This document shows, piece after piece, positions 1-64,000 of a stretch of 64,000 nucleotides of DNA (within the stretch, counting starts at the first letter, position 1; each line of letters begins with the position of its first letter). This DNA is from Chitinophagaceae bacterium. Lineage in GTDB: Bacteria > Bacteroidota > Bacteroidia > Chitinophagales > Chitinophagaceae. The notes under the pieces were generated by a model. The model made no database searches. It saw only the letters and a program-made list of their open reading frames with translations, and was not told the DNA's origin. The stretch spans positions 124,001 to 188,000 of the forward strand of contig JAMLGT010000008.1 of assembly GCA_023957755.1 (NCBI GenBank). The letters are read 5' to 3'. The translations under genes and the position numbers were made by a program.

Positions 1-726
1 GAAATCTGTAATTCTGTTTTGGAAGGTTTGGGTAGGCTGTATATAAATGTGAAAGGTGTATGCATCTAATTCCACTCCAAGGGCACTAAGTTGAGTTAAT
101 ACCTTATTATTCCATTGTAATCCGCGCGTATCTGCACCACCTGGGGTTTTTCCATTCAGGCAGGCAGCAATTTTTGCGTTAGGATATGCAGCTTTCAATG
201 CGAGAACCCATGCGGCTACCCGCGTTGCATACTCTGTCCCTGTGGGGAAGATATCCGGGAAGTTTGATTTCAGGAAAAGTTCGTTTCCAAGTTCAAGGTA
301 TTTTATTTCAATCCCTAATCCTTCTGCTGTTTGCAGCATCTCAATCTGATCTTCAACTGTGCTGTTCACTATATCCAGATCAAACATCACTTTGGTATTT
401 GTGTAACTGGAAAGCTCTGCAAGGTGGCTTAATGGATGTTTTACACTATTGTTTCTACCGGGTACCCATCCTTCTCTCCAATCCCATTTGTGCGTTACGG
501 TTCCTCCCGGATATCTGATCATATCAGGCTTTAATGCCAATAGATTTTGCTTTAGGTCGGTTGTGATGTCAGGAAGGAAACTCCAGTTCTGATTAAATCC
601 CCTGATGGGCAGTGGTAAAGATGAAGTAGCCTCTTCCGGCTGAGGTTGGTGTGTCCTGGTCCATGAGGCCAGTGCCGTCACTATGATGAATGCAAGGGAT
701 ACTCTTATTAATCCTTTATTTTTCAT
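1..726 (-). CDS. Secreted glycoside hydrolase, N-terminal part (cut by window edge)
   Basis: Reading the minus strand from an ATG at 726 gives 242 codons with no stop before base 1, so the C-terminus lies outside the window. Residues 1-20 form a signal peptide (MKNKG then a hydrophobic stretch). A TIM-barrel glycosidase signature follows: RYPGGT near residue 84 and YLELGNE near residue 145, the usual place of the acid/base Glu in clan GH-A enzymes (GH39/GH51/GH79-like). The exact family cannot be decided from this fragment. It probably acts on a plant-type polysaccharide outside the cytoplasm. Only about 20 bp separate it from the esterase upstream, so the two may be co-transcribed. Confidence 0.75.
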   Translation of the reverse strand, partial: MKNKGLIRVSLAFIIVTALASWTRTHQPQPEEATSSLPLPIRGFNQNWSFLPDITTDLKQNLLALKPDMIRYPGGTVTHKWDWREGWVPGRNNSVKHPLSHLAELSSYTNTKVMFDLDIVNSTVEDQIEMLQTAEGLGIEIKYLELGNELFLKSNFPDIFPTGTEYATRVAAWVLALKAAYPNAKIAACLNGKTPGGADTRGLQWNNKVLTQLSALGVELDAYTFHIYIQPTQTFQNRITDF

Positions 727-747
727 GAGTTGGATTTTTGAATTCAA

Positions 748-2094
748 TTATTGCTTAATTATGGTCTGCCTGGAGATTAACTCTCCTTTTTCAGTTAATA
801 CTACAGAATACATACCCGAAGGGATGGTAAGTGAAACGGAATGAGTACCGGAGCCTGTGATATTTTTATCAAGCATCATTCTTCCTGACATATCAAAGAT
901 TCTGAGTTTACCTTCCTGAATAATGTAGTCTGCTTTCAGGTTCAGTGTATTATTCACCAGAGTAGGGAAGAAGGTCACTGATTTACCTTCATTAAATTCC
1001 AATTTTATGACATCACTATAAGAGATGTTTCCGGTTACAGAAGTCAGTTTTAATCTGTAGAAGTTTGTTCCGGATTCGGGTTTGATATCTGTATATGAAT
1101 ATTTTCCGGTGAAGCCGTTATTGCTTATGGGAGTAATTGTGCTCAGTGATTCGAAACGGGTACCATCCTTACTTCTCTCAACTATATAGTTTAAGTGATT
1201 GACCTCAGAAGCCACGCTCCAATTCAGGATAGCTTTTCCATTTTGATTTTTTCCGGTGAATGAAAGTGCTGTCACAGGAAGTGCTTCATATTTTTGGAAT
1301 TGCAACATCCATTCATATACATCCATTCCTCCTTCCGTAAAGCCCGGATCGTAGGTAGCGGTCCATGCATCATGGCCCCTGGCGGTGAAGATGGTCATCT
1401 TGGCGGTTGGTGAACCTGAAGGTTCCTCTGCATTAATTCCATTCACAAATTCTTCGGTATAGCAAACCGGCACGGTGCCATCCAATGAATTATGAGTTGC
1501 CCATACGGGTAGATTGGCTGCAGCCATATTTTGTCTGCGGGTGAGGAGAGGAGGAGTGGCCCCGCTAACAGGAACCATTGCTGATATCCTCCTGGCACAG
1601 TTCACACTCGTCCCTGCATATTCCCACATAAGGCCTGCCCCCATACTAATCCCAGTTAGATACATCCGGGTAGTATCTATGGGGTAGTTGACTTTTGCGT
1701 AGTCCAGAATATCATTTAGATCGTTAGGCGTCGGCCATTGGGTAAACTGGGGTGCGAGTACAATGAAGCGATAGGTGGTTCCTCCCACCGTGAATGATGT
1801 TGGAAAATCTCCATCAACGATTTGCTTTGGCGTTCCTCTGGTCAGCACATTCGGGAGTTCAATTGCCGTTCCGTTTCCTATTTCCCCGACATCGTGGAGG
1901 AAGATTAGGAGTGGATATTTTTGACTGCCGGGTGCATATCCCATGGGTAGGTATTCATAATATCCCTGGGAGTGGGTTGCCATTGAAACTCCGCTTTTGG
2001 CAGTGAATGTCTGGGTAAAGCCGGTAGTTGCCCAAAACAGCCCTATTGTGATAATAGGCCAGGAAGTTAAAAGCCAGGGTAATCGTTTTTTCAT
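748..2094 (-). CDS. Secreted carbohydrate esterase-like alpha/beta hydrolase with T9SS tail
   Basis: About 448 residues. I chose the ATG at 2094 (MKKRLPW) over an upstream in-frame start because it opens directly into a signal peptide. An alpha/beta-hydrolase domain fills roughly residues 30-270: nucleophile Ser150 in GISMGAG, Asp205 in SLDGTVPV and His241 in ARGHDAW, in the usual triad order. This resembles PHB-depolymerase/feruloyl-esterase-like enzymes of carbohydrate loci. A fibronectin-like segment follows, then a C-terminal T9SS sorting tail (FDMSGRMM and SGMYSVVL motifs), so the protein should be secreted or surface-attached. Substrate is unknown; deacylation of hemicellulose is the likely role given the neighbours. 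Confidence 0.75.
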   Translation of the reverse strand: MKKRLPWLLTSWPIITIGLFWATTGFTQTFTAKSGVSMATHSQGYYEYLPMGYAPGSQKYPLLIFLHDVGEIGNGTAIELPNVLTRGTPKQIVDGDFPTSFTVGGTTYRFIVLAPQFTQWPTPNDLNDILDYAKVNYPIDTTRMYLTGISMGAGLMWEYAGTSVNCARRISAMVPVSGATPPLLTRRQNMAAANLPVWATHNSLDGTVPVCYTEEFVNGINAEEPSGSPTAKMTIFTARGHDAWTATYDPGFTEGGMDVYEWMLQFQKYEALPVTALSFTGKNQNGKAILNWSVASEVNHLNYIVERSKDGTRFESLSTITPISNNGFTGKYSYTDIKPESGTNFYRLKLTSVTGNISYSDVIKLEFNEGKSVTFFPTLVNNTLNLKADYIIQEGKLRIFDMSGRMMLDKNITGSGTHSVSLTIPSGMYSVVLTEKGELISRQTIIKQ

Positions 2095-2262
2095 TTGATG
2101 GATCATTAGATTGATTGAAAGAATAACGAGCATTGGGACTCCATAGTATATAGCGGAACTTTTTTATTCTCAGGAAATTAGGTTATAATGTGTCAGGATT
2201 ATTGCTCAAAATTATTACGGTTGAGGCTGTTTTACAAGGCTACAATAGCAGCAGGGCTTTCT

Positions 2263-2293
2263 TGTAATAGTCGCGCTGTTTGCGATTATTACA
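2263..2293. repeat. 12-bp inverted repeat / hairpin in intergenic region
   Basis: The left arm TGTAATAGTCGC (2263-2274) pairs with GCGATTATTACA (2282-2293) over 12 positions, with one G-U pair and a 7-nt loop. Neither side carries a T-run, so it is not an ordinary intrinsic terminator. It could be an operator or part of an RNA structure; function unknown. Confidence 0.6.
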
Positions 2294-2572
2294 CGAAAGA
2301 CCGGATTGCCCGAAGAAGTTGCCTTCTTTCTGAGTCTATTCCAGGATGTGTAAAATGCAGTTTATTTTAGAATTAAAAGCTTTCACTTTGTGTCAAATCC
2401 TTTGTGGACGTGCATCTCTGGAGAATTGAATTCACGATGAGGATGAATATTACTCTGATTAAAGACTATAGATTAGGCGCATTGGTTTCCATGTCGAAGC
2501 CAGGAAGGGAAAGGAGAGATGCCTGATTGCCATTACTTGGATGCAAGAGAAGGATAAAATAATATGATTCTA

Positions 2573-2598
2573 TTGGTAGAGAAAGACGGATAATTTTG
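2573..2598 (+). promoter_or_regulatory. Promoter-like boxes for the first GH26 gene
   Basis: TAATTTTG at 2591-2598 matches the Bacteroidota -7 consensus TAnnTTTG exactly. A weaker TTG at 2573-2575 could be the -33 element, although the 15-nt spacer is short. Transcription would start near 2603, about 40 nt before the ATG at 2647, which supports that start codon. Confidence 0.45.
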
Positions 2599-2646
2599 TG
2601 TTTGGAGTTTAGATTCGTATTGCTATTATGCCCCAACCTGTACCAA

Positions 2647-3792
2647 ATGAATCATTATCTATATAGTAGATTGATAAAGACAAGTAGATTCCTTTTTGTT
2701 TTTTTGATGGTTTTATGTGCTGCTAATAGTCTTTTAGCACAGAAGTATAGCGCATCAGATATAGTACCCTGCGATTCTTCAGCTTCAATTGAGACTATTA
2801 GATTATACAATTTCCTGAAAAGTGTGGAGGGGAGAGGATTATTATTTGGTCAGCATCATTCCTCAGTTGAAGGGCAGGGATGGAGAAATCCAGGTGTTTC
2901 GGAGGGTATCAGGACAGATATTTTTAAGGCAACAGGAGATCAGCCTGCCATCTTTGGGTTTGATTTTAACCGGGGCATAGACGTGTTTAGAACGCAGGTG
3001 TTAGCCATCTATAAGATGGGTGGAATTATCACTTATAGCTGGCATAGCAATAATCCGGTTACGGGAGGTAACGCGCATGATAAGAAAGGAAATCCTGTGG
3101 AGGCCATTTTGCCAGGCGGGAAGTTTCATTGTGAGTGGTTAAAGAAACTCGATGAGATTGCTGATTTTTTTCTTAGTCTCAAAGTGAATGAAGTGATGGT
3201 GCCTGTAATATTCAGGCCATTCCATGAGAATACCGGTGGCTGGTTTTGGTGGGGCAAAGAAAATTGTACTCCCGACCAATTCAGATTGCTTTGGAAAATG
3301 ACTATTGATTATCTGCGGAAAGAAAGAGGAGTACATAATTTGTTGATTGCCTATTCCCCATCGCGCCCCTCAGAGATGAATGACCTAGCCCTGTCAATGT
3401 ATCCCGGGGATGATTATGTGGATATAATAGGCAGTGATCTTTATGCGCCTGATAATCCAAAGTGGCCCAGTCTTCTTGTAAAGGAGTCGGAGTGGATAAC
3501 AGGCATGGCCAAAGCACATGGAAAAGTAGGTGCACTGACTGAAGTGGGCATAAAGGAGGGACTCAATAATTCGAGAGAGGGTGGATGGTTTACCGGGCGC
3601 TTTATAAACCTGCTTAAGAATAATCCTTCAATTAATCTTTCATACATGCTTACATGGCGCAACAGGGACTCTACACAATACTGGGTGCCCGTAAAAGGGC
3701 AAGTGAATTTTGAAGATTTTATTAAGTTTTATAAGGATCCCTTCACACTTTTTCTCCGGGATATTGGGAATATTTATCGTGGAAGTGATTAA
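2647..3792 (+). CDS. Endo-beta-1,4-mannanase, GH26
   Basis: 381 residues from the ATG at 2647 (MNHYLYSRL), which gives a signal peptide ending near LLAQ; an earlier in-frame start would overlap the -7 box. GH26 signatures are clear: HHSSVEGQGW near the N-terminus, acid/base Glu197 in FRPFHENTGGWFWWG, and nucleophile Glu299 in LTEVGIKEG. It should cleave beta-mannan backbones outside the cytoplasm, releasing mannobiose. It is convergent with the epimerase gene, with only 3 bp between the stops. It is a paralog of the GH26 at 7575-8720 and probably acts in the same pathway. Confidence 0.9.
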   Translation: MNHYLYSRLIKTSRFLFVFLMVLCAANSLLAQKYSASDIVPCDSSASIETIRLYNFLKSVEGRGLLFGQHHSSVEGQGWRNPGVSEGIRTDIFKATGDQPAIFGFDFNRGIDVFRTQVLAIYKMGGIITYSWHSNNPVTGGNAHDKKGNPVEAILPGGKFHCEWLKKLDEIADFFLSLKVNEVMVPVIFRPFHENTGGWFWWGKENCTPDQFRLLWKMTIDYLRKERGVHNLLIAYSPSRPSEMNDLALSMYPGDDYVDIIGSDLYAPDNPKWPSLLVKESEWITGMAKAHGKVGALTEVGIKEGLNNSREGGWFTGRFINLLKNNPSINLSYMLTWRNRDSTQYWVPVKGQVNFEDFIKFYKDPFTLFLRDIGNIYRGSD

Positions 3793-3795
3793 TGA

Positions 3796-4983
3796 TTATG
3801 ATTCGTTTTCCTTCTTTCGATGAAGTATTTCAAGACAGGCCCTAGTGTTATGATAAGGGCACTTCCATATTCCTAACTTGTCTTCATTCGGCATTGGCTT
3901 GTTGTTTTCGTCGATGCCCCAAAGCCATTCTCCATTCTTTAAGTCTAAAATATTCGTCTTGATAAAGTGCCAAGATCTTTCGAAGTCCTTGTAATAAGTT
4001 GCATTACCCGTAATCTGAAATCCATTATAGAAGCCAACCATTGCTTCGGCCTGTACCCACCAGTGCTTCTCTTCTATATCGTGTCCTTCGTCGAGATTTC
4101 TCTCATAGATTAATGAACCATCATATAGTACCCCGTTCCTAGCAGAATCAAGGAGTTGAATGGCACTTTTTCTTACCTTGTCTGTGATAGATTTGTTACC
4201 GAGTGTGGTTGCTGCTTCATAAAGAAGCCAGGAAGCCTCAATGTCATGACCAAAAGAGAAAATATTATATCTGCTGTGCCAGTTCTCATCCATAAACAAA
4301 GTGAGGTGGTGTGTATCCGGATCAATTATTTGGTCATTAAAAATGTGTATCAAGTCTTCCAGTCGCTCTCTTAATGTATCGGGCTTCCAATATCGAAATA
4401 GGTTTGTATATGCTTCCAGCAGGTGCAGGTGAGTGTTCATGGTCTTGGCTTCATTCAGGTCTTTCTCACTCAGCCGCATATCATCAAGCGGAGACCAGTC
4501 TCTTTGAAAAGCCTCAAAGTATCCCTGCTTCTTATTGTCGCGGCAGTGCCCTTCGATTGAGAGAAAGATTTCGATAGCTAAATGAAGTGCATCACTATCA
4601 CCAGAAATGCTGTAATACTCTGTGAGTCCGTAAATAGCAAAGGAAAGCGCATAGGTTTGCTTCTTGGTTTCCAGAGGCTGTCCTTTATGATCGACTGTCC
4701 AGTAAACACCTCCATATTTATTATCTATAAAGTAGTGCTTTGTGTATTCGTAAGCGCGTTTTGCAAGGTCAAGGTGCACTTGCTGCCGGCTAAATTTATA
4801 GGCTGCTGCGAAGGTCCAGAGTATCCTGCAGTTTAATACGGAGCCTTTGGGTGATTCAGGCACTAGTTCATTTTCATGATTTCTTCTTCCATAAAAACCA
4901 CCATGAACGTGATCCACAGAATAGTGAACCCAATAACTCAGAATTCTGTTGAGTTCATTTTCTATTTCAGAATAGATTTCCAC
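3796..4983 (-). CDS. Cellobiose/mannobiose 2-epimerase (AGE superfamily)
   Basis: 395 residues with a GTG start, 2 bp after the GH130 stop. The (alpha/alpha)6-barrel epimerase signatures are present: NTHLHLLEAYTNL around residue 185, GHDIEASWLL around 245 and EKHWWVQAEAMVGF around 300, carrying the conserved catalytic His and Trp residues. The family epimerises the reducing-end sugar of beta-1,4 disaccharides. Beside a GH130 phosphorylase and a mannanase it should convert mannobiose to mannosyl-glucose, as in the Bacteroides mannan pathway. Cytoplasmic: no signal peptide. It is the last gene of the mannan operon. Confidence 0.9.
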   Translation of the reverse strand: MEIYSEIENELNRILSYWVHYSVDHVHGGFYGRRNHENELVPESPKGSVLNCRILWTFAAAYKFSRQQVHLDLAKRAYEYTKHYFIDNKYGGVYWTVDHKGQPLETKKQTYALSFAIYGLTEYYSISGDSDALHLAIEIFLSIEGHCRDNKKQGYFEAFQRDWSPLDDMRLSEKDLNEAKTMNTHLHLLEAYTNLFRYWKPDTLRERLEDLIHIFNDQIIDPDTHHLTLFMDENWHSRYNIFSFGHDIEASWLLYEAATTLGNKSITDKVRKSAIQLLDSARNGVLYDGSLIYERNLDEGHDIEEKHWWVQAEAMVGFYNGFQITGNATYYKDFERSWHFIKTNILDLKNGEWLWGIDENNKPMPNEDKLGIWKCPYHNTRACLEILHRKKENES

Positions 4984-4985
4984 TG

Positions 4986-6152
4986 TCAGAGCTTATTGTT
5001 CTTTTCTATTAGTTTAAGGATTGAGGTAACAGATTCTCTTGAAGTGTATCCATCTTCAGGAGTATTCATCACATAGTCCAACAGTTGATTAATAGTGGAG
5101 GTTGCTACGTGAATTCTGGTGTCGGAGGATGCATAATAAATAAAAATTTCGTCTCCATCCTGTATCCAGCCATTGGAGAATACTACATTTGAAACATCGC
5201 CAATTCTCTCCTCTCCCTGAGGCGCCAGGAAATACCCCCCGGGCTTCCTGATTATTTTGGTGATGTCATTAAGATCTGTGAGGAACAGGTAGAGTACATA
5301 CCGAAGGCCCGCAGCAGTATTACGTACTCCATGAGCCAGATGGAGCCATCCCTGATTAGTTTTGATAGGTGCCGGGCCTTGACCGTTTTTCAGCTCGTAA
5401 ACTGTGTGATATACTTTCTTGTCAATTATAATTTCTTCATCGATGGTGGCAGAGGTTATGTCGTCACAAAATCCAATTGCAATGCCACCTCCATTGCCTG
5501 TTTCAATAAACGAATCCTGTGGGCGTGTGTAAAAAGCATATTGATGATTGACGAATTCAGGGTGGAGGACCACATTTCTTTGCTGGCTTGACTTTGTCTT
5601 CAGATCGGGTAGCCGTTCCCAAATCTCCAGGTCTTTTGTGCGCACTATTCCACATTGGGCTATTGCTGCACTTTGGTTGCCATCCGGTGCATGAGGATCC
5701 CTGCGTTCCGTACAGAAAAGACCGTAAATCCATCCATCCTCGTGCGTTACCAGGCGCATATCATAAATGTTTGTGTCAGGGTCTTCGTTTTCTTCCAATA
5801 GAATTGGCTTACCTGTAAATTCAAATCCGTCTATGCCATTATCACTTTGGGCAATTGCAAAAAAAGATTTTCTGTCCACTCCTTCAACTCTCGCAACCAG
5901 GCAGTATTTGCCATTATATTTAATAGCTCCCGGGTTGAAGACGGCGTTCACACCGATTCTTTCCATGAAATAGGGGTTTGTGTCCCGGTCAAAATCATAT
6001 CGCCAGGTAAGAGGTACATGTCCGGACGTAAGTACGGGATATTTGTACCTAAAATAAATTCCATTCCCCGGCTCAATCCTCGAGTTTACTCTCTCGAGAA
6101 GTTTCTTATGCTGGAGGATAATCTCTTTTTTCCTATGGTTGAAATCTGTCAT
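4986..6152 (-). CDS. 4-O-beta-D-mannosyl-D-glucose phosphorylase, GH130
   Basis: 388 residues from the ATG at 6152; an in-frame GTG six codons upstream is less likely. The sequence follows the GH130 subfamily 1 pattern: GNGIYFRYKYPVLT, MERIGVNAVFNPGAIK, NIYDMRLVTHEDGWIYG with the presumed catalytic Asp, LHPEFV and YYASSDTRIHVATS. The enzyme phosphorolyses mannosyl-glucose to mannose-1-phosphate and glucose in the cytoplasm, conserving bond energy. It takes the product of the adjacent epimerase, and the tight spacing (2 bp and 25 bp) indicates one transcript. Identification is strong from whole-length similarity to the Bacteroides enzyme as I remember it. Confidence 0.92.
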   Translation of the reverse strand: MTDFNHRKKEIILQHKKLLERVNSRIEPGNGIYFRYKYPVLTSGHVPLTWRYDFDRDTNPYFMERIGVNAVFNPGAIKYNGKYCLVARVEGVDRKSFFAIAQSDNGIDGFEFTGKPILLEENEDPDTNIYDMRLVTHEDGWIYGLFCTERRDPHAPDGNQSAAIAQCGIVRTKDLEIWERLPDLKTKSSQQRNVVLHPEFVNHQYAFYTRPQDSFIETGNGGGIAIGFCDDITSATIDEEIIIDKKVYHTVYELKNGQGPAPIKTNQGWLHLAHGVRNTAAGLRYVLYLFLTDLNDITKIIRKPGGYFLAPQGEERIGDVSNVVFSNGWIQDGDEIFIYYASSDTRIHVATSTINQLLDYVMNTPEDGYTSRESVTSILKLIEKNNKL

Positions 6153-6177
6153 TATGTAAATGTTTTTCACTTTTCGG

Positions 6178-7563
6178 TTATTGTTTTCTTCTTTCGTTCA
6201 GGTCTTTTTCGATTCTTGTCATCTTCTGTTCTGAAAGGCTGTAGGTAAGAATAAATGCTGCAGAAATGATGGCTCCGGCTGCAGGAATAAAACTCATCAT
6301 CATCCTCAGACCAGTTTGCGTACCCGCTTCCTGTAGCGTATTAGCTTCAAATCCGAACGTTGCAAGTAACCATCCTGTAAGTGCGCCGCCTAATGTCCAG
6401 CCTAATTTTTGAGACATGGATGAAGAGGAAAAGATAAGTCCGGTAGCCCTTCTTCCGGTCTTCCATTCGGAGTAGTCTGCAATGTCCGCGTACATAGACC
6501 ATAATAATGGAAAAATACTTCCGGCACATATACTGATAAGGAATTGAAAGATGAAGATTAAAATGATATCATCTTCCCTGAAATAGAAAAAGAAAACGCT
6601 GAGAATGGAGGCAAACACCATTGCCCACCCAAAGGTGTTTTTCTTACCGATTTTGTCTGAGACCGGTTTGGCGAGTACTACCCCTATTATATTAGCCGCC
6701 TGCCCCAGTACGAGATAAAGGCTGCTGTAATTAATAGATAGATTAAAGGCATTAATTTTAAAAGCTTCCTGGTTAAGGATGTAGTATTTGAAGTAGAAGA
6801 TTGCCGTCCCATCTCTCAATGAATTGAAGATTAGTGTAGCTACCCCTGCTCCCAGGAGAATAAACCAGGGCCTGTTTTTGCCAAGGTCTTTTAAATCCTG
6901 TGAAAGGCTTGTCTTTTGTTCTTTCGGAGGACTGATTTTTTCTTTTGTCCACAAGAAGGTGAGTAAAAAGAGGATCGATGCCAAGATAGCAAAGACTGCT
7001 ACTGTCAGTTGCCAGCCGGTGGCTATAGATATGGAAAATTTACCCGTAAAAAGGTTTACCAGAGGTTCAGCTCCGGCTAAAACCAATATGCTGCCGGCAA
7101 ATGCAAATACAAACCTATAGGTGGCGAGCGTGGTTCTTTCCTTTGGGTCATTGCTCATCACTCCTAACAATGACGCATAAGGTACATTGATAGCGGAGTA
7201 AATCATCATCATAAGGGTATATGTAACATAGGCATATATTACTTTTCCTATAGTGCTAAGTTCCGGAGTAGTAAAGGTCAAAATACCAATTATCCCGAAA
7301 GGAATAGCTACCCATAAAAGATAAGGTCTGAATTTTCCCCACTTCGTCTGTGTCCGGTCGGAAATGATACCAATCACGGGATCAAAAGCAGTGTCCCAGA
7401 TCCGTGTCACTAGAAACATGGTCCCTGCTACTGCAGCAGAAATACCGAATATATCAGTATAAAAAAACAGGAGATAGACTGAGAACAGTTTCCAGAACAT
7501 GGATGAGGCAAAGTCTCCAAACCCATAGCCAACTTTCTCCCTGATAGTTAATTTCTGATTCAT
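6178..7563 (-). CDS. MFS/GPH-family sugar transporter (mannobiose uptake)
   Basis: 461 residues with about 12 hydrophobic segments. GPH-family signatures are visible: EKVGYGFGDFASSMFWK at the N-terminus, TRIWDTAFDPVIGIISDRT at residues 50-70, and a WSMYADIADYSEWKTGRRATG motif around residue 360. Such symporters move disaccharides across the inner membrane with H+ or Na+. It sits between the secreted mannanase (11 bp away) and the phosphorylase, so it most likely imports mannobiose or short manno-oligosaccharides. Confidence 0.88.
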   Translation of the reverse strand: MNQKLTIREKVGYGFGDFASSMFWKLFSVYLLFFYTDIFGISAAVAGTMFLVTRIWDTAFDPVIGIISDRTQTKWGKFRPYLLWVAIPFGIIGILTFTTPELSTIGKVIYAYVTYTLMMMIYSAINVPYASLLGVMSNDPKERTTLATYRFVFAFAGSILVLAGAEPLVNLFTGKFSISIATGWQLTVAVFAILASILFLLTFLWTKEKISPPKEQKTSLSQDLKDLGKNRPWFILLGAGVATLIFNSLRDGTAIFYFKYYILNQEAFKINAFNLSINYSSLYLVLGQAANIIGVVLAKPVSDKIGKKNTFGWAMVFASILSVFFFYFREDDIILIFIFQFLISICAGSIFPLLWSMYADIADYSEWKTGRRATGLIFSSSSMSQKLGWTLGGALTGWLLATFGFEANTLQEAGTQTGLRMMMSFIPAAGAIISAAFILTYSLSEQKMTRIEKDLNERRKQ

Positions 7564-7574
7564 TAATTTTTGAA

Positions 7575-8720
7575 TTATTGGTATAGGTTTATTTTCTTAG
7601 TTGCTTTTGAAAAAAGCATTCTTTTCTTTTTGTATAGCTTTTTAAAATCTCCTGCAGATTTCTGGCCTTTAAAGGGCGCGAAATAATGCATTTTGTTCTT
7701 TGCTTCCATAAACCCGTGGTTTCTCCACACCAGTACATAGCTTATTGGAAAATCTTTGATAGCATTGTAGAGTACGCGTGTCCACCAGTCCCTAACCGGA
7801 ATTGCTTCAAATCCGGTTTCTGAAAGTGCAGACAGTTTGTGGTCCTGATGCGCAATCTGCACAACCACTTTCAGGTTTTCCTTTAGCTGTTTTTCAAATT
7901 TCAGAGATGAATTTTTAAGTTGCTCTTTTGAGGCATTGAGGGGAGCTCTTTGGTAAATATCCAGTGATAGCATGTCTGCGAGTTCTTTGCCCGGATACCG
8001 TTCTGTAAATTCCGGCTCGTTTGAAAAGCTATTAGTATTGTACACGTATATCAGTTGATGTATGTGCCTGACGTCGCGTAAATATTCAATTGTGAACTTC
8101 CAAAGAGCCTTATATTCTTCCGGAGAGCAGTAAGGGCGGCCCCACCAGAACCATCCACCATTTAGTTCATGGAATGGCCGGAAGAGAATAGGAATCTTTA
8201 CGCCATTATTTGTTTCCAGACTGTTTAGGAATGTGGCCACACGATCAAGCCATGATACGAAAAAGCTGTGGTGCTTTCCACCGGGAAGAATTTCTTTTAC
8301 GGCTCGGGTGGTATCCCATGAGTTACCACCGGTAACGGGATTGTCTGTGTGCCAGCTGATTGTGTTTATTGCTCCCTTGTGATATGCTTCGATGATATAT
8401 TTTTTCATTCGATCAAAAGGCACGCTGTCCAGATTGTTCGAGTGTCCATGCTCAATACCGCCTATATCCCAACCGAATACCGCCGGGAAGTCGTTTATTA
8501 CTTCTTTGATATCACTTCTTCCATCTTCATATTTCCAATGTACGCCATACGCAAGATCATCCTGGTGGCCGAACATTATTTTTTTTCCTGATAGACTTAC
8601 CAGGTGATTATAAAGGGCCTTAGTTTCACTGGTAGCCATACTGTCAATAAGTTGTGCGCAAACAGGATTAATAACCCATTCGCTAAGTAGGAAGCATGCG
8701 ATTAGATAAAATGACTTCAT
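7575..8720 (-). CDS. Endo-beta-1,4-mannanase, GH26 (first gene of mannan operon)
   Basis: 381 residues; residues 1-22 are a signal peptide ending near VCAQ. The GH26 active site is intact: acid/base Glu185 in FRPFHELNGGWFWWG and nucleophile Glu301 in LSETGFEAI, with SWHTDNPVTGG before them. It hydrolyses beta-mannan, probably in the periplasm or at the surface, and feeds the transporter gene 11 bp downstream. The order GH26-transporter-GH130-epimerase matches the known Bacteroides fragilis mannan operon. No SusC/SusD genes accompany it in this window. Confidence 0.92.
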   Translation of the reverse strand: MKSFYLIACFLLSEWVINPVCAQLIDSMATSETKALYNHLVSLSGKKIMFGHQDDLAYGVHWKYEDGRSDIKEVINDFPAVFGWDIGGIEHGHSNNLDSVPFDRMKKYIIEAYHKGAINTISWHTDNPVTGGNSWDTTRAVKEILPGGKHHSFFVSWLDRVATFLNSLETNNGVKIPILFRPFHELNGGWFWWGRPYCSPEEYKALWKFTIEYLRDVRHIHQLIYVYNTNSFSNEPEFTERYPGKELADMLSLDIYQRAPLNASKEQLKNSSLKFEKQLKENLKVVVQIAHQDHKLSALSETGFEAIPVRDWWTRVLYNAIKDFPISYVLVWRNHGFMEAKNKMHYFAPFKGQKSAGDFKKLYKKKRMLFSKATKKINLYQ

Positions 8721-8942
8721 TGATTTAAATAATGCCCTTTAGGGTAAATCTTGTCCAATATTACCAACAAAAGCATTGGGGAAGTAATACTATTTTAACT
8801 ATTCATAGTGTGAGAAATTTTGATTCTTGCTATTAGGTTATATCCTTGAGTGATTGATGTTCAGTTGAATCTCTTCAGATATCATGTTGATTCAAAGAAT
8901 CAATAGATAGTATTTTATCATTATTTTGGATGTCAGCTTTAC

Positions 8943-8950
8943 TAAATTTG
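8943..8950 (+). promoter_or_regulatory. Promoter -7 box for AraC regulator
   Basis: TAAATTTG exactly fits TAnnTTTG and lies 17 bp before the ATG at 8968. A TTTG at 8925-8928 could be the -33 box, though the 14-nt spacing is short. The 247-bp gap between this gene and the GH26 start should also hold the operon's own promoter and any AraC operator; I cannot place those firmly. Confidence 0.45.
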
Positions 8951-8967
8951 TATAAAGCCCATTCAAC

Positions 8968-9852
8968 ATGCTCCAACAAACAATCCATAAGGAGATAACT
9001 CCACTTACGCAGTTTGATTGCTTCATGCTTTTTTCAAGAATTAAGAAGAAGTTTGACTTCCCCTTGCACTTTCATGAGGAGTATGAACTAAACCTGATAT
9101 TAAATGCGAAAGGCGCCAGAAGGATAGTGGGTGACCACATTGGAGAGATTGATGATATGGAATTAGTACTTGTCGGGCCTAATCTGCCTCATGCCTGGTT
9201 TAATAATAAATGCAAGAGTAAGAAGATCACTGAGATCACAATTCAGTGGCATAAAGATTTGATTGAAGAGAGTTTTCTTAAACGAAATCAATTGCACTTT
9301 ATCAGAAAGATGTTTGAAAAAAGCACTAATGGTATTTTGTTTTCCAGAGATACGATTGAAAAAATTCTTCCGAGGATACTATCGTTGAAAGAGAAGAGAG
9401 GGTTTGATTCTGTATTGACCTTCCTGTCTATATTGAATGATCTGTCCACAAATAAGGAGATGACGACGCTATCTGATTCGGGTTTTGTGCAGTCAACACT
9501 TTCCTATAATAGCCGTAGGTTAGACAAAGCTTTTGATTATATGAAAGCCAATTACGATAAACATATCACCCTTAAAGATGTAGCAGACCTTGTAAACATG
9601 ACAGAAGTTTCGTTTTCCAGGTTTATAAAGAAAAGAACCGGCGTGACGTTTATTGATAGTCTGAATGAGATAAGAATCGGGCATGCAACGAGGATGTTGA
9701 TTGAGACTACGCATACCGTAGCTGAGATATCCTATAGCTGTGGTTTTAATAATATATCAAATTTTAACCGTCTATTTAAGAGAAGAAAAGGATATACTCC
9801 CACTGGCTTCAGAGAGCAATTGCATATCAGCTCAAAGTACAATATTGTATAG
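8968..9852 (+). CDS. AraC-family transcriptional regulator
   Basis: 294 residues. The N-terminal half is a cupin-type sensor (DFPLHFHEEYELNLIL, VGPNLPHAW). The C-terminal 100 residues carry the AraC double helix-turn-helix: ITLKDVADLVNMTEVSFSRFIKKRTG, then AEISYSCGFNNISNFNRLFKRRKGYTP. It is divergent from the mannan operon and most likely controls it in response to a mannan-derived sugar. Bacteroidota often use SusR or hybrid two-component sensors for such loci; this cupin-AraC type is one alternative. Confidence 0.85.
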   Translation: MLQQTIHKEITPLTQFDCFMLFSRIKKKFDFPLHFHEEYELNLILNAKGARRIVGDHIGEIDDMELVLVGPNLPHAWFNNKCKSKKITEITIQWHKDLIEESFLKRNQLHFIRKMFEKSTNGILFSRDTIEKILPRILSLKEKRGFDSVLTFLSILNDLSTNKEMTTLSDSGFVQSTLSYNSRRLDKAFDYMKANYDKHITLKDVADLVNMTEVSFSRFIKKRTGVTFIDSLNEIRIGHATRMLIETTHTVAEISYSCGFNNISNFNRLFKRRKGYTPTGFREQLHISSKYNIV

Positions 9853-9883
9853 ACGAAATTTAGGATGCGCTCTATATTGTGTA

Positions 9884-11563
9884 TTATAGATTTTGTTTTT
9901 TTAGTTCCTGTACCGCGTAATCAGCTGCGCGTGCTGTAAATGCCATATATGTTAAAGATGGATTTACACAAGAAGCTGAGGTCATAAAGGAGCCGTCTGT
10001 CACAAATACGTTTGGGGCATCCCAGACCTGATTCCACTTGTTTAGTACTGAAGTTTCCGGATCATGGCCCATCCGGGCTGTACCCATTTCGTGAATAGCT
10101 CTTCCAATATAGCTATCCCTGTCAAATGTCCTGACATTTTTTACACCTGCCGCTTCCAGCATTTCTTTAGCATCATTTTTCATGTCCTCCCGCATTTTCT
10201 TTTCATTTTCTTTCCATTCTGCATCGAAAGCCAATACAGGCAATCCCCATGCATCCTTTCTGGTTTTGTCAAGAGTGACCTTGTTTTCGTGATAGGGAAG
10301 TATTTCCCCGAATCCTACCATTCCAATAGTCCATTGCCCCGGCTCACTAAGCGCATCTTTGAAGTCGGCCCCAATGCTCATTTCTGCAATCTCTCGATTC
10401 CATTCCTGTCTGCTTGCTGATCCCTGATAGCCAAACCCTCTCAGATAATTACGCTTGTCACCTGCAAGGTTTCTAAACCTGGGGACATAAAACCCACAAG
10501 GGCGCTTTCCATAATAATATACATCCTCATAACCCTCTATTCTGCCCCGGGCTCCTGCTCCCAGATGGTGATCCATAATGTTTCGGCCAAGTTCGCCACT
10601 ACTGCTTCCAAGGCCTTCGGGCCAGATATCTGTCGCAGAGTTCATAAGTATCCATGCACTGTTAAAGGTGGATGCATTGAGGAAAATTATTTTAGCAAAG
10701 TACTCATAGGTCTTGTTATTCTCAGCATCGAGTACTTCCACACCTTTAGCTTTGCGTGTGTCCTTATCATATAGTATCTGTGTGACGATACTAAATGGTC
10801 GCAACGTGAGGTTTCCGGTCGCAGTTGCTGCAGGAAGGGTGGCAGATTGCGTGCTGAAATATGCACCGAATGGACATCCCAGCCAGCATTTATTCCTGTA
10901 TTGGCAATTGACTCTGTTATGCAAAGACTCTGTAATGTTGGCTACTCTCTGGATAATAAGGTGGCGTGTGTGCTCATAATGTTTTTTGATCCTTGCCGCA
11001 ATATCTTTTTCTACACAGTTGAGTTCCATTGGTGGCAAAAAGTGTCCATCGGGGAGTTGAGGAAGTCCTTCTTTCGATCCGCTGATTCCTGCGAATTTTT
11101 CTACATAGGTGTACCAGGGTGCTATCTCGTTATACCTTACAGGCCAGTCTATTGCAATGCCTTCCCGTGCATTGGCCTCAAAATCGAGGTCGCTCCATCT
11201 ATAACTCTGTCTTCCCCATAACAAAGACCGTCCTCCAACCTGGTATCCTCTAAACCAGTCCAGCCTTTTTATCTCAGTATAGGGTGATTTTTTTTCATTT
11301 GCCCACCATTCCAGGTTCATTTCATTTAAGGGATAGTCACGTGATAAAACAGGGTAGTCCTGAATCATTTTTTGAGTGCGCCCTCCTCTATGAGGGAATT
11401 CCCACGGACCTTTTTGGGCATTCACATAGTCTTTAATGTGCTCTACATTCTTCCCTCTCTCCAGCATCAGCGTTTTGAGTCCTTTTTCCGTAAGTTCTTT
11501 AGCTGCCCATCCTCCGGAAATCCCTGATCCAATTACTATTGCATCGTATGTATTGTTTGCCAT
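9884..11563 (-). CDS. GMC-family FAD oxidoreductase
   Basis: 559 residues. The N-terminus has the dinucleotide-binding motif DAIVIGSGISGGWAAKEL followed by LMLERG. GMC features follow: WGRQSYRW, NASTFNSAWILMNS around residue 300, and a C-terminal IHEMGTARMG and ASCVNPSLTYMAFTARAADYA. Members oxidise sugars, sugar acids or alcohols; the closest familiar type is the large subunit of membrane gluconate/sorbitol dehydrogenases. No small subunit or cytochrome partner is adjacent. There is no obvious Sec or Tat signal. The substrate is unknown; a sugar role is inferred from the neighbourhood. Confidence 0.8.
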   Translation of the reverse strand: MANNTYDAIVIGSGISGGWAAKELTEKGLKTLMLERGKNVEHIKDYVNAQKGPWEFPHRGGRTQKMIQDYPVLSRDYPLNEMNLEWWANEKKSPYTEIKRLDWFRGYQVGGRSLLWGRQSYRWSDLDFEANAREGIAIDWPVRYNEIAPWYTYVEKFAGISGSKEGLPQLPDGHFLPPMELNCVEKDIAARIKKHYEHTRHLIIQRVANITESLHNRVNCQYRNKCWLGCPFGAYFSTQSATLPAATATGNLTLRPFSIVTQILYDKDTRKAKGVEVLDAENNKTYEYFAKIIFLNASTFNSAWILMNSATDIWPEGLGSSSGELGRNIMDHHLGAGARGRIEGYEDVYYYGKRPCGFYVPRFRNLAGDKRNYLRGFGYQGSASRQEWNREIAEMSIGADFKDALSEPGQWTIGMVGFGEILPYHENKVTLDKTRKDAWGLPVLAFDAEWKENEKKMREDMKNDAKEMLEAAGVKNVRTFDRDSYIGRAIHEMGTARMGHDPETSVLNKWNQVWDAPNVFVTDGSFMTSASCVNPSLTYMAFTARAADYAVQELKKQNL

Positions 11564-11595
11564 TAGTGATTTATATGAAGTTGTTCGATAAAACC

Positions 11596-11641
11596 AAACA
11601 ACCTGTCCGCGTACTACGTATTCAGTTCGGACAGGTTGTTT
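11596..11641 (-). terminator. Long-stem terminator after T9SS protein gene
   Basis: AAACAACCTGTCCG (11596-11609) pairs perfectly over 14 bp with 11628-11641, with an 18-nt loop and T-rich flanks on both sides. It lies about 40 bp after the stop of the 11680-13122 gene and before the start of the GMC gene, so it probably ends the former transcript. Confidence 0.7.
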
Positions 11642-11679
11642 TATTTAGGAAGACGTTAATAATAATGGACCTGAAAATT

Positions 11680-13122
11680 CTATTTCTTAAATCTGACTTT
11701 CAAGGTGTGGCCATCAAGAGTGACTGCTCCAACATAAATACCTGATGGCATATTATGCATATCGAGGTTGACTACATTGATCCCAATTGTGGTGCCCACT
11801 GTCTTCCGGACTAAGAGTCTGCCGTTAATGTCCAAAAGTGAAACTATGGCCTTACCTGCAGTAGCAGTTTTGAACCTTAATTCAGTTTGCCCGCCTCTCT
11901 GAGTGGCACTGAGTGCATTATTTCCAGGGCTGTAGGTAGAGTGGATCCTTATCACTTCACTTTCTGTCCAGTGGTTACTAAAGTCGACTTGTCTGAGTTT
12001 GTAATAATTTATTCCGTCTGCAGGATTTGTGTCCAGAAATTGGTAGTATGTGTTTACGGTTGTACTTCCTTTTCCTTCCACTCTTCCTATTGGGCTGAAT
12101 GTGCTGCCATTTGTGGAGTGTAGAATCTCAAAGTGTGAGTTGGAGCTTTCTGAGGCAGTTTCCCACTCTAATTGGTTTCCATCTGCATTACTTCTTCCTT
12201 TGAAATAGGCGAGTCTGATAGGAAGTGTACCTGACAAGTCTTCAATAGCCAGATTGTCAAAGTCAACCGTTATTCTGTTGTTGGGAAGGCCGGTTGTGGC
12301 AAGGTCTATTGACCTTAGAATGAATACAAAACTGGTTATTGCAATAGAACCATGTGTGGCAGTGCGATTAGCAAGGATAAGGTCTGTGCCGGCGTAAAGA
12401 TCATACTCGTTATCTCCGAGTGTATGAGTGTTTCCATCCGGACCTGTGTAATTTTGATAAGTTTGGCCTGAGTTGTTGATAATCCAGGTTAAGGTTTTTG
12501 TGTCGCCTGAGTTATAGCTGGCGGTAGATACATTATTGGGATCGGCAGTACCTCCGTCATCGTCCCAGGCGGTTGGCCGGCTAAATTTGTATTTTCCCCC
12601 GGAGGTGGTGATGGCTAATACCGAATGATTGGCCCCGTTAGTCTTGGAGATATCGCTGTTCCCTGCCGGATTAAGCCCGGAGCCTCCAATTGAAAGAACC
12701 ACCGCATTGGTCATATCCTGATCGAAGTTTGAAACTGTAATGTCCACGCTAAGTTTAATCACTTTCGGCAGGTTGGAAGCATCCGTAAGAGCGGCATTCT
12801 GATCGCTTCCTCCGGCTCCGTCATTTACAGTTCTTGCAGCAGTAACGATGTAATGATTTGCGTTGGCTCCCGCTGCACCCGTTCTGTCAAATCTCAATTT
12901 TCCATTGTTTATAGTGGTGCTTACTACTGTTGACCCCGCAGCTCTTTTTCCTATAAAGAAAAACATATTGTCTCCAACAGCAATAGGAGGTACGGTTGCG
13001 TTAGTTCTGACGTAGTCAGCAATGTCAGTTCCGGAGTTAAAGGGTTGAGTGAGGATTGCTTGTGCGTTGGCATAAAATCCGGTAAATATTACCAATAACG
13101 AAGTGAGTAATATTCTATTCAT
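11680..13122 (-). CDS. Secreted T9SS-tailed protein of unknown function
   Basis: 480 residues with a clear signal peptide (MNRILLTSLLVIF to NAQA). Residues 20-290 look like a beta-rich jelly-roll region with many Ser/Thr/Asn/Gly but no catalytic motif I recognise. Residues about 300-390 resemble the fibronectin-like module common in Bacteroidota surface proteins (WETASESSNSHFEILHS, YYKLRQVDF). The last 80 residues form a T9SS sorting tail (LLDINGRLLVRKTVG, PSGIYVGAV). It is probably exported and anchored to the surface or shed, perhaps as a carbohydrate-binding or adhesive protein. Function unknown. Confidence 0.7.
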   Translation of the reverse strand: MNRILLTSLLVIFTGFYANAQAILTQPFNSGTDIADYVRTNATVPPIAVGDNMFFFIGKRAAGSTVVSTTINNGKLRFDRTGAAGANANHYIVTAARTVNDGAGGSDQNAALTDASNLPKVIKLSVDITVSNFDQDMTNAVVLSIGGSGLNPAGNSDISKTNGANHSVLAITTSGGKYKFSRPTAWDDDGGTADPNNVSTASYNSGDTKTLTWIINNSGQTYQNYTGPDGNTHTLGDNEYDLYAGTDLILANRTATHGSIAITSFVFILRSIDLATTGLPNNRITVDFDNLAIEDLSGTLPIRLAYFKGRSNADGNQLEWETASESSNSHFEILHSTNGSTFSPIGRVEGKGSTTVNTYYQFLDTNPADGINYYKLRQVDFSNHWTESEVIRIHSTYSPGNNALSATQRGGQTELRFKTATAGKAIVSLLDINGRLLVRKTVGTTIGINVVNLDMHNMPSGIYVGAVTLDGHTLKVRFKK

Positions 13123-13511
13123 AATGATGGGTTTTAATAAAGGTGATTATGTGATGAGTGTTTATTTGACTGAAATTACTAAACTACAATCCCAAAAAAT
13201 TCGGCAGGTTAATTTAGTACCATAGATAGTTGAAATATTACAATAGAAAAATAGGGGATATTTTTCGGCTTTTAACATTGACTTTAGTAAGAATAGTTTT
13301 CACTACAACACCTGTAACCCTTTATGGTAGCACGTTTCAGTAGGGGAGAGTAAAAATTGAATCTTAATTTCTTGTGCATTGGTGAAGATTATAGCCCTGA
13401 TTCAGGTGCTGAGGTTTCCTGTATTGTTCGTGTTATTTTTGTATTAATGTGAGGATTGAGGAGTAGGATTCGGGATTGTGAGTTTCTATTTTTTAATATT
13501 AAGAGATTTGT
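13123..13511. other. 389-bp divergent intergenic region
   Basis: No gene seen. A TATTTTTG box at 13434-13441 on the plus strand fits the TAnnTTTG consensus and may drive the GH3 gene, giving a leader of about 65 nt; I see no good -33 partner. Nothing else stands out. Confidence 0.45.
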
Positions 13512-15668
13512 ATGCGGATACCTGGTATCAACTGTAAGAAAGGCTTCTGTTTTTTTTCGGTTATTATTTTTTTATGCATCGTTAATAATGGTAATGCGCA
13601 GTTTCAGGTTAGGGACAATGACGTGATGGCCAGGGCTGATTCAATTCTGAACCTAATGACTCTTGAGGAGAAGGTAATATATATTGCCGGCATGCCCGGA
13701 GCGAAGATAAATGCCATACCAAGACTAGGGTTGAAATCTATCCGAATGTCAGATGGACCTTTAGGAGTAAAGGCTCAGGCAGAAGGTGATCAGGCCGATA
13801 AGATAATGGCTACTGCCTTTCCGTCTGGTATAACAATGGCATCCACATGGAATCCTGAGTTGATTTATAAGGTGGGTGAAGCGATAGGTACGGAGTCAAA
13901 GTTTAATGGAATAGACATATTACTTGGCCCATCTCTTAATATTATCCGCCTTCCTCAGAATGGACGCAATTTTGAATATTATAGTGAAGACCCCTATCTT
14001 ACTTCAAGAATGGGTGTTGACTATGTGAAGGGTTTACAAAGCAAAAAAGTATTGGCCAATATAAAACACTTTGCAGCTAACAATACTGAGTTTAATAGAT
14101 ACAAATCAAATTCAATTGTGGACAGCCGTACGCTTCATGAAATATATCTGCGGGCTTTTGAGGCAAGTGTAACCGAAGGGGGGGCGGCAACAGTGATGAC
14201 AGCGCATAACCTTCTAAACGGGTTTCATTGTGCAGAAGATCCATTTTTACTGGACACCATTTTACGACAGCAATGGCAGTTTAATGGATTTGTGATATCT
14301 GACTGGAACTCAAACTACGAAGTTATCCCTGCCTTAAAATATGGTGTTGATATTGAAATGCCAAGGCCAAAAGTGTTTGCAAAAGATAGCGTACAATGGG
14401 CGTTAAAAACTGGCAACGCAAGCGTAAATGATATTGATGAAAAGGTGCGCCGCATACTTTACACTTGTTTGTATTTTGGCTTATATGATGAGCCTGAAAC
14501 TAACCGTAAAAGGCCTGATTTAGACCAACACGCAAAAATTGCGTTGCAGGTTGCGGAAGAAGGAACTGTTTTGTTGAAAAACGAAAACAAAGTGTTGCCA
14601 ATTAACAGAAAGAATATAAAAAAGATTGTTGTAGTTGGTGAGAATGCTGATAAAACGCCTCTCTATGGCGGAGGAGCAGCAGGTATGAAGACCACAAGAA
14701 GTATATCATTGCTGGAAGGAATAAGAGTGGCAGCCGGTTCGGATATAGAAGTCAACTTTTTAAAGTATCCTGAGTCGGATGTAGAAAAGGTCAGGATAGC
14801 AGAGGCAGATTGGGTGGTTGTGGGGATGGGATTCAATTCTGTTATCGAAGGGGAAGCACATGATCGCCCTTTTGACCTACCCTCCAACCAACTGAATCTG
14901 ATCAACTACCTAAATTCTTTAAACAAAAATATAATTGCTGTAGTGTATGCCGGAGGAGCTGTTAACATTTCTCCCTGGCTTGATAAGGTAAAAGGCCTGT
15001 TTATGGGATGGTATATGGGAGATGCTACCGGCAGAGTCGTAGGGAGGATGATCTTTGGTGATATCAATCCTTCCGGTAAGCTACCCATCACCATAGAAAA
15101 AAGGTGGGAGGATTCGCCTGTGTACCCATATTACGACACTTATGCTAGTGAAGCAGGCATGCCTCCTTTGTTTAAAAGATTCTATGAAAAAGTAAATGGT
15201 CCGGTTGCAGCTTCAGAAATGATTGAAACTAAATATGGTGAAGGAGTTTTTATGGGCTACAGATACTTCACAACAAAAGGCATTGAGCCTTTGTTTTCCT
15301 TTGGATTTGGGTTGTCTTATTCTGATTTTTCAATTAATGAGCTGAAAACTAATGTGGACAAGAATGGTATTTCAGTGAGTGTGTTAGTTACTAATATCGG
15401 TAGAACAGATGGTGCTGAGGTATTACAGTTATATGTGGGAGATAATATGGCTAGTGTGCCCAGGCCGGCAAAGGAATTAAAGAGTTTTAGGAAAATCTTT
15501 CTTTCCCCGGGACAATCTCAAAGGGTAGCATTTAACCTTACAGAAAAGGATTTGAGTTTCTGGGACGTGCAAACAGATAAGTGGAAAGTAGAACCGGGTA
15601 GCTTTACTATATATGTAGGAAACTCTTCCTCAGATAACCGGCTTTCAGGAAAGGTGGAGTGGAAATGA
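13512..15668 (+). CDS. GH3 beta-glycosidase, secreted
   Basis: 718 residues; signal peptide at about 1-30 (hydrophobic VIIFLCIVNNGNAQF). The GH3 N-terminal barrel shows MTLEEKVIYIAG, MSDGPLGV, GRNFEYYSEDPYL, KHFAANNTE and the nucleophile Asp in GFVISDWNSNYE near residue 265. The GH3 C-terminal sandwich follows (GTVLLKNENKVLPI, GEAHDRP), then a fibronectin-III-like domain (GAEVLQLYVGD). It removes terminal beta-linked glucose or related sugars, probably in the periplasm. Around 14370-14620 the codon choice differs from the flanks (see findings). Confidence 0.88.
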   Translation: MRIPGINCKKGFCFFSVIIFLCIVNNGNAQFQVRDNDVMARADSILNLMTLEEKVIYIAGMPGAKINAIPRLGLKSIRMSDGPLGVKAQAEGDQADKIMATAFPSGITMASTWNPELIYKVGEAIGTESKFNGIDILLGPSLNIIRLPQNGRNFEYYSEDPYLTSRMGVDYVKGLQSKKVLANIKHFAANNTEFNRYKSNSIVDSRTLHEIYLRAFEASVTEGGAATVMTAHNLLNGFHCAEDPFLLDTILRQQWQFNGFVISDWNSNYEVIPALKYGVDIEMPRPKVFAKDSVQWALKTGNASVNDIDEKVRRILYTCLYFGLYDEPETNRKRPDLDQHAKIALQVAEEGTVLLKNENKVLPINRKNIKKIVVVGENADKTPLYGGGAAGMKTTRSISLLEGIRVAAGSDIEVNFLKYPESDVEKVRIAEADWVVVGMGFNSVIEGEAHDRPFDLPSNQLNLINYLNSLNKNIIAVVYAGGAVNISPWLDKVKGLFMGWYMGDATGRVVGRMIFGDINPSGKLPITIEKRWEDSPVYPYYDTYASEAGMPPLFKRFYEKVNGPVAASEMIETKYGEGVFMGYRYFTTKGIEPLFSFGFGLSYSDFSINELKTNVDKNGISVSVLVTNIGRTDGAEVLQLYVGDNMASVPRPAKELKSFRKIFLSPGQSQRVAFNLTEKDLSFWDVQTDKWKVEPGSFTIYVGNSSSDNRLSGKVEWK

Positions 15669-15729
15669 CTTATTGCTTGCTGAGTAGCGAGGAATAGACT
15701 TTTACCTTCTGAGGTGAAAGCCGGATTTC

Positions 15730-15954
15730 TCAAAACCATTTCCTTAATAAGTTAACCAGGAGTGTAAGTACAATACTTACGATTATCATAGTAACAATTG
15801 GGAAATAAAATCGGCTGTTTTTATTTTCTATTCTGATATCGCCCGGTAATCGCCCCATCCAGCGCAGGCTGTTATGAAAAAAGAAAATGATGACACCTAT
15901 CAGGATGATTATCAATCCTGCTATAATGAAATATTTTCCTGTTTGCTGATTCAT
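15730..15954 (-). CDS. DUF2905-type small membrane protein
   Basis: 74 residues with two transmembrane helices (YFIIAGLIIILIGVIIFF and FPIVTMIIVSIVLTLLVNLL). Between them lies RWMGRLPGDIRIE, the conserved loop of the DUF2905 family. Function of the family is unknown. It lies 49 bp after the start-proximal transporter gene's stop and may be in the same transcript. Confidence 0.75.
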   Translation of the reverse strand: MNQQTGKYFIIAGLIIILIGVIIFFFHNSLRWMGRLPGDIRIENKNSRFYFPIVTMIIVSIVLTLLVNLLRKWF

Positions 15955-16003
15955 AAGTGTAATTTATAAAATAGTTACAGCGAATGAGCTACTCTTGTGT
16001 GGC

Positions 16004-17491
16004 TTATTTCAGGTGAATCCCGATCAGCAATGCTATGATGCAGACCACACTAAGTATCAGCATCAGCGGGTAGATAAACTTCCACCAGGCTTTCAAATCT
16101 ACATTCACCATTGCTAATGAGGGTAGCATCAAACCTGAAGGGCTCATAAAACTCATTATACCCATTCCATAGAGATAAGCATTCACTATTTCTCTGGTAG
16201 GGATATCCGCCATCATTCCGAGCCCTCCGATGATGGGCATGGTAAGTACAGCCATTCCCGAAGATGAAGTGATGAACAACGTAAAAATGATGTAGAGAAA
16301 AAAGACAGATACTATCAGCAGAGAAGGGGAAAAGTTACTTACGAATTGAGATGAATAAAAAATTATAGAATCGCTGATGTGACCTTCATTAAGTACAACG
16401 GTCACACCGCGGGCAGCGCCAATAATCAATCCGACACCAACCATGTCTTCAGAACCTTTTAAAAATTGTTTGACAAATTTCCGTTCAGGTACACGATTAA
16501 TAAATCCGATGAGGATACTCGCTGCCAGGAAAAGTGCTGTCATTTCTACCAGCCACCAGTCGAGGAAAACCACGCCGCCGATCAATGCCAGAAATGTGAA
16601 AAGAAAGATCAACAGCAGCAACCGGTCGCGTTTTGACAGGCTTACCGGCCCTCCTGAGAGTGCTTCATATTGAGGGGTGTCTTCATTTGATTTTGCATAA
16701 CTGAATGATGGGTTCTTCTTTACTTTTTTTGCATACCAGATAAAGTAGCCTATAGCGATTCCGGTGGTAATTACAAACATGATGATCCTGCCGGTAAGCC
16801 CGTCAGTCCATGCTATCCCTGCCGCATCTGAGGCGGTAATAGTAGAGAAAGGATTTGTAAATGAAGCCAGGGTACCCAGATGTGTACCTCCGAATAGTAC
16901 AGCTATTGGAAGTAGCAGATCGAACCCTGCACCAAGAAACAACGGTACGATGATGGGGTAAAATGCCAGGGCTTCCTCTGCCATACCGAAGGAAGCACCT
17001 CCAAATGAAAATAAGAAAGTCAGAATGATGATTAACCATGTCTCTCTGCCTTTCATTCGCCTGCTTAATGTCTGCAATCCGCGTGTCATAGCTCCCGTTT
17101 CATGAAAAACATTGATGAAAGCGCCGATGATAAGTACAAATAAAATAATGTCTATCGCATCGGTAATACCCTTAACTGGTGCCTGGATAATCTCTGCCAG
17201 ACCCTGTTTATTACTTTCAATTTTGTGAAAAGTGCCCGGAACTGCAATTGCTTTCTTTATATTTCCGTTTTGAAAGGATGCAAGAGGTATGGAGACGTGT
17301 AAACTGTCTAGCACAGTCTGAGATGCATCGAGGGTCTGCATGCCCTGATCAGTGGTAAACTCAAATTGTCCTTTAGTAAACTTCAGCGTGTCAAATCTGC
17401 CGGCAGGTATCAGCCATGTAATGCCTGCTCCTATGATTATGATTATCATCAATATTGAGAGCGGTGATAATAGTTTCCGATTTTTTAACAT
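16004..17491 (-). CDS. YfcC-family membrane carrier
   Basis: 495 residues with about 12 hydrophobic segments. The N-terminus (SPLSILMIIIIIGAGITWLIPAGRF), the glycine-rich FSFGGASFGMAEEALAFYPI near residue 165 and the C-terminal SSSGMAVLTMPIIGGLGMMAD and SPSGLMLPSLAMV fit the YfcC/DcuC-like carrier family. Members are annotated as basic amino-acid antiporters or carboxylate carriers. The substrate cannot be read from the sequence. It is divergent from the glutamate-synthase-like gene, which could hint at amino-acid metabolism. Confidence 0.8.
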   Translation of the reverse strand: MLKNRKLLSPLSILMIIIIIGAGITWLIPAGRFDTLKFTKGQFEFTTDQGMQTLDASQTVLDSLHVSIPLASFQNGNIKKAIAVPGTFHKIESNKQGLAEIIQAPVKGITDAIDIILFVLIIGAFINVFHETGAMTRGLQTLSRRMKGRETWLIIILTFLFSFGGASFGMAEEALAFYPIIVPLFLGAGFDLLLPIAVLFGGTHLGTLASFTNPFSTITASDAAGIAWTDGLTGRIIMFVITTGIAIGYFIWYAKKVKKNPSFSYAKSNEDTPQYEALSGGPVSLSKRDRLLLLIFLFTFLALIGGVVFLDWWLVEMTALFLAASILIGFINRVPERKFVKQFLKGSEDMVGVGLIIGAARGVTVVLNEGHISDSIIFYSSQFVSNFSPSLLIVSVFFLYIIFTLFITSSSGMAVLTMPIIGGLGMMADIPTREIVNAYLYGMGIMSFMSPSGLMLPSLAMVNVDLKAWWKFIYPLMLILSVVCIIALLIGIHLK

Positions 17492-17638
17492 GGTGCTGAT
17501 TTTAGGAGATGCAAAATAATTGTTTCATTCAAATTAGGCCGGCTCACCTGCTACGTTGTCGAAAGTGGCGTTTTTACTCTTTTTTGATTGCTGAAATTAA
17601 CCTCTTTTGTAATACCATAGCTATTGTGTGAAAACCGA

Positions 17639-17669
17639 TTTGGTTATTAACTTTATTAAGCGACCTTTG
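17639..17669 (+). promoter_or_regulatory. Promoter of glutamate-synthase-like gene
   Basis: TTTG at 17639-17642 and GACCTTTG at 17662-17669 (one mismatch to TAnnTTTG) are separated by 19 nt, the normal Bacteroidota -33/-7 spacing. Transcription would begin near 17674, about 22 nt before the ATG at 17696. Confidence 0.55.
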
Positions 17670-17695
17670 ATACACTTTAAAATCAGAAGTACGAA

Positions 17696-19279
17696 ATGAG
17701 AAGGATTTTTGTTCTTACAAGTATTGCAGTTACACTTGTTTTTTTGCCTTTGTCTTTGTGGGTTTGGAGTGGATTTTGGTTTTTCCTTGCATTCTGCTGG
17801 ATCTTCATCATTATGGGGATTACAGATATGATGCAGAAAAGGCATTCGATCTGGCGCAATTTCCCTGTATTGGGTAGATTGCGTTGGTTGATGGAGGCTC
17901 TTCGCCCCAAACTGTATCAGTATTTTGTAGAAAGTGATACAGATGGCAGACCGATTAACAGAATCGATAGGAGTACCATTTATCAGAGAGCAAAGAAGGA
18001 ATTGGATACAATGCCCTTCGGAACCCAGTTTAATGTGTATGAGGAAGGGTATGAGTGGATGACTCATAGCATTGCACCCAAAGATTTTCACAAACTAAAT
18101 CATAACCCACGTGTAGTAGTGGGGAATAAAGATTGCAAACAGCCTTATTCCTGCAGCGTATTGAACATCAGTGCTATGAGTTTTGGGGCACTGAGCAAGG
18201 CCGCTGTACAGGCCCTGAACGGTGGAGCTAAGATTGGCGGATTTGCCCATAATACAGGTGAGGGGGGAATAAGCCCATACCATCTGGCTGAAGAAGGTGA
18301 TCTGATCTGGCAGATAGGAACAGGCTATTTTGGAGCAAGAGATGAAGATGGAAACTTCAGTGTGGAGAAATTTGCCAAAAATGCACAACGGCCTGAAGTG
18401 AAGATGATTGAAATAAAGATTTCGCAAGGTGCAAAACCCGGGCATGGCGGTATTCTGCCTGCTGCAAAAAATACTCCGGAAATTGCTGAAATCAGGCATG
18501 TGAAGCCTTATGTAACTATCTTCTCACCACCATATCATTCTGCTTTTTCCACTCCCAGAGAGTTAGTTTCATTTATAAAGACAGTGAGAGATGCTTCGGG
18601 TGGCAAACCTGTCGGATTCAAACTTTGTGTAGGCCATAAGAGTGAATTCATTGGTATTTGTAAGGCAATGGTAGAGATGGATATTTATCCCGATTTTATC
18701 AATGTGGATGGAGGCGAGGGTGGCACAGGTGCAGCCCCGCAGGAGTTTAGCAATTATGTGGGAGCACCGTTTATGGACGGGCTGGCCTTTGTGGAGAATA
18801 TGCTTCGCGGATTCAATATTCGCCATCATATCAAGCTTTTTACTTCTGGCAAAATATTGAGTGGCTTTCATATCATTCGGGCAATCGCACTCGGCGCTGA
18901 TGTATGTATGAGTGCGCGTGCGATGATGATGGCATTGGGCTGTGTGCAGGCGCTACTTTGCAATAAGAACACCTGTCCCACAGGGATTACCACACAGGAT
19001 CCTCAACTCGTAGCCGGACTTGTAGTCTCTGATAAGAAGGTGAGAGTGGCGAATTACCATCAGGAGACAGTTAACTCATTTGTGGAATTGTTAGGGGCGG
19101 CAGGAATTGAAAACCCAAGAGATTTGACCAGAAGCCATATCTACCGTAGAGTATTTATGAATGAAGTGAGAACACTTGAAGATATTTATCCTACCCTGGA
19201 ATTGGGATGTATGCTGAATGGTAATATTCCCCCAAAGTACAAAGATGACTTTGCCAAAGCACATGTGGACAGATGGTAG
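17696..19279 (+). CDS. FMN-binding glutamate-synthase-family protein (membrane-anchored)
   Basis: 527 residues. Two N-terminal transmembrane segments (residues 4-20 and 23-42) precede a glutamate synthase central/FMN barrel: SAMSFGALSKAAVQALN, NTGEGGISPYHL, SQGAKPGHGGILPAAK, FINVDGGEGGTGAAP and GADVCMSARAMMMALG. The three-Cys Fe-S cluster motif is present as CVQALLCNKNTCPTG. Glutaminase and C-terminal GltB domains are absent, so it is a stand-alone family member rather than a full GOGAT. Its physiological reaction is uncertain. Confidence 0.8.
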   Translation: MRRIFVLTSIAVTLVFLPLSLWVWSGFWFFLAFCWIFIIMGITDMMQKRHSIWRNFPVLGRLRWLMEALRPKLYQYFVESDTDGRPINRIDRSTIYQRAKKELDTMPFGTQFNVYEEGYEWMTHSIAPKDFHKLNHNPRVVVGNKDCKQPYSCSVLNISAMSFGALSKAAVQALNGGAKIGGFAHNTGEGGISPYHLAEEGDLIWQIGTGYFGARDEDGNFSVEKFAKNAQRPEVKMIEIKISQGAKPGHGGILPAAKNTPEIAEIRHVKPYVTIFSPPYHSAFSTPRELVSFIKTVRDASGGKPVGFKLCVGHKSEFIGICKAMVEMDIYPDFINVDGGEGGTGAAPQEFSNYVGAPFMDGLAFVENMLRGFNIRHHIKLFTSGKILSGFHIIRAIALGADVCMSARAMMMALGCVQALLCNKNTCPTGITTQDPQLVAGLVVSDKKVRVANYHQETVNSFVELLGAAGIENPRDLTRSHIYRRVFMNEVRTLEDIYPTLELGCMLNGNIPPKYKDDFAKAHVDRW

Positions 19280-19513
19280 GCGACTTTAGCCTGTCTATTA
19301 TGCCAGAAAATAGGCCGGTTTATGCAAGGCTGAAATTGCAGTCCTCCTTTGTATTTGGATAACAAAAAGGATGTTTTTTCGTTTTTAATGCAAAACAGCA
19401 CTTATGGAAGTATCCGGAGTAAGGCGAAAGGTGGAGACTGTCCACATGCTGTCTTGTTTCTGATTTTCATATTTTGTGCTAGATTTATGTATAAATAATC
19501 TATACCCCCGGTT

Positions 19514-20251
19514 ATGTTAAGACCAGTTTTAGCCATTTGCTTCCTGTTTTTCCTGTTTTCATGCGAAAAGAAGATCGAGACCTTCGAAACAGAAAAGGTA
19601 TCTGACTATTATCCACTTGAAGTAGGTAAGTACATTGAGTATCAATTAGATAGTACTCTTTTTATAGATTTCGGAAAAGTGCAGACCGTGGTCTCCTATC
19701 AAATAAAGGATGTCGTTGATTCAAAAATCGTGGATAACCAGGGCAGACCTTCGTTCAGAGTCCTGAGGTATATAAGGAAAGATGCATCTGAAAACTGGCT
19801 TCCATCTATTGCCTATATGGTTACTGATGCGGACAATAGGCTTGAAGTCGTTGAAAATGAAATTCGTTTTATTAAATTAATAAATCCCGTAAGGCAGGAT
19901 GTCTCCTGGAAAGGCAATAAGTTTATTGATACTTACTCTACGGATATGGGGTTGATGTATATGGACGATTGGGATTATATCTATGATAGCGTAGGTGCCC
20001 CGCTTACTATTAACGGACTTTCCTTTGATAATACGGTTAAGGTCTTTGAGAGAGATGAATTTTTGGGGAGGGATCCTTCGATTCCCGAAACCCAGTATGC
20101 AGAGAAGAATTTTGCTTATGAGAAGTATGCCAAAGGCATAGGGTTGATATATCGGGAATTTCTTCATTGGGAATATCAAGGAGCGCAGCCCGGCAGAGAG
20201 GCTTATTATGAAGGTTATGGCGTGAAGCTGACAATTACCGGACATAACTAG
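19514..20251 (+). CDS. Hypothetical lipoprotein
   Basis: 245 residues. A lipobox (FFLFSCEKK, Cys near residue 17) predicts a lipid-anchored protein. The rest is beta-rich with no family I recognise (YYPLEVGKYIEYQLDSTLF, then a repeated hydrophobic/aromatic pattern), of a type common in Bacteroidota lipoproteins. It ends 11 bp before the subtilase start, so the two are probably one operon, and the lipoprotein could be a partner or inhibitor of the protease. That is inference. Confidence 0.65.
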   Translation: MLRPVLAICFLFFLFSCEKKIETFETEKVSDYYPLEVGKYIEYQLDSTLFIDFGKVQTVVSYQIKDVVDSKIVDNQGRPSFRVLRYIRKDASENWLPSIAYMVTDADNRLEVVENEIRFIKLINPVRQDVSWKGNKFIDTYSTDMGLMYMDDWDYIYDSVGAPLTINGLSFDNTVKVFERDEFLGRDPSIPETQYAEKNFAYEKYAKGIGLIYREFLHWEYQGAQPGREAYYEGYGVKLTITGHN

Positions 20252-20262
20252 CAGGTACCCTT

Positions 20263-21939
20263 ATGCGAAATTTTATTCTTTTGATATTTGTTACCTTCAT
20301 CATTCCGGGTACGAGTGCTGCTCAGACTCCTCAATATCTGATAAAGCTCAGAGATAAGAATGGTACTCCCTATTCGGTTAATAAGCCCGGAGAGTTTTTG
20401 TCGCCTCGCGCGATTGAAAGAAGAGCCCGACAGCAAATTCCTGTGGTTGAAAATGATCTTCCTGTAAATCCGGCTTATCTGGATAGCATTCGTTCAGTAG
20501 AAAATGTTACCATCCGAAATGTAAGTAAATGGTTGAATCAGGTTTGTATAGAAACAACTGATGCTACTGCACTCGATAAAATAAACGCTTTCACCTTTGT
20601 GTTAACTTCTCAGCAGGTGAGGCGTCAGGCGTTGTTACCCCTTGAGTTGAAAAACAAACTGGAGATCGACCTGAAGGAATCAGTGGGAATGCGGGGGGGG
20701 AGGGGCGTTAATGGGCTGGATTATGGAGTATCGTCAGGACAAATCACTATTCATAAAGGCAACTTCCTTCATGATAAAGGATATCGTGGACAGGGCGTCT
20801 TAATTTCAGTAATTGATGCAGGATTCACATCTTATAAATCCTTACCTGCGTTTGATAGCGTCAGAAATCAGGGTAGAATTCTGGATACCTATGATTTCGT
20901 TGCAAATAAGACTGATGTGAATGATGCACACAATCATGGAATGTATTGCTTTAGTATCATAGTCGCTAATGTGCCGGGGCAAATGATAGGCTCTGCGCCA
21001 AATGCTTCCTTTCTGTTATACCGTTCTGAAGACGGAACTTATGAGTCGCCTGCCGAGGAGCAAAACTGGGTGGTGGCCGCAGAAAGAAGTGATAGTGCCG
21101 GCGCCGATATTATTACTACTTCATTAGGATACACCACTTTTGATAACCCGGTATTTAACCATACGTATGCAGATATGGATGGGAAGACAACCATCATGGC
21201 AAAGGGGGCAGCCATTGCTGCATCAAAAGGAATGATACTTTTGAATGCTGCCGGCAATGATGGCAACAAACCCTGGCATTACATAGGTACCCCGGCTGAT
21301 GCGTTGGGTTCACTATCAGTGGGCGCGGTGGATGTAAATGGAAATCCGGGTGTCTTCAGCAGCTATGGGCCATCAGCAGATGGCAGGCAAAAGCCTGAAG
21401 TATCTTCAGTAGGTGTGGCGACTTTTGTACAAGGACCGAGTGGAACTTTTGTGTCAGGAAACGGAACCTCCTTTGCTACACCGAACCTGGCAGGGCTTGT
21501 AGCATGTCTCTGGCAGGCATTTCCTGAATTTTCGTCTGTGGAGATTATGGAATATGTAATAAAGTCCTCTAATCACTTTACTAATCCGGATTATAAAACA
21601 GGATATGGTATTCCTGATTTTGAACTTGCATTTACTATGCTTGAAAAAGAGAAAGGAAGAAGGTTTGCGGAGAAGGTGCTGAACGGAGGAAACATTGCGG
21701 TGTACCCTAATCCGTTTATAAATAGCGCACAAATTGCAATTAAGCCGGTCAACTCAGGTGAATTCAGAATTAACCTTTACGACTTTACCGGAAAGCTTTG
21801 TTATTCATCCTCAGTAGCACTTATAGTGGGTGAACCCGGAATTGTAAGCATTCAAAAGGCTGGACTTGCCAGAGGAGTTTATATTCTTAAGGTACAGAAT
21901 GGCCAGGAGAAATATGTGCAGAAAGTTTTGGTTCATTAA
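20263..21939 (+). CDS. Secreted subtilisin-like serine protease (S8) with T9SS tail
   Basis: 558 residues with a signal peptide (FILLIFVTFIIPGTSAAQT). The S8 triad is visible: Asp in VLISVIDAGF near residue 190, His in DAHNHGMYCFSI near 227, and Ser in GNGTSFATPNLAGL near 400; oxyanion Asn is in LNAAGNDG. A propeptide-like region occupies residues 20-150. The C-terminus (VYPNPFINSAQIAI, LYDFTGKLCYSS, RGVYILKVQ) is a T9SS sorting tail. The protein should be an exported, surface-linked protease. It is co-directional with the lipoprotein just upstream. Confidence 0.88.
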   Translation: MRNFILLIFVTFIIPGTSAAQTPQYLIKLRDKNGTPYSVNKPGEFLSPRAIERRARQQIPVVENDLPVNPAYLDSIRSVENVTIRNVSKWLNQVCIETTDATALDKINAFTFVLTSQQVRRQALLPLELKNKLEIDLKESVGMRGGRGVNGLDYGVSSGQITIHKGNFLHDKGYRGQGVLISVIDAGFTSYKSLPAFDSVRNQGRILDTYDFVANKTDVNDAHNHGMYCFSIIVANVPGQMIGSAPNASFLLYRSEDGTYESPAEEQNWVVAAERSDSAGADIITTSLGYTTFDNPVFNHTYADMDGKTTIMAKGAAIAASKGMILLNAAGNDGNKPWHYIGTPADALGSLSVGAVDVNGNPGVFSSYGPSADGRQKPEVSSVGVATFVQGPSGTFVSGNGTSFATPNLAGLVACLWQAFPEFSSVEIMEYVIKSSNHFTNPDYKTGYGIPDFELAFTMLEKEKGRRFAEKVLNGGNIAVYPNPFINSAQIAIKPVNSGEFRINLYDFTGKLCYSSSVALIVGEPGIVSIQKAGLARGVYILKVQNGQEKYVQKVLVH

Positions 21940-21951
21940 TATTATCACATC

Positions 21952-23106
21952 TTATTTTTGAAGTAAGGCGGCAAAGAGTGTGTCTGCTCTCTTTTTGGAA
22001 CCTTCAATATATTTTGAAGAAACGGTTCTTAGTCCCAGTTCGTTTTCAAAGTAAAAAATATTTTCTTCATTTTCTGCACTGAAAACAGAACAGGTGATAT
22101 ATAATAAAAACCCTCCGGGTCTAAGTTTGGGTAAGCTATTGGTTATTATTTTTTTCTGAATTTTCTGGTAAGATGCCAGAGAAGATTTTGAAAAGTAATG
22201 AAGTTGCTCTGGGGTGCGGCTCCAGGTGCCTGAACCGCTGCAGGGTACATCTGCTAATATCAGGTCGAAATTATCATCAGGGAAATCACCTGCAGATTGG
22301 GAAAGGTCTGCTAATCGTATGTTGCAGTTTGTGATTCCGGCATTCTTTAGCCGGGTTTTCAGATTTTGTAAAATTGTTTTACGTTTATCGCTTGCTGTTA
22401 TGGTCGACTCAGGAAATGTATCTGAGAGCTGGATAGTTTTTCCTCCGCTTCCTGCGCAGCAATCCCATATTTTTATTCCGGTGCGGGGGTAGGGGAGTTG
22501 GGTTAAAAGTGCTCCTGTCAGTTGGGATGCATAATCCTGAATTACAACCTCTTTATCAGAATTAAATAAATGCTGAATAGGAGTACTGTTTGGCAATGCT
22601 ATGGTATGCGGTGCGATAGGTTGGTACTGCCATTCATGGGCGTTAAGGGTTTCTACCACTCTTTCTCTTTGTCCGGGTCTTATCCTGATGAAGAGGTTGG
22701 GCTGAATGAGGAAAGAATACAAAAGTGCTGCTTTATCGATCTTCTGACTGAGGAATTCACTAAAGGGGTAATTGGTCTCTATGCTGAATTGGCCTGCATT
22801 TACCCGGAGTGCATTCTTTTGCCGATCTATTATTTGTTCATAGGTTTCATTGAATGAATGGGTTATCACGAGTGCCTGCCCTGCAGAAATTATTTCTTCG
22901 CGGTTTGAAGTGTTCCTAAACCCGTTGGCTACTCTGAAATACCCATAACAGAGTGCGGTTATTGCTTTTCTGTCTTTGGATCCGTGCTTACGATTTTTTG
23001 AAAAATATTCTTTTAAGTAAAGATGTAGCGGCATTGAACCTTCATACGAATTAAGCAATGCTACGGCATAGCGGATATGATTCTTTCGAAAAGAATTTTC
23101 ATCCAT
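21952..23106 (-). CDS. RsmB-like 16S rRNA (cytosine-5) methyltransferase
   Basis: 384 residues. The SAM-binding motif is WDCCAGSGGKTIQLSD near residue 228, and the two catalytic-region cysteines lie in ADVPCSGSGTWSRTPE near 290 and YITCSVFSAENEE near 348, diagnostic of RNA m5C methyltransferases (RsmB/Fmu group). The N-terminal part is helical as in RsmB, but the NusB-like domain is short, so assignment to RsmB rather than another paralog is tentative. It acts on rRNA in the cytoplasm. Confidence 0.8.
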   Translation of the reverse strand: MDENSFRKNHIRYAVALLNSYEGSMPLHLYLKEYFSKNRKHGSKDRKAITALCYGYFRVANGFRNTSNREEIISAGQALVITHSFNETYEQIIDRQKNALRVNAGQFSIETNYPFSEFLSQKIDKAALLYSFLIQPNLFIRIRPGQRERVVETLNAHEWQYQPIAPHTIALPNSTPIQHLFNSDKEVVIQDYASQLTGALLTQLPYPRTGIKIWDCCAGSGGKTIQLSDTFPESTITASDKRKTILQNLKTRLKNAGITNCNIRLADLSQSAGDFPDDNFDLILADVPCSGSGTWSRTPEQLHYFSKSSLASYQKIQKKIITNSLPKLRPGGFLLYITCSVFSAENEENIFYFENELGLRTVSSKYIEGSKKRADTLFAALLQK

Positions 23107-23145
23107 TGTGAAGGAGTGTTGAGATGACAGCCCTGATTTTGTGGA

Positions 23146-24414
23146 TTATAATTCCAACAACGTTTTTACCGGGTCTTTACCAAAGAGAAGTTGTTCGGGG
23201 TTTTCGAGCAATTGCTTTACTCTTACCAAAAAGCTTACTGACTCACGTCCGTCAATTACTCGGTGGTCGTAGCTAAGAGCTACATACATCATCGGCCTTA
23301 TTTCTATCTTACCATTCACCACTACTGGCCTTTCCACAATATTATGCATTCCAAGAATTGCGCTTTGTGGTATGTTGAGTATAGGGGTACTCAACAGAGA
23401 ACCAAAGACGCCTCCATTGGTTATGGTGAATGTACCTCCGGTCATTTCTTCAATAGTTAACTTGCTTTCACGAGCTTTAGTAGCCAAATCTATCACTGCC
23501 TTTTCTAATTCGGCCATACTCAGGCTTTCAGCATTACGAATTACAGGTACCACCAATCCTTTGGGGGCAGAAACGGCGATTGATATATCTACATAATCGT
23601 GATAGACCAGACTTTCACCATCCAGCCGCGCATTTACTGCCGGCCATTCCTGCAGGGCAAAGCAACATGCTTTTGCGAAGAAGCTCATAAAGCCAAGTCC
23701 TACATCGTGAGTTTTCTTAAAGGCTTCTTTATATTTCTTTCTAATGTCCATGATCGGACTCATATCCACCTCATTGAAGGTGGTCAACATGGCTGTGCCA
23801 TTCTTCGCTTCTACCAGTCTGCGACTGATAGTTCTCCGTAATGGCGACATCTTCTTTGATTCTTCATTTCTCGAGAAGAGTTCATTTTCTGGCAATCTTC
23901 CCGGATGGCTAAGTATATTTAAGACATCATTTCTGGTGAGTTTGCCGTGCGATCCAGTGCCTACGGCCTTTGATACATCCACTTTTTTATCAGCGATAAT
24001 AGCAGCGGCCAGTGGGGTAGCTTTGGGCGCTTCAGCAGAAGGCACTGTTTTCTTCTCTTCCGTGGGTTTTTCAGGTTGAGGCGTGGGCGCTGCCTCAACT
24101 ATGGGAGTTTCTTTTTTGGGTTCGGGTGCAGGCGCAGGTTTTGCCTCAGCAGCACTTGCTGCACCGGCAGGTTTGGTAGCCTTGTCGTCGATCTCTGCTA
24201 CTATTTGTCCAATCTCAAGAGTGTCATCTATATTAGCTTTCGTATGCAGGATTCCTGCCTGTTCCGCATTAATTTCAAATGTAGCTTTCTCGCTTTCCAA
24301 TTCAGCAATTACCTCGTCACGTTCTACCCAGTCACCGTCATTTTTGATCCATTTGGTCAATGTCACTTCGTTGATACTTTCACCTACCGTAGGTACTTTA
24401 ATTTCTATCGCCAT
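23146..24414 (-). CDS. sucB: 2-oxoglutarate dehydrogenase E2 (dihydrolipoyl succinyltransferase)
   Basis: 422 residues. The N-terminal lipoyl domain (residues 1-75) has the lipoylated Lys in [11 protein letters not shown]. An Ala/Pro/Glu linker follows, then a peripheral-subunit-binding domain ([32 protein letters not shown]) and the catalytic acyltransferase domain with [11 protein letters not shown] near the C-terminus. It transfers succinyl from lipoamide to CoA in the TCA cycle. It lies 46 bp downstream of sucA on the same strand; the E3 gene is not here. Confidence 0.93.
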
Positions 24415-24460
24415 CGCTTAATTTTATTTTACAAACCTATAAGAAAAAAAATATGTTTTA

Positions 24461-27190
24461 TTAAATGCTAAATGCTGTGTTTAGAATTTCAGCCTGTTCT
24501 TCCTTGTGGACTCTTGAATAACCGGATGCGGTTGCCGCACTGGCCGGTCTTGCGATTATTCCCATATTGAAGTTGGGCAAATTCATTTTGAGGAATGAGG
24601 CTGCCCCCATATTCATGGGTTCTTCCTGTACCCAGATCCAAACTGCTTTCTTGTATTTGGCAACCAGGGCATGCAATTGTTGCTCAGGAATTGGGTACAA
24701 TTGTTCTAACCTTACAAGAGCCACTCCTTTGATGTTGTCATTTTTTCTCTTTTCATGCAGATCATAGTATATCTTGCCGCTGCATAGAATTACTTTGGTA
24801 GTTTTTTCAGGATCGGCCGTAGTGTCATCAATCACTTCTTTAAAGCCTCCTGAGGTAAATTCGTCAATTGAAGAGTAGGTATCGTGAAGACGGAGGTTGG
24901 CTTTTGGTGAAAAGTTGATCAATGGTTTTCTGAAAGGCCATGCCAGTTGCCTTCTTAATACATGGAAGAAGTTTGAAGCGGTAGTTACATTGGTTACCAC
25001 TATGTTATCTTCAGCGCACATCTGAAGGAAGCGCTCTATACGTGCGCTACTATGCTCGGGCCCTTGCCCTTCGTAACCATGAGGCAGCAACACTACAAGT
25101 CCGTTCATCCTCCCCCATTTTTGTTCAGAGCATACGACAAACTGATCAATGATTGTTTGTGCACCATTGGCAAAGTCGCCAAACTGAGCTTCCCAAATTA
25201 CAAGGTTGTTAGGGTTGGCCATCGCATAACCATACTCAAATCCTAATACGGCATATTCGCTAAGCAAAGAATTCCATATTCTTAACTTACCCTGATCCGG
25301 GCCAATATTGCTTAGACGGTTATAGCTCTTATCATTTCCTTCATCCCGTAGTACTGCATGCCTGTGGCTGAAGGTGCCCCTCCTTACATCCTGTCCACTC
25401 ATTCTTACGTCTTTGCCTTCATTGATAATTGAGGCATAAGCCAGGAGTTCAGCAGTAGCCCAGTCGAATTTCCTGTCTGTTTCAAAGAGTTTTTCCTTGT
25501 CCTGCAACAGTTTTTTTATCTTCCTGAGAGGTGTAAATCCTTCAGGAATTTCCATAATTGCGTGGAACATGTGTATGAGTTCTTCCTCAGTCACTGCGGT
25601 TACAGGTGAGGAGAGAAAATCTTCTGCATTGGATCTGCGTAAACTTTGCCACCAAATCTCCGGTTTTTGATATGTATAGGGCAGAGGATTCTGCTTCACT
25701 TCATCCAACCGCGCCTGTAGGTCATCCCAATATTTTTTCTCCATTTCCTCAGCCAATACAGTAGTTTCTTCTCCTTCGGTCTGAACCAGAAACTTTACGT
25801 ATTGCTCACGTGGGTTAGGGTGTTTTTCAATTAATCCGTAGAGGCCGGGCTGTGTAAATTTAGGATCATCCCCCTCGTTATGGCCATGCTTACGGTAACA
25901 AACCATATCTACGAAAATATCCGAATTGAACTCCTGTCTGTAAAGGGTAGCAATCTCTGCAGCTTTTACTACAGCTTCTGCATCGTCGCCATTGACGTGA
26001 AATACCGGAGCCTGCACCGCACCTGCCAATGAAGTGCAATAGTCAGATGTACGCGCATCGTCGAAGTCAGTTGTGAAGCCGATCTGGTTATTAATCACGA
26101 AGTGAAGTGTGCCACCTGTGCCAAAACCTTCGAGGCCACTCATCTGAATTACTTCGTAAACGATTCCCTGGCCTGCCAGAGATGAATCACCATGAATGAG
26201 TATCGGCAATATTTTGTCGTAATCGCTGTTATAAATTACATCCGCCTTGCTTCTGGAAAAACCGAGCACTACCGGATCTACAGCTTCCAGGTGAGAAGGG
26301 TTGGGGGCCAGTTTCAGATTGATGGCTTTTCCTCCAGGCGTTACCACTTCACTACTATAACCCATGTGATATTTAACATCGCCGCTACCCATGGTGCTAT
26401 CTACCGCTGCCGTACCTTCAAACTCAGTAAATATCTGTTCGTATGTTTTGCCTAGAATGTTTGCGAGGATATTTAGGCGCCCTCTGTGTGCCATACCGAT
26501 GGCCACTTCCTGTACGCCAAGATCAGCTCCTTTGGATATAATAGCATCCAGTGCCGCTATGGTGCCTTCGCCGCCTTCAAGAGAGAAACGCTTCTGTCCT
26601 ATATATTTTTTTTGGAGGAATTCTTCAAACATAACCCCCTGATTCAATTTCTCCAGTATTCTTTTCTTTTGATCCATTGCTACGGGACGCAGCATCAGGT
26701 TTTCGGCTGCATTAATAATCCATTGAATTTTCTTTGGGTCATTGACCGAGTCAAATTCAACCCCGACAGAGGAAGCATAGCACTTCTTAAGGTGTTCCAG
26801 AATCTTTCTTAGCTGGGTGTCAGGCATACCGGCTATTCGGGCAATTTCAAAATTGCTGTCCAGGTCGTTTTCGGATAATCCGAAGTTGTCCAGGCCTAAA
26901 TTAGCCCTTCTGTCCTTGCGTTCACGGATGGGATTGGTCTTGGCTATCAGGTGACCTTTCTTGCGGTAAGCCTGAATGAGCTGGTACACACCGAATTCTT
27001 TGGTGAGGCTTTCAGCTGAAACGGATGCTGTTCCAACATCACCAGTACCATTCTTAGATACTGCAAAGTCGTACCCTTCAAAAAATTTTCTCAATTCTCC
27101 ATCGATACTTTCAGGATCTTTCTTGAAATCAAAATAAAGATTCTCGATATACGATGGATGCGATGCGGTAATAAAAGAAAAGTCCTTCAT
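24461..27190 (-). CDS. sucA: 2-oxoglutarate dehydrogenase E1
   Basis: 909 residues from the ATG at 27190 (MKDFSFITASHPSYIENLY), which matches the usual E1 N-terminus better than an upstream in-frame start. Thiamine-diphosphate enzyme features are present: GMAHRGRLN near residue 240, IHGDSSLAGQGIVYE near 340, and the C-terminal transketolase-like half with FEYGYAMANP and EAQFGDFANGAQ. It decarboxylates 2-oxoglutarate and passes the succinyl group to E2. It forms an operon with sucB. Confidence 0.94.
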   Translation of the reverse strand: MKDFSFITASHPSYIENLYFDFKKDPESIDGELRKFFEGYDFAVSKNGTGDVGTASVSAESLTKEFGVYQLIQAYRKKGHLIAKTNPIRERKDRRANLGLDNFGLSENDLDSNFEIARIAGMPDTQLRKILEHLKKCYASSVGVEFDSVNDPKKIQWIINAAENLMLRPVAMDQKKRILEKLNQGVMFEEFLQKKYIGQKRFSLEGGEGTIAALDAIISKGADLGVQEVAIGMAHRGRLNILANILGKTYEQIFTEFEGTAAVDSTMGSGDVKYHMGYSSEVVTPGGKAINLKLAPNPSHLEAVDPVVLGFSRSKADVIYNSDYDKILPILIHGDSSLAGQGIVYEVIQMSGLEGFGTGGTLHFVINNQIGFTTDFDDARTSDYCTSLAGAVQAPVFHVNGDDAEAVVKAAEIATLYRQEFNSDIFVDMVCYRKHGHNEGDDPKFTQPGLYGLIEKHPNPREQYVKFLVQTEGEETTVLAEEMEKKYWDDLQARLDEVKQNPLPYTYQKPEIWWQSLRRSNAEDFLSSPVTAVTEEELIHMFHAIMEIPEGFTPLRKIKKLLQDKEKLFETDRKFDWATAELLAYASIINEGKDVRMSGQDVRRGTFSHRHAVLRDEGNDKSYNRLSNIGPDQGKLRIWNSLLSEYAVLGFEYGYAMANPNNLVIWEAQFGDFANGAQTIIDQFVVCSEQKWGRMNGLVVLLPHGYEGQGPEHSSARIERFLQMCAEDNIVVTNVTTASNFFHVLRRQLAWPFRKPLINFSPKANLRLHDTYSSIDEFTSGGFKEVIDDTTADPEKTTKVILCSGKIYYDLHEKRKNDNIKGVALVRLEQLYPIPEQQLHALVAKYKKAVWIWVQEEPMNMGAASFLKMNLPNFNMGIIARPASAATASGYSRVHKEEQAEILNTAFSI

Positions 27191-27514
27191 AACGGAAAAA
27201 TATCCAGTCTTTTTGTCTTTCTGGGTTATTTGCAAATATCGCTTCTTTTTCAACAAGAATGGTTTTAAAAGTCGAGAAGTTGATAAGGATTTCCTTCGAA
27301 CGATAGAATATCTTTTCAGGGTGTGAGGGCTGTGACTTTTTCGGAGATCAGTAGATAAAGAAACCTTCCTTTTTGGGGATCATCTCCTTGCTTTTTTCAG
27401 GGTTTTAGACTTTATCTGCAGAAGGGAGACATAAAATTATGGGGAAGGAGGCTCAGAGTAGGTTTTGACAAAATTTTTCATTGGATAATAAATGATTTTA
27501 ATTGGAATAATACC

Positions 27515-27522
27515 TATCTTTG
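27515..27522 (+). promoter_or_regulatory. Promoter -7 box of rpsT
   Basis: TATCTTTG is a perfect TAnnTTTG box, 20 bp before the ATG of the S20 gene. The -33 region is T-rich but has no clean TTTG at the usual distance. Confidence 0.6.
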
Positions 27523-27542
27523 CAGCCCAAAAAAAAGAATTA

Positions 27543-27800
27543 ATGGCAAATCACGCAGCTACTAAGAAGCAAATCAGGAAGACGAAGACCAGGAATGAAC
27601 TTAACCGTTATCAGGGTAAGACTACAAGGAATGCAATCAGAGATTTTAAGAAGATAGACAGCAAAGACACTGCTACAGCTGAACTCCCTGCGCTGGCTTC
27701 AAAGATTGACAAGTTGGCTAAAAAAGGAATTATTCATAAGAATAAGGCTGCCAACCTGAAATCTAAGCTCACCAAAGGTGTACAGAAAATCGGAAGTTAG
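27543..27800 (+). CDS. rpsT: 30S ribosomal protein S20 (bS20)
   Basis: 85 residues from the ATG at 27543 (MANHAATKKQIRK), the normal bS20 start; an upstream in-frame start overlaps the promoter. The protein is Lys/Arg/Ala-rich with the family pattern TKKQIRKTKTRNELNRYQ and a C-terminal KAANLKSKLTKGV. It binds 16S rRNA early in 30S assembly. It is a single-gene unit bounded by a promoter and a strong terminator. Confidence 0.95.
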   Translation: MANHAATKKQIRKTKTRNELNRYQGKTTRNAIRDFKKIDSKDTATAELPALASKIDKLAKKGIIHKNKAANLKSKLTKGVQKIGS

Positions 27801-27835
27801 ATTTCCCGATTTATCATAATTGATATTTTATTTGA

Positions 27836-27867
27836 CCGCTGCCGGGTAATTGCGCAGCGGTTTTTTT
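27836..27867 (+). terminator. Intrinsic terminator after rpsT
   Basis: CCGCTGC (27836-27842) pairs with GCAGCGG (27854-27860), followed by seven T residues. A standard Rho-independent terminator 35 bp after the rpsT stop. Confidence 0.9.
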
Positions 27868-27942
27868 ATTGCTGGCCCGGGATAGCCGGTGTTCCCAAAC
27901 CGGTTTTTATATGTGTGGTAATCTGTGATTCCGGATTAGAGT

Positions 27943-27950
27943 TAATTTTG
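27943..27950 (+). promoter_or_regulatory. Promoter -7 box of M14 peptidase gene
   Basis: TAATTTTG fits TAnnTTTG exactly and would give a leader of about 55 nt. No convincing -33 box. Confidence 0.4.
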
Positions 27951-28009
27951 GGACAACAGGCTGAGTAATGTAAGCCATCAATCCTCTGTTATCTTAAAAA
28001 TTACTGTAA

Positions 28010-29740
28010 ATGAATAGAGTTAAATTTCCGATGTTACTTTTATTTATTGGATTATTTACTACAGCATCTGCTCAGAAGACTGTGTTTGAGTTGAGCAATG
28101 GTAAGAAGACAGCTACCTATTTTCAGGTAATAGACTTCTATAAAGGCCTTACAAAGCAATCTTCCAAAATAAAAATGGTAGAAAAAGGGCTGACGGATGC
28201 AGGGTATCCGCTTCATGTGGTAATGATTGATAATGAAGGTGTATTTGATCCCGCAAAGTGGCACCAGCAAAAGAAAGTGGTAATCATGATTAATAACGGG
28301 ATTCACCCGGGTGAGCCTGATGGTATTGATGCCAGTATGATGCTGGTCCGTGATTTTGCAGCAGGCAAATTCAAACTGCCGGGGAATGTAGCTCTGGCGT
28401 TTATTCCGGTGTACAACATAGGCGGATTCCTGAACCGTCAGCAGTTGACACGCATAAGCCAGGACGGTCCGGAAGAATACGGGTTCAGGGGAAACGCACA
28501 GAACTATGATCTCAACAGAGATTTTACCAAAGGCGATACACGCAACTCCAGATCGTGGGCAGAGATTTTTCACTGGCTCAACCCTGACATCATGATTGAC
28601 AACCACGTTAGTGATGGGGCCGATTATCAATATGTCATTACACTGATATCTACTCAGTACGATAAATTAGGCGGAAGCCTGGGTGAGTGGATGCGCAATC
28701 AGTTTGATCCGGGAGTATATGAGAAGATGAAAGAAAGAGGTCAGGAAATGTATCCTTATGTAGCGGTGGAAGGGAGCGACCCGTCTGTGGGTTTTGGTAT
28801 GTTTTACGATTCTCCCAGATACTCTACCGGCTATGCAGCTTTGTTTGGTACTATTGCCTATATGCCTGAGACTCACATGCTGAAGCCGTATAAGGACAGG
28901 GTATATGCCACATTTGACCTGATGCAGGTAATCATTGGCGAGGCTGCCCGGAAAGGGAATGAGCTGATCAGGGAGCGACAGAAAGCCTTGCAGGCAAAAT
29001 TGACACAGACAGAATTCCCATTGGGCTGGCGAATGGACAGAAGCCAGTATAAGATGCTGACCTTCAGAGGCTATGAGGCAGGGAGGAAAGAGAGTGGTGT
29101 GTCACCACTGCCTGTGCTGTTTTTCGACAGAACTAAGCCATTTTCAAAGGAGATTAAACATTACGAAACTTATTTACCGCTGAATATTGTGAAGAAACCC
29201 CGTGCTTATATCATCCCTCAGGGATGGTGGAAGGTGATTGAGTTGCTCCGTCTGAATCAGATAAAAATGGAGCGGTTACCCAAAGACACTCAGATAACAG
29301 TGACCGTATATCAAATAGAATCACTCAATTCAATGCCAAATGCATACGAAGGACATCATCGCAATAGTCAGGTGAAGGTAAAAACCAGTCAGGAAAAGGC
29401 ACAGTTCCTGAAAGGCGATTATGTGATTCAGACGAACCAGCCTGGGAACCGATTTCTTGTAGAAATGCTGGAGCCTACAGGTGATGACAGCTATTTTTCC
29501 TGGAATTTCTTTGATCCGATATTACAACGTAAAGAAGGCTACACGCAATATCGATGGAACGACCAGGCTGTGGAATTCCTGAGAAATAATCCGGACGTAA
29601 AGGAGCGGTTTGATGAAAAGATGCGTACCGATTCTGCTTTTGCCAAAAATCTGGGACAGCAGTTAAACTTTATTTTCATTAATTCTCCTTACTATGAGAA
29701 GGCATATATGAGATATCCGGTATATAGGGTAGAACCCTAA
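28010..29740 (+). CDS. M14-family zinc carboxypeptidase, secreted
   Basis: 576 residues with a signal peptide (MLLLFIGLFTTASAQ). Zinc ligands of the M14 family are in NNGIHPGEPDG (His and Glu near residue 99-102) and DNHVSDGADY (His near 198); DLNRDF carries the substrate-binding Arg; AYMPETHMLKP near 285 carries the catalytic Glu. The C-terminal 250 residues have no motif I recognise. Likely a periplasmic or outer-membrane-associated peptidase that trims C-terminal residues; substrate unknown. Confidence 0.85.
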   Translation: MNRVKFPMLLLFIGLFTTASAQKTVFELSNGKKTATYFQVIDFYKGLTKQSSKIKMVEKGLTDAGYPLHVVMIDNEGVFDPAKWHQQKKVVIMINNGIHPGEPDGIDASMMLVRDFAAGKFKLPGNVALAFIPVYNIGGFLNRQQLTRISQDGPEEYGFRGNAQNYDLNRDFTKGDTRNSRSWAEIFHWLNPDIMIDNHVSDGADYQYVITLISTQYDKLGGSLGEWMRNQFDPGVYEKMKERGQEMYPYVAVEGSDPSVGFGMFYDSPRYSTGYAALFGTIAYMPETHMLKPYKDRVYATFDLMQVIIGEAARKGNELIRERQKALQAKLTQTEFPLGWRMDRSQYKMLTFRGYEAGRKESGVSPLPVLFFDRTKPFSKEIKHYETYLPLNIVKKPRAYIIPQGWWKVIELLRLNQIKMERLPKDTQITVTVYQIESLNSMPNAYEGHHRNSQVKVKTSQEKAQFLKGDYVIQTNQPGNRFLVEMLEPTGDDSYFSWNFFDPILQRKEGYTQYRWNDQAVEFLRNNPDVKERFDEKMRTDSAFAKNLGQQLNFIFINSPYYEKAYMRYPVYRVEP

Positions 29741-29758
29741 GTGGCCTGGCTTAAGGGC

Positions 29759-29790
29759 AAAAAAAAACCGCGTCCTTTGGGGGTTGCGGT
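29759..29790 (-). terminator. Terminator of candidate ncRNA
   Basis: A 5-bp GC-rich stem (ACCGC/GCGGT on the minus strand) with a 14-nt loop, followed on the minus strand by nine T residues (29767-29759). The U-run direction points to minus-strand transcription, not to the preceding peptidase gene. Confidence 0.55.
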
Positions 29791-30046
29791 ACAGTTAGTT
29801 TTCACGGCCAGGATTTGGTTGTCAATTAGTTTGATGAGGATATTGGTTGTATTTCATCAAATAAATTGTCATATTTAAGAGTCTTTAGAAAAAGACCGAA
29901 ATACTGAGGTTAAGAAGTTGACTGATATCGGACTTTACTGGTTTTTCAGGAAATTGGTAAATCTGTTTTTCCTTTGGATTTTTGGAGTTTTGGATAACTT
30001 GGATAATTATTATTGATTAACGCCATTCAACATCAATCAACTTCTG
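29759..30046 (-). ncRNA. Candidate structured non-coding RNA (about 285 nt)
   Basis: The 485-bp gap after the peptidase gene has no reading frame of note but holds a complete minus-strand transcription unit. There is a promoter (see 30050-30081) and a terminator (ACCGC 29767-29771 with GCGGT 29786-29790, then nine U). Between them lie three hairpins. (a) 30011-30040: eight pairs including one G-U. (b) 29881-29896: GTCTTT/AAAGAC with a 4-nt loop. (c) 29823-29868: a 5-bp then an 8-bp perfect helix (CAATT/AATTG and TTTGATGA/TCATCAAA) separated by a 2x2 internal loop. A stretch near 29970-30003 has four UCCAA copies spaced 8-9 nt. I do not recognise a known RNA family. Confidence 0.5.
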
Positions 30047-30049
30047 GTG

Positions 30050-30081
30050 CAAATATAGAGGCGAAGTACACGCTTAACAAT
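30050..30081 (-). promoter_or_regulatory. Promoter of candidate ncRNA
   Basis: On the minus strand TATATTTG (30050-30057) matches TAnnTTTG exactly, and ATTG (30078-30081) lies 20 nt upstream, the usual Bacteroidota -33 spacing. No protein gene follows it; the transcript would run into the hairpin and T-run at 29759-29790. Confidence 0.6.
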
Positions 30082-30225
30082 AGCAGTATTGCCCTTTTTT
30101 CACTGAGTTATATTTACCACCTGGTTAGTAGATAGCTCATAAATACCAATCGTAAAACTACGACAATTTAAGAATTTATCTAAAATGTTACCTGGTGCTA
30201 AAGTTTAGATAGTTTTTATAACTAC

Positions 30226-31581
30226 CTATTTGGCAAGGCTTTGTATAAGATCGTATTTTGTTATGATGTGATAAGTGCCTGTTTCATCCTTACTTAATAC
30301 GGCCCCATTTTGCTTAGAAATTAAATGGCTAATGTTGTCAACTGACATGGTGAAATTTACCACAGGATACTCTTTTTCCATCACAGATGATACGGATTGG
30401 TTCCTGATTTCGGCATTTTCTATTACTTTATTAAAAAGGCCGCTTTCGCTGATAGAGCCTATGAATCCATCTCCGTTCATTACTGGCAGATTAGAGATAT
30501 CGTGCTCCCTCATGAGTTCAATGGCTTCAGATACAGTCTGGTCCGGGCTAACGGTGATAAGTTTTTGAGACGCTCTTGCATTTACAAGGTCTTTGAAGGT
30601 CTTTACATCCAGAAATCCTCTTTCCATCATCCACTGGTCGTTATAAATCTTTGCCACATACCTACTGCCATGGTCGTGAAAGATGCAAACTACTACGTCA
30701 TCTGGTTTTAGCTGGTCTTTTAGTTGAAAGACTCCCCGCAGGCAACTTCCTGCACTGTATCCAACGAATATCCCTTCCTCTCGTGATATTCTTCTCGCCA
30801 TTACTGCACCATCCTTATCTGTCACCTTTTCAAAATGGTCGATATATTGCATATCGTAATTGGCAGGAACAAAGTCTTCCCCAAATCCCTCACTTATGTA
30901 TGGATACACTTCTTTTTCGTCGAGTTCACCGGTATCAAAGTATTTTTTCAGTAGGGAGCCATAAGTATCGATGGCCCATACTTTGATATTGGGATTTTTC
31001 TCCTTCAGATATTTTCCGGTGCCCACTACAGTACCACCTGTACCGGCCGCCACTACCAGATGCGTAATCTTGCCTTCTGTTTGTTCCCAAATTTCAGGGC
31101 CTGTCTGTTCATAGTGAGCCAGCCTATTGGCCAGGTTATCGTATTGATTTACATACCATGAGTTAGGGATTTCAGTAGCGAGTCTTTTAGAAACAGAGTA
31201 ATAGGAGCGGGGATCTTCAGGTTCTACGTTGGTTGGACAAACGATTACTTCAGCACCTAATGCCTTGAGAATATCTGCTTTTTCTTTTGATTGTTTATCA
31301 GTGGTTGTGAAAATACATTTGTAGCCCTTAATGATAGCGGCCATTGCAAGTCCCATCCCTGTGTTGCCCGATGTCCCTTCGATGATGGTACCGCCTGGTT
31401 TTATCTTTCCTTCTGCTTCTGCTACTTCCAGCATCTTAAGTGCCATACGGTCTTTAATAGAATTTCCCGGGTTAAAATACTCCACCTTTGCCAATACAGT
31501 GCAGGGCAGGTTTCGGGTGATATTATTAATCCTGATTAATGGCGTGTTGCCGATAGTTTCCAGAATGTTATTTTTCCACAT
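30226..31581 (-). CDS. Cystathionine beta-synthase (PLP enzyme with CBS-domain pair)
   Basis: 451 residues. The PLP fold type II core (1-320) begins NTPLIRINNI, with the PLP Lys in NPGNSIKDRMA near residue 41 and the phosphate loop in EGTSGNTGMG near 68 and GTGGTVVGTG near 180. The last 120 residues form two CBS domains (SDQTVSEAIELMREHDISNLPV and SVSSVMEKEYPVVNF), which are typical of cystathionine beta-synthase rather than plain cysteine synthase. It should condense homocysteine with serine, or act as a cysteine synthase, in the cytoplasm. No gamma-lyase gene is adjacent. Confidence 0.85.
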   Translation of the reverse strand: MWKNNILETIGNTPLIRINNITRNLPCTVLAKVEYFNPGNSIKDRMALKMLEVAEAEGKIKPGGTIIEGTSGNTGMGLAMAAIIKGYKCIFTTTDKQSKEKADILKALGAEVIVCPTNVEPEDPRSYYSVSKRLATEIPNSWYVNQYDNLANRLAHYEQTGPEIWEQTEGKITHLVVAAGTGGTVVGTGKYLKEKNPNIKVWAIDTYGSLLKKYFDTGELDEKEVYPYISEGFGEDFVPANYDMQYIDHFEKVTDKDGAVMARRISREEGIFVGYSAGSCLRGVFQLKDQLKPDDVVVCIFHDHGSRYVAKIYNDQWMMERGFLDVKTFKDLVNARASQKLITVSPDQTVSEAIELMREHDISNLPVMNGDGFIGSISESGLFNKVIENAEIRNQSVSSVMEKEYPVVNFTMSVDNISHLISKQNGAVLSKDETGTYHIITKYDLIQSLAK

Positions 31582-31601
31582 AGCCTGAAATTTTTGTCGT
31601 G

Positions 31602-31609
31602 CAAAGGTA
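31602..31609 (-). promoter_or_regulatory. Promoter -7 box of cystathionine beta-synthase gene
   Basis: TACCTTTG on the minus strand is a perfect TAnnTTTG box, 20 bp before the ATG at 31581. No good -33 element at the usual spacing. Confidence 0.45.
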
Positions 31610-31727
31610 CATTTTTATGATCGAAGCCGGGCGGAATGGGCTGTTGCAAATCGCCTGGGTTAAGTCGATTATTTATCCCCGAATATATCTCTGTCATTTG
31701 TTATCTTGAACCACAACTTTTATCGTT

Positions 31728-33146
31728 ATGGACAGAAGAAAATTTATCGGACTTTCTGCAGCAGCAGGACTATCGACAGTGATTCCACAACAGGGGTATT
31801 CGTTTTTCAAAAACGACTTTCCTGTAGTCAGAGTGCCCAGGGACCAACGTCATTTCTCGAGTCCTGCCATTGAGCAAATAATTTCGGAGGTATCTAAGAA
31901 TATAAAGAACAAAGAACTCGCGTGGCTGTTTAATAACTGCTTTCCGAACACATTAGACACCACTGTAGATTTCGAAATGGTGAATGGCAGGCCTGATACT
32001 TTTGTAATCACAGGAGATATTGATGCTATGTGGCTTCGCGACAGCAGCGCTCAGGTATGGCCCTATCTCAGTTTGTGCAAGGAAGATAAGAACCTGCAAT
32101 TGCTGATTAAGGGAGTCATCAACCGCCAGGTACATTTCATCATTAAAGATCCATACGCAAACGCTTTTTATAAAGACGAAAGCAAGGTAAGTGAGTGGAA
32201 AGAAACTGACATAACCGATATGAAACCGGGTGTGCATGAACGTAAGTGGGAGATTGACAGCCTTTGTTATCCTATCCGTCTGGCCTACGGGTATTGGAAG
32301 GAGACGGGTGACAGTGCAGTTTTTGATAAGGAATGGCAACATGCAATGAGTCTGGTCATCAGGACATTTAAAGAACAGCAGCGCAAGACAGGTAAGGGGC
32401 CTTATGTATTTCAACGCACTACCGCCTGGGCAACCGATGGCGTGACGCTTGCCGGATATGGTTATCCGGTGAAGCCCAACGGGCTGATTTGTTCTGTATT
32501 CCGCCCCAGCGATGATGCCACCATTTTTCCTTACCTGATACCTGCCAATTTCTTTGCGGTGGTATCACTGAAACAATTAAGTGAGATCGCTACTAAGGCC
32601 ATAAGTAATGCCACATTGGCCGGGGACGCAGAAAAGCTCGCCTTGGAAGTGGGGCTCGCACTCAGTAAATATGCTGAAGCACCCTACAGGAATGAGAAAA
32701 TATATGCCTATGAAGTTAATGGCTTTGGCAGTTTTAATCTGATGGATGATGCAAATGTGCCCTCACTCCTCTCGTTGCCTTATCTAGGTGCAGTGCATAT
32801 AAATGATCTTACCTACCAGCGTACACGTAAATATATACTTTCTGATGATAATCCTTTTTTCTTTAAAGGTACTGCGGGAGAAGGGATAGGCAGTCCTCAT
32901 ACACTGCTGAATATGATCTGGCCGATAGGTATTACTATGCGTGCACTTACCTCGACAGATGATAGTGAAATCAGGAAATGTCTCACCATGCTGCAACGGT
33001 CTAATGCCGGAACAGGATTCATGCATGAATCGTTTAACGAAAATGATGCATCTAATTTCACAAGGAAATGGTTTGCATGGGCTAATACACTTTTTGGTGA
33101 ACTGGTATTGAAGCTATATCGGGAAAAGAAGTACCTGCTTGACTGA
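31728..33146 (+). CDS. GH125 exo-alpha-1,6-mannosidase, exported
   Basis: 472 residues. The N-terminus (MDRRKFIGLSAAAGLST) looks like a twin-arginine-style or lipoprotein-free export signal. The GH125 fold is recognised from NCFPNTLDTTV, TGDIDAMWLRDSSAQVWPYL near residue 85-105, RTTAWATDGVTLAGYGYPV, VFRPSDDATIFPYLIPANFF near 265 and GSPHTLLNMIWPIGITMRA near 385. The family removes alpha-1,6-linked mannose from glycans such as N-glycan cores. It stands alone here, with no SusCD or partner mannosidase. Confidence 0.88.
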   Translation: MDRRKFIGLSAAAGLSTVIPQQGYSFFKNDFPVVRVPRDQRHFSSPAIEQIISEVSKNIKNKELAWLFNNCFPNTLDTTVDFEMVNGRPDTFVITGDIDAMWLRDSSAQVWPYLSLCKEDKNLQLLIKGVINRQVHFIIKDPYANAFYKDESKVSEWKETDITDMKPGVHERKWEIDSLCYPIRLAYGYWKETGDSAVFDKEWQHAMSLVIRTFKEQQRKTGKGPYVFQRTTAWATDGVTLAGYGYPVKPNGLICSVFRPSDDATIFPYLIPANFFAVVSLKQLSEIATKAISNATLAGDAEKLALEVGLALSKYAEAPYRNEKIYAYEVNGFGSFNLMDDANVPSLLSLPYLGAVHINDLTYQRTRKYILSDDNPFFFKGTAGEGIGSPHTLLNMIWPIGITMRALTSTDDSEIRKCLTMLQRSNAGTGFMHESFNENDASNFTRKWFAWANTLFGELVLKLYREKKYLLD

Positions 33147-33148
33147 CG

Positions 33149-33556
33149 TTATCCTTTTCGCCTTTTCGGTTTTGTCTTTAGTTCTTTGAGAATTTCCTCT
33201 TCTGATTTAAGTTCAGGATCAGGCAGTTGTTTGATATATATGTCAAACACTTTTTCCAGCGCAGGGTTACTTCGTAATACTGCTTTGATAGTTACTTTTT
33301 TCTTGTGGAAGTCAACAGGCAGATAAAGTGAGTTTCCGTGAAAGGTGCCATCAGAAGAAGAGAAATTAATATGAGATGAATCCAGGGGAAGATATCGGCC
33401 ATTATCAAGTTTCCCGACGATGTTGATATAATTGTAAGTGCCTTTTTTCAGGCTGTCTGTGTAGAGGTTTGCAAAGATGCTGTCGATCTTTTGTGCATTT
33501 ACCAGGTAAATTCCTGAAGAAAAAAGTGCGGTAAGTAAGAGTGATTTAATTTTCAT
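33149..33556 (-). CDS. Small secreted protein of unknown function
   Basis: 135 residues with a signal peptide (MKIKSLLLTALFSSGIYLVNAQ). The mature part is beta-rich (YNYINIVGKLDNGRYLPLDSS) and ends in a charged, basic tail (EEEILKELKTKPKRRKG). I recognise no family. The stops of this gene and the GH125 gene are 2 bp apart. Confidence 0.6.
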   Translation of the reverse strand: MKIKSLLLTALFSSGIYLVNAQKIDSIFANLYTDSLKKGTYNYINIVGKLDNGRYLPLDSSHINFSSSDGTFHGNSLYLPVDFHKKKVTIKAVLRSNPALEKVFDIYIKQLPDPELKSEEEILKELKTKPKRRKG

Positions 33557-33639
33557 TTTCTGTATTAGAATCTATATGACTGTTTTTTTGTCTGAAGGTT
33601 GCATTATACCCCGGCGGTTTTTTTAATTTGTAATTTTTT

Positions 33640-33670
33640 TTTGGAAATTAATTTTTTCCTTTCATCTTTG
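33640..33670 (+). promoter_or_regulatory. trp operon promoter
   Basis: TTTG (33640-33643) and CATCTTTG (33663-33670, one mismatch to TAnnTTTG) are separated by 19 nt, the classic Bacteroidota -33/-7 arrangement. Transcription would start near 33674-33677, only a few bases before the leader-peptide ATG at 33679. Confidence 0.65.
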
Positions 33671-33678
33671 CTTCGCAA

Positions 33679-33741
33679 ATGAAGGTACAAAATACATATA
33701 ATAGCTGGTGGTGGCAGACAATGAAGACCATTGTGCCCTGA
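33679..33741 (+). CDS. trpL: trp leader peptide (three consecutive Trp codons)
   Basis: A 20-codon reading frame, ATG to TGA, contains NSWWWQT: three adjacent TGG codons at 33706-33714. It sits between the trp promoter and an intrinsic terminator that precedes trpE by 18 bp, the textbook layout for ribosome-mediated attenuation. When charged Trp-tRNA is scarce the ribosome should stall at the TGG run and prevent terminator formation. A Bacteroidetes trp leader RNA family (Bacteroid-trp) has been described, and this is very likely a member. Confidence 0.85.
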   Translation: MKVQNTYNSWWWQTMKTIVP

Positions 33742-33800
33742 TGCTATGCGTGTATTAAATATAAATGTCAAGCCCCGGCACCTGAAGCCGGGGTTTTTTT
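33718..33800 (+). promoter_or_regulatory. trp attenuator: pause hairpin, candidate antiterminator and terminator
   Basis: Three pairings can be drawn. ACAATG (33718-33723) with CATTGT (33729-33734) forms a 6-bp hairpin beside the Trp codons. GTGCC (33733-33737) can pair with GGCAC (33777-33781), which would break up the terminator. CCCCGGC (33773-33779) pairs with GCCGGGG (33787-33793) and is followed by seven T residues, the terminator. A ribosome stalled on the TGG run would cover the first arm and free GTGCC. The terminator is certain; the antiterminator is a short 5-bp proposal. Confidence 0.75.
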
Positions 33801-33818
33801 ATATCAAAAACAAGAAGA

Positions 33819-35255
33819 ATGAAAAAGGTTAAGGTAACCACCACCAGTAAAAGGATGCTGGCCGATTTATATACCCCGGTGGGGATTTATCTGCGATTGC
33901 GCGACAGATTTCGCGATACCATCCTTCTGGAAAGTGGTGATTCCCATGGAGGCGAGCAGAGTTTTTCTATCATTGGGATCAATGCAATTGCAGGCATTGA
34001 AGTGAAAAACGGAAAGCAAATAGAGTTTAAATATCCTGTGGAGGAAGCTCAGAAAACACCCATTGAAGGAGGTGGAAAAATAGCTGATAGTATCCTTGAA
34101 TTTATGCATCGTTTTGAGTGCAATGAGGTGCCTGCACCAGTAAAAACAGCACAGAGTATTTTTGGATATATCACGCATGATGCGGTACAGTTTTTTGAAA
34201 CCGTCAGGTTTAAGCATTCAGGTTCGCTGGATAACCCTGCCATTCCATTGATGCGTTACCGTTTCTTCCAATATGTAATCATTATCAGTCATTACAAAAA
34301 TGAATTGTACCTGTGTGAGAATAGAGTAGCAGGCATAGAGAGTATGTTAGATACTGTGGAAAGCGCCATCAGGAGCCGTGATGTGCCGAGGTTCCCCTTT
34401 GAATTGCGCGGGGAAGAGATATCAGAAATAACCGATGAAACCTATCTGGAAATGGTGAAGAAAGGAATTGGAAGTTGTGCGCGTGGAGATGTGTTCCAGA
34501 TTGTACTGAGCAGAAGCTTCCGGCGCGGATTCACAGGGGATGAATTCAATGTGTACCGTGCACTGCGCAATATTAATCCAAGCCCTTACCTCTTCTATTT
34601 TGATTTTGGAGATTACAGGCTGTTTGGAAGCAGCCCGGAAAGCCACCTGATTGTAAAAAATGGGACGGCCATAATCCATCCGATTGCGGGCACTTTCAAG
34701 AGAACGGGAATAGATTCCGAAGATAGTTTACTTGCCGAGAAATTGAGGAATGACAAGAAGGAATTGGCCGAACATGTAATGCTGGTGGATTTGGCCCGCA
34801 ACGATCTGGGGATTACTTGCGATAATGTGGAGGTGAGTAGTTTTTGTCAGGTACAATACTTCAGTCATGTAATTCATTTGGTGAGTGAGGTGAAAGCAAG
34901 AGTGAGAGAGGGCATAAATCCCGTTACCCTGATTACCTCCACTTTCCCCGCAGGCACACTGAGTGGGGCTCCTAAGTATAAGGCTTTGGAACTCATTGAT
35001 GAATATGAACAGAACAGCAGAAGCTATTATGGCGGATGTATCGGGCTAATCGGATTAGACGGTAGCAGTAACCATGCAGTTACTATTCGTACATTCCTGA
35101 GTAAAGATAATGAGCTGCATTACCGTGCAGGCGCAGGAGTTACTTTTCTGAGTAAGCCGGAGAATGAGTTGCAGGAAGTAAAAAATAAATTAGGCGCATT
35201 AACCACAGCCCTTCAACAGGCGCAAAACACAAAAGATGAAAATATTGTTATTTGA
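33819..35255 (+). CDS. trpE: Anthranilate synthase component I
   Basis: 478 residues, the normal TrpE length. The chorismate-binding C-terminal half has VFQIVLSRSFRR, FGSSPESHLIVKNG, HPIAGTFKRTG, DLARNDLG and AGTLSGAPKYKALELI. It makes anthranilate from chorismate with ammonia from TrpG. First gene of the trp operon, directly after the attenuator; its end overlaps trpG by 20 bp, which suggests translational coupling for a 1:1 complex. Confidence 0.95.
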   Translation: MKKVKVTTTSKRMLADLYTPVGIYLRLRDRFRDTILLESGDSHGGEQSFSIIGINAIAGIEVKNGKQIEFKYPVEEAQKTPIEGGGKIADSILEFMHRFECNEVPAPVKTAQSIFGYITHDAVQFFETVRFKHSGSLDNPAIPLMRYRFFQYVIIISHYKNELYLCENRVAGIESMLDTVESAIRSRDVPRFPFELRGEEISEITDETYLEMVKKGIGSCARGDVFQIVLSRSFRRGFTGDEFNVYRALRNINPSPYLFYFDFGDYRLFGSSPESHLIVKNGTAIIHPIAGTFKRTGIDSEDSLLAEKLRNDKKELAEHVMLVDLARNDLGITCDNVEVSSFCQVQYFSHVIHLVSEVKARVREGINPVTLITSTFPAGTLSGAPKYKALELIDEYEQNSRSYYGGCIGLIGLDGSSNHAVTIRTFLSKDNELHYRAGAGVTFLSKPENELQEVKNKLGALTTALQQAQNTKDENIVI

Positions 35256-35814
35256 TAATTACGACTCGTTTACCTACAACCTGTACCACTGTTTGAAACG
35301 ACACACTAATGCTTCAATTGATGTGATACGCAATGATAAGATTTCTGTAGCAGAAGCAGGAGGATACGATAAGATATTGCTATCTCCGGGTCCTGGCCTG
35401 CCTGAAGAAAGTGGAATCCTGCTACCTCTGATCAGGGAATATGCTGCCACCAAATCTATTCTGGGAGTTTGCCTGGGCGAGCAGGCAATCGGAGAGAGTT
35501 TTGGCGCCAGACTGATTAATCTCCCGGGCGTATTTCACGGGGTAGCTACCACCATCTTTCAGCAGAAAAGGAAGAAGTTGGATAATGATATTCTGCGTGG
35601 ATTGCCCGACTCGTTTGAAGCGGGGAGATACCACTCATGGGCAGTAAGCAAGGATGGATTCCCTGATGAGTTGGAAATTACGGCTGAGGATGCACATGGA
35701 GAAATAATGGCATTGAGGCACAGGAAATACGATGTACAGGGTGTACAATTTCATCCTGAGAGCGTGCTGACTCCTTTGGGAGATGAGATAATCAAAAATT
35801 GGTTGAATCGATAA
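35236..35814 (+). CDS. trpG: Anthranilate synthase component II (glutamine amidotransferase)
   Basis: 192 residues. Class I glutamine amidotransferase: FDNYDSFTYNL at the start, nucleophile Cys in LGVCLGEQAIGE near residue 79 (the usual GHQ is GEQ here), and the His-Glu pair in GVQFHPESVLT. It supplies ammonia to TrpE. The ATG lies inside the end of trpE. Confidence 0.94.
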   Translation: MKILLFDNYDSFTYNLYHCLKRHTNASIDVIRNDKISVAEAGGYDKILLSPGPGLPEESGILLPLIREYAATKSILGVCLGEQAIGESFGARLINLPGVFHGVATTIFQQKRKKLDNDILRGLPDSFEAGRYHSWAVSKDGFPDELEITAEDAHGEIMALRHRKYDVQGVQFHPESVLTPLGDEIIKNWLNR

Positions 35815-35824
35815 AACACGAGTG

Positions 35825-36814
35825 ATGAAAAATATCTTGCAATACTTATTTGAGTACAAAACACTTTCGCGAAAACAGGCCGCCGAGGTACTCAGAAATA
35901 TCAGTAGTGGTGTTTATTCCGATACTGAAATAGCCGCCTTTGTAACTGTATTCCTTATGCGTAGTATCACTATGGAAGAAATGCAGGGATTCAGAGATGC
36001 TTTATTGGAACTTTGTGTCCCGGTTGACCTGAATGGCCATGATGTCATAGACATTGTAGGGACAGGTGGGGATGGGAAGAATACATTTAATATATCCACA
36101 TTGAGCTGTTTTATTGTGGCCGGAGCAGGGCATAAGGTAGCCAAACATGGCAACTACGGCGCTACAAGTATCAGTGGGGCCAGTACGGTTATGGAACAGC
36201 TAGGCTATAAATTTTCAAATGATAATGACAAATTAAAAAGAGAGGTAGAGGAAACTAATATTTGCTTTTTACATGCTCCTTTGTTTCATCCTGCGCTAAA
36301 GGCTGTAGCGCCGGTAAGAAAGGCGCTTGGTATCCGCACTTTCTTTAATATGCTGGGGCCTTTGGTAAATCCATGCAGTGCGTCTGTCAGGATGATTGGA
36401 GTATTTAATCTGGAGATTGGAAGGCTCTATCGTTATATTCTGGAGAGCGATAAGGCAGCCTTCTCGATTGTACACAGCCTGGATGGTTATGATGAGATCT
36501 CGCTAACCGCAGATACCAGAATTATCACCCGAAAGGGGGAGAAGACCGTAGATGCAATTACCCTGGGTAAGAGATCGGCTGAGCCTCACGACCTTTTTGG
36601 AGGTAATACAAAAGAAGAAGCAGCAAAACTGTTTCACAAGATATTGAAAGGCGAGGGGTCATGGGCACAGAATGCTGTGGTACTTGCCAATGCATCTGTA
36701 GCTTTGCAGACGGCTACCGGAAAGGATTATGAAGATTGCTTTCAGCAGAGTGTGCAGAGTTTAGAAAGCGGGAATGCTTTAAAGATGTTTAACAGATTAA
36801 TGGAGATGCAATGA
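35825..36814 (+). CDS. trpD: Anthranilate phosphoribosyltransferase
   Basis: 329 residues from the ATG at 35825, which directly follows an in-frame GTG; the ATG is preferred. The PRPP-binding motif VGTGGDGKNTFNIST is near residue 80, followed by KHGNYGATSISGASTVMEQLG and the anthranilate-site region RTFFNMLGPLVNP. It adds phosphoribose to anthranilate. Its stop overlaps the trpC start by 4 bp (ATGA). Confidence 0.95.
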   Translation: MKNILQYLFEYKTLSRKQAAEVLRNISSGVYSDTEIAAFVTVFLMRSITMEEMQGFRDALLELCVPVDLNGHDVIDIVGTGGDGKNTFNISTLSCFIVAGAGHKVAKHGNYGATSISGASTVMEQLGYKFSNDNDKLKREVEETNICFLHAPLFHPALKAVAPVRKALGIRTFFNMLGPLVNPCSASVRMIGVFNLEIGRLYRYILESDKAAFSIVHSLDGYDEISLTADTRIITRKGEKTVDAITLGKRSAEPHDLFGGNTKEEAAKLFHKILKGEGSWAQNAVVLANASVALQTATGKDYEDCFQQSVQSLESGNALKMFNRLMEMQ

Positions 36815-37593
36815 ATATATTAGAGGAGATAGTCGCACATAAAAGAAAGGAGTTAGTAGCACAGAAGCGTTTGGTTCCTGTTGCTGACCTAATGAAGAAA
36901 GCAGCATTTACTGACGAGTGTTACCCATTTGCATCCTTCCTCCGTGACCCTATGCGCAGCAGTATTATTACGGAATTCAAGCGCAAATCGCCTTCAAAAG
37001 GCTGGATTAATCAGGAGGCCAGGGTGGGGATGGTTACACGAGGTTATACTTCCTTTGGAGCTTCGGCGTTGTCAGTGCTGACAGACAATCACTTCTTTGG
37101 AGGAAGTCTGGATGATCTGGAAATAGCTCGGGAGAATCAGATTCCAATTTTGAGAAAGGATTTCATAGTGGACGATTATCAACTGTTGGAGGCAAAAGCC
37201 TATGGGGCAGATGTGATATTACTGATTGCCGCCTGTTTGGATAAGCAGGAGGTAAAGGACTTGTCGCATACAGCAAAGAATCTGGGATTGAATGTGCTCC
37301 TGGAAATTCACACAGAAGCAGAGATAGAAGCCATCTGTGATTCTATTGATGTGGTTGGAATAAACAATCGCAATCTGAAAACTTTTCAGGTAGATATAGC
37401 AAATAGTATAAGGCTGGCATCGCAGTTGCCTGATAAATGTAAGATTTCAGAAAGTGGCATAGATAGCCCGGAAACGCTTAAAACACTCAGGTCAGCAGGG
37501 TTTGAGGGGTTCCTGATGGGGGAACGGTTTATGAAAGAGAAGTTTCCGGCAGTGGCATTCAAAAATTTTTTAAAGAGCTGTAATGAAGATTAA
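36811..37593 (+). CDS. trpC: Indole-3-glycerol phosphate synthase
   Basis: 260 residues. The TIM-barrel active-site sequences are complete: ITEFKRKSPSKGWI near residue 53, LSVLTDNHFFGGS, ILRKDFIVDDYQL, VVGINNRNLKTFQVD and KISESGIDSPE. It closes the ring of carboxyphenylaminodeoxyribulose phosphate. Overlaps trpF by 11 bp. Confidence 0.95.
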   Translation: MNILEEIVAHKRKELVAQKRLVPVADLMKKAAFTDECYPFASFLRDPMRSSIITEFKRKSPSKGWINQEARVGMVTRGYTSFGASALSVLTDNHFFGGSLDDLEIARENQIPILRKDFIVDDYQLLEAKAYGADVILLIAACLDKQEVKDLSHTAKNLGLNVLLEIHTEAEIEAICDSIDVVGINNRNLKTFQVDIANSIRLASQLPDKCKISESGIDSPETLKTLRSAGFEGFLMGERFMKEKFPAVAFKNFLKSCNED

Positions 37594-38200
37594 GGTTTGC
37601 GGACTTACTGATAGTGTTCAGATTCAACAACTGGATACACTCGGAGTGGATTATACCGGTTTGATCTTCTATAAGGCATCACCAAGATTTGTGGAAGGCA
37701 AATTGATGGCTGAAGAGTTAATGGGGGGAGCAGGTATAAGAACCGGTGTGTTTGTTAATGAAAAGGAAGAAGAGATCAAAAAGCGTATTGTACAGTACGG
37801 ACTTAAAGCAGTACAATTATGCGGAGATGAGGAGCCCACATTATGCGCGACGCTGATGCATGATGTGGAAGTGATAAAAGTGGTACATGTGGAAACCTCT
37901 GGTGACCTGAAACAGATGCGTAAATATGAGGGGTATTGCAATTATTTCTTGTTGGATACCGTGAGTTCCGGTTACGGAGGCTCAGGGCAGAAGTTTGACT
38001 GGCAGATGCTTTCTGATAATACGATTACGAAGCCATTTTTCCTGAGTGGAGGCATTGATGAAATGGATTTTGAAAGAATTGCTTCAATACGACACCCATT
38101 GTTGTATGGGGTAGATATCAACAGTCGATTTGAATTGTCACCCGGAATAAAAGACATTGATAAAATAGCACGATTCATTAAAAAAATAAAGAGTTTATGA
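37583..38200 (+). CDS. trpF: Phosphoribosylanthranilate isomerase
   Basis: 205 residues. Catalytic Cys in IKVCGLTDS at residues 3-7, [13 protein letters not shown], and the phosphate-binding C-terminus [12 protein letters not shown] with [16 protein letters not shown]. Separate from trpC rather than fused as in enterobacteria. Overlaps trpB by 4 bp. Confidence 0.94.
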
Positions 38201-39387
38201 CAACCCATCCGGATCGATATGGATTTTACGGTAAGTTTGGCGGAGCGTATATCCCTGAGATGTTGTACGCGAATGTGGAGTTCCTGCAACAGCATTACCA
38301 ACAGATTATTGACAGCGAATCGTTTCGTAAGGAATTTGAATACCTGTTGAAAGACTACGCCGGCAGGGAGACGCCTTTATATTTTGCAGCGCGGCTGAGC
38401 GAAAAGTACGGAGCGTCCATCTACCTTAAGAGAGAAGACCTTTGCCATACAGGGGCACATAAGGTGAATAATACCATCGGTCAGATTTTGCTGGCTTCAC
38501 GATTAGGTAAGAAGAGGATTATTGCTGAGACCGGAGCAGGACAGCATGGTGTGGCAACAGCTACTGTGTGTGCATTGAAAGGATTGGAGTGCATCGTGTA
38601 TATGGGGGAAACGGATATGAAGCGCCAGGCATTGAATGTGGCGAGGATGGAAATGCTGGGTGCTAAGGTGATGCCTGCCACCAGCGGCAGCAAAACATTG
38701 AAAGATGCCACAAATGAGGCCATTCGTGACTGGATCAACCATCCGGAGGATACGTATTACCTGATTGGGAGCGTCGTAGGCCCGCATCCTTATCCTGATA
38801 TGGTCGCCCAATTCCAGAGTGTGATCAGCAGAGAAATCAGACAACAGTTAAAAGAGAAGACAGGTAGCGAACTTCCTGATTATGTGATTGCCTGCGTGGG
38901 TGGTGGCAGCAATGCTGCCGGCGCCTTCTATCATTTTCTGGAAGATGAAGATGTGAAACTGGTGGCTGTGGAAGCCGCAGGTAATGGGATAGAGAGCGGA
39001 GAATCGGCCGCTACCACTCAGTTAGGGAGAATCGGTATCCTGCATGGAAGCAAGAGCCTTGTAATGCAGACAGCAGACGGCCAGGTGGTGGAGCCATATA
39101 GTATCTCGGCCGGATTAGACTATCCCGGAATCGGGCCGTTACACGCACACCTGTTTGATACGGGAAGAGGAATATTTCTGAATGCCACGGATAAAGAGGC
39201 CTTAGATGCGGCATTTGAATTAGCCAGGCTTGAAGGAATTATTCCGGCACTGGAGTCTGCCCATGCAGTAGCTGCCTTAAAGAAAATCAAACTAAAGAAG
39301 GAAGATAAGGTGGTAGTCAACCTCAGCGGCAGAGGCGATAAGGATATGGCCACTTACTTAAAATACCTACCTAAACAAAATGGATAG
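38197..39387 (+). CDS. trpB: Tryptophan synthase beta chain
   Basis: 396 residues, normal TrpB length. The PLP Lys lies in [15 protein letters not shown] near residue 87, [14 protein letters not shown] follows, and the PLP phosphate loop is [15 protein letters not shown] near 230. [15 protein letters not shown] ends the protein. It condenses indole with serine, partnered with TrpA encoded 6 bp downstream. Confidence 0.96.
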
Positions 39388-39393
39388 ACGAAG

Positions 39394-40164
39394 ATGAATA
39401 AGATTCAGCAATTATTTGAGAGAAAAAATCAAAAGGTGTTGTCGGTGTATTTTACTGCCGGATATCCTCAACCTGATGATACCGGTAGCATATTGAAAGC
39501 ATTGGTGGATAACGGAGTGGATATGATAGAAATAGGGATGCCTTATAGCGATCCTGTGGCCGATGGGCCGGTAATAGAGCATGCGAGCGCAATAGCTATC
39601 GCCAACGGGATGACGATTAAGAAACTCTTATCACAATTACAGGAGCTGAAAATCGATAGTGAAGTGCCTCTGTTACTCATGGGGTATCTTAATCCGGTGA
39701 TTCAGTACGGATTTGAAAAGTTTTGTAAGGATGCGTCTGAAGCCGGTATCAGTGGCATTATTCTGCCTGACCTTCCGGTGAGGGAATTCAGGACAGATTA
39801 CATGGACATTGTGAAAAAGTACGCCCTGAGTTTTGTATTTCTCATAACGCCGGAGACCTCTGAAGCGCGAATCAGGGAGATTGATAATCTTTCGGAAGGA
39901 TTTATTTATGCAGTTTCCTCCTCGTCCATTACAGGAAGATCTACCGATCAGGCAAAGAAAGAGGCTTATTTCAGGAGGATTAGCGAAATGCAATTGAAGA
40001 ATCCTGTGGTTGTAGGGTTCGGTGTCAGGGATAAGGCGACTTTTGATCAGGCTTGTAGATACCTGAATGGTGCCATTTCGGGAACGGCTTATATTACTCA
40101 ACTAAATGAGGGAGGAAAAACTATTGAAGAACACACAAAAGCATTCGTGGAAATGCTGCGGTAG
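39394..40164 (+). CDS. trpA: Tryptophan synthase alpha chain
   Basis: 256 residues. The catalytic Glu and Asp are in DMIEIGMPYSDPVADGPVI near residue 47-58; ILPDLPVREF, SSSSITGRS and VVGFGVRDKATF are the remaining family landmarks. It cleaves indoleglycerol phosphate to indole. Last gene of the trp operon; a short GTAGC/GCTAC palindrome at 40193-40206 follows but is a weak terminator candidate. Confidence 0.95.
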   Translation: MNKIQQLFERKNQKVLSVYFTAGYPQPDDTGSILKALVDNGVDMIEIGMPYSDPVADGPVIEHASAIAIANGMTIKKLLSQLQELKIDSEVPLLLMGYLNPVIQYGFEKFCKDASEAGISGIILPDLPVREFRTDYMDIVKKYALSFVFLITPETSEARIREIDNLSEGFIYAVSSSSITGRSTDQAKKEAYFRRISEMQLKNPVVVGFGVRDKATFDQACRYLNGAISGTAYITQLNEGGKTIEEHTKAFVEMLR

Positions 40165-40288
40165 CCTTCCCTCAGATTGATTACCGTAATTGGTAGCAAA
40201 TGCTACAATCATTTAGTCTTTATTTCGTTTTAGAGATATTAACACGGATTTTGGGCCCTGTCTGCCTGAAAAAATTAATTTCGTAGTT

Positions 40289-41329
40289 ATGAGAATTATA
40301 AGTGCTGTTTTATTAACTCTGGTTTCCTACGGCCTAATGGCACAGAGTAATGATAAACTGATTATTTCAGGAAGGGTAACAGGGTTTGCTGATGGAACGA
40401 AGGTTTCATTGTACAATACCAATAACCGGCAGTTGCAGACAATTGCTACCATCATGAAGGATAGTTTTTATTATAAAGGGGAACACCTTTCTGAACCGGA
40501 TTTCAAATTGTTGGTTTTTGATGAGAAAGATCCGGGTATTCCACTACTGATGGACAACAGCCATATCACCATTTCAGGTACCAAAGCAGGATTACCTGGC
40601 CTCACCATCAGCGGTTCTGCAGTGAATAATGACTTTCAATTGTTTTCTGCCAGAATGAAAGCGTTTGAAACTATTTTCCAGAATCAGAATTTTACACAGG
40701 AGAATGTTCAAAAGATAGCGACGACATGCGAAGAGTTTGTATCACAACATCCTGCATCTTATGTAAGTCTGATGGCGGTGTCACAGATGTTCCAACTCAC
40801 CCAGGATATTAATCGTACTGAAAAAGCGATGAGCCTGGTATCAAAAGACCTGAGTGAAACGGAACTGGCCAGGTATCTTGATTATCAGATTCAGACCGGT
40901 AAAGTGATGGCTATTGGCAGTAAGATATTGCCCTTCACTCAAAATGATGAGAATGGAAAGCCCGTGAGCATTACCGACTTCAAAGGAAAATATGTGCTTA
41001 TAGATTTCTGGGCCAGTTGGTGTGGCCCATGTCGCCAGGAGAATCCGAATGTGGTAGCCAACTTTAATAAGTACAAAGACAAAAACTTTACTGTATTTGG
41101 CGTGAGCCTGGATAATAATAAAGATGCCTGGTTAAATGCCATAAAAAAAGACAACCTGAACTGGACGCATGTGAGTGATTTGAAAGGGTGGGAGAATGCT
41201 GTAAGTAAGATGTTTTATATCAGCAGTATTCCTCAGAATTTACTGATAGATCCTGACGGAATAATTATAGCCAGGAATCTTCGTGGTGGGGCACTTGGAG
41301 CGATGCTTCAGGGATTGTTTGATAAGTAG
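40289..41329 (+). CDS. TlpA-like thioredoxin with DUF4369-type N-terminal domain
   Basis: 346 residues with a signal peptide (IISAVLLTLVSYGLMAQS). Residues 25-120 are a beta-rich DUF4369-like domain (LIISGRVTGFADGTKVSLYN). The C-terminal 140 residues are a thioredoxin fold with the redox motif DFWASWCGPCRQENP near residue 248. A periplasmic thiol-disulfide reductase of the type abundant in Bacteroidota, perhaps linked to cytochrome maturation or extracytoplasmic protein repair. Confidence 0.88.
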   Translation: MRIISAVLLTLVSYGLMAQSNDKLIISGRVTGFADGTKVSLYNTNNRQLQTIATIMKDSFYYKGEHLSEPDFKLLVFDEKDPGIPLLMDNSHITISGTKAGLPGLTISGSAVNNDFQLFSARMKAFETIFQNQNFTQENVQKIATTCEEFVSQHPASYVSLMAVSQMFQLTQDINRTEKAMSLVSKDLSETELARYLDYQIQTGKVMAIGSKILPFTQNDENGKPVSITDFKGKYVLIDFWASWCGPCRQENPNVVANFNKYKDKNFTVFGVSLDNNKDAWLNAIKKDNLNWTHVSDLKGWENAVSKMFYISSIPQNLLIDPDGIIIARNLRGGALGAMLQGLFDK

Positions 41330-41330
41330 A

Positions 41331-42992
41331 TCAGATATCTGCTTTCCTCAGTGGGCGTTTATATTGTGACCTTCCTGCATGGGGAAAGGAGTTTTTAAAG
41401 TACTTTTCAAACTCTTCAAAATGCTGCCTGGTACTTCTATCTACTCGTTCAGGAAATCCTTCCATAGAGAAATATCTTATGTTCTGCCCCTTCACAATCC
41501 GAATAGAGTCGCCTGAAATAAAGTTTTTAATTCTGATCCGGATGGAGTCTGTTCTTTCATTTTCCTGGCGTGAGCGAGGGGTATATGCTCTTTCGTCCTC
41601 TGCATGTGGAGCTTTGTAATAATTTCCGGACGCCCACCTTTCTGTAGAGGGTTCAGAATCGTTATAATCCCTGCTGTAAAACTCTCTATTTCTTTCGGTT
41701 CTTTCATCTGAAGTGGGTTCAATACGCATACCGGTTACCATATAAGGACTATAGTCATCATATTCATTACGGTGGCGGCTGCGACGGTTGGGTTCAGGAT
41801 GTTTTTTTGCCGGAATTATTTTCAGTGCCACAGCTTTTTCTTTATATACTGTTTTCTTCTTTTTAGCTATTGGTTCGGACGGCTGTGTTGGAGGGGTGAT
41901 ATTCGTGTTCTCGGCAGGGAGTGGTTTGATAAGTGATTTTTCAACCTTTTCGACTTTAATTGTTTCCGCGGCGGATAGCAGCTCTTTCTTTGCAAATAAC
42001 TTTTTTTCAAGGCCAGGTAGAAATGGGGAGACACCAAACAAAAGTCCGATCGTGATGAAATACACCGTGACTCTGCGGAAGTAATAGTTGGTTGCAGGTG
42101 CTTCGTTTCCGGTGATCCTCTTTATCCTGTGCAACAACACGTTTCGGCGCGACACGGCAGGCATTGCCATTGTCTGATGATTCAGGTGGTTCTTGCTTAG
42201 TTGAAGTAATGCTCTCGCATACTTCTCTGGCTCATATTGATGTGCCAATACCATATCGTCGCAGCAGTTTTCTCTTTCGTTTCTGATGGTCTGCATAAAT
42301 ACAAATACTGCGGGATTAAAAAACAATAGGGTCTCTACAACAGAAAGAAGGAGATTGGTGAGGTAATCGTTTCTCCGGATATGCGAGAGTTCATGTAAAA
42401 TAATCGCTTCAATCTGATCAGGAGAAAGGTGTGTCAGGCATGCAACTGGTAATAGAATTACCGGCTTTAAAAATCCGGTAGTGAACGGAGTTTGAATGCT
42501 TTCTGAAAACCAGATGGTTACCTTCCTGTTAATGCGTAATAGCAGCGCTGAGCGGTTTGTAAAGTCAATCCAAAGCTGTCCCGGATTGATAAGAGAGGCT
42601 TGTTTCCAATTGCCTGCCTGTTTGATTGAGATTGCCAATCGTGTCAGCATGAATCCGAGCATTGAGAGGTAGGCTAGCGAAAGGATTGAAGATGTGTAAG
42701 CAGTGAGTTTTGGAAATAAGGTACGCACGCTTTCAAATGTGAGGTCTTTGTTTACCGGCAATGCAGGCACGTCTGTTTGAATAAGCAAGTGTAGAAAGGT
42801 GATTACAAACCAGATGAAAGAGATGATTACAAGCAGTACACTGAGATTATGTTTTCCTGATGGCTTAATTTTTTTGAATGTCAGTAAACATAATTTATAG
42901 AAAAGCAGAAGAATCAGTCCCTGCCAAAGGCTGTGGATAATGGCATTGCCAAGTGATTGAAGCCATATAGAGTGTAACACCTGATTATACAT
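41331..42992 (-). CDS. BlaR1/MecR1-type M56 membrane metallopeptidase
   Basis: 553 residues. Four hydrophobic segments lie in the first 320 residues, with the zinc motif HELSHIRR (HExxH) near residue 200 followed by ENCCDDMVLAHQ. After the last membrane helix comes a charged tail of about 230 residues rich in Arg/Glu/Pro, without a penicillin-binding sensor domain, so this is not a classical beta-lactam sensor. It probably cleaves the BlaI-type repressor encoded 4 bp upstream when an unknown signal is sensed. Confidence 0.85.
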   Translation of the reverse strand: MYNQVLHSIWLQSLGNAIIHSLWQGLILLLFYKLCLLTFKKIKPSGKHNLSVLLVIISFIWFVITFLHLLIQTDVPALPVNKDLTFESVRTLFPKLTAYTSSILSLAYLSMLGFMLTRLAISIKQAGNWKQASLINPGQLWIDFTNRSALLLRINRKVTIWFSESIQTPFTTGFLKPVILLPVACLTHLSPDQIEAIILHELSHIRRNDYLTNLLLSVVETLLFFNPAVFVFMQTIRNERENCCDDMVLAHQYEPEKYARALLQLSKNHLNHQTMAMPAVSRRNVLLHRIKRITGNEAPATNYYFRRVTVYFITIGLLFGVSPFLPGLEKKLFAKKELLSAAETIKVEKVEKSLIKPLPAENTNITPPTQPSEPIAKKKKTVYKEKAVALKIIPAKKHPEPNRRSRHRNEYDDYSPYMVTGMRIEPTSDERTERNREFYSRDYNDSEPSTERWASGNYYKAPHAEDERAYTPRSRQENERTDSIRIRIKNFISGDSIRIVKGQNIRYFSMEGFPERVDRSTRQHFEEFEKYFKNSFPHAGRSQYKRPLRKADI

Positions 42993-42996
42993 CTGG

Positions 42997-43374
42997 TTAT
43001 TTTTTCAGATTGTCAAGATACTTTTGAATTTCATTCAGATCATCCTGAGTAGCCTTATGCTGTCCTAATGCCTGTATTATCAGTTGAGAAGGAGAACCAC
43101 TGAAAAGCCGTTTTATCATTTTGTCGACATAGAATCGTTGCATTTTCTTTTTGTTGACAGCGGGTTTATAGGTATGGCTCTTGGCGCTTTCGTCGCGAGT
43201 CACAAGTCCTTTGTCAAACATAATCTGCATGAATTTAAGGGTGGTAGTATATCCGGAAGTCTTTGTCTCCGACAATACTTCATGTACTTCTCTTACCGTT
43301 GCCTCTCCCTTTTCCCAGAGGATTTGCAGGATTTCCAATTCGCTTTCCGTGGGTTTGATTGTTTCTTTTGCCAT
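42997..43374 (-). CDS. BlaI/MecI-type transcriptional repressor
   Basis: 125 residues from the ATG at 43374 (MAKETIKPTESELEILQILW); upstream in-frame codons are out of character. The winged helix matches the family: LEILQILWEKGEATVREVHEVLSE, then YTTTLKFMQIMFDKGLVTRDE with the usual cleavage-site neighbourhood, and a C-terminal dimerisation part. It represses the blaI-blaR operon and possibly other targets until cleaved. The gene is directly followed by its M56 partner. Confidence 0.9.
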   Translation of the reverse strand: MAKETIKPTESELEILQILWEKGEATVREVHEVLSETKTSGYTTTLKFMQIMFDKGLVTRDESAKSHTYKPAVNKKKMQRFYVDKMIKRLFSGSPSQLIIQALGQHKATQDDLNEIQKYLDNLKK

Positions 43375-43398
43375 TTTAGTAATTAAGATGCTGTAAGA

Positions 43399-43414
43399 TA
43401 CGAAATGTGTCGTA
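43399..43414. promoter_or_regulatory. Candidate BlaI-type operator
   Basis: TACGA (43399-43403), six bases, then TCGTA (43410-43414) form a perfect inverted repeat 25 bp upstream of the repressor start, in the 160-bp gap shared with the divergent cytidine deaminase. Position and TAC/GTA ends resemble BlaI/MecI operators. Function is inferred. Confidence 0.4.
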
Positions 43415-43534
43415 GTAATAAAAAAATTATGGACAGGCGGAAAAAATAAGCAGGCAAAGGCAAATTGATTTCTAAAATGGAGGCTCAATAGCCTAACTAT
43501 TACTAAATTTACAACATATAAAAATGGAGGTAAT

Positions 43535-44020
43535 ATGCCCGGGAAAAGGATTGAGATAAATTTTGAAGTGTATGATTCTATAGGAGAATTATCACCTGAG
43601 GATGCTTTTCTGCTGGAATCGGCCAGAGCACAAACCGCCAATGCATACGCACCGTACTCAAATTTTTGTGTAGGCGCCACTGCCAGACTGGTTAATGGAG
43701 AATTGGTGAGTGGCACGAATCAGGAGAACGCTTCATTTCCAGCAGGCATCTGTGCGGAGCGGGTATTAATGTCGACCGCATCCGGCCTTTACCCCGGGGT
43801 TGGGATTAAGACAATGGCTATTTCCTATCTCAATAAGAATGGCCACAGTGATCATCCCATCAGTCCGTGTGGCATTTGCAGACAATCCTTTGCCGAATTT
43901 CAAATTCGGACCGGACAATCCATACGACTCATTTTAAGTGGCCAGTCTGGCCAGATATTCATAATGCAGGATGCAGTGGATTTGCTCCCGCTTATGTTTA
44001 ACGCAGAGGATATGAAGTGA
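43535..44020 (+). CDS. cdd: Cytidine deaminase
   Basis: 161 residues. Zinc-site motifs are NASFPAGICAERV near residue 70 (Cys-Ala-Glu, as in tetrameric deaminases) and SPCGICRQSFAEF near 110. YAPYSNFCVGA precedes them. It deaminates cytidine and deoxycytidine in pyrimidine salvage. A GGAGG sits six bases before the ATG, unusual for this phylum. Divergent from the repressor gene. Confidence 0.93.
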   Translation: MPGKRIEINFEVYDSIGELSPEDAFLLESARAQTANAYAPYSNFCVGATARLVNGELVSGTNQENASFPAGICAERVLMSTASGLYPGVGIKTMAISYLNKNGHSDHPISPCGICRQSFAEFQIRTGQSIRLILSGQSGQIFIMQDAVDLLPLMFNAEDMK

Positions 44021-44073
44021 CCGAAAGGATAGGAGGAAAAATTTGCCCCTCTCATTCGGCAACCTGCAATCTT

Positions 44074-45309
44074 TCAGGCCTGATCAAGACATGAAAGACT
44101 GTCCCTGATAATTCCTACAGCCTGTAAAAGTTCCTGCTTGCTTATGGTCAACGGGGGAGCCATTCTGATCTTATCTCCATGGGTCGGCTTAGCCAGCAAG
44201 CCGTTTTTCATTAGTTCGATACAGAGTGTCCATGCAGCGTCCTTGTCAGGATGTTCGATAACTATTGCATTCAACAAACCTTTTCCGCGAATCAGTTTTA
44301 TATATTTTGAGTTAAGGGATTTAATTTTTTCCCTAAACAATTCACCTGATTCTTCTGCGCGCGCTGCAAGATTTTCTTTTTTCAATACTTCCAGTGCAGT
44401 GATGGTTACAGCACAGGCAAGGGGGTTACCTCCATAGGTGCTACCGTGCTCTCCGGGTTTCAGCGTCATCATTATTTCATTATCTGCTAACACCACACTT
44501 ACGGGCATCGTACCACCGCTTAGCGCCTTTCCGAGGATCAGAATATCCGGACGCACATCCTCGTGATCACAGCAAAGCATACGGCCGGTGCGGCACAGAC
44601 CGGTTTGGATTTCATCACCTAAAAACAGCGCATTCGCATTGCGGCACGCCTCCTTTGCGGCAGCCAGATATCCCTTGTCAGGTTCGTTTACACCTGCCTC
44701 GCCCTGGATGGGCTCCACCAGAAAACCTGCCACATTCGGATCCCTGAGTGCATCTTTCAGGGCTTCCAGGTCATTGTAAGGTATTACTGTGAAACCTTCG
44801 AGATAAGGGCCAAAGTCATGCCTGGCGACATCGTCGGTGCTCATTGAGATAATGCCCAGCGTGCGCCCGTGAAAATTACCTTCGCATACAATTATTTTTG
44901 CCTTATCCTTCTCCACTCCTTTTACTCTGTAGGCCCAATGTCTGCAAAGCTTCAGTGCTGTCTCCACAGCTTCGGCACCTGTATTCATCGGGAGCACTTT
45001 GTCGTATCCGAAATATTCAGTTATATATTTTGTGAACCTGGAAAGCGCTTCGCTGTGAAATGCACGGCTTGTAAGGGTGAGTTTCCGAGCCTGCGAGATA
45101 AAGGTCTTTATGATTTCCGGATGGCAATGGCCCTGGCTTACAGCCGAATAAGCACTCAGAAAGTCAAAATACTTCTTACCCTCCACATCGTAGAGGTATA
45201 TGCCTTCGCCACGGTTGATAACTACGGGCAGGGGATGATAATTGTGTGCGCCGTAACGGGATTCAAGATCTATAAAATAATCAGTCTTATGAATTTTATT
45301 TGCCTTCAT
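44074..45309 (-). CDS. rocD: Ornithine--oxo-acid aminotransferase
   Basis: 411 residues. Class III aminotransferase with the PLP Lys in [15 protein letters not shown] near residue 262, [33 protein letters not shown] and [13 protein letters not shown]. The N-terminal [18 protein letters not shown] is characteristic of ornithine aminotransferases rather than acetylornithine enzymes. It converts ornithine to glutamate semialdehyde in arginine/ornithine breakdown. Confidence 0.92.
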
Positions 45310-45523
45310 AACAATAAGGTTTGTATGTAAAATGAAATTGGGAAAGAATACAGTGTAATAGAAAGACTATTGTCCTCAGTGGTTGAGGAAATCCAGGTTG
45401 TAGCTCAGAAACGAAAACAATGGATTCACTACGTCAAATTTTGCTCAAGATAGCAAATTTATTTTATCTCCTGCACAGCACAATTGGATGTAGCCGGGAG
45501 CTTTGTAATTTGTGTGCGTTGGA

Positions 45524-46105
45524 TTACTGTTGCTTCCTGCGGTTGATCTCGTCGCGGATGGACGCCGCACGGATATAATCTTCGTGCTCGAGTACTTCGT
45601 TAAGCAGTTCTTCTAATTCCATGAGCGACATGCTTTTAAGGTCGCTGCCTAATTCTTCTTCATGGGTGACTACTACCTTTTTTTCTTCGTCGCCATCCTC
45701 GCGGACTACACCGGATTCTGCCAGTATAAAATCGTAAGTGTAGATCGGGCAATCAAATCTTACGGCAAGGGCGATAGCATCTGAAGTTCTGGAATCAATT
45801 TCTACCGTATCGTTTTCTGTGGCACAAATAAGCCTGGAATAGAAGATGCCTTCCTGAATATCGTTAATGATCACTTCTTTGAGGTCTATATCAAAGGCCA
45901 GCATAAAGTTCTTCATCAGATCGTGGGTGAGAGGCCTGCTGGGTTTCATCTTTTCCAGGGCTACCGCGATGGCCTGTGCTTCGAACCCTCCAATCACAAT
46001 AGGCAGACGACGCATACCATTTACCTCTCCGAGCACTACCGCATAAGAGTGTGTGTGGGTAATGCTGTGTGAAAGTGCTACTATCTCCAGTTTAATCTTG
46101 TTCAT
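45524..46105 (-). CDS. Bifunctional nuclease family (DUF151) protein with UVR motif
   Basis: 193 residues. The DUF151 core spans 10-135: LPIVIGGFEAQAIAVALEKM, RPLTHDLMKNFM and DSRTSDAIALAVRFDCPIY. The last 40 residues (LEELLNEVLEHEDYIRAASIRDEINRR) match a UvrB/UvrC interaction motif. Some family members have RNase/DNase activity; the cellular role in Bacteroidota is not established. It lies 59 bp downstream of etfA on the same strand. Confidence 0.88.
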   Translation of the reverse strand: MNKIKLEIVALSHSITHTHSYAVVLGEVNGMRRLPIVIGGFEAQAIAVALEKMKPSRPLTHDLMKNFMLAFDIDLKEVIINDIQEGIFYSRLICATENDTVEIDSRTSDAIALAVRFDCPIYTYDFILAESGVVREDGDEEKKVVVTHEEELGSDLKSMSLMELEELLNEVLEHEDYIRAASIRDEINRRKQQ

Positions 46106-46164
46106 CTCGCTCGCTCGTGATTTCGTTTAACATAAAGAGCTATTCAAAAAAGGGGAATATTATT

Positions 46165-47124
46165 TTATCCCTTCAACTTCTTAACTGCCTCTGTAATTTT
46201 TGGAACTACTTCAAATGCATCGCCAACGATTCCATAATCTGCAGCTTTAAAGAATGGCGCTTCAGGATCTTTGTTAATGACTACAATTACCTTACTTCTG
46301 TTCACTCCGGCCAGGTGCTGTATGGCTCCTGATATGCCAATTGCTATGTAGAGGTTAGGTGCTATTGCCAATCCAGTCTGCCCCACATGCTCGTGATGCG
46401 GGCGCCATCCGCTGTCGCTTACGGGGCGGCTGCATGCAGTAGCAGCTCCCAACGCTGCTGCCAAATCGGTAACAAGGTTCCAGTTTTCAGGGCCTTTCAG
46501 TCCGCGTCCGCCGCTAACTACTATTTCAGCTTCTGAAAGCGGCACCTCACCTTTCAGTACGTTTACTTCCTTCACCCTCACTTTGCTTTCGGCGATTGAT
46601 GGAGAGATGCTTACCACTTCAGCCGAGCCCTCAGTTTCATTAACTCCGTATGCGTTTCCATTGAGTGTGATTACCCTGGTGTCGGTCTTGACAGACACAT
46701 TGGCAAAGGCCTTTCCGCTGAACACAGACTTCTTCACTACAAAACCGTTAGAGGTGTCGGGCAATGCTACTGCGCCTGTCACCAATCCGGCTTTGAGCCT
46801 TACTGAAAGCCGGGGCGCAATAGCCTTTCCATTAAAGTTGTTGGAGAATACAATCACATTTGCACCTGACTGTGCCACTGCTTCCGCAATGATGCCGGTG
46901 TAAACGCCATCGTCAAACTGGCTATATTTATCATCACTTGCTACATACACTTTTTTCAAACCATACTTTCCAAGTGAAGCGGGATCATCGTTTGTCTTTC
47001 CAATCAGGATACCTTCAGCCTGAGTACCTAACTGTTGGGCTATTTTGAATGCGTATGATGCGGCTTCAAAGGAACTTTTCTTTATGTGTCCATCGTGCTG
47101 GTCTATAAAAACTAAAACGCTCAT
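46165..47124 (-). CDS. etfA: Electron transfer flavoprotein alpha subunit
   Basis: 319 residues. The C-terminal FAD-binding domain has VVSGGRGLKGPENW, GAATACSRPVSDSGW, EHVGQTGLAIAPNLYIAIGISGAIQHLAG and VINKDPEAPFFKAADYGIVGD. With EtfB it carries electrons from acyl-CoA dehydrogenases to the respiratory chain. It starts 31 bp after etfB. Confidence 0.95.
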   Translation of the reverse strand: MSVLVFIDQHDGHIKKSSFEAASYAFKIAQQLGTQAEGILIGKTNDDPASLGKYGLKKVYVASDDKYSQFDDGVYTGIIAEAVAQSGANVIVFSNNFNGKAIAPRLSVRLKAGLVTGAVALPDTSNGFVVKKSVFSGKAFANVSVKTDTRVITLNGNAYGVNETEGSAEVVSISPSIAESKVRVKEVNVLKGEVPLSEAEIVVSGGRGLKGPENWNLVTDLAAALGAATACSRPVSDSGWRPHHEHVGQTGLAIAPNLYIAIGISGAIQHLAGVNRSKVIVVINKDPEAPFFKAADYGIVGDAFEVVPKITEAVKKLKG

Positions 47125-47155
47125 TATTGTATTTTAATAAGATGAATGGTTGTGG

Positions 47156-47899
47156 TTAGATCACTTTTGCCTCGTCGCGCAGTGCTTTTACTAGATCTTC
47201 TGCCTGTTCAGGTGCGAAGAGTTTTACGCCCTGTTTGGGTGCAGGAAGGTCAAATGATTGAATTTCGGTCAGCGTAGCGACATCTTTTGGCTCTACTACC
47301 TTCAGGGGTTTGGTTCTGGCTCCCATAATTCCTCTCATATTGGGAATTCTCTGCTCAGCTACACCCTGCTGGCAGCTTACCACCACAGGGAGGGATACTT
47401 CATTGACCTCAGCTCCGCCTTCAATCTCGCGGGTTACGGTAGCTGTAGTTCCTTCTAAATCAAATTTGGTAGCAAAGGAGATGAACGGCATCTGCAGGAA
47501 TTCTGCTATCATTCCCCCTACAGAAGCGCCGTTGTAGTCAATAGTTTCCTTTCCGGTGAGTATCAGATCGTATTGTCCTTCTTTGGCAATTTCTGCTATC
47601 TGTGAAGCTACATAATAGTCGTCACCGGCTGTGGTATTTACCCGGATAGCCTCGTCACCACCTATGGCCAGCGCCTTACGGATGATTGCGTCATTAGAAG
47701 GATCGCCCACATTGATCAGGTGGATAATGGTGGAGGCATCTTTTTCCTTAAGCTCCACTGCACGTACCAGCGCATACCATTCGTCGTATGGATTTATAAT
47801 GTGCTGTACTCCTTCTTCGCTGAATTTAGTGTTATTATCTGTGAAAGCTATCTTTGCTGTGGTGTCTGGTGTTTTGCTTATACAAACTAAAATCTTCAT
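47156..47899 (-). CDS. etfB: Electron transfer flavoprotein beta subunit
   Basis: 247 residues from the ATG at 47899 (MKILVCISKTPDTTAKIAF), the regular family start; an upstream in-frame start would add 29 unrelated residues. AMP/adenine-binding ETF motifs include NPYDEWYALVRAVELKE, LTGKETIDYNGASVGGMIAEFL and LPVVVSCQQGVAEQRIPNMRGIM. A TATCTTCG box at 47933-47940 on the minus strand may be its promoter. Operon with etfA. Confidence 0.94.
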   Translation of the reverse strand: MKILVCISKTPDTTAKIAFTDNNTKFSEEGVQHIINPYDEWYALVRAVELKEKDASTIIHLINVGDPSNDAIIRKALAIGGDEAIRVNTTAGDDYYVASQIAEIAKEGQYDLILTGKETIDYNGASVGGMIAEFLQMPFISFATKFDLEGTTATVTREIEGGAEVNEVSLPVVVSCQQGVAEQRIPNMRGIMGARTKPLKVVEPKDVATLTEIQSFDLPAPKQGVKLFAPEQAEDLVKALRDEAKVI

Positions 47900-48109
47900 G
47901 AAATAGCAATTTTTTTTCGTGATTTTGGAGTGCGAAGATACTAAGAAATCAAGGAATAATATTTTTGCTTTGTAAGATTTTGGCAACAGTTAAAGCATTC
48001 GCCCAAAGGGTGCAACCGTTAATATCCTGAGCTGGTAATCGGGTAGAGAAAAGGCTGCACAAGGGGATTCCTGTTTTTGTCGCAAATTTGGAAATTAAAT
48101 TATCATTCA

Positions 48110-49483
48110 TTGCTTTCACAGTTTCTTTCATTTATTAAGCAGCATCAACTCTTTGGAAGATCGGACGCACTGCTACTCGCTGTCAGTGGTGGGGCCGACT
48201 CCGTGGCATTAACTGAATTGTGCGCCATGGCAGGGTTTCATTTTGAAGTAGCTCATTGCAACTTCCAACTGAGAGGTGGTGAGAGTGTGCGTGATGAAGA
48301 CTTTGTGAGGAATCTGGCTACGCATTACGGGGTGCCCTTTCATTGTGTGCGGTTCAATACAAATGATTATACTAAAACGCACAGAGTATCAGTACAGGTG
48401 GCCGCAAGGGAACTAAGGTATCAGTGGTTTGAGGAATTGCTGAATACTAAAGCATCTCCGGTATGGTTATTAACCGCGCATCATGCAGATGATAATGTGG
48501 AAACGCTCCTGATGAATTTTTTCAAGGGAACGGGTATTCTTGGGCTGCAGGGGATTCACCCAAAGTCGGGTAGAATAATTAGGCCATTGTTGTTTGCCAC
48601 GAGAGAGAATATATTGGACTTTATAGCAGCACGAGGGTTGACGTTTGTAGAAGATTCGTCCAATCTTTCCGAGAAATATACAAGGAATTATTTCCGCCAC
48701 ACATTAATCCCTTCCGTGCAGAAGGTGTTCCCTGATGTGGTGCATAACCTTACAGAAAATATAAAGCGCTTTAGTGATATTGAAATATTGTATCGACAGT
48801 CGGTGGAGCAAAGTATGGGTAATTTGATGGTACGAAAGGAAAATGAATTGCATATTCCAGTGTTGAAGCTTCAGAAAACACCGGCCATGAGAACGGTGCT
48901 TTATGAGATCGTAAAAGGTTATGGCTTTCTCCCTTCGCAGTTGGATGACATCATTCACTTGTTAGATGCGGAAACCGGAAAGTATGTTTCTTCCTCCGAT
49001 TATCGAATTATCAGAAACAGGGCATGGATAATTATTGCTCCCTTGTCCGGTGAGGAAAGTGATCATCTGATAATTGATGAAGGTGCTAAGGTGGTTCATT
49101 TTGCGCAAGGAGAATTGAGGATCAGTAAATATGCTTGGGATCAGGATGCAGTAATAGATACAGACGCCAATGTAGCTATTCTTAATATTGCAGAAATTCA
49201 CTTTCCATTGATGCTCAGAAGATGGAGAAAAGGGGATTACTTTTATCCGCTCGGCATGCGAAAGAAGAAGAAAGTCAGCCGTTTTTTGATTGATGAAAAA
49301 CTTTCTCCTACGGAAAAAGAAAGAGTGTGGGTGGTGGAGAGTGGCCGGAGGATATTATGGCTGGCAGGTCTGCGGATAGATGATCGTTTTAAAATCACAT
49401 CCTCAACAAAAGAGGTTTTAGAAATCCGCTTTAATAAGTCTGAAACAACTGATCGAGCCGCATATTCTTCACCTGGAAAATAA
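48110..49483 (+). CDS. tilS: tRNA(Ile)-lysidine synthase
   Basis: The frame is open from 48077. No ATG occurs before the PP-loop; I prefer the TTG at 48110, which yields an N-terminus (LSQFLSFIKQHQLF) like other TilS proteins, over the TTG at 48077. The ATP-binding PP-loop LLAVSGGADSVALTEL, the HCNFQLRG and TAHHADDNVETLLM motifs and the C-terminal RRWRKGDYFYPLGM are diagnostic. The enzyme converts C34 of tRNA-Ile(CAU) to lysidine. Its last 53 bp overlap the convergent rhomboid gene. Confidence 0.9.
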   Translation: MLSQFLSFIKQHQLFGRSDALLLAVSGGADSVALTELCAMAGFHFEVAHCNFQLRGGESVRDEDFVRNLATHYGVPFHCVRFNTNDYTKTHRVSVQVAARELRYQWFEELLNTKASPVWLLTAHHADDNVETLLMNFFKGTGILGLQGIHPKSGRIIRPLLFATRENILDFIAARGLTFVEDSSNLSEKYTRNYFRHTLIPSVQKVFPDVVHNLTENIKRFSDIEILYRQSVEQSMGNLMVRKENELHIPVLKLQKTPAMRTVLYEIVKGYGFLPSQLDDIIHLLDAETGKYVSSSDYRIIRNRAWIIIAPLSGEESDHLIIDEGAKVVHFAQGELRISKYAWDQDAVIDTDANVAILNIAEIHFPLMLRRWRKGDYFYPLGMRKKKKVSRFLIDEKLSPTEKERVWVVESGRRILWLAGLRIDDRFKITSSTKEVLEIRFNKSETTDRAAYSSPGK

Positions 49484-50096
49484 AGTTGTCCAGCACCGGG
49501 AAGTTAGAAAAGAGCTTGCTGGTTACAATCAGAAACACCACACCAAACAGCGCACCCCAAAGATGTGCGTTATGGTTGATATTAGTGCCCCCCTTTCTAC
49601 CCAGATAATAGGATACTACTACATACAGAATCCCGAAAATAAATCCGGGGATAAAGAAAGGTAAAAAGATCAGTCCGATTCCCTGCAATGGATTGAGCAA
49701 AATATATGCAAAGACAACTGCTGAAACGGCTCCGGATGCACCCAGGCTGCGATACTGATGGTTTGTACTGTGTTTGTTATAGTCAGGTATTACACAGGCG
49801 ATTAGTGCCAACAGGTACATAGCGAGATAGAAGAACTTACCGGAGCCTTCACCGAAGATGGTGAGGAATGCTTTTTCAGTAAACTCGCCAAACAGATAAA
49901 ATGCGTACATGTTAAAAGCCAGATGCATGAAGTCTGCATGGATAAATCCATAAGTCAGAAATCGGTAATACTGGTTCTTTTCCCGGATTATCGCAGGATA
50001 AAAAATCAGGTCGTCCATAATCTTTCTGGAATTGAATGCAGAAAGAGAGACTAAGGTGGTAATGATGATTACGAGTACGGTGAGCGATAGATGCAT
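49431..50096 (-). CDS. Rhomboid-family intramembrane serine protease
   Basis: 221 residues with about six transmembrane helices. The catalytic Ser is in SLGASGAVSAVVFA near residue 104 and the catalytic His in NHNAHLWGALFGV near 180; HADFMHLAFNMYAFYLFG supplies the conserved loop-1 HxxxN. It cleaves membrane proteins within the bilayer; substrate unknown. Its 3' end overlaps tilS tail-to-tail by 53 bp. Confidence 0.9.
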   Translation of the reverse strand: MHLSLTVLVIIITTLVSLSAFNSRKIMDDLIFYPAIIREKNQYYRFLTYGFIHADFMHLAFNMYAFYLFGEFTEKAFLTIFGEGSGKFFYLAMYLLALIACVIPDYNKHSTNHQYRSLGASGAVSAVVFAYILLNPLQGIGLIFLPFFIPGFIFGILYVVVSYYLGRKGGTNINHNAHLWGALFGVVFLIVTSKLFSNFPVLDNFIFQVKNMRLDQLFQTY

Positions 50097-50131
50097 AAAT
50101 TCTGTTAGGGAGCCAAACCTACAAAAAATAC

Positions 50132-50596
50132 TTAGGAGTGGTGATATTTTTCGTTTCTGATAATGGTGCAGGCTCTATATACCTGCTCTGCAAGTATTAG
50201 TCTGACGAGCTGATGAGGAAAGGTGAGTTTAGAGAGGCTCCAGACAAAATCAGCCTTATCCAAAATGGTTTGATGAAAACCGAAGGCGCCTCCGATAACA
50301 AACACCAGATTCCTGGTACTCTGAAAAGATTGCTTTTCTATCAGCGATGCAAGCTGTGGCGAATCAGTCTGTTTTCCGTGTTCGTCGAGGGCAATCAGAT
50401 AATCGCCCGGTTTTAGAGTTTGTAAAATAAGCTCAGCTTCAACCTTCATCAGTTCGGCCTGGCTGGTTATTTTGGGAGCGGGAATCAGGGTCCATTCGAT
50501 CGGGAAATAATGACGGATTCTTCCTGTGAAATCATCTATGGACATCCTGAGTTGAGGATCATGTGTTTTTCCAATTGCACGGAATGATATTTTCAT
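50132..50596 (-). CDS. rlmH: 23S rRNA (pseudouridine1915-N3)-methyltransferase
   Basis: 154 residues from the ATG at 50596, supported by a -7 box ending seven bases upstream that rules out an earlier start. SPOUT-fold landmarks: ALDEHGKQTDSPQLA, FVIGGAFGFHQTILDKAD and LTFPHQLVRLILAEQVYRA. It methylates helix 69 of 23S rRNA. Divergent from the GH53 gene. Confidence 0.93.
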   Translation of the reverse strand: MKISFRAIGKTHDPQLRMSIDDFTGRIRHYFPIEWTLIPAPKITSQAELMKVEAELILQTLKPGDYLIALDEHGKQTDSPQLASLIEKQSFQSTRNLVFVIGGAFGFHQTILDKADFVWSLSKLTFPHQLVRLILAEQVYRACTIIRNEKYHHS

Positions 50597-50602
50597 CTGG
50601 CG

Positions 50603-50610
50603 CAAAATTA
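50603..50610 (-). promoter_or_regulatory. Promoter -7 box of rlmH
   Basis: TAATTTTG on the minus strand, an exact TAnnTTTG match, ends seven bases before the rlmH ATG. The transcript would start within about two bases of the start codon. Confidence 0.5.
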
Positions 50611-50662
50611 ATATCCGCGAAAGTAATGTTCATTTTGCAAAGCGGCGGACAGGTGATTGGGT

Positions 50663-50670
50663 TACATTTG
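50663..50670 (+). promoter_or_regulatory. Promoter -7 box of GH53 gene
   Basis: TACATTTG is an exact TAnnTTTG match ending six bases before the ATG at 50676. A TTTG at 50634-50637 may be the -33 box (25-nt spacer, slightly long). The predicted mRNA is nearly leaderless. Confidence 0.5.
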
Positions 50671-50675
50671 TAGGT

Positions 50676-51704
50676 ATGTATCCATTCGGTTTCCGGCAAT
50701 GCCTGAGTCTGTTTTTCGCGCTTATTCTTTTTGGTTTGTCCTGTAAAAAAGGGCAGAAGCCTGATTCGCAGCCACCGGCTGTAATGGTAAAAGGAGCAGA
50801 TGTCAGTTGGCTTACCGAGATGGAAAACCGGGGAAAGAAATTTCACAACCCTTCCGGTGTTGAGGAAGATCTGTTTGCAATTTTGAAAGGTGTGGGGATG
50901 AATGCCATTCGGCTGAGGGTGTGGGTTGCCCCGCCGGATGGGTATAATGCACTCACGGATGTGCTTGCAAAGGCTAAGCGGGCAGCTGCGGCAGGTATGG
51001 ATGTGTTGATAGATTTTCATTACAGCGATAGCTGGGCCGATCCCGGGCAGCAGACCATCCCGGCGTCATGGACTGATCGCAGCCTGGCGGCTCTCAGAGA
51101 GCAGGTAGCTGCGCATACGATAGCAGTTCTTTCACAATTGAAACAGGCAGGCGTGCCGGTGCGATGGGTGCAGGTAGGCAATGAAACCAATGATGGGATG
51201 CTATGGCCCACAGGAAAAGCTTCGGAAAATATGGCTTCGTTTGCTTCCCTTATCGATGGTGGATACGGTGCGGTAAAGTCTGTCTATCCACAGGCAAAAG
51301 TTATTGTGCATCTGTCCAATGGTTTTGACAATTCTCTTTTCAGATGGATGTTCGACGGGCTGAAGGCCAATGGTGCCCGTTGGGATGTGATAGGGATGTC
51401 AATGTATCCTGCGGCGCACAACTGGAAGTTGCTTAACGAGCAGGCGCTTGCTAATATGAATGATATGGTTACACGGTACGGAAAGGAGGTAATGGTAGTG
51501 GAGTGTGGCATGCCCTGGGGTCAGCCGCTGGATGCCCGTCAGTTCCTGGCTGATTTGATACACAAAGTACAGTCTGTAGAAAAAGGGAGGGGCATAGGAG
51601 TATTTTATTGGGAGCCTGAGGCGTATGGTAATTGGAAAGGATATACACTTGGTGCATTTGATAACTCAGGAAAGCCCACTGTAGCATTGGATGCGTTTAG
51701 ATAG
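50676..51704 (+). CDS. Arabinogalactan endo-beta-1,4-galactanase, GH53 lipoprotein
   Basis: 342 residues. A lipobox (ILFGLSCKKG, Cys near residue 24) predicts a lipid anchor. GH53 motifs: GADVSWLTEME, MNAIRLRVWV, DFHYSDSWADPGQQ, acid/base Glu in VQVGNETNDGMLWPTG near residue 169 and nucleophile Glu in VMVVECGMPWG near 275. It hydrolyses beta-1,4-galactan side chains of pectin at the cell surface or periplasmic face. It stands alone, without SusCD. Confidence 0.9.
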   Translation: MYPFGFRQCLSLFFALILFGLSCKKGQKPDSQPPAVMVKGADVSWLTEMENRGKKFHNPSGVEEDLFAILKGVGMNAIRLRVWVAPPDGYNALTDVLAKAKRAAAAGMDVLIDFHYSDSWADPGQQTIPASWTDRSLAALREQVAAHTIAVLSQLKQAGVPVRWVQVGNETNDGMLWPTGKASENMASFASLIDGGYGAVKSVYPQAKVIVHLSNGFDNSLFRWMFDGLKANGARWDVIGMSMYPAAHNWKLLNEQALANMNDMVTRYGKEVMVVECGMPWGQPLDARQFLADLIHKVQSVEKGRGIGVFYWEPEAYGNWKGYTLGAFDNSGKPTVALDAFR

Positions 51705-51855
51705 TCGGGCAGTATTCCCTTTAATCCGGATATTGAAATTTTGGTTGAAAGAATTGTGTATGGAACCTTGCTGGTCTCTCCGGAATTTTTGTGAACGGTT
51801 CAGATTCAGGTATGCCCGGTGTATCGCGAGTGCCTCACTGGTTCAAAGCCTTTTG

Positions 51856-52329
51856 TCATCGTGATTCCTTTTTCAATTTATAGCCTACATCGTTCTTTAC
51901 CTGGTTAATGATAAACAGGGTATGGGTATTGCCGATGCTCGAAATTGTTGTTAGCTTGTTCACCATAAAATCGTGGTAGTCATCCATGTTTTTAAATGCG
52001 GCTTTCAGTACATAGTCGTAATCACCACTGATGTGAAAGCACTCTTTAATCTCGTCGATAGCCTTTATTTGTTTTTCAAATTCCTCAATATTTTGTTGCG
52101 AATGGCGCACCAGTCTGATCTGGCAAATTACCAACAGTTCTTTCCCTAAGATTTTTCTATCGAGGATAGCAGCGTAGTTACGTATGAGCCCGTTCTTCTC
52201 CAGTTTTTTAATTCGCTCAAATACCGCCGTGGGCGATAAGTGAAGGATATTCCCCAATTCCTTGTTGGTGATTTTAGCATCATTTTGAAGTTCGTTGAGG
52301 ATTCTTATATCTGCTGAGTCTAAATGCAT
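51856..52329 (-). CDS. Lrp/AsnC-family transcriptional regulator
   Basis: 157 residues. N-terminal helix-turn-helix (DSADIRILNELQNDAKITNKELGNILHLSPTAVFERIKKLEKNG) and a C-terminal RAM ligand-binding domain (CFHISGDYDYVLKAAFKNMDDYHDF). Divergent from the methionine gamma-lyase-like gene, with a palindrome-rich spacer, so it probably regulates that gene and itself in response to an amino acid. Confidence 0.9.
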   Translation of the reverse strand: MHLDSADIRILNELQNDAKITNKELGNILHLSPTAVFERIKKLEKNGLIRNYAAILDRKILGKELLVICQIRLVRHSQQNIEEFEKQIKAIDEIKECFHISGDYDYVLKAAFKNMDDYHDFMVNKLTTISSIGNTHTLFIINQVKNDVGYKLKKESR

Positions 52330-52365
52330 CTGAATTATTTTTTGTTTAGAATATAATTTCCTGAC

Positions 52366-52415
52366 AGAATATTAATTTTAATCTATTTAATACTAATCTA
52401 ACAGATTAATATTCT
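52366..52415. promoter_or_regulatory. Nested inverted repeats, candidate Lrp operator
   Basis: AGAATATTAAT (52366-52376) is repeated in inverse at 52405-52415, an 11-bp perfect match over a 50-bp span. Inside lies a second palindrome, TAATCT-AAC-AGATTA (52394-52408), and a direct repeat TAATCTA at 52379 and 52394, 15 bp apart. It lies midway between the divergent Lrp-type regulator and its likely target. Confidence 0.55.
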
Positions 52416-52485
52416 ATTATTACGCTAAAATTATGAAAGTTTTATTTTGTTATGGAACTTTGTCCTAAAAATAAATAAGGTCTTT

Positions 52486-53712
52486 ATGAAAAACTTTCAT
52501 CCGGCAGACAAAATTCAGGATCTGCAATATTTTGGAGAATTTGGAGGGGTGAACCCCTCTATTTCAGATTCGTCCACCTATACTTTTCTTTCGGCTAAAA
52601 CTATGTTCGATACGTTTGAAGGTAATGCCGATGGTTGCTATCTCTATTCCAGGCATGCTACTCCCAGTAATCTTTATCTGGCGCAAGCGCTTGCTGCAAT
52701 GGAAAATACTGAGGCAGCCAATGTTACTGCTTCCGGAATGGGTGCCATTAGCGCTGTGATATTACAACTTTGTAAGAATGGAGACGAGATTGTGGCCAGT
52801 CGCACCATCTATGGAGGCACATACGCCCTGATGAAAAACTTTCTTCCCCGGCTGGGAATCAAAACCAGGTTTGTGGATATCAACAACCTAAAAGAAGTGG
52901 AAGCGGCTATCACACCCGCCACCAGGGTTATATATTGCGAATCAGTAAGCAATCCCTTATTGGAAGTGGCTAACCTGCCTGCAATCTCATTGCTGTCAAA
53001 GAAGTACGATCTGAAATTTGTGGTTGATAATACTTTTTCACCATTGATGATAACGCCTGCCAATCATGGAGCTGATGTAGTGATACACAGTCTTACCAAA
53101 TTTATTAACGGAAGTTCCGACACGGTCGGTGGGGTGATATGTGCCACTCAGGAATTTATTGATGCACTGAGAAACGTAAACGATGGAGCCTGTATGTTGT
53201 TAGGCCCCACGATGGACAGTCTGAGAGCGGCAGGGATTTTGAAAAACCTTAGGACGTTACACATTAGAATGAAGCAACACAGTTACAATGCGCAGTTCCT
53301 GGCCGAACGGTTTGAACAGGATGGTTTGCGGGTGTGTTATCCCGGGCTACAGTCGCACAGAAGTTATGAAGTGATGCGTGCAATCTCTAACTCTCAATTC
53401 GGATACGGCGGCATGCTTACGCTGGATGCAGGTTCACTTGTGAAGGCTAATGAATTGATGGAGATGATGCAAAAGGAAAATCTTGGATACCTGGCCGTGA
53501 GCCTCGGATTTTACAAGACGCTCTTTAGTGCGCCCGGTACATCTACCTCAAGTGAAATACCATTAGAAGAACAGGAGGCTATGGGGCTTTCAGATGGAAT
53601 GATCCGTTTCTCTATTGGCCTTGATGCAAATATTGACAGAACGTATTCACGGATGAAGGAATGTATGAAACATGTGGGGGTAGGGGAGGAGCAGGGTGAA
53701 ATAGTAATGTAA
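52486..53712 (+). CDS. Methionine gamma-lyase-like PLP enzyme (Cys/Met metabolism family)
   Basis: 408 residues from the ATG at 52486 (MKNFHPADKIQDL). Family signatures: YSRHATPSNLYLAQALAAMENTEAANVTASGMGAIS, VDNTFSPLMITPANHGADVVIHSLTKFINGSSDTVGG with the PLP Lys in SLTKFI near residue 208, and the C-terminal SLGFYKTLFSAPGTSTSSEIP. The family includes methionine gamma-lyase, cystathionine gamma-lyase and O-acylhomoserine sulfhydrylase; the divergent Lrp gene favours amino-acid breakdown. Confidence 0.85.
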   Translation: MKNFHPADKIQDLQYFGEFGGVNPSISDSSTYTFLSAKTMFDTFEGNADGCYLYSRHATPSNLYLAQALAAMENTEAANVTASGMGAISAVILQLCKNGDEIVASRTIYGGTYALMKNFLPRLGIKTRFVDINNLKEVEAAITPATRVIYCESVSNPLLEVANLPAISLLSKKYDLKFVVDNTFSPLMITPANHGADVVIHSLTKFINGSSDTVGGVICATQEFIDALRNVNDGACMLLGPTMDSLRAAGILKNLRTLHIRMKQHSYNAQFLAERFEQDGLRVCYPGLQSHRSYEVMRAISNSQFGYGGMLTLDAGSLVKANELMEMMQKENLGYLAVSLGFYKTLFSAPGTSTSSEIPLEEQEAMGLSDGMIRFSIGLDANIDRTYSRMKECMKHVGVGEEQGEIVM

Positions 53713-53787
53713 AATCTGTAGCCGGAGCCTCTGTTTTTTAGGGCATCTGTATTCATTTTGCCTTAAAGACGCCATGCATGTTTTACG

Positions 53788-54498
53788 CTAAATCTTATCC
53801 CTGTGTTTTGTAAACTTGTAAAAGTAGTATTTCAGCGGATGGGTGTATTTCAGTTGTTTCCAGGGCCTGCTGCTGTGAGGTTTATGGAGTACAGTAAGGT
53901 TTGCTGCGATAATGTTGGTAAATCCTAGCTCTATTGATTTTTGAGACAGGCTGGTATCGTACCAGTCTTTAGTCTTGTCAAGATTAGTAAAGCTAAATTT
54001 ACTGAGGAGGTTGTAAGAGATAAGTGTACAACAAAAGCTGAGGCTCCTCCTGGTCTCATGAAACTCTTTAGTAAAATCTTTGAATTTCAGGTAAGGGAAG
54101 TTGACCTGCTCTTGTTCGTCCACAGTGATTGCTCCTGCAAGGCCTACATCTTCTCTTTCGTTGGCAAGGTCAACCAGAGAATTGAGGGTTGATTCTTTTA
54201 CAGTTACATCGGATTCTACTACTATTAAGTGCTGCCTATTTTTAAGTGCTCTCTCCTGAGCATCCTTCAATACAAAGTCATAGTTTGGAGATGGAGTATT
54301 GACATGATCGGATAAATTGATCAGTTTGAATTGATCCATTGACTCAGACATCTTCAGCTTTTGCAAAGTCTCCTTCGTGCTAAAGTCGTTATATACCAGA
54401 TAGGTAAGGTTGGGATTGGAATTGTGAATGGCACTGATTGTATGCAATGCAGTATCTACTGAGTCTTTCACGGGGGTGATGACAAGTACATCTTTCAT
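53788..54498 (-). CDS. Family-2-like glycosyltransferase
   Basis: 236 residues from the ATG at 54498 (MKDVLVITPVKDSVDTALHTISAI). The N-terminal Rossmann-like nucleotide-sugar fold and the acidic ESDVTVKESTLNSLVDLA near residue 97 (in place of a DxD) fit a small GT-A transferase. SLSFCCTLISYNLL and KDWYDTSLSQKSIELGF follow. Acceptor and donor unknown; single gene with no polysaccharide cluster. A CATCTTTG box at 54558-54565 on the minus strand may be its promoter. Confidence 0.65.
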   Translation of the reverse strand: MKDVLVITPVKDSVDTALHTISAIHNSNPNLTYLVYNDFSTKETLQKLKMSESMDQFKLINLSDHVNTPSPNYDFVLKDAQERALKNRQHLIVVESDVTVKESTLNSLVDLANEREDVGLAGAITVDEQEQVNFPYLKFKDFTKEFHETRRSLSFCCTLISYNLLSKFSFTNLDKTKDWYDTSLSQKSIELGFTNIIAANLTVLHKPHSSRPWKQLKYTHPLKYYFYKFTKHRDKI

Positions 54499-54946
54499 TG
54501 GGTGTATAGATTTGAGCAAGAGACCGTCCTGTCAGGAGCCCGGTGTCTTTCTGAGTGCAAAGATGATAGAAATTCCAGTGAGTTCGAAATTGAGGGATTA
54601 TAATCTTTGTTAATTTATTGTTGGCCTGAGTCTGTGATATTCCCTATTCATAAGGTTCAGCATAAAGGGTACTGTGATTTTCGCAATGTAGAGACAAATG
54701 CATTTTTAAGGCCGGACTTAGTCAATAACAATTTTTTAAGAATTTTTGATTTTACAAGCCCACTGATCATATATCCCATAACTCATATATATGTGGCTAA
54801 AGGGGGGAAGAAAGTGTACTTATAAGCCACAGCCGAATAAGGACTCCCGCCGCCTGGCTTTACCGGCATTTCTTAGCGCTGAAATATTCATTGACTTCAA
54901 AACGAGTAATTTTGAATTGAATTTAAAACCGATTCCACATACATCA
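54499..54946. other. 448-bp divergent intergenic region
   Basis: AT-rich, with no gene I can support. It contains promoter-like boxes for both flanking genes (CATCTTTG minus at 54558-54565, TAATTTTG plus at 54907-54914). Nothing else is recognised. Confidence 0.5.
54907..54914 (+). promoter_or_regulatory. Promoter -7 box of first endonuclease III-like gene
   Basis: TAATTTTG matches TAnnTTTG exactly and lies 32 bp before the ATG at 54947, which supports that start over an in-frame start at 54791. Confidence 0.5.
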
Positions 54947-55594
54947 ATGACAAAGAAAGAGAAAGCGGATTACATCATTAAAGAGCTGAATAAACTTTAC
55001 CCTCATCCTGCACTACCTCTCGATTATAAAAGTCCGTACACCCTGCTGATAGCTGTGTTGCTGGCTGCGAGAAATACGGATGTAGGTGTCAACAAGGTGA
55101 CGCCCGAGCTGTTTGCAAAGGCTGATAATCCACGCGATATGGTGATAATGGATGACGCGCAAATCAGAGAAATAATTCGCACTGTTTTTATGTCGGAAAG
55201 GAAAGCAAAAGCCATTCACTCGCTCTCACAAATCCTGATTGATAAATACAATGGAGAAGTTCCTGCAGATTTTGAAGCGCTTGAAAACCTGCCGGGTGTA
55301 GGACACAAAACCGCATCTGTAGTGATGTCACTGGCATTTAATACTCCTGCATTTCCTATAGACACGCATATTCAGAGAATGATGATCCGGTGGGGCATCT
55401 CTGAAGGGAAGAATGTGGAACAGATTGAAGAAGATGCAAAGAAATTTTTCCCTGAAAAGAAATGGAGCAAGTTGTATTTGCAAATAACGCTCTATGGAAG
55501 GGAATATTCACCTGCACGGTTTCCAAGCCTCAGCCGTGATTTTATCACAGCAAAAATTGCAAACAAAAAAGTTTTAAAAGAGTACAATCCGTAA
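54947..55594 (+). CDS. Endonuclease III-like DNA glycosylase, divergent copy without Fe-S cysteines
   Basis: 215 residues from the ATG at 54947. The helix-hairpin-helix LENLPGVGHKTASVVM near residue 112 carries the catalytic Lys, and PIDTHIQRM near 139 the catalytic Asp, so chemistry may be kept. The usual SAQ.TD motif reads AARNTD, and the helix glycine before the SKA motif is lost (TVFMSERKAKAI). The C-terminus (YGREYSPARFPSLSRDF) has none of the four cysteines that hold the [4Fe-4S] cluster in typical Nth. It is 47 bp upstream of a close paralog. Confidence 0.8.
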   Translation: MTKKEKADYIIKELNKLYPHPALPLDYKSPYTLLIAVLLAARNTDVGVNKVTPELFAKADNPRDMVIMDDAQIREIIRTVFMSERKAKAIHSLSQILIDKYNGEVPADFEALENLPGVGHKTASVVMSLAFNTPAFPIDTHIQRMMIRWGISEGKNVEQIEEDAKKFFPEKKWSKLYLQITLYGREYSPARFPSLSRDFITAKIANKKVLKEYNP

Positions 55595-55640
55595 AACGAT
55601 TTCATTATCATTTCAAACATCCGTCCACCTTCAAAAATGT

Positions 55641-56288
55641 ATGACGAGAAAAGAAAAAGCACAGTATGTAATGACGGAACTAGAAAGGCTGTATCCTGAT
55701 TTCAGGATTCCGTTAGATTTTACCAGCCCTTATACACTTCTGGTAGCGGTGGTGCTTTCTGCACAGTGTACAGATGCACGGGTGAATCAGATCACACCTA
55801 TTCTTTTTGATAGAGCTGATAATCCATACGACATGGTCGGGCTATCAGTAGCGGAAATTCAATCCATCATCAGGCCTTGCGGATTATCTCCTCAAAAATC
55901 AAAAGCCATACATGGGCTGTCCAAAATTCTTATTGAAAAATTCGAAGGAAAAGTTCCAGCAGATTTTGAAGCGCTTGAGGGATTGCCTGGTGTAGGGCAC
56001 AAGACTGCATCTGTCGTGATGTCGCAGGCTTTCGGTATTCCTGCCTTTCCGGTAGATACGCATATTCACCGAATGATGACACGCTGGGGGTTGTCAAGTG
56101 GTAAGAATGTGGAGCAAACCGAAAAAGATGCTAAAGTGCTATTCCCTCGTGAGAAGTGGATAAAACTTCACGTGCAGATTATTCTCTATGGCCGTGAGTA
56201 TTCGCCGGCGAGGTCTCCCAGCCTGAGCCGTGATTTTATCACAGCCAGAATCGGCAGTAAGAAAGTGTTGGAAGGGTACCGCGCTTAG
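55641..56288 (+). CDS. nth: Endonuclease III without Fe-S cysteines
   Basis: 215 residues, same length as the preceding paralog and similar throughout. It keeps the canonical SAQCTDARVN motif, LEGLPGVGHKTASVVM with the catalytic Lys and PVDTHIHRMM with the catalytic Asp. The C-terminal cluster loop is again replaced by YGREYSPARSPSLSRDF with no Cys. It should remove oxidised pyrimidines and nick AP sites. The more canonical of the two copies. Confidence 0.85.
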   Translation: MTRKEKAQYVMTELERLYPDFRIPLDFTSPYTLLVAVVLSAQCTDARVNQITPILFDRADNPYDMVGLSVAEIQSIIRPCGLSPQKSKAIHGLSKILIEKFEGKVPADFEALEGLPGVGHKTASVVMSQAFGIPAFPVDTHIHRMMTRWGLSSGKNVEQTEKDAKVLFPREKWIKLHVQIILYGREYSPARSPSLSRDFITARIGSKKVLEGYRA

Positions 56289-56334
56289 CGGCATTGCGAG
56301 ATTAGAAATAAAAATTCCGCAAAAAAATGTTATG

Positions 56335-56362
56335 AAAAAAGGCAACCGAAATAGCTGCCTTT
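56335..56362 (-). terminator. Terminator of prophage-remnant transcript
   Basis: AAAGGCA (56338-56344) pairs with TGCCTTT (56356-56362), and on the minus strand the hairpin is followed by a run of six T. It lies downstream of the gpG-like gene on the minus strand. Confidence 0.6.
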
Positions 56363-56482
56363 CCTGAAGATGGAAATTCAGGGAAATGCCGAGAACGTAG
56401 TCTTCCTTACAAAGCTCAATCAAAATAAATTAAAGACAAAATTTCAAATAACAACATTGAAGTACTCTGTGTTGTCGTCGTA

Positions 56483-56980
56483 TCAGAGCACCAGATGAAT
56501 ACCCTTGTATCTGAAAAGGCGATAGATGCTCTGGCATTTTTTGAAAGCAGCTAAGCTAATTCTGATTCGCGCCGGGCTTTTCCAATAGGCTGCCTCCGCA
56601 TTGAGCGATCGGTTTCGTGCATTGTTGCCAATTGTTCCGGCTTTGGTCTTTGATAGTCCGCCGGTGGCCTTGTAATAAATCGCCCAGAAGTATTTTTTCA
56701 TGTTAGCGGTTACCGGTATCTCGGCGCCTTCATTGTGTACGCCTGCATAGGCTACTGTGTTGGTGATATGTATATTTTCGCCTTCAATATGGCTCATATA
56801 ACCATCCTGCAGGTCGCCGCTCTGGTAAAGCAGCTTCTTGCCTTTTTTGGCAGGGTTCTTTGCCTGTGGCCATGGCTTGCCAAAGAAAGCCTGCCGACGT
56901 ATATTTTCGTGCAGCAGCTCCATTACTTTTACTTCCGTATCAGAGAGGCAGTGTTGGAGGAAAGTATCAAAGTTTGCCAT
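56483..56980 (-). CDS. Phage virion morphogenesis protein (Mu gpG-like), prophage remnant
   Basis: 165 residues. KLLYQSGDLQDGYMSHIEGENIHITNTVAYAGVHNEGAEIPV (residues 50-92) is the typical core of the gpG/tail-completion family, which normally acts in head-tail joining. The last 35 residues (from AYWKSPARIRIS) do not resemble the usual IP.R.F ending and may reflect a frameshift. Last minus-strand gene of the remnant, followed by a terminator. Its start is 25 bp from the divergent cassette at 57006. Confidence 0.7.
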   Translation of the reverse strand: MANFDTFLQHCLSDTEVKVMELLHENIRRQAFFGKPWPQAKNPAKKGKKLLYQSGDLQDGYMSHIEGENIHITNTVAYAGVHNEGAEIPVTANMKKYFWAIYYKATGGLSKTKAGTIGNNARNRSLNAEAAYWKSPARIRISLAAFKKCQSIYRLFRYKGIHLVL

Positions 56981-57005
56981 TGAAGTATATTTGATTTAAG
57001 AAAAC

Positions 57006-57266
57006 GTGGAAGATTATTCACAGGAATTTGATTTACAAAAATTGATTGGTGAACTGATGTTGGAAATCATCCGGTTAAAAGCGGAATCTACCGTAAATCG
57101 GGAATTGATTTCACAATTGTACCGTTCAGTTCATTCTGAATTATCGCACGAATCTTTTGACAACATGTATCGTAAAGCATTTTCTGAGATGATTGATCAT
57201 TTAAGGACCTCGCACGAATGGTATGAAGGTTATTGGAAACAAATTCTTCATGATCTTGACCAATAA
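57006..57266 (+). CDS. Small helical protein, first gene of opposite-strand cassette
   Basis: 86 residues, GTG start. Entirely amphipathic-helical with acidic N- and C-termini (MEDYSQEFDLQKLIGELMLEI, WYEGYWKQILHDLDQ). No signal peptide and no known family. A TATATTTG box immediately upstream (56983-56995 region) fits a Bacteroidota promoter. It lies on the plus strand inside an otherwise minus-strand prophage segment, like a moron. The opposite-strand frame at 57088-57315 looks less protein-like. Confidence 0.5.
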   Translation: MEDYSQEFDLQKLIGELMLEIIRLKAESTVNRELISQLYRSVHSELSHESFDNMYRKAFSEMIDHLRTSHEWYEGYWKQILHDLDQ

Positions 57267-57312
57267 TTTCTGAAAGCGTCTTTTGTTGCTCTCCAATGTT
57301 TATTAATAAGTT

Positions 57313-57345
57313 CATCTTGAATATTTAAAAAGTTTGCATATTTGT
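57313..57345. repeat. 33-bp near-identical repeat, copy 1
   Basis: This segment (beginning CATCTTG and ending CATATTTGT) matches 58035-58067 at 30 of 33 positions, including TTTAAAAAGTTTG. On the minus strand both copies end in an ATG, so they look like duplicated translation-start regions of phage genes. On the plus strand they contain a TAnnTTTG-like box. Confidence 0.7.
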
Positions 57346-57770
57346 TTCTGAAAGTAAGTAGTCCTGATGAGCCGCTGAACCGTCACTGGTCAGTTTCATA
57401 TATAGACAGGATTGCTTTGGCAAAGCATATTTTAACCATTTCCTCGGCTTTAATCGTTCTATTGCCCGCCTTTGGTTCAAAAGTATTTGATGCATCTCTT
57501 TATGCTTTGCAGCTAATGTATATCCTATTGACCATGAGTATCCTTTTTGGCTCAGTTTTTCTATGGATAACGTTAATTCAGTACGGCAGGCGTGACAGGG
57601 ATTTCCAGGAACTGCTAAAAGAACGGTCGTATCATTTTGAAACCAAAACAGAATATGTCGCATCAAAATATAATAAGGCACAATCATTTTGCGAAACCAT
57701 CTGTTTGCTTTCATTTTTTGCGGCACTGATTTTACTGGCATTGTATTCTGGTTTATATTATTTTGTTTAA
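57342..57770 (+). CDS. Three-TM membrane protein, second gene of opposite-strand cassette
   Basis: Up to 142 residues; no ATG is available early, so the start is probably TTG at 57342 or a later codon. Three hydrophobic segments are clear: ILTISSALIVLLPAF near 29-45, LMYILLTMSILFGSVFLW near 57-76 and ICLLSFFAALILLALYSGL near 118-138, with a charged cytosolic loop between the second and third. No family recognised. Membrane morons of this type often block superinfection; here that is inference from location only. Confidence 0.5.
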   Translation: MFLKVSSPDEPLNRHWSVSYIDRIALAKHILTISSALIVLLPAFGSKVFDASLYALQLMYILLTMSILFGSVFLWITLIQYGRRDRDFQELLKERSYHFETKTEYVASKYNKAQSFCETICLLSFFAALILLALYSGLYYFV

Positions 57771-57800
57771 AAAAGTTTCTTCAAAAATATTGTACTCATC

Positions 57801-58037
57801 CTATCCGGTTTTACGAGTTTCAACTTGACAGCCTTGCTCACTTGCTTGGCGGATTGCACGCCACAACCGGTACCGGCGCGATCCCCCTGGCGGCGTTTCA
57901 AGAGGTTCGCCTGAAGCTACTGCGTCTCTGTAACGAAGGACCGCTTTCTGACAGTCGTGTAAGGAGCAATTAAGGCTCCATAAGGTATCCCATAAAATGC
58001 GTTCCAGGGGAGTTTTGGGTTCAATTGTCTGTTCCAT
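57801..58037 (-). CDS. Small prophage protein of unknown function
   Basis: 78 residues (MEQTIEPKTPLERILWDTLW). Arg-rich and helical, with no known family. It lies between the gpF-like and gpG-like genes in the same orientation, with an A-rich leader typical of Bacteroidota phages, so it is probably a real phage gene. Confidence 0.5.
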   Translation of the reverse strand: MEQTIEPKTPLERILWDTLWSLNCSLHDCQKAVLRYRDAVASGEPLETPPGGSRRYRLWRAIRQASEQGCQVETRKTG

Positions 58038-58067
58038 CTTGTTTATTTAAAAAGTTTGTATATTTGT
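58035..58067. repeat. 33-bp near-identical repeat, copy 2
   Basis: Second copy of the element at 57313-57345 (three differences). Its minus-strand end supplies the ATG of the 78-residue phage gene. Confidence 0.7.
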
Positions 58068-58094
58068 GATGTCAGCCTGCGGGTTGGCACCCCT

Positions 58095-58115
58095 TTGGCA
58101 GGTTTTACCTGCCAA
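58095..58115. repeat. 9-bp perfect hairpin at the gpF stop codon
   Basis: TTGGCAGGT (58095-58103) and ACCTGCCAA (58107-58115) form a 9-bp stem with a 3-nt loop that includes the stop codon of the gpF-like gene. No T-run follows on either strand, so it is not a standard terminator. Confidence 0.6.
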
Positions 58116-59280
58116 TTGTATTTTCGCCCCTTTCCACTTTGTAATATTTCCCTTTTATCACAAAGTGCACCGCATTCTTTTTATAGTTCTTGTCAAGGAA
58201 AATACGCCTTGCAATATCATTTACTTTTGAAGGTTCTATTTTTATTACCAAATCTGTTATTAATGCTTCGGCATCTTGTTTTTTGGAAGCATGTACAGCC
58301 AGTCCATTAATATTTTTCCATACCCTCGGTGTTTTCACATCAATATAATCACCGTGTTCGGTGAGCAGTTCAGGATTGGCTGAAAGATGTTTATATCCGG
58401 GCATTATTTTTTTTCTGGCTTCTTTATCTGACACATTAATTTCTGGCTGAATTTTTACATCAATATCCTTATTGGCCATTGCTTTGGCAGAATAGATAAT
58501 ATCCGCATATTTCTCTCTTGATTCATTGGCAAGCTGATGCAACTGCACTATTTTTCCTGTTGCGCTTTTAAATACGGTTTGATACTGCTTTTCAACATTC
58601 TTTTCATAAATACTTTTCCTGTATTCTTTTTCATTGGCTCCCCCTTTGCTCATGCCCTCTATTATCTTCTTTGCCCTACATTTATCTGCCTCCCCTGCAA
58701 GCTGTATTTTTTGCATTACAGAAAGCGTATGCCATACCGCGCTTAGCTTGCCACAATTGCCTGATGTGTATGGATGGTCCGGTGGCATCACCTTCATTTC
58801 CCTGCCCGGATTAAACCGGAATATTGCAGCCTTGTTGCTCCCATCTTTACCGATTTGGGTAGTAGCCTGGTCTCCTTTCGCAATGGCATCCGTGCTATCA
58901 CTTACAGGATATTCTCCCTTGCGTACCTGCACCAGGAAACAATGACAGTTATAACCATTTGGGGGAGTATATTGGTTCCAGAATGGATCATCCACCGGCA
59001 GCGTAGTAAATTCCAGGGCGCGGTGGCTGTCGCGAACATTGGGCCCATTATCCGTTAAATAGCGAAGGTCATAGCGATCTTTACCTGCCTCATATTTTTG
59101 CCATTTGGCGGCGGATTGTGCCGATTTAGTGGCAAAGTTTCTTTCGGCACGCAGATAGTTGTCGTTGTAGGTATCGTTTAGCTTCTTTACATCCTCGGTA
59201 AACTTATTCAATGGTTTCAGATTGCCGTCATCATCTAAGAGAAGGCTGCTGGCTTCGCTCATAGATGCGTAGGTTTTCAT
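58105..59280 (-). CDS. Mu gpF-like minor head protein, 5'-truncated, with C-terminal nuclease-like domain
   Basis: 391 residues from the ATG at 59280. Residues 1-130 match the C-terminal half of the phage Mu F-like domain (RYLTDNGPNVRDSHRALEF, PVDDPFWNQYTPPNGYNCHC). The reading frame continues upstream as EAYFSG, as in intact gpF proteins, then runs into the degenerate CRISPR repeat and a stop; the usual N-terminal 100 or more residues are missing. The last 130 residues (YIDVKTPRVWKNING, ARRIFLDKNYKKNAVHFVIKGKYYKV) resemble CdiA-type/BECR RNase toxin domains found fused to phage head proteins. That last assignment is inference. Confidence 0.7.
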   Translation of the reverse strand: MKTYASMSEASSLLLDDDGNLKPLNKFTEDVKKLNDTYNDNYLRAERNFATKSAQSAAKWQKYEAGKDRYDLRYLTDNGPNVRDSHRALEFTTLPVDDPFWNQYTPPNGYNCHCFLVQVRKGEYPVSDSTDAIAKGDQATTQIGKDGSNKAAIFRFNPGREMKVMPPDHPYTSGNCGKLSAVWHTLSVMQKIQLAGEADKCRAKKIIEGMSKGGANEKEYRKSIYEKNVEKQYQTVFKSATGKIVQLHQLANESREKYADIIYSAKAMANKDIDVKIQPEINVSDKEARKKIMPGYKHLSANPELLTEHGDYIDVKTPRVWKNINGLAVHASKKQDAEALITDLVIKIEPSKVNDIARRIFLDKNYKKNAVHFVIKGKYYKVERGENTIGR

Positions 59281-59297
59281 TCCGGAGAAATAGGCCT

Positions 59298-62200
59298 CTT
59301 TTGAATTGCTTTCAAGAATTGTTATAGTTTAGTTCTTTCACATCCGGTCAAGCCGTAACTGCATATCCACCGCAGTTGTGATTTGCTTTCAAAAATTGTC
59401 TTAGCTTAGTTCTTTCACATCAACTTTACTTCAAATGTTTTTAAAGATTGTGTTGTGATTTGCTTTCAAAAATTGTCTTAGCTTAGTTCTTTCACATCAA
59501 AAACAGCGAAAAGTTATTATAGAAAAAAGTTGTGATTTGCTTTCAAAAATTGTCTTAGCTTAGTTCTTTCACATCAAAGGACTGGTTCAACAAAATGAAG
59601 TTCTTGTTGTGATTTGCTTTCAAAAATTGTCTTAGCTTAGTTCTTTCACATCTAACCACTTTTATCAATAATCGCTAGGTATGTTGTGATTTGCTTTCAA
59701 AAATTGTCTTAGCTTAGTTCTTTCACATCCTTGGGGAGAAGGTTTCACTTTCACTGGCTGTTGTGATTTGCTTTCAAAAATTGTCTTAGCTTAGTTCTTT
59801 CACATCGCGTTCCGATAAGTTTCAAACCGAAATTGGGTTGTGATTTGCTTTCAAAAATTGTCTTAGCTTAGTTCTTTCACATCCCGGCCTGGCCGGTAAC
59901 GTTGCCCTATCTCGTTGTGATTTGCTTTCAAAAATTGTCTTAGCTTAGTTCTTTCACATCTTTGATTATAAAAAACCTTATCAAATTATAGTTGTGATTT
60001 GCTTTCAAAAATTGTCTTAGCTTAGTTCTTTCACATCTCATCTCCTGTTTTTACTCCTGCGAAGTAGGTTGTGATTTGCTTTCAAAAATTGTCTTAGCTT
60101 AGTTCTTTCACATCATATCTTTTACCATCTCGTTTATTTTATCAGTTGTGATTTGCTTTCAAAAATTGTCTTAGCTTAGTTCTTTCACATCGATATTCGT
60201 TTTGCGGTTGGTTGCATCCGCGTTGTGATTTGCTTTCAAAAATTGTCTTAGCTTAGTTCTTTCACATCACCTTGATTGATATTTGTTTTATTATTAAGGT
60301 TGTGATTTGCTTTCAAAAATTGTCTTAGCTTAGTTCTTTCACATCTTTAAGTTTAGAATTAAAACAGCAATATCAGTTGTGATTTGCTTTCAAAAATTGT
60401 CTTAGCTTAGTTCTTTCACATCTTATGCATTGACGCAATAACGTAGGACATTGTTGTGATTTGCTTTCAAAAATTGTCTTAGCTTAGTTCTTTCACATCT
60501 TAACGTTCCTCGCACATATTTTACCGATAGTTGTGATTTGCTTTCAAAAATTGTCTTAGCTTAGTTCTTTCACATCGTGAAACTAAATTAATATCACTAG
60601 AGACCTGTTGTGATTTGCTTTCAAAAATTGTCTTAGCTTAGTTCTTTCACATCACCAAAATTAAGCTACGCTTAGCAATGTAGTTGTGATTTGCTTTCAA
60701 AAATTGTCTTAGCTTAGTTCTTTCACATCACCATCAAACTCAACCCCTAACCCTAAACTGTTGTGATTTGCTTTCAAAAATTGTCTTAGCTTAGTTCTTT
60801 CACATCATATGACGCTTTCGGTAGTCATGCGATTTTGTTGTGATTTGCTTTCAAAAATTGTCTTAGCTTAGTTCTTTCACATCTCAGAAAATACATATAG
60901 ATGAGCTTGAAAGTTGTGATTTGCTTTCAAAAATTGTCTTAGCTTAGTTCTTTCACATCAGCAACACTTGGATAATGAAAGGAAATCAGTTGTGATTTGC
61001 TTTCAAAAATTGTCTTAGCTTAGTTCTTTCACATCGGATTGAGCAGCCATCGCCATTGCCACCCGTTGTGATTTGCTTTCAAAAATTGTCTTAGCTTAGT
61101 TCTTTCACATCGATGATGCGGTTACTATGGTGAAGCATTATGTTGTGATTTGCTTTCAAAAATTGTCTTAGCTTAGTTCTTTCACATCATTCTGCATTGT
61201 ACTCAGGCCGTTCGGTGTGTTGTGATTTGCTTTCAAAAATTGTCTTAGCTTAGTTCTTTCACATCGGTCGGGAGGTACTCAGCGCAAAAGGTTATGTTGT
61301 GATTTGCTTTCAAAAATTGTCTTAGCTTAGTTCTTTCACATCCGAAAACGAGCTTAGAGCAATCAAAAACCGTTGTGATTTGCTTTCAAAAATTGTCTTA
61401 GCTTAGTTCTTTCACATCTCAATAATTCTGATGTAGAGGCGTTGAACGTTGTGATTTGCTTTCAAAAATTGTCTTAGCTTAGTTCTTTCACATCTAAACG
61501 AAATAATTAACGCACACCGAATTTGTTGTGATTTGCTTTCAAAAATTGTCTTAGCTTAGTTCTTTCACATCAATTATCTTTGTTGAATTATTAATCTTTT
61601 AGTTGTGATTTGCTTTCAAAAATTGTCTTAGCTTAGTTCTTTCACATCCCCTTTAATGGTGTCTGGTTTTATGGTATTGTTGTGATTTGCTTTCAAAAAT
61701 TGTCTTAGCTTAGTTCTTTCACATCTTGAATGGAGCCGGGTGCTGCCTCTTTTTTGTTGTGATTTGCTTTCAAAAATTGTCTTAGCTTAGTTCTTTCACA
61801 TCAATGTGGTAGAATGGCATAAGGAAGCACTAGTTGTGATTTGCTTTCAAAAATTGTCTTAGCTTAGTTCTTTCACATCAAATGCGAGTGTTGGTGGCAG
61901 TTAAATTCAGTTGTGATTTGCTTTCAAAAATTGTCTTAGCTTAGTTCTTTCACATCTTCCGGCTCATAATAACGATAACCCTCCTTGTTGTGATTTGCTT
62001 TCAAAAATTGTCTTAGCTTAGTTCTTTCACATCAACAAGGATGGAATGGCGAAGCTTTGGGAAGTTGTGATTTGCTTTCAAAAATTGTCTTAGCTTAGTT
62101 CTTTCACATCGCTACATCGCCCATGTAAACGTTTTCCAAAGTTGTGATTTGCTTTCAAAAATTGTCTTAGCTTAGTTCTTTCACATCCTCAAGAACCAAC

Positions 62201-62417
62201 TTGAAGCCAGTCTCACTGTTGTGATTTGCTTTCAAAAATTGTCTTAGCTTAGTTCTTTCACATCAATAGCTTCTTTTGTCCAATGTTCCATACTGTTGTG
62301 ATTTGCTTTCAAAAATTGTCTTAGCTTAGTTCTTTCACATCCTAATTACGGCCCTAATCTTATGGAATAAGTTGTGATTTGCTTTCAAAAATTGTCTTAG
62401 CTTAGTTCTTTCACATC
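59298..62417 (+). CRISPR. Type II-C CRISPR array, 41 repeats and 40 spacers
   Basis: The 47-bp repeat starts GTTGTGATTTGCTTTCAAAA and ends TTAGTTCTTTCACATC. Repeat-end positions run from 59344 to 62417. Forty repeats appear identical; the first (59298-59344) is degenerate with seven differences, all within its first 31 bases. Spacers are 30 bp (33 of them) or 29 bp (7 of them). The GTTG start marks the plus strand as the crRNA sense strand, as in other type II-C arrays. The degenerate end is cas-distal and cas2/cas1 lie at the other end. No spacer repeats another, and none that I compared matches this window. Confidence 0.98.
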
Positions 62418-62520
62418 ACGATTCGCTACGATGCAGTGTAGGAAAGAGTTACAGCTATTTTAACTCAATAAAAAAACAGGGCTTTTTTTACCCTGTTTTT
62501 TTATTATTTTAATAGATTTT
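62418..62520. other. AT-rich cas-proximal flank of the array (probable leader/integration end)
   Basis: About 100 bp between the last repeat and cas2. It contains no anti-repeat or gene. Its position next to cas2 and opposite the degenerate repeat suggests that new spacers are inserted here. Confidence 0.55.
62471..62501 (-). terminator. Bidirectional terminator between CRISPR array and cas2
   Basis: AAAAAACAGGG (62471-62481) pairs with CCCTGTTTTTT (62491-62501) over 11 bp with a 9-nt loop, and both strands end in T-runs. It ends the cas1-cas2 transcript on the minus strand and may also end array transcription on the plus strand. Confidence 0.85.
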
Positions 62521-62859
62521 TCAGAATAGAGTAAGTTGTACTGGGGTGGGTTCGTGTTTTGTATGGGTTTTCCCATTAAATATTTCGATGTTGCCGAACT
62601 GTTTGTCAGTTATAGCGAAAATTCCGATTCGGCCTTCCGGTGGTAAGATGGCTTTTACCCGATTAATGTGTACATCCGCATTTTCCCTGCTGCTGCAATG
62701 TCGCAGATACAGGCTAAACTGAAAGAGCATAAATCCGTCATCAAGCATCCGTTTGCGAAATTTGGAGTATATTTTTCTTTCCTTTTCGGTGACCATCGGC
62801 AGGTCGTACATCACCATTACCCACATAATTCTATAAGCGTTTAATCGTGACAGCATCAT
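62521..62859 (-). CDS. cas2: CRISPR-associated endoribonuclease/adaptation protein Cas2 (type II)
   Basis: 112 residues. The Cas2 ferredoxin-like start is MWVMVMYDLPMVTEKERK with the conserved Asp after the first strand; RKRMLDDGFMLFQFSLYLRHC and GRIGIFAITDKQFG complete the fold. This longer type II form is usual in Bacteroidota II-C loci. It bridges Cas1 dimers during spacer integration. It lies 31 bp downstream of cas1. Confidence 0.95.
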   Translation of the reverse strand: MMLSRLNAYRIMWVMVMYDLPMVTEKERKIYSKFRKRMLDDGFMLFQFSLYLRHCSSRENADVHINRVKAILPPEGRIGIFAITDKQFGNIEIFNGKTHTKHEPTPVQLTLF

Positions 62860-62890
62860 GAGTTAATGAACTGCTTAGCAGTATTTTTTA

Positions 62891-63781
62891 TCATAACGCC
62901 GGATACACTAATTTTCGTGTATTACCCTCGAAGCACTGCGCCAGGCTGGCAGTGGTTCGTTGCACTGCTACCATCAACGGGCTTTTCTTTCCGTCAATTT
63001 TTACATCTATTGCCGGGATTGACAGTAACTGTTCTTTCATAGTACCGGTCATCTCAAGGAATCTGCCATTCATACGTACGATATCACATACAATTCTATC
63101 CACAAAAGGGCGGTATGGTTCCATAATGTCATCGGCCAGGCAATAAGCGTTGTATTGGTTTTTGTGAAAGATGCCCAATGTGGGCAACAGGCCGGAGGAA
63201 ACAAGGCTACGAGCAACTGTCGCTCGCAATATGGCATATCCGTAATTCAGAAGATTATTGGGAGGTGGCCCCTCCCGATTACGCGAGAACTTTAAAAATT
63301 CCGGAAATAGATTTTTCCAGTAATAAACGGCAGCCTGAGCCTCATTATTAGTGCTGTCGCCGCTTTTGACACTTTTGGCAAGGTTTAGGAGCAGTTTACT
63401 TTCAACTCGTTGGCTTTTTAGCAGGGCTGCCTGATTGGTAATCTTTGCCTCGATTGTTTGTTGCCAAAGTTGTTTTTTAAGAGGAACGGTCGCTTCAATT
63501 TGCGCCTGAAATTTTTGGCTCTGAAGGGTATGCCCATCGAGGTTCAGGAATAGACCAATAGGGTGGTGGGTTTCATCGCAGGCAATTATGGCTACATTGT
63601 TTTGGAGTAACCTGGTCAGGGTTGGCTGGGTTATGGTAATTTGTAAATGGTCAAGTATTAATACACCGATATCTTCAATTGGAACTGTTTTGTCTTCTTC
63701 TTCATTCTTAGAAACTACTAATTGCTGATTCTTTGTTTTCAGGTAGGCTGGGTTTCCAAAATAGAGTGTACGTTTGATCAT
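62891..63781 (-). CDS. cas1: CRISPR-associated integrase Cas1 (type II)
   Basis: 296 residues. N-terminal beta domain (TLYFGNPAYLKTKNQQLVV, GVLILDHLQITIT). Catalytic metal ligands appear as Glu in NNEAQAAVYYWKNLF near residue 147, His in LGIFHKNQYNAYCLADDIMEPYRPFVD near 205, and Asp/Glu near 218-220 of the same motif. The sequence type is that of II-C. Its ATG overlaps the stop codon of the upstream transposase-like gene by one base (TAATG), implying co-transcription. The cas9 gene is not in the window. Confidence 0.95.
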   Translation of the reverse strand: MIKRTLYFGNPAYLKTKNQQLVVSKNEEEDKTVPIEDIGVLILDHLQITITQPTLTRLLQNNVAIIACDETHHPIGLFLNLDGHTLQSQKFQAQIEATVPLKKQLWQQTIEAKITNQAALLKSQRVESKLLLNLAKSVKSGDSTNNEAQAAVYYWKNLFPEFLKFSRNREGPPPNNLLNYGYAILRATVARSLVSSGLLPTLGIFHKNQYNAYCLADDIMEPYRPFVDRIVCDIVRMNGRFLEMTGTMKEQLLSIPAIDVKIDGKKSPLMVAVQRTTASLAQCFEGNTRKLVYPAL

Positions 63782-64000
63782 TACTTATTGTTTTGAATAT
63801 CATTTTCTATCATTTGATAATCAGAAAAATCCTTTTGTTGCGAGTCGTGTAGTTTGTTGTATAAATCTTTATTTGTAAATAGAGTTTTAGCTAATACCGG
63901 GTTCATTTCCCAGAACTCATTCCGGCTATGCCACTTCCAGTCTTCAACGTTATGGGTAAATCCATGCTTTACCGGATTTAAATGGATATAAAGAATGAGT
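63781..64000 (-). CDS. Y1/HUH transposase-like (REP-associated type) protein, C-terminal 72 residues
   Basis: A minus-strand frame enters from beyond the window and ends with TAA at 63781-63783. It contains YIHLNPVKHGFTHNVEDWKWHS, the C-terminal signature of Y1 (IS200-like/REP-associated tyrosine) transposases; the Tyr of this motif is probably the nucleophile. The HUH motif would lie upstream, outside the window. The tail (SQQKDFSDYQMIENDIQNN) is not typical for the family. Its coupling to cas1 is notable. Confidence 0.75.
   Translation of the reverse strand, partial: LILYIHLNPVKHGFTHNVEDWKWHSRNEFWEMNPVLAKTLFTNKDLYNKLHDSQQKDFSDYQMIENDIQNNK

What the first reader, a model, noticed from the sequence alone, without database searches (positions are those of the whole stretch)
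29759..30081. Unannotated structured RNA with promoter, repeated UCCAA motif and terminator
A 485-bp gap without a gene holds, on the minus strand, an ATTG-N20-TATATTTG promoter, three hairpins (one a 5+8 bp helix with a symmetric internal loop) and a terminator with nine U. Four UCCAA copies at 8-9-nt spacing in a weakly structured stretch resemble the repeated binding motifs of RNA sponges. It does not look like tmRNA, RNase P or SRP RNA to me; a divergent 6S-like RNA or a regulatory RNA remains possible.
Basis: partly seen in the sequence, partly recalled or inferred. Interest (0 to 1): 0.7.

Follow-up and report, generated by a model that had tools for sequence, protein, structure and literature searches.

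The report
Sponge RNA for a conserved sRNA
The gap holds a gene for an undescribed non-coding RNA whose repeated short motifs are antisense to a second, highly conserved small RNA, so it probably soaks up that small RNA and frees genes the small RNA would otherwise silence.

Summary
In detail: window 29759-30047 (minus) has a Bacteroidota-type promoter, hairpins, four UCCAA motifs and a U9 terminator, and no Rfam match. It is one member of an undescribed RNA family. A covariance model finds it in 49 of 147 genomes of its family, Chitinophagaceae, 1-10 matches each; every listed match of wider searches is in the same family. Members share a promoter, a near-invariant long-range helix, and many mostly unpaired AUCC...GAAAACC motifs. 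Searching the genome for that motif exposed a second RNA: a ~70-nt multicopy sRNA with the 5' core GGUUUUUCAUAGGAUAUUGGAUU. The long RNAs are antisense to both halves of this core: about six sites per copy, against 1.2 for shuffled seeds (50 copies). The window RNA has five, reached by 0 of 200 shuffled seeds. All 49 genomes with the long RNA have the sRNA; 58 of 98 without it do. The core's complement contains CCU-AUG-AAAA. Best reading: a multi-site sponge titrating a start-codon-directed, FopS-like sRNA. Transcription, binding and mRNA targets are untested.

The parts
29759..30047 (-). Long RNA gene (sponge), about 285 nt; 5' end inferred near 30045 from the -7 element
   Evidence: Promoter and terminator in sequence; fold z -4.5; covariance-model match at 29910-30046
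30050..30057 (-). Promoter -7 element TATATTTG
   Evidence: family consensus TATCTTTG in 159 copies chosen for a TAnnTTT element
30078..30094 (-). GGGCAATACTGCTATTG: -33 element (ATTG, 30078-30081) inside a conserved upstream box
30032..30044 (-). P1 5' strand GAAGUUGAUUGAU of the long-range helix
   Evidence: paired in 99.7% of cells of 115 sequences
29914..29926 (-). P1 3' strand AUCAGUCAACUUC
30029..30038 (-). P2 5' strand GAUUGAUGUU, overlapping P1, so P1 and P2 compete
30015..30024 (-). P2 3' strand GGCGUUAAUC
29974..30003 (-).
29964..29987 (-). Predicted sRNA site 1, -15.7 kcal/mol
29937..29958 (-). Predicted sRNA site 2 (ACCAAUUUCCUGAAAAACCAGU), -21.9 kcal/mol, best site
29907..29937 (-). 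Predicted sRNA site 3, -16.3 kcal/mol; overlaps the P1 3' strand
29825..29847 (-). Predicted sRNA site 4 (ACCAAUAUCC...), -18.5 kcal/mol; its ACCAAUAUCC lies in the loop of the 5+8 bp hairpin
29794..29819 (-). Predicted sRNA site 5, -16.4 kcal/mol
29823..29868 (-).
29759..29789 (-). Terminator: hairpin 29768-29789 and nine U 29759-29767
30226..31581 (-). Upstream gene, PALP + CBS domains (cystathionine beta-synthase-like); its homologue precedes 80 of 194 family copies that had an upstream ORF
28010..29740 (+). Downstream convergent gene, M14 peptidase-like

Best explanation
The gap encodes a stand-alone non-coding RNA of about 285 nt. It belongs to a multicopy family found, in the genomes searched, only in Chitinophagaceae, and it acts as a multi-site sponge (decoy) for a second multicopy RNA: a ~70-nt sRNA with the 5' core GGUUUUUCAUAGGAUAUUGGAUU and a terminator hairpin. 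Shown by computation: both RNA genes have promoter and terminator signals, are conserved and co-occur; the long RNAs carry about six sites antisense to the two halves of the core, with the centre mostly unmatched and the AUCC motifs mostly unpaired. Inferred: both RNAs are transcribed. The sRNA represses mRNAs by pairing at start codons, because the perfect complement of its core is AAUCCAAUAUCCU-AUG-AAAAACC. When the long RNA is made, each molecule titrates several sRNA molecules and relieves repression. The unmatched centre would hold the sRNA without mimicking a start codon or forming one long duplex. P1, which competes with P2 in most copies and overlaps one conserved site, may set whether sites are open.
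For: Family: 49 of 147 family genomes, 57 of 346 order genomes, all listed hits in the family. Promoter consensus; terminator within 600 nt in 132 of 198 copies against 7 of 198 shuffled. AUCC 7.8 against 2.7 expected; unit AUCC-N1-7-GAAAACC 1.52 against 0.09 (198 copies); pairing probability of AUCC 0.25 against 0.47 overall and 0.41 for AUCC in shuffles (66 copies; shuffles of 30). sRNA: core without mismatch in 40 distinct copies held, terminator stem changed on both sides at 4 of 8 pairs; 107 of 147 genomes. Antisense 8-mers enriched in two blocks, CCAATATC 223 against 2.0 and GAAAAACC 155 against 9.3, centre CCTATGAA 6 against 2.4; the same with the P1 box left out. 5.96 sites at or below -15 kcal/mol per copy against 1.21 (maximum 2.78) for 40 shuffled seeds and 1.66 on reversed RNAs (50 copies). 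Window RNA: 5 sites, 0 of 200 shuffled seeds. Co-occurrence 49 of 49 against 58 of 98; sRNA matches 6.2 against 2.6 per genome.
Against: No transcript or binding data. The sRNA was found by searching for the long RNA's own motif, so part of the match (12 bases) is by construction; the AAUCCAAU part was not in the pattern. At -12 kcal/mol the window signal is weaker (6 sites; 7 of 200 shuffled seeds equal it; shuffled RNAs reach 7), and 3 of 200 shuffled seeds reach its best single energy. One variant long RNA lacks P1 and about a third of copies do not beat 90% of shuffles for P2. The start-codon target scan did not beat shuffled seeds overall. 58 genomes have the sRNA without a detected long RNA. 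Related genomes are not independent, so the p values overstate.
Confidence: 0.74

Rival explanations
1. Protein sponge in the style of CsrB/RsmZ: the repeated unpaired AUCC and GAAAACC motifs bind and titrate an RNA-binding protein, for example the RRM protein found in the genome; the sRNA is a second ligand or a coincidence.
For: Repeated mostly unpaired motifs; multicopy with a conserved upstream box in the promoter; one RRM_1 protein in the own genome; no Hfq over cut-off in 147 genomes.
Against: The motif order and spacing follow the antisense of a conserved sRNA over more than 20 nt; the sRNA is present in all 49 long-RNA genomes; no Rfam CsrB/RsmZ match in the window or 20 loci; GGA motifs are not enriched, 2.2 against 2.5 per copy.
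Confidence: 0.12
2. Reverse direction: the long RNA is the effector or a stored target, and the sRNA is its inhibitor or destabiliser.
For: Antisense pairing has no direction; the sRNA occurs in 58 genomes without a detected long RNA, so it has another job.
Against: The core's complement contains an AUG in CCU-AUG-AAAA (sequence), which points to mRNA targets; many weak sites per long RNA fit titration better than control of the long RNA.
Confidence: 0.08
3. Leader of the downstream gene: in copies before the BtuF-like gene the RNA is a 5' regulatory leader.
For: BtuF-like gene downstream on the same strand in 59 copies; some of these end in a CCUCCUGC/GCAGGAGG hairpin without a U-run.
Against: In the window the downstream gene is on the opposite strand and the RNA ends in a terminator; 132 of 198 copies have a terminator.
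Confidence: 0.03
4. DNA repeat or mobile element, or a 6S-like RNA.
For: Multicopy; a 13-14 bp inverted repeat around ~100 bp; tandem copies.
Against: Promoter and terminator are conserved outside the repeat; synteny with the CBS-domain gene; no viral contig with the exact pattern; no 6S match in Rfam.
Confidence: 0.03

Closest known systems
CrfA sponge of the SisA-D sibling sRNAs, Caulobacter crescentus (PMC12559287; abstract and passages seen)
   Same: A non-coding RNA that sequesters a family of paralogous sRNAs by base pairing with their conserved core; the sRNAs repress mRNAs near the start of translation.
   [quoted passage not shown] here there are several sites per RNA, the sponge itself is multicopy, and no Hfq is found in the family. 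Different phylum.
FopS sRNAs of Bacteroides thetaiotaomicron (PMC11697453; abstract and passages seen)
   Different: No Rfam match of the partner sRNA at E up to 1 (FopS is said to be deposited in Rfam, presence in release 15 not checked); the word sponge does not occur in that paper; mRNA targets here unknown.
CsrB/RsmZ-type protein sponges (recalled)
   Same: Repeated unpaired motifs, several copies, a conserved upstream box.
   Different: Motifs are AUCC and GAAAACC, antisense to an sRNA; GGA not enriched; no Rfam match.
6S RNA
   Same: Long helix closing a large internal region.
   Different: Several copies per genome, motifs mostly unpaired, no Rfam match.

Membership tests
RNA sponge of an sRNA (functional class) | Sites antisense to the functional region of an sRNA of the same cell | tested here: met
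RNA sponge of an sRNA (functional class) | Sites accessible (unpaired) | tested here: met
   AUCC pairing probability 0.25 against 0.47 overall, by prediction, 66 of 198 copies
RNA sponge of an sRNA (functional class) | Sponge occurs where the sRNA occurs | tested here: met
   49 of 49 genomes
RNA sponge of an sRNA (functional class) | Expression lowers free sRNA and relieves its targets | not testable with these tools
   Needs expression and mutants
FopS sRNA family (for the partner sRNA) | Single-stranded 5' stretch plus terminator hairpin, multicopy | tested here: met
FopS sRNA family (for the partner sRNA) | R1/R1' seed sequence | not testable with these tools
   Seed letters not in the passages seen
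FopS sRNA family (for the partner sRNA) | Match to an Rfam model | tested here: inconclusive
   No match near the sRNA at E up to 1; whether a FopS model is in release 15 was not checked
FopS sRNA family (for the partner sRNA) | Pairs with start-codon regions of mRNAs | tested here: inconclusive
   Core complement contains CCUAUGAAAAAC (sequence), but 644 own-genome ORFs gave no overall excess
CsrB/RsmZ protein sponges | Many GGA motifs | tested here: not met
   2.2 per copy against 2.5 shuffled, 198 copies; 2 in the window RNA
CsrB/RsmZ protein sponges | CsrA in the genome | not tested
   -
6S RNA | Match to the Rfam 6S models | tested here: not met

The most novel reading that the evidence does not exclude
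A dedicated two-RNA circuit without Hfq, amplified on both sides: a multicopy start-codon-directed sRNA with an unchanging 23-nt core, opposed by a multicopy, multi-site sponge RNA whose sites match both flanks of the core but leave its AUG-recognising centre unmatched, and whose P1/P2 switch gates the sites. It would be an old, undescribed regulatory layer of many Chitinophagaceae.
Probability: 0.4. Interest if true: 0.86.

Novelty: new variant of a known kind. Interest (0 to 1): 0.74.

Why it matters
Little is known of RNA-based control in Bacteroidota outside Bacteroides (recalled), and no Hfq was found here (0 of 147 genomes over cut-off, 3 weak matches below it). An sRNA in 107 of 147 genomes with an unchanging, start-codon-directed core, and a dedicated multi-site sponge present only where that sRNA is present, would be a global regulatory axis of a whole bacterial family. 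It gives RNAs, sites and cultured strains with which to ask how RNA-RNA regulation works without Hfq, why sRNAs become multicopy, and whether bulged target mimicry exists in bacteria.

Tried and rejected
Rfam scans of the window, the gap, 20 loci and 4 sRNA loci gave no family for either RNA (the sub-threshold matches lie in another stretch of L088). Hfq as partner: none over cut-off. Virus spread: one exact pattern, no match in viral contigs. Start-codon target scan of 644 ORFs from 0.86 Mb of the own genome: energies at rank 1, 5, 20 were -25.7, -19.1, -16.1, against means of -20.9, -18.0, -15.8 and best values of -23.6, -19.8, -16.6 for 15 shuffled seeds; two ORFs (L329:17870, L359:3388) beat every shuffled seed, the second with a doubtful start; so targets stay open. 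A regex for near-perfect start-codon complements in 2.46 Mb of loci gave the antisense strands of sRNA genes and a few weak candidates. sRNA model in 247 class genomes: 8 matches, 6 in the family, 2 outside at E 5.7e-4 and 9.0e-4, taken as chance. The idea of a protein sponge, held until the sRNA was seen, is now a rival.

Literature: searches listed no paper on this RNA or this sRNA; only the open-licence library was searched. PMC11697453 and PMC12559287 were seen as abstract and passages, all others as search listings.

Limits of counts: the 211 copies and the 198 of them with at least 600 nt downstream were picked by a regex needing P1-like strands and a promoter-like element, merged only if the domain was identical, so a genome held under two names can count twice if its copies differ, and a few wrong-strand picks may remain (L077 was one, corrected for A3). 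Duplex controls used 99 and 50 of the 198. The 40 sRNA copies come mostly from best-scoring loci and had to show a T-run; weaker matches were not fetched, and diverged copies exist. Matches count at E <= 0.001, some of them weak. Output was cut.

Full report
Observation. No Rfam family matches at the gathering score; matches at E 1.4-2.6 are chance. The RNA lies between an M14-peptidase-like gene (opposite strand) and a gene with PALP and CBS domains (same strand).

It is a gene family. A DNA search gave further partial matches in the own genome and matches in 21 of 59 genomes, own included, several with tandem copies about 400 bp apart. Aligned copies share a near-invariant 5' domain (48 sequences). 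The first covariance model matched 49 of 147 genomes of the family at E <= 0.001, 1-10 matches each. A second model from 115 diverse sequences matched 57 of 346 genomes of the order and 3 of 247 of the class; every listed match is in the same family. From this I take the family to be Chitinophagaceae.

Anatomy of the long RNA. The promoter consensus is GTAAATACCG ... GGGCAATAnTGCTCTTG, about 20 nt, TATCTTTG (159 copies chosen for a TAnnTTT element). P1 pairs GAAGUUGAUUGAU with AUCARUCAACUUC in 99.7% of cells of 115 sequences, with three pairs changed on both sides once each; part of the set was found by its P1. Most copies can also form P2, a local hairpin that uses the same 5' strand: 144 of 211 copies beat 90% of shuffles, with different stems in different genera; the rest do not. 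P1 is followed by a U-rich tract, at least 6 of 10 in 192 of 211 copies, but not in the window copy. A terminator lies within 600 nt in 132 of 198 copies against 7 of 198 shuffled. Loop and tail are rich in AUCC and GAAAACC: AUCC 7.8 against 2.7 expected, the combined unit 1.52 against 0.09 (198 copies); AUCC pairing probability 0.25 against 0.47 overall (66 copies). An RNA at G000:C35:~5047 has promoter, motifs and terminator but no P1, so the motifs rather than P1 may be the core function.

The partner. Searching the own genome for AUCC-N1-8-GAAAAACC gave 15 sites (4 for the reversed control). Four are the antisense strand of a short repeated gene. Read on its own strand it has a TAnnTTTG-like element, a 5' stretch CUYGGUUUUUCAUAGGAUAUUGGAUUUUA and a terminator hairpin with U-run; 4 of 8 hairpin pairs are changed on both sides among 11 sequences. 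Forty distinct copies held have no mismatch in the 23-nt core, although three were allowed; they come mostly from best-scoring loci. Its model matches 107 of 147 family genomes, 68 of 92 genera, 1-13 matches each, and in the class only two chance-level genomes outside the family. Diverged copies in the own genome (C23:40452) and in genome G033 keep UUUUCAUAGG.

The two RNAs are antisense. Eight-mers complementary to the sRNA 5' region are enriched in the long RNAs in two blocks, AAUCCAAUAUCC (CCAATATC 223 against 2.0) and GAAAAACCAA (GAAAAACC 155 against 9.3), with little excess at the centre (CCTATGAA 6 against 2.4); the gap from UCC to GAAA peaks at 3-4 nt, with a second rise at 8-9 nt, while shuffles are flat. 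Part of the CCAATATC count is one box at the P1 3' strand (77 of 198 copies), but the tail alone and the loop without the box show the same two blocks. The search that found the sRNA fixed 12 of these bases; the AAUCCAAU part was free. The real seed finds 5.96 sites at or below -15 kcal/mol per copy; 40 shuffled seeds average 1.21, maximum 2.78; reversed RNAs 1.66 (50 copies). Window RNA: 5 such sites against a mean of 0.61, 0 of 200 shuffled seeds reach 5, though 3 of 200 reach its best single energy; at -12 kcal/mol the excess is weaker (6 sites; 7 of 200 shuffled seeds equal it). All 49 genomes with the long RNA have the sRNA, against 58 of 98 without (p 4.8e-9; by genus 29 of 29 against 39 of 63, p 2.3e-5), and they have more sRNA matches (6.2 against 2.6); relatedness inflates these p values.

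Mechanism. The core's complement reads AAUCCAAUAUCCU-AUG-AAA-AAC-C, so the sRNA looks built to cover start codons, as FopS sRNAs do in Bacteroides (PMC11697453, passages). The long RNA offers many sites that match the flanks but not the AUG centre. The most economical account is titration of the sRNA, as CrfA does with SisA-D in Caulobacter (PMC12559287, abstract and passages), but with several sites per molecule and no Hfq over cut-off. Shown by computation: genes, conservation, complementarity, predicted accessibility and co-occurrence. Inferred: transcription, binding, direction of control, targets, and any role of the P1/P2 switch. The start-codon scan of 644 own-genome ORFs did not beat shuffled seeds overall.

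Setting. The CBS-domain gene is directly upstream in 80 of 194 copies that had an upstream ORF, and a BtuF-like gene (name from its sequence by eye) follows on the same strand in 59; both together in 37. This marks an old home locus, to which the window copy belongs; other copies seem to have spread from it (inference). Some linked copies in other genera end in a CCUCCUGC/GCAGGAGG hairpin without U-run, which I did not resolve.

Verdict. The finding is real and the sponge idea is supported. Neither RNA was found in Rfam or in the papers listed. I file it as a new variant of a known kind, RNA sponges.

Noticed in passing
G000:C4:14965-15039 and 15170-15244, C24:7521-7597, C32:198899-198975 (all minus); weak variant C23:40452-40524 (plus): Copies of the ~70-nt partner sRNA in the own genome, two of them in tandem; the variant has a changed core.
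   Followed up: partly
G000:C23:83535-83648 (-), C30:258199-258301 (+), C30:221569-221677 (-): Other copies of the long RNA in the own genome.
   Followed up: yes
G000:C35, promoter at 5047-5082 (minus); L268, L288: An RNA with the same promoter, AUCC/GAAAACC motifs and terminator but no P1 helix, so the superfamily is wider than the covariance models.
   Followed up: partly
L065, L069, L073, L081, L105 downstream of the RNA: A CCUCCUGC/GCAGGAGG hairpin without U-run ends the motif-rich stretch before the BtuF-like gene; in some copies flanking bases (UCACCG/CGGUGA) could pair (by eye).
   Followed up: no
L096, L099, L107, L126, L152, L195, L204, L213, L216, L219 and others: A second recurring neighbourhood: a divergent gene that looks like a LuxR/NarL-type response regulator upstream and a ~130-aa unknown protein downstream, both in 10 copies (names by eye).
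   Followed up: no
L034-L039, L084, L112: Tandem arrays of two or three long-RNA copies, often 400-500 bp apart.
   Followed up: partly
L329:17870 (+), own genome: Best predicted mRNA target of the sRNA: start region CCAATGTCTATGAAAAAACCAAG of a secreted esterase-like protein (by eye), -25.7 kcal/mol; a protein that looks similar is encoded in the window.
   Followed up: no
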